Of a stretch of 22,480 nucleotides of DNA, positions 1-22,480 are shown in pieces. Each line of letters starts with the position of its first letter. The stretch's first letter is position 1. The DNA lies in the IMG/VR virus record IMGVR_UViG_3300023184_000557, positions 1 through 22,480 of that record; one strand, written 5' to 3'. Origin of the DNA: a virus. The position numbers and the translations under genes were made by a program. Below the pieces are notes generated by a model. That model had not been told where the DNA came from. It ran no database searches and worked only from the letters and a program-made list of their open reading frames with translations.

Positions 1-19
1 TAAATGTTTTAAAATTTTA

Positions 20-130
20 ACACTAATAGTGTAGATGAATTTTAAATTAAAGCATAATAGTTTGTCTTTTTTCTTGTTATTATTATTTTAACTTTGGCTA
101 ATGCCTGACAATACCTAATATGCTTTAATT
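20..130. repeat. Inverted repeats in the non-coding left end
   Basis: No gene is visible in positions 1-151. The stretch holds a perfect 12-base inverted repeat, AATTAAAGCATA at 45-56 and TATGCTTTAATT at 119-130. Nested inside are a 5-base pair (TTGTC 62-66 with GACAA 107-111) and a small hairpin (GGC-TAAT-GCC, 96-105). A separate hairpin, ACACT-AAT-AGTGT, lies at 20-32. All of this is downstream of the last minus-strand late gene, so it may be a 3' processing or termination structure. There is no clear T-run for a standard terminator. The base pairing is seen; the function is inferred. Confidence 0.4.
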
Positions 131-151
131 ATTATAATTCTTAATTTAAAA

Positions 152-334
152 CTAAACCTCTTCTGTAGCAGTCAGTTCACTAGGAACTTCTTCTTCATCT
201 ACAGGAGCTGATTTGATTGCAGCTTCAAATAATAACTTTAGTCCATCGACTAATGTATTACGTTGAGCTGTTGTTAATGGAGAATTGTGTATCAATATCT
301 CCAAGTTTTGAGTTGCTTCTTTTACTTTTTTCAT
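152..334 (-). CDS. Small hypothetical protein (60 aa), last late gene
   Basis: I do not recognise this 60-residue protein. It begins with a basic helix (MKKVKEATQNLEIL) and ends in an acidic tail rich in Glu (about residues 45-60). The middle is predicted amphipathic helix, with no Cys and no membrane segment. It is the last gene of the minus-strand late block, 43 bases after the glycine-rich adhesin gene. The ATG follows an A/T-only leader, as in the other genes here. A TATATTTG at 358-365 on the minus strand could be the -7 box of its own promoter, but no TTTG box lies at the right distance. It could be a small fibre chaperone or a virion accessory protein; that is a guess from position only. 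Confidence 0.6.
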   Translation of the reverse strand: MKKVKEATQNLEILIHNSPLTTAQRNTLVDGLKLLFEAAIKSAPVDEEEVPSELTATEEV

Positions 335-377
335 GTTATTTTGTTTTAAAATTTATGCAAATATATGGATTTTTTTG

Positions 378-1301
378 TTATGGACTATAATATGCTATAA
401 CAATTATTCCACTACCTCCGTTACCTCCAGTTCCAGTACCATTTCTTTCTGCTCCTCCTCCACCCCCTCCAGTGTTTACAGTTCCAGAAACTCCATCTCC
501 TCCTAATCCTCCATCTCCACCTCCACCAATTCCTCCAGTACCTGCTGTGCCAGAAGTAGTATAAACTGAACCACCTCCTCCACCACTATAATAATTACCA
601 TTTATTGCTGATAATACTCCACTACCACCATTTCCTCCATTTGTTCCTGTGCCAGTTCCTCCAGATGATGAAAATCCTCCTCCTCCACCTGCTCCATAAT
701 ATGGACCTGAACCTGAACCATTGCCTCCAGAGTTACCCTGTCCTGCTGTTCCTGCTGCTCCTAATTCATAACTAGAGCTTCCGTTTCCTAAACCTGCACC
801 ACCACCTGAAGAACCTCCAATTTGTGCATAAGCTTGATGACTTGCTCCTCCTCCTCCACCTATTGAAACATTAGAATCAAAAGATGAATTAGTTCCATTA
901 CCACCTGGCAATTGATAATTAAAATTTCCAGTTCCTCCTGAACCAATTATTACAGAATATGTTGTTGCACCACTAGATAAAGAATAACTTGTGTTTTCTA
1001 TTAATCCTCCTGCTCCTCCGCCTCCTCCTACATATTGCCCTCCTCCACCTGCACCTCCACCAACAACTAATATTTTTATTATATTGTTTGGTGCTGATGA
1101 TGCTAGTTGAGTTACAACAAAACTACCAGTAGAAGTAAATGTTCTTATCTTATAATTTCCAACTTGAGTTAATGTACCTCCAGTTGCAACAATATAAGAA
1201 GCTCCTGCTGGTAAACTAACTCCTCCAAATTTTGAAATTAAAGACAATGATGTGCCATTTAATTTAGAAATACTTGTTGTATTTACTCCGTTAATTTTCA
1301 T
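378..1301 (-). CDS. Glycine-rich tail adhesin, copy 1
   Basis: This 307-residue protein is probably a receptor-binding tip of a tail fibre. The N-terminus (MKINGVNTTSISKLNG, then a segment around VATGGTLTQVGNYKIRTF) looks like a short attachment and beta module. From about residue 80 to the end it consists of glycine runs (GGGG, GGGGG) alternating with variable Ser/Thr/Asn/Tyr loops. It ends with a hydrophobic strand, GSGIIVIAYYSP. This layout matches the glycine-rich domains of phage adhesins, in which polyglycine II helices pack into a core and the loops between them contact the host surface (known for gp38 of phage S16). It is clearly paralogous to the protein at 3868-4824: both share the VATGGT..GNYKI module, the AGGGGAERN-like segment and the NGGSGI end. 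The gene starts 3 bases after the large fibre gene ends. Confidence 0.8.
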   Translation of the reverse strand: MKINGVNTTSISKLNGTSLSLISKFGGVSLPAGASYIVATGGTLTQVGNYKIRTFTSTGSFVVTQLASSAPNNIIKILVVGGGAGGGGQYVGGGGGAGGLIENTSYSLSSGATTYSVIIGSGGTGNFNYQLPGGNGTNSSFDSNVSIGGGGGASHQAYAQIGGSSGGGAGLGNGSSSYELGAAGTAGQGNSGGNGSGSGPYYGAGGGGGFSSSGGTGTGTNGGNGGSGVLSAINGNYYSGGGGGSVYTTSGTAGTGGIGGGGDGGLGGDGVSGTVNTGGGGGGAERNGTGTGGNGGSGIIVIAYYSP

Positions 1302-1304
1302 AAC

Positions 1305-3491
1305 TTATGTTAATTCTATCCAAGTTTTATCTGGATTAAAATGTAAAATACATTTTGCATTTGTTTGTAATGCTGTTGTCCAAAAAGTATTTCCTATTAT
1401 TCTAACTATATTACCTGATGATGCTGGTGCTGATTTACTCATACTACCAGCAGTTGTTGTCATGTACTGAGGTTCACCTACTTTAAAATCAGCAACATAT
1501 GTACTTTCAACAAACCCATTAATTAAAATAGAAGTTGGTTGAGATGGTCCTGTTGTTGTTTTAAGACAAATACCTAGCATGTAATATGCTGATGAAGCAA
1601 ATGAAGTTGCATCTGCTAAACCCCACTGACCTGCATTTGTTCTATAACACAATTGACCAAATGTTATTGTTGTAGAAGAAGTTTCAGAATATAAAACATT
1701 TCCTTGATAACAACCAGTAGTCCAAGTGCTTAAATCTCCTAATATACTTGTTACACCATCTTTAATTGCTCCTTCTAAAGGAGTAGTATTATAGCCAGAA
1801 ATTGTAGACCCATTTACAGTTATTGAATTAGTAAATGTTGGTGATGTACCAAAAACTAAACTTCCACTTCCAGTCTCATCAGTAATTGCTGCTGCTAAAT
1901 TAGCTGAAGATGGAGTTGCTGCCCAAGTACCTACTGCTGCTGTTGAGAAACTTATTGTTCCTGAGCCTGTTATAGTACCACCAGTTAATCCTGTTCCTGT
2001 TGCTACACTAGTTACAGTTCCAACATTAGTTGTATATCCATTAGGATTTGTAGCATTATATGGTGTATACCCAAGCGCTCCTGCTATTGTATTATTTTGA
2101 TATCTATCATTTGCAGTATTCCAAAATATTCCATCGTTATTTAATGGAGTTGGCGCATATACATCATGTAATTCTGATAACTCATAACCATTATCTACTT
2201 TAACAAATATAGTTCCTTGTGTTATATGAGCATGAACAACATAACCAATAATAACTAAATGATTTGGTGCACTTGGTTTTACTTTTGTTACTCTACCAGC
2301 AACTACTGGTGATAAATATAAAATATCTCCATCTGCCCAAACTTCACTTTGTAAACTTCCAGTTGTATTAATACCTCTAACTAATCCACTTGTGGTTACA
2401 AATCCTTCTTGATTATTTAATATTGTTTCAGTAACTAATCCTATTGTTTCAGAACTTAAACTATCTGTTGTAGCTTGTGCTAAATCAACTTTTAATCTTT
2501 GACCTTGTACTCCTGTTAATCTAACTGCTTGATAATTTGCTTCTAATAATGTTATATTGGTAGCTGTTTTATTAACAACTCTTACAAGTTGTTCTTGACC
2601 AACTTGCAAAGTAACATTTCCACCTTTTAATCCTAAATCAACTGTTCCATCAGTATCATTCCATCTCATTACACCTACTCCAGCAGTTCCAGTTGGTGTT
2701 TGGTCAAAAGTAACTTGTCCTGAAATAAGACCAAACTCACCTAAATTTACATCTTGAGTTGCTCCAGTATAAGGAACAAATCCAGTTAATGAAGGAAATG
2801 TTGATAAAGTACCATCACCTCTAATGTATTCTAAAGTAGTTCCAGCACCTGTTATTGCAATAGTACCTGAACCTGTTATAGGACTATTAGTAACTGTAAA
2901 AGCAGTTGGCATTGATACCCCTACACTTGTTACACTACCAGTTGTTATATTTCCACTACCTAATAAAGTAGTTGAATTTATAGTCTTAATATTAGTTCCT
3001 GAAACTAATGTATCTTGTTTACTAGCAGCTAAACCACTATATTGTGAGTTAGTTGCATTATCTCCAGTATTAGTACCACTTGTGTTACCAATAATAGTTT
3101 GTTGTGCATCAGTTACATAACGCTTATTTAAGCTATCTGCTATATCAGCAGTAGTTGCATCTGCACCTGAAGTTACTAGACCTTTTGAGTCATAAGTAAT
3201 CTTAGTTTTAGTTGCTCCTGTAATTGATGCATTGCCAGTTACTTTAGCTAGTAATGCAGTATTTAAGTCTGTTTGACTTGTTAATGTTCCAGTAATTGAA
3301 CCCCATGAGGTAGTTCCACCACCAGAATACACTGGTATATTTAAAGAGTTACCAATAAGAGTTGATGCACCACTTGTTCCTGATGTTGTTAATGTTATTG
3401 AACCTTGTGAACTACCTAATCTTTTTTGTAAATCTGTAAGTATACTTCTGTGAAGTTGTAATATGTCAGTTATACTTGTATTAAAATTCAT
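1305..3491 (-). CDS. Large tail fibre protein (728 aa)
   Basis: This is a probable long tail fibre. The first 30 residues (MNFNTSITDILQLHRSI...) form a short helix that may be the attachment or trimerisation end. The rest is low-complexity beta structure rich in Thr, Ser, Gly and Asn. It contains repeated fibre motifs such as WGSITGTLTSQTDLNTALLAK near residue 65, VTSVGVSMP near 195 and VTSVATGTGLTGGTITGSG near 500. A more globular part around residues 270-450 (QVTFDQTPTGTAGVGVMRW, then VNKTATNITLLEANYQAV) resembles domains found in many environmental phage fibres. I see no intramolecular chaperone (S74 peptidase) domain at the C-terminus, so folding may need a separate helper. It lies between a 124-residue accessory gene and the glycine-rich adhesin. 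The fibre assignment is strong; the receptor is unknown. Confidence 0.8.
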   Translation of the reverse strand: MNFNTSITDILQLHRSILTDLQKRLGSSQGSITLTTSGTSGASTLIGNSLNIPVYSGGGTTSWGSITGTLTSQTDLNTALLAKVTGNASITGATKTKITYDSKGLVTSGADATTADIADSLNKRYVTDAQQTIIGNTSGTNTGDNATNSQYSGLAASKQDTLVSGTNIKTINSTTLLGSGNITTGSVTSVGVSMPTAFTVTNSPITGSGTIAITGAGTTLEYIRGDGTLSTFPSLTGFVPYTGATQDVNLGEFGLISGQVTFDQTPTGTAGVGVMRWNDTDGTVDLGLKGGNVTLQVGQEQLVRVVNKTATNITLLEANYQAVRLTGVQGQRLKVDLAQATTDSLSSETIGLVTETILNNQEGFVTTSGLVRGINTTGSLQSEVWADGDILYLSPVVAGRVTKVKPSAPNHLVIIGYVVHAHITQGTIFVKVDNGYELSELHDVYAPTPLNNDGIFWNTANDRYQNNTIAGALGYTPYNATNPNGYTTNVGTVTSVATGTGLTGGTITGSGTISFSTAAVGTWAATPSSANLAAAITDETGSGSLVFGTSPTFTNSITVNGSTISGYNTTPLEGAIKDGVTSILGDLSTWTTGCYQGNVLYSETSSTTITFGQLCYRTNAGQWGLADATSFASSAYYMLGICLKTTTGPSQPTSILINGFVESTYVADFKVGEPQYMTTTAGSMSKSAPASSGNIVRIIGNTFWTTALQTNAKCILHFNPDKTWIELT

Positions 3492-3493
3492 TA

Positions 3494-3868
3494 TTAGTTT
3501 AAGGCTCCTGTAATAATTTCTTCCCAGTCACCATTTTTCCAAACATAATGATTACCATCATTTGGATAAGGTATTGGTGCTGTCCATTTAAAATCTACTA
3601 AAGTCCAATCATCAAAAGGTTTTGGTGATATAAAAACATTATTTACACTATCATAAGTAAAACCTATTCCTGCATAAACATTTCTAAAATTAGAATTATA
3701 CGAGGTTTGTCTTATAGTATCATAATCATAAATATTTTTAATATTTAAAGAGTTTATAAAATCAATGCCTAATTGTTCAACTTCAACTCCATTAGAGAGT
3801 AATTTTTCATTATCAATAACTATTACAGCTATTACAATACTATCTTTTATTAATGCAAAGTTTGCCAT
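3494..3868 (-). CDS. Fibre-associated accessory protein (124 aa)
   Basis: This protein has the layout of a small family common in environmental phages. The start is MANFALIKDSIVIAVIVIDN, a Leu/Gly patch follows (VEQLGIDFIN), then the core RQTSYNSNFRNVYAGIGFTYD (about residues 53-73), and an aromatic/proline-rich tail ends with a WKNGDWEEI segment. From memory, such proteins sit among fibre genes. Their role is not established; fibre assembly or a virion-surface part are both possible. The start codon overlaps the stop of the upstream glycine-rich adhesin gene by one base (TAATG), and the gene ends 2 bases before the large fibre gene, so the three are probably translated together. Confidence 0.65.
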   Translation of the reverse strand: MANFALIKDSIVIAVIVIDNEKLLSNGVEVEQLGIDFINSLNIKNIYDYDTIRQTSYNSNFRNVYAGIGFTYDSVNNVFISPKPFDDWTLVDFKWTAPIPYPNDGNHYVWKNGDWEEIITGALN

Positions 3869-4824
3869 TATTTGTATTTATATTTTATTATTACTATTCC
3901 CGAACCACCATTACCACCTGTTGCTGGTGAATTTCTTTCAGCTCCACCGCCGCCACCGCCTGTATTTGTAGTGCCACTTGTTCCTGCTCCACCTAAACCA
4001 CCATTACCTCCACCACCAATACCACCAACTCCTGCGGTTCCTGCTGTTGTATATACACAACCTCCACCACCACCAGCGTAATAAATTGCTGAACCACTTA
4101 TTGAGGATGAAGTTCCCGCTCCACCATTACCACCGACTGTTGATGTTCCATTTACACCAACTGCACTTGATCCTCCTCCTCCACCACAACCATAATAAGG
4201 TGCTGCTGTTGAATTGCCAGCTCCATCTCCTCCAGCAAAACCTTGACCTGAAGTACCTGCCGCACCTAATGTTGAACCACCTGTAAATCTTTGACCAGTA
4301 CCACCTCCACCACTACCTCCAATTAAAGGGCTTGCAGCATAAGAACCTCCACCGCCACCTCCAATAGAAGTTATTGCATTAAAAGATGAATTTGTACCAC
4401 TATCTCCTGATACATTGTAATTACTACTTCCTGTGCCTCCACTACCAACAACTACAGAATAAGTTTGAGAAGTAATAGTTAAACCTGTATTTGTTCTTAA
4501 TCCTCCTGCACCACCACCTGCACCTAATATACCACCACCACCCCCACCGCCACCTGCTACTATCAAATATTCAACAGTATTGTCAGTTCCTACATTAGTA
4601 ACTACAAAATTATCAGTTGAATTAAAAGTATGTATTTTATAATTTCCACTTGTTGTTACAGTTCCACCTGTTGCAACTGTAAATGGATTTGATACTGTTC
4701 CTGAAGGATGTGCAAAAATATCAGACGTTGTTTTAAAGCCAAATGGGTTGTTACTTCTTGTTTTAAAAAAAGAACTACTACCAAGTATTTGGCTTTTAAC
4801 TGGACGTTTTATTAATTTACCCAT
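3868..4824 (-). CDS. Glycine-rich tail adhesin, copy 2
   Basis: This 318-residue protein is a paralogue of the protein at 378-1301. A basic N-terminus (MGKLIKRPVKSQILGSSSFF) and an NNPFGFK segment are unique to this copy. They are followed by the shared module NPFTVATGGTVTTSGNYKIHTF, a hydrophobic VEYLIVAGGG strand and glycine-run blocks to the end (NGGSGIVIIKYKYK). The best-matching parts of the two copies are the AGGAGGL, GSGGTG and GGGGGGAERN segments. The loops between them differ, as expected for host-contact loops. By analogy with phage glycine-rich adhesins it should sit at a fibre tip. The different N-termini suggest the two copies attach to different places or compete for one fibre. 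The glycine codons make proline-rich reading frames on the other strand, which are not genes. Confidence 0.8.
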   Translation of the reverse strand: MGKLIKRPVKSQILGSSSFFKTRSNNPFGFKTTSDIFAHPSGTVSNPFTVATGGTVTTSGNYKIHTFNSTDNFVVTNVGTDNTVEYLIVAGGGGGGGGILGAGGGAGGLRTNTGLTITSQTYSVVVGSGGTGSSNYNVSGDSGTNSSFNAITSIGGGGGGSYAASPLIGGSGGGGTGQRFTGGSTLGAAGTSGQGFAGGDGAGNSTAAPYYGCGGGGGSSAVGVNGTSTVGGNGGAGTSSSISGSAIYYAGGGGGCVYTTAGTAGVGGIGGGGNGGLGGAGTSGTTNTGGGGGGAERNSPATGGNGGSGIVIIKYKYK

Positions 4825-4831
4825 TTTATTT

Positions 4832-5179
4832 TTATTTGTAATAAACTACATTCAAAACATGTGTTCCTGCTTGAGCTTGAGTTGCTCTAAAGTTTGTTAA
4901 ATTCTGAGCTCCTTGAATATCAAATGAATCTCCAGTAGACCTAGGTAGGCCTGTAGTTGTTGTAGGCAAAGTTAAACCGCCTAATTCTAAATATCTAACA
5001 GCAATACCTGTTGCAGTTGATTCAAGTACACATAGTGCATATTTAGCATCTGCTGGCACTGTAAAACTAGATACTGAACCATTAATGGTTATTTGTTGAT
5101 AACCAATTGCTACTAGATTACGTTTGCTTAAACTGACTAGTTCCGATAAATAACTTTTGCTTTGATCTGATCTTACCAT
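4832..5179 (-). CDS. Small beta-rich virion protein (115 aa)
   Basis: I do not recognise the family with certainty. The N-terminus is short and polar (MVRSDQSKSYLSELVSLSKR). The rest looks like a compact beta sandwich with alternating hydrophobic strands (QQITINGSVSSFTVPADAKY, then ALCVLESTATGIAVRYLEL), ending THVLNVVYYK. Domains like this occur as fibre-tip or decoration modules in phages. It lies 7 bases upstream of the glycine-rich adhesin and 18 bases downstream of a Cys-rich gene, within the fibre cassette. A role in the fibre or baseplate is inferred from position and fold alone. Confidence 0.6.
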   Translation of the reverse strand: MVRSDQSKSYLSELVSLSKRNLVAIGYQQITINGSVSSFTVPADAKYALCVLESTATGIAVRYLELGGLTLPTTTTGLPRSTGDSFDIQGAQNLTNFRATQAQAGTHVLNVVYYK

Positions 5180-5197
5180 TTTTTTAAATTTTTAATA

Positions 5198-5458
5198 CTA
5201 ACAGTCACATAATTTACATAACACAGATGCATTATTATAAATTAAATCAAACTCATTAGCAGTCAAACAATTATTAGCATTAACTGTTAAATCATATTTA
5301 ACTAGTTGATCTATATAATCATTTATTAATAATATATTATCTATTTTTGTTTTACAAGATTTATCACCAGATACTAATAATGTAGCTACTTCTTCAGCCA
5401 TATTACCAGAACAGCACATAAACTTATATATATTTGTTGTTAATTCTGTTTGAGTCAT
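5198..5458 (-). CDS. Small Cys-rich protein (86 aa)
   Basis: Function unknown. It has seven cysteines in 86 residues: C15, C16, C35, C64, C81, C84 and C86. The C-terminus is CKLCDC. The body is predicted helical. Its cysteine layout matches the C-terminal domain of the 190-residue protein at 6606-7178: C35 to C64 is 29 residues and C64 to C81 is 17, and the other protein has the same two spacings (C135 to C164, C164 to C181). A D-Y pair falls at the same offset in both, and both have Cys-Leu after the second spacing. So the two share a domain, which may be held by disulfides or bind metal. It starts 2 bases after the collagen-like fibre gene ends. Confidence 0.6.
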   Translation of the reverse strand: MTQTELTTNIYKFMCCSGNMAEEVATLLVSGDKSCKTKIDNILLINDYIDQLVKYDLTVNANNCLTANEFDLIYNNASVLCKLCDC

Positions 5459-5460
5459 TA

Positions 5461-6573
5461 TTATCCTTTTTCATAAGTAAATGATAAATAAAGTTTTGTA
5501 CTGCTGTCTACAGTAAATGGAGCAACTTTGTTAAAACCCAAATCTGTTACTGGAGATGGTCTTAAATACCATAATGTAAATGTATTATTAGTACCTGTTA
5601 ATCTAGCTTTTAATTGATAATATGTATTTGTAGTTACATCATGAATGCTACCACATATATATTGATTATCTCTTGCAGGATTTTTACTAGCTGGTAATGT
5701 CAAACTAAAACTACCAGTTCCATTGTAAGGTGCAAAATCAGTAATACTTGAAAATGCTACAGCTATTTCTACGTGAACTATTTTTCCTATTTCACAATAA
5801 TAACCAGAATTTACTGTAGGTACTGTTAATGAAGCACTATCTTTAAGAACTGGACTATATGTACCATTTGTAGATGAACTAACACCTGCTAAACCACCAG
5901 GTCCAACTCCATTAGGAGGAAATGATAAGTTTGCTGGAGTATTTCCAGAATAAGCTAAATCTAATACTATTACAGTAGTTCCATCTTGAATATTACTAAC
6001 TTGATAGTAACCACAATTTTCAATAAAAATAATTTGTCCAACTACCATCCAAAGAGTACTTTGTACTTGTATAGTATATGTTGGTCCAGAACCAATTGAA
6101 CTACTTTGTATTGTATAAGAACTAATTCCAATTGGACCTTGTGGGCCCTGAGTTCCTTGACCTCCTGCAGTTCCAGCAATTGAAATACTCCAATTACTAT
6201 ATGCTCCACTACCACTAGATAAATCAATAGCTATTGTTACTGAAGTAGAACTGACTGAAGAAATAATGCCCTCCATCCAATTACTAATAATTCCTAAATA
6301 AGAAACACGTAATCTTTGTCCAACAATCCATCCTATATTTGATGATGTTACTGTATATGCAAATGTTTTTGATCCAAATGATGCTATTGTGTTAGAACTA
6401 ACACTTAATCTTGTTACATCAGATGGATATCCTGGAGCACCAACTCCTGGTCCTTGTGGTCCCATTGGACCTTGTGGTCCTACTGCTCCAGCAATACCAG
6501 GATCACCTTGAGGTCCTGCAGGGCCAGAATAAACAACTACTGCGTTTACATTATCATTACAATTTACACACAT
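5461..6573 (-). CDS. Collagen-like tail fibre protein (370 aa)
   Basis: Residues 17-43 are nine Gly-X-Y triplets (GPAGPQGDPGIAG..., with GPQGPMGPQGPG). A second short block (GTQGPQGPIG) occurs near residue 140. Such collagen-like repeats are typical of trimeric phage fibres. Each block is followed by a similar beta domain containing a VGQ strand: IGWIVGQRLRVS near residue 83, and LWMVVGQIIFIE near 175. The C-terminal 130 residues (from about TNGTYSPVLKDSASLTVP) look like a fibre-tip domain of a kind seen on other phage fibres. The N-terminus MCVNCNDN has a CxxC pair, next to two other Cys-rich genes. It is probably a tail or head fibre that contacts the host. Confidence 0.8.
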   Translation of the reverse strand: MCVNCNDNVNAVVVYSGPAGPQGDPGIAGAVGPQGPMGPQGPGVGAPGYPSDVTRLSVSSNTIASFGSKTFAYTVTSSNIGWIVGQRLRVSYLGIISNWMEGIISSVSSTSVTIAIDLSSGSGAYSNWSISIAGTAGGQGTQGPQGPIGISSYTIQSSSIGSGPTYTIQVQSTLWMVVGQIIFIENCGYYQVSNIQDGTTVIVLDLAYSGNTPANLSFPPNGVGPGGLAGVSSSTNGTYSPVLKDSASLTVPTVNSGYYCEIGKIVHVEIAVAFSSITDFAPYNGTGSFSLTLPASKNPARDNQYICGSIHDVTTNTYYQLKARLTGTNNTFTLWYLRPSPVTDLGFNKVAPFTVDSSTKLYLSFTYEKG

Positions 6574-6605
6574 TTTATTATATTTTAATATTGTTTATTT
6601 TTAAT

Positions 6606-7178
6606 TTAATTGCAAGTTTTACAATTAGAATTTCTGCATATTTTTTCTAATAAAGCTTTTGCTTTTAAATAATTTGCACTATTTAAACATGAAGCGGCAT
6701 TCTTTAGAGATTGTAAAAGGGTTCTAGCCTTAGTATAATCATCTAAATTTTTTGTATTTTGTTTATTGCACATGCAGTCATCTAAATCTATTTTAGTTAA
6801 TAGTTTAGCAACACAACATTCTGATTGGCAATAAAAATAGTAACCTTTTGATGTACTGTATGGATAAGTTAAATTATCTATTACTGTATATGTAAAATTC
6901 CAAAAACCATCTTCTACAGAAGTTCTTCCGCCAACATTGGCTAAAACTATTGTTGTTGATAAGTCTGGATTATTACTAGGAGGTATTGAAATTGTATATG
7001 TACTTAAGTCTGGTGTAGTTATTATTAAAGAACCACTAACAGCATTTGTTATAACTGTATTAGGACCACCATATCCATAAGGGTTTGTTGTTGCATTATA
7101 CACACCAGTTGTTTCAGTAAATGATAGTGTAGAACAATTTGCTGTTAAGCAGAGTTGTATTGTGGGTCTTAATGCCAT
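6606..7178 (-). CDS. Beta/Cys-rich virion protein (190 aa)
   Basis: This is a two-part protein. Residues 1-115 are beta-rich (MALRPTIQLCLTANCSTLSF..., a DLSTYTISIPPSNNP strand pair, then GFWNFTYTVID). Residues 116-190 are helical and Cys-rich: C117, C121, C122, C135, C137, C164, C181, C186 and C189. This second part shares its cysteine spacing with the 86-residue protein at 5198-5458. The gene is the first after a terminator (7192-7236), so it depends on read-through or on an unseen promoter. Its place between an abundant virion protein and the fibre genes suggests a structural or adaptor role, possibly joining a fibre to the particle. I do not know a named family. Confidence 0.6.
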   Translation of the reverse strand: MALRPTIQLCLTANCSTLSFTETTGVYNATTNPYGYGGPNTVITNAVSGSLIITTPDLSTYTISIPPSNNPDLSTTIVLANVGGRTSVEDGFWNFTYTVIDNLTYPYSTSKGYYFYCQSECCVAKLLTKIDLDDCMCNKQNTKNLDDYTKARTLLQSLKNAASCLNSANYLKAKALLEKICRNSNCKTCN

Positions 7179-7191
7179 ATTTAGTTTGATT

Positions 7192-7236
7192 TAAAAAAAT
7201 CCCAAGCCGAGATATATAAATAAAACGGCCTGGGAT
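7192..7236 (-). terminator. Rho-independent terminator after the 428-aa gene
   Basis: On the minus strand an 11-base-pair stem (ATCCCAGGCCG with CGGCTTGGGAT) encloses a 16-base AT-rich loop and is followed at once by a run of seven T. One pair is G-U when read as minus-strand RNA but A-C when read as plus-strand RNA, which fixes the direction. It lies 21 bases after the stop codon of the gene at 7258-8544. Confidence 0.85.
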
Positions 7237-7257
7237 AAACAACAAAGGGTAAAAGTA

Positions 7258-8544
7258 TTATATAGTAATTGGGCCAAAAGCTCTGGGAGTTGATACCATC
7301 CAGGTGTCAAGAAGTGCTTTTAGATTTGTGGCCGCAGTGGAGTGAGATGTATATGCTCCGCCAGCAGTTATAGTAGGTACAGCTATAGATATTGATTTAT
7401 TAGCCATAGCAACAACTCCTGTTGGAGTGTTAATAGCATCATTAAATTCAATATTAATAGTTGAATACTTATAACGAACTTTAGCAGCACTAGTAGTCAT
7501 AGTTGAACCAGTAATTACACTAGTTAAAACAGCTACAGTAGCACTTATAAAATATTTAATTTCATAATTAATACCACCTAATTCTACTTTTTCTCCTGCA
7601 CGAAGAATAGCAGCAACAGTAGCACTAAAAGTAACTTTATCTTCACCTGCAGTTCCTGCAACAGTTGGAGTAATTGATGAACTTAATGCAAATGTAGAAG
7701 AACTTGAGTAATCAAGAACTGGGATAGGCCATTGACGTCTGTTCATAACACCTTCAGTTCCAAAACATTTATTCTCTAAAGAATAAATTTGGTTGTAAGT
7801 ACCAGATCCATAAGCAAATGCTTGTATTTGAGTACAAGTAGTTGTAGTTCCAAAACCAGTAGCATCATTTACGTGTACTGAAAAATAAACTTGATTTAAT
7901 GTATAAGTAGTATTTATAAATTGTTCAACATCTTTAGATGTAATTTCAACACCATAATTACTTGCACTAGTTAAACCATAAACACCTGTTCCATCACCAA
8001 TAACAACTGCAATAACATTCTTTTTAAAAGAACTATTGTTAATTGAGCTAGCAACTTGAGTTGCAATAGATAATTGAGTTGCAGTAGTTGAAGATGTAAA
8101 AGATACATTTAATACTTCTGGACGTTCAGAATAAATAAATTTGTCATTCTTAAAACGGATTGTGTAGTTGTAAGTAGTATCAGGATTAACTTCAATAGTT
8201 CCTGCAGCTGTAGCGCGATTATATCCTAAAGCCCAAACTTCACGTTTAGCTGGAGAATAAACATCTGCTTGATAAGAAATAACTGAAGCGCCATCAATTT
8301 TACTTGAACGCTTTACATAACTATTTCCTAAAGAATCAGTTTTGCCTTCTACAATGTAGATTGCTGGTTGTGTTGTAATTGTGTCACCACTTGTAAGTGG
8401 AACACCTGCAGGATCTAATGCAGTCATATCAGTTCCATAAACACCTACGATGCCTGGAGTTACTGAAGAAATTGTAGCATTATTAGCTGGTAACGCTGTA
8501 CCATCACTAATAAAAATGCTTTGTACTCTGTTTAAATTATTCAT
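7258..8544 (-). CDS. Probable major virion structural protein (428 aa)
   Basis: I cannot name the family. The protein is almost wholly beta-structured, with Thr/Ser/Val-rich strands and few charged clusters. It starts MNNLNRVQSIFISDGTALPA, has a central part around residues 80-200 (ISYQADVYSPAKREVWALGY, then SFKKNVIAVVIGDGTGVYGL), and an Ig-like stretch near 285-345 (GEDKVTFSATVAAILRAGEK). The C-terminus PRAFGPITI is short. It has its own strong terminator directly downstream, as does the capsid gene, which suggests a protein needed in many copies. Candidates are a major tail or tube protein, a head decoration protein or a head fibre. The gene is 25 bases downstream of the small decoration-like gene. 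Confidence 0.65.
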   Translation of the reverse strand: MNNLNRVQSIFISDGTALPANNATISSVTPGIVGVYGTDMTALDPAGVPLTSGDTITTQPAIYIVEGKTDSLGNSYVKRSSKIDGASVISYQADVYSPAKREVWALGYNRATAAGTIEVNPDTTYNYTIRFKNDKFIYSERPEVLNVSFTSSTTATQLSIATQVASSINNSSFKKNVIAVVIGDGTGVYGLTSASNYGVEITSKDVEQFINTTYTLNQVYFSVHVNDATGFGTTTTCTQIQAFAYGSGTYNQIYSLENKCFGTEGVMNRRQWPIPVLDYSSSSTFALSSSITPTVAGTAGEDKVTFSATVAAILRAGEKVELGGINYEIKYFISATVAVLTSVITGSTMTTSAAKVRYKYSTINIEFNDAINTPTGVVAMANKSISIAVPTITAGGAYTSHSTAATNLKALLDTWMVSTPRAFGPITI

Positions 8545-8569
8545 TATTTTTTAAGTTTAAAATTAATAT

Positions 8570-8980
8570 TTATATTATTTGAAAATTTACTGTTAATGCA
8601 CTATTAAGAGCTATTGTTGCATGAACATTTCTTAATTTTACTACAAATGAACCATTAGAAGTTGATGTAATTGTTGCAACTGGACAACCTGTTCCAGAAT
8701 TACCAACAGTTATCATAACTACTGAATTAGAAAAACATTTGTTATTAGTTACTGTAAATGAACCACAATCTGTACTAGCAGCTGTAGTTAAAGCAAATGT
8801 TGTAATAACACCTGATTGTGCATTTAAACTAACACCTGTGCTTATTGATGTTAATTGAGTAACAGTCTTTTTTTCTGTCATTGCAGTTATCATATCTGCA
8901 ACCTTACCACCCAAGACTTTAGGGTTGGTTATCATAGTTCCTAAGAAGTATGCTGGTTTAATATTGCTTATTTTAGCCAT
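8570..8980 (-). CDS. Probable capsid decoration or small virion protein (136 aa)
   Basis: Residues 1-45 (MAKISNIKPAYFLGTMITNP...) are a polar arm. Residues 46-136 form a compact beta domain with the pattern STGVSLNAQSGVITTFALTT, then GSFTVTNNKCFSNSVVMITV, then LRNVHATIALNSALTVNFQI. From memory this ...VITT.(S/A)LTTAA...FTV.N....VV...V pattern recurs in small phage virion proteins, probably surface or cement proteins. It contains three cysteines (in DCGSF, NKCFS, GCPVA). It lies in the head-to-tail part of the operon, 20 bases after the 223-residue gene. The start codon follows a pure A/T leader. Structural role likely; exact site unknown. Confidence 0.6.
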   Translation of the reverse strand: MAKISNIKPAYFLGTMITNPKVLGGKVADMITAMTEKKTVTQLTSISTGVSLNAQSGVITTFALTTAASTDCGSFTVTNNKCFSNSVVMITVGNSGTGCPVATITSTSNGSFVVKLRNVHATIALNSALTVNFQII

Positions 8981-9000
8981 TTTTTTAAATTTTTTTTTAG

Positions 9001-9672
9001 TTATTCTTTTTGATTATCTATTATTGGTGTAAATGTTTGATTACGTTTTCCTTCTATTCCTTCTAATGCTATCTTAATAGCTTCATCTACTATTTCTTGA
9101 TGAGTATGTTGTGATAGTGAGAATGTAACACCTCCTGATAAAGAAACTGGTGTTGGCTTTCTAATATATCTATAAACATATTTTAAAACTGTACAATCAC
9201 TTGATGGTATAATTTCTACATAATTTTTATATAACAATCTAAGAACTTTTGTTTTGTCTGGACCTTTAAATGGATCAGTTTTAATCTTTTCAAGTTGCAT
9301 ATGTGTTGCAGCTCTAACAGTAACTTCAATTCCACTTAATGTTATATAGTCATTAACTATAACTGCTGAACCTGCATAAACAATTGTTCCAGAAGTACTT
9401 ACTGTCCTTAATTGAACTATAAGCGTTTCACCAGTATCAGAAAACAAATCTACAGCAGCAGTTCTTGTTAATGTTCCAATGTTATCTGTAATTGTTATAG
9501 AACCACTATTTAAGTTATCTGAAAAATCAGCAGCTACAGTTGTTCCAGCATTAGTCCAATACAATGTTCCTGAACCAAATTGTGTAGTTATTATTGTATA
9601 GGTTACAGTTTCTCCTTCTCCAATAACAGACTTGTTTTTATTGTATATGTATGTTGTTGATGGGGTAGACAT
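9001..9672 (-). CDS. Calx-beta-like domain fused to the C-terminal half of a neck/tail protein (223 aa)
   Basis: Residues 14-108 read as a Calx-beta/Ig-like domain: VIGEGETVTYTIITT, GTLYWTNAGTTVAADF, a D..SDTGETLIVQLRT strand and a closing VIVND. Residues 110-223 have a different character: THMQLEKIKTDPFKGPDKTK, then KYVYRYIRKPTPVSLSGG and HTHQEIVDEAIKIALEGIEG. From memory the second part resembles the C-terminal half of a conserved virion protein coded near the capsid gene in Bacteroidota phages, possibly a neck or tail-ring part. The matching N-terminal half appears to be the gene at 9678-10046, 5 bases upstream and in another frame. This suggests a split gene with an inserted beta domain. 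The Calx-beta assignment is firm; the neck role is inferred. Confidence 0.65.
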   Translation of the reverse strand: MSTPSTTYIYNKNKSVIGEGETVTYTIITTQFGSGTLYWTNAGTTVAADFSDNLNSGSITITDNIGTLTRTAAVDLFSDTGETLIVQLRTVSTSGTIVYAGSAVIVNDYITLSGIEVTVRAATHMQLEKIKTDPFKGPDKTKVLRLLYKNYVEIIPSSDCTVLKYVYRYIRKPTPVSLSGGVTFSLSQHTHQEIVDEAIKIALEGIEGKRNQTFTPIIDNQKE

Positions 9673-9677
9673 TTATA

Positions 9678-10046
9678 TTAAGTTGGAATTAAAATTGTTG
9701 TATTACAAGTTGCACAACTTATATATGCTTTTTCCCAAACAATAAACCAATTATCATCAGGAAGTGTAAAGAACGCAGAATTAATTGCAGTTCTACCACT
9801 TGAAATTGTTGTAGAAGGTGAAAGAATTTTACTTTCTAGTATGTCCTTTAAATCTTCAGTCCTTTTTTCATCTTGTTCAAAACCAGTGTTTTTAACATTA
9901 GTGTTATCATAACGCTGTTTAATAAACCTTTCTTGAGCTTGATTTAAAAGTAGATCAATTTCTTCAGTTAAGAAGTTTGGTGCATTTAAACCATCCATCT
10001 TATCTAAACCAAATCTAAATGCTCTATGTGCTTCACTTATAGTCAA
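9678..10046 (-). CDS. N-terminal half of a neck/tail protein (122 aa)
   Basis: It is helical at the start (MTISEAHRAFRFGLDKMDGL, then LTEEIDLLLNQAQERFIKQR, residues about 24-45) and contains a GFEQDEKRTEDLKDIL segment. It ends with a strand LPDDNWFIVWEKAYISC and C-A-T-C near the C-terminus. The run from EEIDLLLNQAQERFIKQRY to RTEDL is, from memory, typical of the N-terminal part of a structural protein of about 220-250 residues in Bacteroidota phages. The rest of that protein seems to be in the next gene. The stop codon is followed after 5 bases by the next start, in a different frame, so simple read-through cannot rejoin them. It lies one base after the 267-residue gene. Confidence 0.65.
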   Translation of the reverse strand: MTISEAHRAFRFGLDKMDGLNAPNFLTEEIDLLLNQAQERFIKQRYDNTNVKNTGFEQDEKRTEDLKDILESKILSPSTTISSGRTAINSAFFTLPDDNWFIVWEKAYISCATCNTTILIPT

Positions 10047-10047
10047 T

Positions 10048-10851
10048 TTATTCTGTTTTTTTAGATTTCTTTAATTTACCTTCTAATGATAGTTTAACAG
10101 ATTGATTCTTAGGGTTGTTAAAAAACTGTACACATTCTTCAGTACTATTTGCAATAGTGTCATCACCATGAACGTAGTAGTTACCTGAGCGTTTTATTAA
10201 CTTTCTTTCAACCAATTCTTGAACAAACATTTTACCTTTAATTTCTTTATCAGTTATGATATCAAAAAAGGTCTTTGGGTTTTTCTTCATTTCTTGCATT
10301 AAATGTGCTGATGCAACATCATCACTCATTAAGTCAAGGCCTGATTTACCAAATAAACGTAGAGCTCCTTTTTTCTCTTCTCCTGTTAAAGATAAGATTA
10401 GTTTCATTCCTTCTAGTTCAAAGTTTAAGGTCTTAAGTTCTTCCTTAGCTTTTAATTCTTCATCATCAATGTAGAACAATATGCCTGGTTTACTTCTTCC
10501 TATTTCTGAATTAGCCACATCTGTGTGAGCTAAAAGCACTTTATATTTTAACTGATTTAATGGATTATCCAATACAATCTCAGTTTTTTTATCATTAAAC
10601 AATCTAAAAGCATGTTCAACGTTAAAAGTTTCTCCCCACCATTTGCTATGTTTTGTTAGCTCATTGGGTTTTAAATCTAGTGCTTTTTCAAAATATCTTT
10701 CTTCATCTTCAGTTATTCCTGTATTAAATCCACCCTTTGCACCCAACTGGCAAGTTAATACTGTTACTGACTTTGGATAAGATACTAATCCAAAATATCC
10801 TACTTTAGGATTTCTTTTAATCTTTATTGATTCTGGTCCTTCAAATTTCAT
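10048..10851 (-). CDS. Conserved-looking late protein downstream of the capsid gene (267 aa)
   Basis: Function unknown. Residues 1-140 are mixed alpha/beta (KVGYFGLVSYPKSVTVLTCQ, then WWGETFNVEHAFRLFND and YKVLLAHTDVANSEIG). Residues 145-240 are helical (TGEEKKGALRLFGKSGLDLM, then AHLMQEMKKNPKTFFDIITD) with a small wing-like end (LVERKLIKRSGNYYVHGD) that could be a winged helix. The C-terminus is basic (LEGKLKKSKKTE), so nucleic-acid or capsid binding is possible. It is the first gene after the capsid-gene terminator and is closely followed by the neck/tail genes. A head-completion or internal protein is a reasonable guess from position. Confidence 0.6.
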   Translation of the reverse strand: MKFEGPESIKIKRNPKVGYFGLVSYPKSVTVLTCQLGAKGGFNTGITEDEERYFEKALDLKPNELTKHSKWWGETFNVEHAFRLFNDKKTEIVLDNPLNQLKYKVLLAHTDVANSEIGRSKPGILFYIDDEELKAKEELKTLNFELEGMKLILSLTGEEKKGALRLFGKSGLDLMSDDVASAHLMQEMKKNPKTFFDIITDKEIKGKMFVQELVERKLIKRSGNYYVHGDDTIANSTEECVQFFNNPKNQSVKLSLEGKLKKSKKTE

Positions 10852-10898
10852 ATGATTTTTTATTTGTTGTTTGTTTTTTAAATTACTTTTACCTTTTT

Positions 10899-10935
10899 AA
10901 AAAAAAATAAAAGGTGTATTGGAGGCACACCTTTT
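10899..10935 (-). terminator. Rho-independent terminator after the major capsid gene
   Basis: On the minus strand a perfect 9-base-pair stem (AAAAGGTGT with ACACCTTTT) with a 9-base loop is followed by A and then nine T. It begins 16 bases after the capsid stop codon. It probably ends or weakens transcription there, so that the capsid mRNA is in excess over the genes downstream. Confidence 0.85.
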
Positions 10936-10950
10936 AAAGCCTTTGAATTT

Positions 10951-12411
10951 TTAAGAAATAGATTCTACGTCTAAGATGAATTGACCTGCATCAGTTGGAT
11001 CTTTCAACATGATACCACACTCACTTAATACGTGGAATTCATAACCATCTACTGGGCTAGATGAAGTACCGTTTTTCTTCATACCATATGGAGAAGCTAA
11101 TCCTTCAATATAAGTTGAAGCCATTTCACGACCATTGTGGTATACTTTCATAACGTTAGACTCACCATTGCTATTCATCTTAAAGTTTAAGAAAGTAGCT
11201 TTGTATGATTCAGCTGGTTTACCAGTTTGTGGATGTAAAGTACGGTTACGTACTACAGAGTTATATAAAGGACATTCTTTAAGTGTAATTTTATCACCAT
11301 TCAAACCTACATAAGTTTTGAACTGACCACCTAAAGCTAATTCTTGACCTGTACCAGTAATGAATTTGCTATCTACTAAAGTGTAGTTAGACATTGATTT
11401 TTTCATAGCTTGGTCAAACAAGTTCATAAATTGACGTCCACAAAGTGCAACGTATTCACGAGGTCCATCTTCAGTACCATTGTATGATAAATCATCCATA
11501 AAGTCACGAAGAACTTGTTCAGTTAAGTTTGTATACTTACGCTTGTTAGCTGGAGCAATTTGCTCTTCTAAACCAGCACCAGTAAAGATAGGATTACCAG
11601 AAGTACCTTTCATAGAAGTAGTACCGTTTTTATTAACGTTACCCTTACCATAAATATAAGCAATTTCCATTTCATCCATCCATTGAGCCCAAAATTCCCA
11701 CTCAGCGTATTTTACCCAAGTATAAGAAACTTCTTTGCCAGTTGGATTCATCATTCCAATTTTTAATACTTTTGCTTGTGCAGCACCTGAAACAGAATAC
11801 ATTTTACGAAATGTAGTCATGTAATTCTCCATCATAAATGGTGTAGCATAAACTGTATCTCCTGAAGTACGAGAATGATCATGTTCAACAACGTTGAAAT
11901 CTTTTGATAATTCTTTTCCTTGAGCCAATAAAGACTGAGGAACATACATAGTAGGATCTTTTGTTACTAATTGTAAAGTGTATACAAAATCAGTACCATC
12001 AGAATAAGGCTCTTCCATTACACGAACAGAGTAGCTATTATCATCTAATACTAACACGTCACCTAGGCTAAACCATTTTTCAGGTAAACCAATGCGGAAA
12101 GTTGTATTAGCAATACCAGGAGTTGAAGCACCATCATTATAAGTTGATTGAGCTACTGAAATAGGAACAGCTTTTTGGCTATCTCCCATTAAAGGCCAAC
12201 GGTAAACAATATTGTCTAATCCTTTGGTTCTTCCAGTTCCTGAAGTTAAAAATGATAAAGCGTTTTTGTAGCCATTCATTTTGTTATACACACGAACAAT
12301 TACTTCTGAAGCCAATGCTGGCTCAGTTAAGAAAAAGTTTGATAAGTGAGATGCCTGAGTTAAACCTGTGTGCCAGTTACCAGTACTTATCTGTAAGTCA
12401 TTTAATTGCAT
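10951..12411 (-). CDS. Major capsid protein, crAss-like type
   Basis: This 486-residue protein is the likely shell subunit. Its length, its position after a probable scaffold and its own terminator all fit. Segments I associate with capsid proteins of crAss-like phages include NIVYRWPLMGDSQKAVPI (near 67-84), the RIGLPEKWFSLGDVLVLDD stretch (near 106-124), TPFMMENYMTTFRKMYSVSG (near 190-210), the NPIFTGAGLEEQIAP segment (near 275-290) and the C-terminal NGREMASTYIEGLASPYG. The family is expected to have the HK97 fold; I infer this from the family, not from the sequence directly. There is no obvious cleaved N-terminal domain, and a separate scaffold gene lies immediately upstream. The leader is A/T only. 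Confidence 0.85.
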   Translation of the reverse strand: MQLNDLQISTGNWHTGLTQASHLSNFFLTEPALASEVIVRVYNKMNGYKNALSFLTSGTGRTKGLDNIVYRWPLMGDSQKAVPISVAQSTYNDGASTPGIANTTFRIGLPEKWFSLGDVLVLDDNSYSVRVMEEPYSDGTDFVYTLQLVTKDPTMYVPQSLLAQGKELSKDFNVVEHDHSRTSGDTVYATPFMMENYMTTFRKMYSVSGAAQAKVLKIGMMNPTGKEVSYTWVKYAEWEFWAQWMDEMEIAYIYGKGNVNKNGTTSMKGTSGNPIFTGAGLEEQIAPANKRKYTNLTEQVLRDFMDDLSYNGTEDGPREYVALCGRQFMNLFDQAMKKSMSNYTLVDSKFITGTGQELALGGQFKTYVGLNGDKITLKECPLYNSVVRNRTLHPQTGKPAESYKATFLNFKMNSNGESNVMKVYHNGREMASTYIEGLASPYGMKKNGTSSSPVDGYEFHVLSECGIMLKDPTDAGQFILDVESIS

Positions 12412-12440
12412 TTTAAGTTATATTTTAAGTTTATAAATAT

Positions 12441-13631
12441 CTATTGTATTTTTTTGAAAGCAGCAAATGGATTACTTCCATCTTCATTTCCATAAGTTGA
12501 TCCTCCTGAGATTTTCTCCTTACTTGTCTTGCTGTAATTCTTAAGCATTTTACCAAATTTGTTACTAACCTTAGTCTCAACTTGTTTCTCTAATTTAGAG
12601 ATGTCAAAGTCTAACATTGATTGTAAAGCAAATAAAAGTGATGCTTCATTGTTATTGTCTATTGAGTTTTGATATGCAGTTTTACCTGTACTTCTATCAA
12701 TAGCTGTCATATGATCCCAAAGCTTTTCTTTTAATTTTGGAGTAAGTTTAAAACCTTTAATATTTTCTCTTGAAAACAGGTCATTTTTAAATCCATCCCA
12801 ATATTGCTTTTGAGCTTCCTTTTGCTTAACAGCTTGTTGTTTTTGAATTTCAACAATCTCTTGCTTTTGAATAGCTTCATTTTTTTGTAGTTTAACTAAT
12901 GCAGATTTAGCTCTTTTTTCTAAAGTACCATTATCTCTCCATTCATCAACCATATCTCTTATTTCATCTTCATCTTCACCACTTAATCTTAATGACTCTT
13001 CAACAGCTAATGCTTGTTTGTTTTCATCTTCAATATCAAATGACTCCCATGAATGATTGCCATAATAAACATTTAAAAAATCTTTAGGTTTACCACCACT
13101 TTGAACAAATTCTAAAAATTTAGAGTAATCTGGAGGTAAATCATTAACCCATTTAGTAATCCTGTTTCCAACAGTTTTATTAACTAGCTTTTCAATACCT
13201 TCTTCTGAATCATCAAAATCTTCATCTGAATCATCAAAATCAAGAACTCCTTTGTGATAAAGGTTTTTTGTGAATTCTTTAAAAGCTGAGGTTTCTTCAT
13301 TTTCTCTAGCTTCATTATCTGAATCATCTGAATCATCTGAATCATCTTCAAAATTACTTTCTTTGAATTGACTGCTTTCAATTGTTTCACCTTTAGCCTT
13401 TTTAGCTGTTCTTTCAGCTATCTTCTCAAGTGCCTTGTCAGCTTTCTTTAAACGGTCTTCTTCTGTTTCAGAAGTTTCAGTTAAATCATTAGGTTCTTCT
13501 TTAAGAATTCCCTCTTCACCATCCTGAATATCATCTTCATCAGATGGTGGTGCAAACTCTCCTTTTAGTATTTTAAATGCCCCAAAAGGATTGTCTATTA
13601 GATCTGTTGTGTTGTTTTTACTTTTTCCCAT
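12441..13631 (-). CDS. Probable scaffold/head assembly protein with NPF motifs at both ends (396 aa)
   Basis: This acidic, coiled protein lies just upstream of the capsid gene, the usual place for a scaffold. Residues 25-150 are very acidic, with tandem Asp/Ser repeats (DDSDDSDDSDNE near 96). Residues 200-330 are helical and rich in Lys/Gln/Glu (for example QKQEIVEIQKQQAVKQKEAQ), as in scaffold rods. The C-terminus is basic. A nearly repeated motif is found at the two ends: NPFGAFKIL at residues 14-22 and NPFAAFKKI at 387-395. In scaffolds the terminal helices often bind the capsid subunit, so these may be docking motifs. It could instead be an internal head protein. The leader of about 90 bases to the ferritin gene is the longest gap within the head genes. 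Confidence 0.7.
   Translation of the reverse strand: MGKSKNNTTDLIDNPFGAFKILKGEFAPPSDEDDIQDGEEGILKEEPNDLTETSETEEDRLKKADKALEKIAERTAKKAKGETIESSQFKESNFEDDSDDSDDSDNEARENEETSAFKEFTKNLYHKGVLDFDDSDEDFDDSEEGIEKLVNKTVGNRITKWVNDLPPDYSKFLEFVQSGGKPKDFLNVYYGNHSWESFDIEDENKQALAVEESLRLSGEDEDEIRDMVDEWRDNGTLEKRAKSALVKLQKNEAIQKQEIVEIQKQQAVKQKEAQKQYWDGFKNDLFSRENIKGFKLTPKLKEKLWDHMTAIDRSTGKTAYQNSIDNNNEASLLFALQSMLDFDISKLEKQVETKVSNKFGKMLKNYSKTSKEKISGGSTYGNEDGSNPFAAFKKIQ
13205..13347. repeat. Short tandem repeats coding the acidic linker
   Basis: Two repeat clusters lie in the acidic part of the scaffold gene. A 9-base unit GAATCATCT is repeated three times at 13321-13347, coding Asp-Asp-Ser. A 16-base match (CTGAATCATCAAAATC) occurs at 13205-13220 and again at 13226-13241, a 21-base period. 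They probably change length by slippage. Confidence 0.7.
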
Positions 13632-13719
13632 GTTGTTATAGTATTAAATATAATAATAATTGTTATATATTGCAAGCTTTAGGATAAATTAAATCTTTAC
13701 CCTTATGGCTATTTGTTTT

Positions 13720-14244
13720 TTACTTTTCTTTTAATTCATGATCAAATAGACGTAATGCTATCTTATCAGTACCAAAAGTTTCTAATTGATCAACTAAGGT
13801 TTGTACTTTACCCATCTCCTCTTGTTGCTCATTTAAGAATTTAATAGCAAGTTGATAAAGCAAATGATTGCCTTGTTTTAAGGCTTGAACTGCTAAATCA
13901 TTACATTGCTTAGTAACCATTACTTCATGATCAAATGACTTTCTTATGATGTCAGGAAGACCTGCAAATGATTGAGGTGGTTCTTTTAATGAAGGTACTT
14001 TAGGCATAACACCCATATCTAACAAGAAATCCTTAGCCCAACCTGCGTGAACCATTTCTCCATCAGCATCTGTCTGCCAAACTTTATGAGCATGAATATA
14101 CCCATTATCATTTAACCATAAAGACATTGCGTGGTAAAGTCTACTAGAATATTCTTCTTGTTCTATTCTGTAGTTTAAAATATCAATACACTCTTTTGTT
14201 GCAAAAGGGTTCTTTGATACATTTGTAAAAGCTGGTAATGCCAT
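13720..14244 (-). CDS. Ferritin (non-haem, full ferroxidase site) in the phage head operon
   Basis: This 174-residue protein is a ferritin, close in length to bacterial FtnA (165). By alignment to FtnA, all ferroxidase residues are present: E30 (FtnA E17, in EQEEYSSRLY), E63 and H66 (E50, H53, in GEMVH), E107 (E94, in FDHEVMVTK), Q140 and E143 (Q127, E130, in NEQQEEM). The site-C glutamates E139 and E142 and the tyrosine Y37 are also kept. The C-terminal helix ends ALRLFDHELK, as in ferritins (LFLLDRELG type). It should oxidise Fe(II) and store iron in a 24-subunit cage. It lies 4 bases after the portal gene, in the head operon. The N-terminus extends FtnA by about 13 residues and contains NPFATKE, similar to the scaffold end motifs. 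There is no haem-ligand Met as in bacterioferritin at the usual place, so non-haem ferritin is preferred. Confidence 0.92.
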   Translation of the reverse strand: MALPAFTNVSKNPFATKECIDILNYRIEQEEYSSRLYHAMSLWLNDNGYIHAHKVWQTDADGEMVHAGWAKDFLLDMGVMPKVPSLKEPPQSFAGLPDIIRKSFDHEVMVTKQCNDLAVQALKQGNHLLYQLAIKFLNEQQEEMGKVQTLVDQLETFGTDKIALRLFDHELKEK

Positions 14245-14248
14245 TTTT

Positions 14249-16765
14249 TTATTTTTTATTGTTAGATGATTTTATTTTTAATTTTTCTATTTCCATTTTT
14301 TTATTCATTAGATCTCTATCTAGACTAGCTTTCTTATTAGCTAACTCTATTTGATTTTGATTTTGAATCTTAATGGCTTGAATCTTTTTGTCTTCAATAT
14401 CACTTTTCAGCTTTATTTCTTTTTCCTTGATACTAAGTTCCTTGTCATGTTTTTGTTTATCATGAATTAACTTACTTTGCTCCATAAATGCTTTAGATTG
14501 AATATCTCTTTCTTTTAAAGATAGGTTAGCAATTTCTGTTGCATCAGGTATTAAGTTCTGATTAACATCACTAGGACCAGTCATACTTCTCATTGCGTTA
14601 ATCTCAGCAACTTGAATTCTAGTTTGATTAGAAGTATCAGTTTTATATTGTTCAAGGTCTCTATCAGCTTGCTTCTCTTGAAGTTGCATTTGTTGCATTT
14701 TTTCTTGAGATTCAAGTTGTTGTTTTTGAGAGTCAGACATACGTTTGTATTTAGCCTCTTCACCTTGTTGTATTGCTCTTATCATATCTTTAGGACTGTC
14801 ATTAACTAAACTATTAATGATAGTACTTAAATCAGCTTTATCAGCTTGTAATGCAGATTGAGCTAATTGCTTTAATGCTTGTAATACACTTTGATCTTTT
14901 GATGAATCAGTAACATAAACATTAAACTCAGAATTGTCTAATTGAGATTCTTCAATGTTTAATAATTCAATACCCATGTCATCTAAAACAAATTGTACTT
15001 TTTTACCTTTTCTAAAAGCTATTTTAGCACACTCTATTAAACCTACATAAACTTTACGCTTACATTCATCATGAGAGTCAAACAAATACTCTGTGCCTAA
15101 TGAAGATTGTTCTACTGAACGTTCAACATTACCTACAAGTTCTCTATTTGCTATAGCGCCTAATCTTTGAGGAGACACACCACTAATAAAAGCAGCTTGA
15201 CTCTTAATATAATCTAAAGTTTGAATGTATTGTTGAATGGTGCTAGATAAACTTAAATCAATTGATTGAAATTGATTAAAGTGTGATATCTTACCAGTTT
15301 GACTTCCTTTATTAGCCTCTTCATGAGAGTTAATAAAAGCTATCTTCATTGCTTTAAGATAATACATCCATCTTTCAATATCCATTCCTTCAGACCTAGG
15401 TATTTGTGCTAAGTCCATTAAAAATATCCTACCTTGATCACTAGCAAAAGCTAATTCTAATCTATAAGATATAATGTTGTAAAGATATTGGTATGGTTTT
15501 AATCTATCTAAAAGAGAAACAGAAACACTGTTTGTTGCATTGTAAATAGTTCCAGTATAACCTAACTTGCAGTAATATGGATTATCCATTCTTCTACGTT
15601 GGTTCTCTTTAGGCTGAACATTTATATATATTCTATCTCCAATTTTTATTCCTTCCCAAGCTTCGTTAATCCAAAACTCTTCTACGGTTGCATTTTTATA
15701 AACTTGTTTAAATACACTAATCTTAAAAGATTCATCTACTATTTGTTCAACAGGTAAATCATTCTCATCAGTATATTCTAAATGGTATAATTTCTTAAAA
15801 GATTTCCACTCTATTCTAACTACACGTATTAACTCTGAATTAAATGCTCCAGCAGTTGTGTTAATTGTTGAGAAATTAGATAAACCAGTATCAACAACAC
15901 CATTAGTTCTATCTAAACTAAATGTTGGGTTATTATTTACTAAGTTATAACTAGATGTAAATCGTTTAGATATGGCTTCAATCTCACCAACTTGATCAGC
16001 AGTTAAGTCTGAACCAAACTCATCAATAATAGATGCTGGTGCTAACATCCTAACCTCAATAACAGCTAATGCGTCATCAATGTATTCTGTATCACCATCT
16101 AATATTACTGTAGTGTTTAATGGATTACAACGTCTAAATAAAACTTCATCATTTGATACACCACTCCAGTAAATCTCTTCACCTGCTATTAAAGCATCTT
16201 TCCATCCACGCTTAAATGTTTCTTTAGTGTTTAAAGACTTCTTTAAATATTTTAATATCTTATTTGCTTGAGATTCAATTAAATCAGATATATTGTGTTT
16301 TTCATATTTAATTATTTGCTCAGGAGTTGGAGGAGGATTGTTTGGGTCAATGGTACTAGGATCTATTTCCCCCATTAACCTTTGTTGTAACATCTCTACA
16401 ATCTTCTTCTTTAATGATTCTTGCTTTCTATTAATATCTAATGGAGTTTCAGAAACAACAATAAAATTATCTGATCTCTTTGTCTCTTCACCAATTAATA
16501 AATTTAAAGAAGGAGAAATAATATCATAGTGTTGTAGTGTAGCAGGAAAGTCATTGTCTTTTAATCCAAGTGGATTTGAAACATATTCTAAGTCAGCTTT
16601 GTTAAACCTTCCGTTGAATAAGTCATAGTTAATCTTCTTATTATAATTAGTGGTTCTATTAGATGCAACAGAACTATAAGACATTCTCTCATAGTAGTTT
16701 ATTGTATCCTGTTTCCAACTTTCATCCTTTTTACTAAAAGGTAATTTTTGTACTGGTAAAGCCAC
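14249..16765 (-). CDS. Portal protein (838 aa)
   Basis: This large protein between terminase and ferritin fits the portal, the dodecameric ring through which DNA enters the head. The N-terminal part (MALPVQKLPFSKKDESWKQD, then a YERMSYSSVASNRTTNYNKK stretch) leads into a portal core. Recognisable portal-like segments include LKYLKKSLNTKETFKRGWKD (near 170-190), GEEIYWSGVSNDEVLFRRCN (near 195-215), and the clip/stem-like run around YNIISYRLELAFASDQGRIF (near 435-455). From about residue 680 to the end it is a long coiled coil rich in Gln/Glu/Lys (for example KQQLESQEKMQQMQLQEKQA), an extension found in large portals of Bacteroidota phages. The gene starts 16 bases after the terminase gene ends. 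A smaller role in anchoring internal head proteins by the coil is possible. Confidence 0.88.
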   Translation of the reverse strand: MALPVQKLPFSKKDESWKQDTINYYERMSYSSVASNRTTNYNKKINYDLFNGRFNKADLEYVSNPLGLKDNDFPATLQHYDIISPSLNLLIGEETKRSDNFIVVSETPLDINRKQESLKKKIVEMLQQRLMGEIDPSTIDPNNPPPTPEQIIKYEKHNISDLIESQANKILKYLKKSLNTKETFKRGWKDALIAGEEIYWSGVSNDEVLFRRCNPLNTTVILDGDTEYIDDALAVIEVRMLAPASIIDEFGSDLTADQVGEIEAISKRFTSSYNLVNNNPTFSLDRTNGVVDTGLSNFSTINTTAGAFNSELIRVVRIEWKSFKKLYHLEYTDENDLPVEQIVDESFKISVFKQVYKNATVEEFWINEAWEGIKIGDRIYINVQPKENQRRRMDNPYYCKLGYTGTIYNATNSVSVSLLDRLKPYQYLYNIISYRLELAFASDQGRIFLMDLAQIPRSEGMDIERWMYYLKAMKIAFINSHEEANKGSQTGKISHFNQFQSIDLSLSSTIQQYIQTLDYIKSQAAFISGVSPQRLGAIANRELVGNVERSVEQSSLGTEYLFDSHDECKRKVYVGLIECAKIAFRKGKKVQFVLDDMGIELLNIEESQLDNSEFNVYVTDSSKDQSVLQALKQLAQSALQADKADLSTIINSLVNDSPKDMIRAIQQGEEAKYKRMSDSQKQQLESQEKMQQMQLQEKQADRDLEQYKTDTSNQTRIQVAEINAMRSMTGPSDVNQNLIPDATEIANLSLKERDIQSKAFMEQSKLIHDKQKHDKELSIKEKEIKLKSDIEDKKIQAIKIQNQNQIELANKKASLDRDLMNKKMEIEKLKIKSSNNKK

Positions 16766-16781
16766 TTTATTTTATATTAAG

Positions 16782-18797
16782 TTAGTATTGTGTTCTGTTA
16801 TGTATATTTTTCTGAAATAGCTTCTTTGAAAAAAAGGAGTCCATCTCAAGTAATGTTTTAGGCATTGAGTCTTGTAAATGTAATTTATGCATTTCTTTAG
16901 ATTGCAAGATACACAACATAAAAGCAATAACCCTGTCCGTATTATTTTGTCTATCATAAGAAATTAATTCTTTTAACAAAGGTACGGATTTTATTGTATG
17001 TAAGTTTAATATTTTTGTTCCATCTACATCTTCACGCTCTTCATATAACCATTGCTTTAAATAAATCTCACATTGGTCTTTTATTTGCTGTGACATGTGA
17101 ATGCCATATCCTCTTGTTACTTTAGAATTGCTTACAATGTCTTTAATAATCTGAGGTTGTTCACATAAGTAATGTAAACTGTTCTTCATTTCAAAATAAC
17201 CTTTAAGGCCTTTTAATTGATTTTCATATAAGCACTTAGCATTATAGTAGATACACATTCTTCTACATATCTCATAAAAATCATCAGCTCTTTCTGGTCT
17301 TCCAGTAAATTCTGCTACAATCTGATCATAAGTTTGAGCATTGCTCATAAACCTTTTATACACAAAAAATGATCCCAAGGATTCACTTGTTTCTGCTTTA
17401 TCTTGATCATATGGGTCACAACCTGCAATATATAATCCATAAGGTGGATTAGGAACAGGGTCTTCCCAAAGAACAATACAGCCAGTTTTTAACCTATCTT
17501 TTGGTAAAGGATAATCTATCACATCTACCAAGTCTGGATTTAATCTTGCTTTAATCTCATTGTTAATATCAAAATATAACTCTACCTTTTTCTTATTCTC
17601 TTTAATAGATGAGGTTGTTTCAACCTTACCTAACCATTCATGCATTTCAAAACTAGCAAATATGGTACCAGAGTTTCTTAAAAAAGATTCACTTGGAGTT
17701 AATGGATACTGAGTAATAGCATCTTGTAATGCCTTAGGATCATGTCCAGTTTTCTTTGCTTCTCTTAAGTTTAAGATAGAATCTAAAGCTAATGACTCAT
17801 CTGAGTTACCATCTTCATCTACCATTGGTTTATTTTTAAAAGAACCTAACCTACCTTTTGTTGCTGGTATAAACCAACCACATAAAGCTTGTTCTTTTCC
17901 TTCCTCCCAAACATTACTAAACTCTAATAGATTGTATTGTTTAGGGTTATTAAACATATAAGCAAAGTCTGCAGTACCACCTTCCATATCTCCACCTGTA
18001 CCAAATATAATTGGAATACCAATCATATTCTCTCCATCTTTCCAACAAGGTTCTGTCATTCCATAAGCTTCCTTTAAGTTTATTAAAGTACCAGCTTCTT
18101 CAAATACAAAAACACTTGTAGTTAATCCTACAGATGCAAATGGGTTGTCTTTAAAAGTTAATTTTGTAACTTCAGACATATATCCTTTCCAAACTTTAAC
18201 ACCATCTACATGGGATTCAAATCTAGCCTTTACATGATCTTTAGTATCTGGACTTCTTTGCTTTCTCCATTCAGTATTAGCATTTAGGAAGTTTAAATTA
18301 TCAAGAACCATATTCATAGTGGTAGTTGATAACCTATCTAAATAAGCTCCTATAACACATTTAGAATCCCTGTAAAAATTATACTCATGTGCAACTAGTG
18401 CGGCATTCTTATAACTAAATCCAGTTCTTCTAGGTTTAGAAAATATCAATCCTTTTTTCTTAATCCTACAAACATCTATTAAATGAAAGTAGTCATAATC
18501 AATATCTAAGAATCTAGGAAACATCATTTTTTTTCTTCCAGTCTCAACGTCTTCAGCTTTAATCTGAATGTAGTTTAAATAGAAATAATGAATACCTGTT
18601 ACTCTAATGCCTAATGAATTTGTAAATCCATGTCTGCATCTAAAATCTTCCTCTTCCCAAAACTCTTTATACTGACTAGTACCTTTAGGTAAATCTGTAT
18701 ACATCTTGTGCTTATTAAAGTAGATTGCTCTTTCTCTAAATTCACTAGTAAGTTCAAACTTATCTACTTGAGGTACATGCTGTGTATTAGATCCCAT
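16782..18797 (-). CDS. terL: Terminase large subunit
   Basis: This 671-residue protein is the DNA-packaging motor. The ATPase part has an adapted Walker A motif KPRRTGFS (121-128), a Walker B motif SVFVFEEAG (228-236) and a coupling motif near GTGGD (266-270). The nuclease part has an RNase H-like set of acids: D461 in AGCDPYDQ, E525 in CLYENQ, and D621 in NNTDR. The motor cuts concatemeric DNA and pumps it into the prohead through the portal, which is coded next. The Walker A with Arg in place of a Gly is usual for large terminases. The start is the first ATG, 2 bases after the previous stop, with no other start needed to include the whole ATPase domain. Family placement near crAss-like terminases is inferred. 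Confidence 0.92.
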   Translation of the reverse strand: MGSNTQHVPQVDKFELTSEFRERAIYFNKHKMYTDLPKGTSQYKEFWEEEDFRCRHGFTNSLGIRVTGIHYFYLNYIQIKAEDVETGRKKMMFPRFLDIDYDYFHLIDVCRIKKKGLIFSKPRRTGFSYKNAALVAHEYNFYRDSKCVIGAYLDRLSTTTMNMVLDNLNFLNANTEWRKQRSPDTKDHVKARFESHVDGVKVWKGYMSEVTKLTFKDNPFASVGLTTSVFVFEEAGTLINLKEAYGMTEPCWKDGENMIGIPIIFGTGGDMEGGTADFAYMFNNPKQYNLLEFSNVWEEGKEQALCGWFIPATKGRLGSFKNKPMVDEDGNSDESLALDSILNLREAKKTGHDPKALQDAITQYPLTPSESFLRNSGTIFASFEMHEWLGKVETTSSIKENKKKVELYFDINNEIKARLNPDLVDVIDYPLPKDRLKTGCIVLWEDPVPNPPYGLYIAGCDPYDQDKAETSESLGSFFVYKRFMSNAQTYDQIVAEFTGRPERADDFYEICRRMCIYYNAKCLYENQLKGLKGYFEMKNSLHYLCEQPQIIKDIVSNSKVTRGYGIHMSQQIKDQCEIYLKQWLYEEREDVDGTKILNLHTIKSVPLLKELISYDRQNNTDRVIAFMLCILQSKEMHKLHLQDSMPKTLLEMDSFFSKKLFQKNIHNRTQY

Positions 18798-18799
18798 TT

Positions 18800-19114
18800 T
18801 TATTGTTCAAATAAACTTGTTTCAGCAGTTCCTTTTCTAACTGTAGTCTCTTTCTCATCACGCTTAACCTTTTCTTCTAAGACGTCAAGAGAGCTAATGC
18901 TGTCTCCTAAAACTTTACCTGCATCTAAAATAGACTTGGCTGTTTTAATTTTTAACTCCATCTCTTCTATTTGAGTAAAATCTATGGAATCAAAAAATAT
19001 TTTTATTTGATATAAAACTCTTCTATAAGACTCTAGGAGACTCATAGAAATTGTTTTATTTGGATTTGACAATACTTCTGTTACTTTTACTTCCTCTGTT
19101 TGTTTCTTAGCCAT
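18800..19114 (-). CDS. Small helical protein upstream of terminase, candidate small terminase (104 aa)
   Basis: I do not recognise the sequence. It is helical and charged (MAKKQTEEVKVTEVLSNPNK, then YRRVLYQIKIFFDSIDFTQIEEME and LDVLEEKVKRDEKE). It lies directly upstream of the large terminase gene, 2 bases away, and its start overlaps the previous gene's stop by one base. Small terminase subunits often have this position and about this length, but I see no clear helix-turn-helix, so this is only a positional guess. It could equally be a chaperone or an internal protein. Confidence 0.55.
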   Translation of the reverse strand: MAKKQTEEVKVTEVLSNPNKTISMSLLESYRRVLYQIKIFFDSIDFTQIEEMELKIKTAKSILDAGKVLGDSISSLDVLEEKVKRDEKETTVRKGTAETSLFEQ

Positions 19115-19359
19115 TATATTATTAATTTAGTTGTATCACCAGCTAAATGTTCTGGGACTAGTATATTTACTCTCTGAGTCTTGTTATACCATTCTGAAAA
19201 GAATTGCATAGCTTCCTCAAGTCCTTCAATCCTAGATCTTAACTCTTTATTTACACGTTCTAACTCTAACAGAGCTGAACCTATTTTAAAGTTACCATCT
19301 ATTGTAAATTTTTCTATAATGTTTTTTTCTTCTAAGCTTTTATCTAACTTTACTTTCAT
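19114..19359 (-). CDS. Hypothetical small protein (81 aa)
   Basis: No family recognised. The sequence is MKVKLDKSLEEKNIIEKF..., then a helical Leu/Glu/Arg-rich middle (ALLELERVNKELRSRIEGLE, residues 29-48) which may form a coiled coil, and an end of VPEHLAGDTTKLII. It sits in the chain of small genes leading to the terminase. The start overlaps the previous gene by 4 bases, and the stop shares one base with the start of the next gene. The coupling suggests expression with the packaging genes. Confidence 0.5.
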   Translation of the reverse strand: MKVKLDKSLEEKNIIEKFTIDGNFKIGSALLELERVNKELRSRIEGLEEAMQFFSEWYNKTQRVNILVPEHLAGDTTKLII

Positions 19360-19649
19360 TTCCCTTTTTTTATACTTTGTTTACTTTTAAACTTATCAGC
19401 AAATCCTAATACAGGTATTGATTTATTTAATATAACGTCTTTTAAGTCTTCATAAGATTTATTAACCTTATAACAGATATTGTTTTCATATATTAAAGAA
19501 TACTTTTTAACATGCTTGTTTGTTTTTTCATTAACAAACTCCTCTACCTGTATATTATCTAAATCAAAAAGCTTCTTAATAGTATTGCTGTTTTTAGTTT
19601 TACCATTTAAAACAACGTTACTGATTATTTCTAATTCATATAACCTCAT
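19356..19649 (-). CDS. Hypothetical small protein (97 aa)
   Basis: No family recognised. The protein is Lys/Asn-rich, alpha/beta mixed, with segments RLYELEIISNVVLNGKTKNS (residues 2-21) and SIPVLGFADKFKSKQSIKKG near the end. It begins 1 base after the stop of the Cys-rich gene and overlaps the next gene by 4 bases (ATGA type), so it is probably translated in the same operon. No Cys-metal motif or membrane segment is visible apart from one isolated Cys. Confidence 0.5.
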   Translation of the reverse strand: MRLYELEIISNVVLNGKTKNSNTIKKLFDLDNIQVEEFVNEKTNKHVKKYSLIYENNICYKVNKSYEDLKDVILNKSIPVLGFADKFKSKQSIKKGK

Positions 19650-19650
19650 C

Positions 19651-19938
19651 TTACCATTTACCTAAAGGACATAAAGAATCAGGTGATTTTGTTTTAGCTA
19701 CTAGTGGACAACCACAACCAGGATAAATTTGTCCTTCAATCCTCAGTTCACCATTATACTTAAATGTTTTAACTGCTGATTCAGAAACTAATTTAGAACA
19801 GGTATTATTAACTTTAACAAAACAACCATTACAGATGTTCATCCTATGACTAGCTAAATCTTTAACTTCATCATTATTAGTTATGTGATTCTTCCACCCC
19901 TGGAATATCTCTTTTGTTTTTTTTATGAACTCTCCCAT
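19651..19938 (-). CDS. Small Cys-rich, probably zinc-binding protein (95 aa)
   Basis: The cysteines are placed as a metal-binding set: C36 and C39 (NICNGC), C47, C75 and C77 (GCGC), and C90 (CPLGKW). The N-terminal helix is MGEFIKKTKEIFQGWKNH. From memory, small phage proteins with an ICxxC start and a CPLGKW end are common near packaging genes in Bacteroidota phages, with unknown role. The first ATG overlaps the HU-like gene by 62 bases. I keep it because the helical start with GWKNH is typical of this kind of protein and because the next Met (residue 33) would remove that helix. A zinc-ribbon fold and DNA or protein binding are inferred. Confidence 0.6.
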   Translation of the reverse strand: MGEFIKKTKEIFQGWKNHITNNDEVKDLASHRMNICNGCFVKVNNTCSKLVSESAVKTFKYNGELRIEGQIYPGCGCPLVAKTKSPDSLCPLGKW

Positions 19939-20131
19939 CTTTTAGTGCTATTAAAAATGTTGTTGGTTTAAACTTTCCTAATCCTTTAAAGTATACTTGT
20001 CTTAAATCCTTATTTTGAATTGAAGTCTGTAATACTTTAAACTGAGAATCAATTATCTTCTCTAGCTCAAACTTAGTTACACCATGCTTGAGTTTCATCT
20101 CTGATAATATATCTTCAATTAGCTGATTCAT
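19877..20131 (-). CDS. HU/IHF-like DNA-binding protein (84 aa)
   Basis: The N-terminal half is two helices (NQLIEDILSEMKLKHGVTKF, then a FELEKIIDSQFKVLQTSI run), as in HU/IHF. Residues 46-56 (VYFKGLGKFKP) match the v.l.GfGkF.v strand of that fold, followed by a short basic arm (KDGRVHKKNKRD). It is shorter than usual HU (about 90) and lacks the long DNA-binding arm in its typical form, so it may be a degenerate or specialised relative. Small IHF-like genes of this type are known upstream of the terminase in crAss-like phages. The role is probably DNA bending in packaging or transcription. Its start overlaps the end of the 58-residue gene by 17 bases. Confidence 0.7.
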   Translation of the reverse strand: MNQLIEDILSEMKLKHGVTKFELEKIIDSQFKVLQTSIQNKDLRQVYFKGLGKFKPTTFLIALKDGRVHKKNKRDIPGVEESHN

Positions 20132-20291
20132 TAAATCTAATTGTCTTAAGTTCTATATTATCTTTTGTATAAGTAATCTTAAATTTAAAATTCTTATGTC
20201 TTGTCTGGTAATACTTTAAACCATTAAACAGTTTGTTTAGAAACTCTTCAAAGTTTTTTATATTACTTATCTTATAATTAGTTACTGTCAT
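20115..20291 (-). CDS. Overlapping small protein (58 aa)
   Basis: A 58-codon ATG-to-TGA reading frame (MTVTNYKISNIKNFEEF..., ending IRFNESAN) fills the gap between the winged-helix gene and the HU-like gene. Its ATG lies in the last codons of the former (14-base overlap) and its stop lies inside the latter (17-base overlap). The amino-acid mix is normal and Lys/Asn/Phe-rich, with alternating strand patterns (FKFKITYTKDNIELKTI). Without it there would be a 146-base hole in an otherwise gapless chain. Function unknown. It may be overlooked by a length cut-off. Confidence 0.55.
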   Translation of the reverse strand: MTVTNYKISNIKNFEEFLNKLFNGLKYYQTRHKNFKFKITYTKDNIELKTIRFNESAN

Positions 20292-20616
20292 TTAGCTTGA
20301 ATTCAAAACTAACCTTACGGTCTTTAATTATATTTAAAATAATTGGATTTATGTAGTATACCCTATTTAACTCTGGGTGGTCTAATAACATTCCTTTGTT
20401 TCTCAACCGCTTAATGTAGTTATTAGTCATGAACTTATCTTTGTTAAGTACCTTCCTAATATGTTCCCTAGAATCTATATTAACCTCTAGCATATTGTTA
20501 TTTAACATTGTGCAAAGGATATCTAGTTCTAATGATGATAGGTTTAAATTAAAATTCAAAACCATCAATATTGCCTTATAATAATCTTTCTTATTAACTG
20601 GTATGTTGTATTCCAT
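20278..20616 (-). CDS. Winged-helix-like protein, first gene of the packaging operon (112 aa)
   Basis: The sequence suggests a small DNA-binding protein. The segment LSSLELDILCTMLNNNMLEV (residues 27-46) looks like the first helices of a winged helix. HIRKVLNKDKFMTNNYIKRL (residues 53-72) has the pattern of helix-turn-helix, with NYIKRLRNKGML as recognition helix and turn. NRVYYINPIILNII is the wing and end. It could be a late-gene regulator or a replication-related protein; I cannot tell which. It lies directly downstream of a perfect Bacteroidetes promoter (20638-20669), and is followed by overlapping small genes. Confidence 0.6.
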   Translation of the reverse strand: MEYNIPVNKKDYYKAILMVLNFNLNLSSLELDILCTMLNNNMLEVNIDSREHIRKVLNKDKFMTNNYIKRLRNKGMLLDHPELNRVYYINPIILNIIKDRKVSFEFKLNDSN

Positions 20617-20637
20617 AATGCTTATATATTCACATTA

Positions 20638-20669
20638 CAAATATAACAATAATTATTATATTACACAAA
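20638..20669 (-). promoter_or_regulatory. Bacteroidetes-type promoter of the packaging operon
   Basis: Read on the minus strand: TTTG (20666-20669), 20 bases of AT-rich spacer, then TATATTTG (20638-20645), an exact match to TAnnTTTG. This is the known -33/-7 consensus of Bacteroidetes primary sigma factors. The start of transcription would lie near 20631, giving a leader of about 15 bases to the ATG at 20616. It should be read by the host RNA polymerase. Confidence 0.8.
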
Positions 20670-20694
20670 CTTATTATATAATAGGGATTATTAT

Positions 20695-20976
20695 CTATTT
20701 ACTACCATCCTGTAAATGCATGTCTGTACTATTGTCTATCTTCCTATAGCCCTCAGACCATAATGTTTTAGTTAGTACAACACTTAACCTTACAATCTCT
20801 TCTTCTGATAAACTAGGAAGCAATATATGAAGTGACTCATGAGCCAGTATCTCCAAATGCTTCTTACCCTTTAACCTAGTGTCAAGTTCTATTAAGTTGT
20901 TACCACAATGGGCAACACCCCAGATATTCTCCCTGCCTAGTTTAGAGTATTTAATCTTTATCTTGGAATTCTTCAT
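20695..20976 (-). CDS. Small HExxH zinc-metallopeptidase-like protein (93 aa)
   Basis: Residues 41-50 (LEILAHESLH) contain HESLH at 46-50, the zinc and catalytic motif of zincins, followed by LLPSLSEEEIVRLSVVLTKT in which one of the Glu residues (58-60) could be the third ligand. The upstream segment NLIELDTRLKGKKHLEIL is the edge strand before the active helix. Small proteins of this layout (strand, HExxH helix, SEEE, then TLW..GYR) are widespread in phages. Their substrate is unknown. It is separate from the packaging operon promoter and ends 26 bases upstream of its TTTG box, so it belongs to an earlier transcript or reads into it. There is no signal peptide. Confidence 0.65.
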   Translation of the reverse strand: MKNSKIKIKYSKLGRENIWGVAHCGNNLIELDTRLKGKKHLEILAHESLHILLPSLSEEEIVRLSVVLTKTLWSEGYRKIDNSTDMHLQDGSK

Positions 20977-21191
20977 TTTAGAGTGTATTTATTATAGCTA
21001 ACACATTAACTTAAAGGACATGACTTTCCCCTTCTAAGATTGACTTAATATTACTACTAAGCGTTTTTAACCTTTGTAATTATAATAGATTAGTTTTTAG
21101 CCCTAGTTATTTCTAACTATCTGGTTGCTTTATCCTGTTAATGCAGGGGGATACTTCTTACCCATTGAACCAGTTATCTATCTTTCTCACT
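20977..21191 (-). other. Non-coding gap with hairpins, possible leader RNA
   Basis: No gene is visible in this 215-base stretch. On the minus strand a perfect hairpin TAGTTA-GAAA-TAACTA (21104-21119) has a stable GNRA loop. To its right, CTGGTT (21121-21126) can pair with AACCAG (21168-21173) around an inner hairpin CCTG-CAGG (21134-21147). The GAAA loop exists only in minus-strand RNA. It could be a 5' leader of the HExxH gene. I compared it with a tRNA and found no proper acceptor or T arm. Confidence 0.35.
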
Positions 21192-21389
21192 TTAAAGGTC
21201 CTTTGCTGGGATATTGGGGACAACTTCAGTTTTATTTAAACCTATTAACCCAACTTCTAACCTCCTATTTACATTTCTGCCTTCAGAGGTGGTGTAGATA
21301 AAACTACTCCCATAATATAAATATAACTGTTTATTTCCATATATGCAAATAAATGTTACTTTATTTTGTTTAATTGTTTGAAAAATCAT
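21192..21389 (-). CDS. Doubtful small ORF (65 aa)
   Basis: This 65-codon frame starts at an ATG inside the end of the previous gene (20-base overlap) and codes MIFQTIKQNKVTFICIYGNK..., ending EVVPNIPAKDL. I see no known motif. The tail has an unusual composition and the following region is structured and non-coding, so it may be chance. Its overlap with the upstream gene fits local gene packing. I list it only as possible. Confidence 0.3.
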   Translation of the reverse strand: MIFQTIKQNKVTFICIYGNKQLYLYYGSSFIYTTSEGRNVNRRLEVGLIGLNKTEVVPNIPAKDL

Positions 21390-21624
21390 CTATACCCATA
21401 ATTAGCTGATAGTATAACGTCCACTTCTCATAACTAATCATCTCCTGGTTTAATTGCTCCATCTTCTCTGGATCTGCATGGTCATTATATCTCTTACGCT
21501 TTACCCCCTCCTTTAAATAGACAACCCTCTTACCATCCAAATTCATGTAACCCCTAACCTCATCTTCATTAAAATGTTTACTCTTCTCAAAAAAACTTCT
21601 GTGTTCATATTCATCATTACTCAT
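21370..21624 (-). CDS. Hypothetical protein (84 aa), first gene of the minus block
   Basis: No family recognised. The protein is charged and soluble: acidic start (MSNDEYEHRSFFEKSKHF), a basic middle (GKRVVYLKEGVKRKRYNDHA, residues 31-50) and a helical end with aromatic residues (SYEKWTLYYQLIMGIDDF). It is the first minus-strand gene next to the divergent region. A -7-like box TAGATTTG (21629-21636 on the minus strand) lies only 4 bases before the ATG, with the TTTG box 15 bases further instead of 19-21, so a promoter here would give an almost leaderless mRNA. This promoter is weakly supported. Confidence 0.55.
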   Translation of the reverse strand: MSNDEYEHRSFFEKSKHFNEDEVRGYMNLDGKRVVYLKEGVKRKRYNDHADPEKMEQLNQEMISYEKWTLYYQLIMGIDDFSNN

Positions 21625-21696
21625 GATGCAAATCTACACATTATTTTAATACAAACAATAAACTAACTAATATATCCCCCTTATTAGTCTATAGCC

Positions 21697-21860
21697 AAAT
21701 ATAATTTTTTGTAAATTTTTTTGTAGATTTTTTTAGACACCCCCCCTTCTAAAAATTTTTTATGTGTAGGTTGTTGAGGGGCACCCCTAATATCCAGACC
21801 CCTACTAAACATTGCGGGAAACCGCGGGTGAATTTCACTACCCATAATAAAGTGTGGAAC
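21697..21860. promoter_or_regulatory. Divergent regulatory region: phased T-tracts and GC-rich hairpins
   Basis: Between the minus block (ending at 21624) and the plus ORF (from 21881) there is no gene. Three T-runs start at 21705, 21716 and 21728, about one helical turn apart, as in curved DNA. A run of seven C follows at 21740-21746. Then come hairpins unusual for this AT-rich DNA: AGGGG-CCCCT (21777-21788), GCGG-GAAA-CCGC (21814-21825) and GTGA-ATT-TCAC (21828-21838). The layout fits a promoter hub or replication origin; neither is shown. Confidence 0.45.
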
Positions 21861-21880
21861 AAAACTAAAACCTATTAACC

Positions 21881-22165
21881 GTGAACAAAGAACTAATTCA
21901 ATCAGTAACAAGTGCTACACCTAGTAAGGGTAGTAATGCAGGCAAGCTAATGTTTGTTATCAATGCAAAGTATTGGTCTAGTGTAGAGCCGAAGGCTAGT
22001 GAGACCCATGTTTGTTTAGCAGACGTTGTTGCTAAGGACGGCAAGACCTACACCAACGTTGTTGGCTATAGTAGAGATACTTGCATGACTATAGCTGATA
22101 AAATCAAGACTATAACAGGTCATGATGCTAGCTACAGCAATGCCATAGCGTTACTACTTAAATAG
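21881..22165 (+). CDS. Plus-strand hypothetical protein (94 aa), GTG start
   Basis: This frame has a normal amino-acid mix: MNKELIQSVTSATPSKGSNA, a strand GKLMFVINAKYW (residues 21-32), then VCLADVVAKDGKTYTNVVGY and a helix IADKIKTIT, ending SNAIALLLK. No family recognised. Start choice: an in-frame stop lies at 21866-21868 and the first start codon after it is GTG at 21881; ATG at codon 24 would remove the first 23 residues. GC content, including third codon positions (about 35 percent by my count), is higher than in the minus-strand genes, so it may have a different origin. The RNA also folds: CATGAC/GTCATG, TATAG/CTATA and TGAT/ATCA stack in one hairpin at 22084-22124. It could be coding, part of a structured RNA, or both. 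Confidence 0.5.
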   Translation: MNKELIQSVTSATPSKGSNAGKLMFVINAKYWSSVEPKASETHVCLADVVAKDGKTYTNVVGYSRDTCMTIADKIKTITGHDASYSNAIALLLK

Positions 22166-22480
22166 TAGCGCTTTATGTTTCCCTAGGGAAGCATATCTTA
22201 TCGTTACAGACAATTCAATCTCATGTTTTGCTGAAATGCTTGGTAGTATTGGGTTTGAGGGGATACACTCCTCTAACCCAAACATTACCCTATTATATTC
22301 AAATGGTCCAATTTGGGTATTCTTAATATATTATGGCCAATAGTTTAAATCCCAATGCACAAAGTTGTAATACTAATAATTTCTGCTTCAAGAGCAGTTT
22401 TGTATTAGCAATAATACTTGTTGACAGGAGTTTTGTAGGCATACAAGGAAACAAAAACAACAGTATTACAACTGAGTGCA
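22166..22480 (+). ncRNA. Gene-free structured stretch, candidate structured RNA
   Basis: No gene is visible in these 315 bases. Plus-strand structure: a 22-base palindrome-like hairpin (22174-22195) just after the ORF stop, whose one wobble is U-G on the plus strand and A-C on the minus; a hairpin TTGGGTT/AACCCAA with inner GAGG/CCTC (22249-22281); and a 12-base-pair stem (22363-22374 with 22462-22473) enclosing three hairpins: CTGCT/AGCAG (22383-22397), GTATTA-GCAA-TAATAC (22402-22417) and TTGTA-GGCA-TACAA (22433-22446). The GCAA loop is a GNRA loop only on the plus strand. GTATTA at 22402-22407 can also pair with TAATAC at 22368-22373, so two folds compete. The element may go on past the window. 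Confidence 0.45.

Follow-up and report, generated by a model that had tools for sequence, protein, structure and literature searches.

The locus examined here raised the question of why a phage should carry a complete ferritin gene among its head genes, and whether the product belongs to the particle or only to the infected cell. The DNA analysed (the window) was a virus record of 22,480 bases from a crAss-like phage, whose membership of the Crassvirales was indicated by matches to the Crass capsid family (PF23898), the ring proteins (PF25710) and the PHROG portal and TerL families. The whole head cluster was located on the minus strand, in the order terminase, portal, ferritin, scaffold-like protein and capsid, and all coordinates given for this cluster refer to that strand. 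The gene for the terminase large subunit (16782 to 18797; PHROG 6681, 1e-142) was followed by that for an 838-amino-acid portal protein (14249 to 16765; PHROG 6547 portal, 6.8e-148; P22_portal, 2.4e-07) and by the gene for a 174-amino-acid FtnA-type ferritin, running from ATG to TAA (13720 to 14244; PF00210, 5.7e-21). The initial annotation had the coordinates and the 4-nt spacing right, as the portal gene ends at 14249 and the ferritin gene starts at 14244. A further 88 nt separated ferritin from the gene for a 396-amino-acid scaffold-like protein (12441 to 13631), which was recognized by its position and acidic composition, its match to phrog_16294 (5.2e-4) being to a family of unknown function; in relatives, too, the capsid gene came immediately after this gene. 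The major capsid protein was of the Crassvirales type (10951 to 12411; PF23898 Crass_capsid, 1.6e-134), and its gene was followed by a terminator-like hairpin (10908 to 10936; an 11-bp stem and then a T run), of a kind whose number in the region was at chance level.

Two other features of the window were observed. The ring protein 3/4 gene (9001 to 10046, minus strand) consisted of two open reading frames, each matching one half of PF25710, and the second had an additional N-terminal domain that appeared Calx-beta-like by eye; the split was not a sequencing error, since the same short first frame was present in the closest relatives (L003, L004 and L080-L083). Downstream of the head genes, very glycine-rich, collagen-like (GPAGPQGDPG) proteins of the fibre type were encoded at 378 to 1301, 3868 to 4824 and 5461 to 6573 (minus strand).

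Identity and expression of the ferritin

The Pfam Ferritin profile PF00210 gave 75.4 bits (cut-off, 24.5), and the nearest solved structures were of the FtnA type (9bye, 3qz3 and 1eum; E values of 5e-18 to 2.5e-17). Alignment with E. coli FtnA (1eum) required no gaps over the core, at an offset of 13, and hence the six ferroxidase ligands matched one to one, with E30, E63, H66, E107, Q140 and E143 corresponding to FtnA E17, E50, H53, E94, Q127 and E130. All six were unchanged in 29 of 29 phage homologues, which bore out the initial claim of a full-length FtnA alignment with these ligands kept. That reading had, however, missed the loss of FtnA E49, which is G62 in the window ferritin and E or D in most relatives. 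The third iron site, C (E49, E126 and E129), was therefore incomplete, with E139 and E142 kept. This site is not needed by every ferritin, and membership of the FtnA type is unaffected.

A monomer structure, modelled with the 29 phage homologues, had a mean pLDDT of 92.5. The predicted helices A to E (residues 17-46, 52-76, 96-123, 127-157 and 161-173) formed a four-helix bundle with a short E helix, and the model fitted V. cholerae and E. coli FtnA with an RMSD of 0.9 to 1.1 Å over ∼158 residues, in agreement with the ferritin fold first proposed. Values of dN/dS among close homologues ranged from 0.05 to 0.34, leaving out the pair of window and L008 genes, whose alignment is broken by an N-terminal indel, and indicated purifying selection. 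The E values, the dN/dS values and the recurrence of the gene at one location across dozens of independent contigs showed that the match was not due to chance, and agreement among dozens of contigs ruled out a chimeric contig. The window gene is a genuine ferritin.

A promoter-like element, TTGCAA-17-TATATT, was conserved in the scaffold leader (13647 to 13675), downstream of the ferritin gene. Among 34 non-redundant operons, the TATATT block was kept in nearly all and the TTGCA block in most, whether ferritin was present or absent. This element implies that ferritin is probably the last gene of a terminase-portal unit, with a promoter of their own serving scaffold and capsid downstream of it; judging from the gene arrangement, ferritin is probably translated together with the portal. 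Such an arrangement would favour a low copy number like that of the portal; it also leaves co-expression with the capsid unassured, which counts against a function in the head. A search for Bacteroidota TAnnTTTG promoters gave counts at chance level.

Occupancy and exchange of the portal-scaffold slot

Two IMG/VR scans with the window ferritin as the query yielded 70 ferritin loci. In 34 of these (L003-L034, L036 and L041) the gene adjoined the portal gene and preceded the scaffold gene, or lay beside whichever of them the contig retained, and the placement that the initial annotation had proposed to look for in relatives was thus found. The gene was placed differently in another crAss-like clade, whose capsid protein has ∼541 amino acids: it began where the ring 3/4 gene stops (L046 and L061, read gene by gene), and in L058 and L035 it came after the gene for a large structural protein of the virion, probably the muzzle. 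Farther relatives were placed elsewhere, and a copy in L063 that had no N-terminal tag was found among non-structural genes. In a tblastn search of 50,697 phage records, the matches were limited to one bacterial contig under a wrong label, further faecal contigs lacking annotation and a pair of odd Staphylococcus records. The GenBank record MT839617 (L001, 'Bacteriophage sp.') looks bacterial, with genes judged by eye to be thioredoxin reductase-like and desulfoferrodoxin-like flanking the ferritin.

A census that was blind to ferritin was performed with the capsid protein as the query, and the portal-scaffold slot was read where it was complete. The slots of 34 non-redundant operons contained an FtnA ferritin (n = 6), a DUF5856 protein (n = 12), both (n = 3), something else (n = 5) or nothing (n = 8), so that a ferroxidase of one or other of two distant families was present in 21 of 26 filled slots. 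Other contents were homing endonucleases (HNH/GIY-YIG) and a GroES-like gene, the latter identified by eye (L041, 10671 to 10934; 87 amino acids). A further family of slot reading frames, often beside ferritin, comprised L103:5436-8318, L015:10692-13451 and 33 more; its N terminus (MWxxL...KxELMxSYR) was conserved and its length very variable (177 to 960 amino acids). The eight empty slots indicated that the slot gene is not essential. No ferritin was detected elsewhere on 16 ferritin-less contigs, most of them fragments. Absence or displacement in relatives, which had been named at the outset as evidence against a head link, was therefore found in part, with 8 of 34 slots empty and with the genes of other crAss-like clades placed elsewhere, mostly among virion genes.

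The DUF5856 family (PF19174, phrog_858) is currently annotated as a 'starvation-inducible transcriptional regulator'. The slot forms were 126 to 141 amino acids long, and their ligand spacing, H-12-H-15-D-4-E (H-x11-H-x14-D-x3-E), was the exact Dps spacing, in a comparison based on the E. coli Dps residue numbers. Residues H36, H48, D63 and E67 were invariant in 14 sequences, some members lacking 3 residues in the first loop. The top Foldseek matches of the predicted fold were Dps structures (probability, 1.00; TM, 0.6), at a weak E value of 0.075. This family, widely annotated as a transcriptional regulator, gains a likely mini-ferritin function. It shares the slot with the window ferritin, replacing or accompanying it, but is a mini-ferritin of about 120 to 140 amino acids and not an FtnA; it is also common in other phages, where its gene is found away from head operons as well.

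Exchange of ferritin genes at the slot was indicated by disagreement between capsid and ferritin identities, which were 92% and 50% in L081 and 65% and 72% in L112. In the phylogenetic tree, the slot ferritins did not form a single group, and one set of them was placed among the clade-2 ferritins. Phage ferritins formed their own clan, apart from the sampled Bacteroidota ferritins, with 100/100 support and the exception of one Maribacter gene. This gene (L158, 5995 to 6504; Maribacter orientalis) was nested within the phage clan and was possibly captured from a phage. Overall, these results placed the window ferritin in a ferroxidase slot that recurs across phage head operons and whose occupants are exchangeable. 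Our search of the open-access literature yielded no account of a slot of this kind, in keeping with the initial statement that no described ferritin was known at this place.

N-terminal tails and recurrence in other head types

The window ferritin begins with a disordered extension, MALPAFTNVSKN (14209 to 14244, minus strand; codons 1 to 12), which is a candidate targeting tag; residues 1 to 10 had a pLDDT of 48. When a profile was trained only on the N termini of slot DUF5856 proteins, the held-out slot ferritins scored far above 634 other N termini from the same contigs (AUC, 0.966), although the tag of the window ferritin itself was among the weaker matches, reaching only about the top 5% of the background. 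In some pairs of ferritin and Dps-like genes the first four or five codons were identical at the DNA level, which fits exchange through recombination immediately within the start of the gene and could be explained without selection for a tag. Selection for an N-terminal docking tag is a possible reading of these sequences. Clade-2 ferritins had a different basic motif and a variable linker (14 of 16, versus 8 of 246 other proteins, for a motif chosen post hoc). In L058 (9956 to 15902), a start of MKxLK(R/K) is common to ferritin and the two large genes after it, suggesting a common N-terminal signal in that clade. A likeness by eye of the clade-2 tag to the N termini of crAss001 gp21 and gp29, which had raised the idea of a link to head fibres, was dropped, since their ranks among 97 crAss001 proteins were unremarkable: gp21 ranked 18th with the clade-2 tag and 15th with the clade-1 tag, and gp29 ranked 29th and 48th, respectively.

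The distribution of DUF5856 was then scanned without regard to position. The counts refer to the best 80 of at least 591 matches, which are biased towards slot forms and include redundant loci. Among these best 80, 35 were directly downstream of a P22-type portal gene (PF16510, 2e-167), mostly overlapping it by 1 to 14 nt, and 9 were beside a T4-like prohead protease gene (PF03420), where DUF5856 preceded the scaffold and Gp23 capsid genes whenever the contig reached them. Of the remainder, 5 occupied the slot of crAss-like phages, 8 immediately preceded the terminase gene in other phages of that type and 23 were unclassified. The P22-portal loci (L228-L277) were from GC-rich phages in which DUF5856 runs over the portal stop codon, and in L233 a P22 coat protein gene lay downstream of it. 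A DUF5856 gene and a ferritin gene (PF00210, 3.2e-15) were in tandem in the interval between prohead protease and scaffold of one T4-like locus (L224, 2398 to 3292). This pair was among small genes sharing an N-terminal motif, M-x-x-L-x-x-L-L-x-E, similar to a capsid targeting sequence. In the T4-like phage RB49, DUF5856 was outside the head operon, near tk and rI. The recurrence in P22-type and T4-like operons was the strongest argument for a function tied to the head, and the link to the head operon drawn initially was strengthened beyond what a single sequence could offer, by the conserved slot, the exchange with a Dps-like gene and this recurrence.

Proposed role of the cage and comparison with known systems

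The explanation that we prefer, with a probability of roughly 0.55, is that a working ferroxidase cage is made with the head, is probably built into it, is exchangeable and protects phage DNA from iron-driven oxidation. FtnA-class subunits would assemble into an iron-oxidising cage, with FtnA ferritin and Dps-like DUF5856 as two interchangeable cages in an accessory slot beside portal and scaffold. Translation of ferritin would be coupled with that of the portal, and the cage would most likely join the assembling head, in or on it, by way of an exposed N-terminal tail. There, the cage would clear Fe2+ and peroxide, and DNA would be spared Fenton cuts during packaging and carriage. Counted against a role in the head were the endonucleases and the GroES-like gene in the slot, the RB49 gene outside the head operon and the tagless state of Sajous1 gp217. 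This protein, which was modelled as a ferritin, was among those that mass spectrometry detected in virions purified on CsCl (PMC10892097), and a check of the record and protein of this Kuttervirus identified it as DUF5856 (1.3e-28), encoded after the tail completion protein gene. Its detection speaks for a place in the particle but, as the same list includes polymerases and other likely contaminants (PMC10892097), is suggestive only.

The most serious rival, although a less probable one, is a late iron and oxygen-radical buffer in the cytosol, co-transcribed with the head genes and acting outside the particle, where it would protect DNA during replication and packaging, or host metabolism, late in infection. 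Ferritin and Dps are soluble cages for which no partner is necessary. The putative DpsA of crAss001 lies outside the head operon, as does the RB49 gene near tk and rI, and the tagless L063 ferritin sits among non-structural genes; such a role is proposed for Dps and Mn-catalase of gut phages (PMC8008677). A cytosolic buffer gives no account, however, of the portal, prohead protease and scaffold neighbours in three unrelated head types, of the start-stop overlaps with the portal or of gp217 in purified virions. Of the two alternatives in the initial annotation, a virion component or cargo and an infection-time buffer, we give incorporation in or on the head a slight preference over a role confined to the cytosol, and a location in the virion is inferred for the window ferritin. 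An improbable third explanation treats the interval from the portal to the scaffold promoter as a permissive insertion site that collects passengers, the benefit of ferritin being metabolic and unrelated to the head. A conserved promoter does lie downstream of the slot, which in some relatives is empty or holds HNH, GIY-YIG or other genes, but a random hotspot would not pick one function repeatedly, as was seen in the ferroxidases of two distant families in 21 of 26 filled slots and in the same pairing in P22-type and T4-like phages. Very improbable is the 'Ferrojan horse', in which particle iron serves host entry through iron uptake receptors. It was suggested for Sajous1 on the basis of gp217, yet no TonB or FeoB dependence was found for that phage (PMC10892097), and the initial annotation's recourse to it found no support here. 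The genes adjoin portal and scaffold instead of tail fibre genes, and the cage encloses the iron of ferritin.

Extending the preferred explanation of a head-associated cage, we tentatively suggest, at odds a little short of even, that at least three unrelated head types have an exchangeable ferroxidase nanocage, FtnA or Dps-like, in or on the capsid, where it protects packaged DNA. Phage ferritin-family genes have so far been read as metabolic helpers; that they recur beside portal, prohead protease and scaffold genes in phages of unrelated groups suggests instead a part in head assembly or in survival of the particle. Iron in phage particles becomes testable using genes of culturable phages, and ferritins whose exposed tails dock to heads could be of use for loading cages into capsids.

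E. coli and V. cholerae FtnA (1EUM and 3QZ3) share the fold, five helices and six A/B-site ligands with the window ferritin but are only 27 to 29% identical to it; the phage protein has G in place of C-site E49, and crAss-like phage ferritins have N-terminal extensions of about 10 to 45 amino acids. The crAss001 head fibre protein gp21 (PMC10172136) is also encoded right after the portal gene, but it is not a ferritin and the test for a shared N-terminal motif was negative. Sajous1 gp217 is from the family that shares the slot, but is Dps-like, not FtnA, and from another phage family. The Dps and Mn-catalase of gut phages (PMC8008677) are likewise phage-borne functions for iron and oxygen detoxification; they are described as infection-time genes, and the available part of that source mentions no portal-scaffold slot. 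The initial parallel with encapsulins holds as an analogy only. In the encapsulin and EncFtn system (PMC5012862), an HK97-fold shell is also paired with a ferroxidase, whereas the shell in the present case is that of a phage head, which has a portal and a terminase, the enzyme is a full FtnA cage protein instead of a two-helix EncFtn, and the variable extension is N-terminal and not a C-terminal loading peptide, so that membership of the encapsulin cargo class was rejected.
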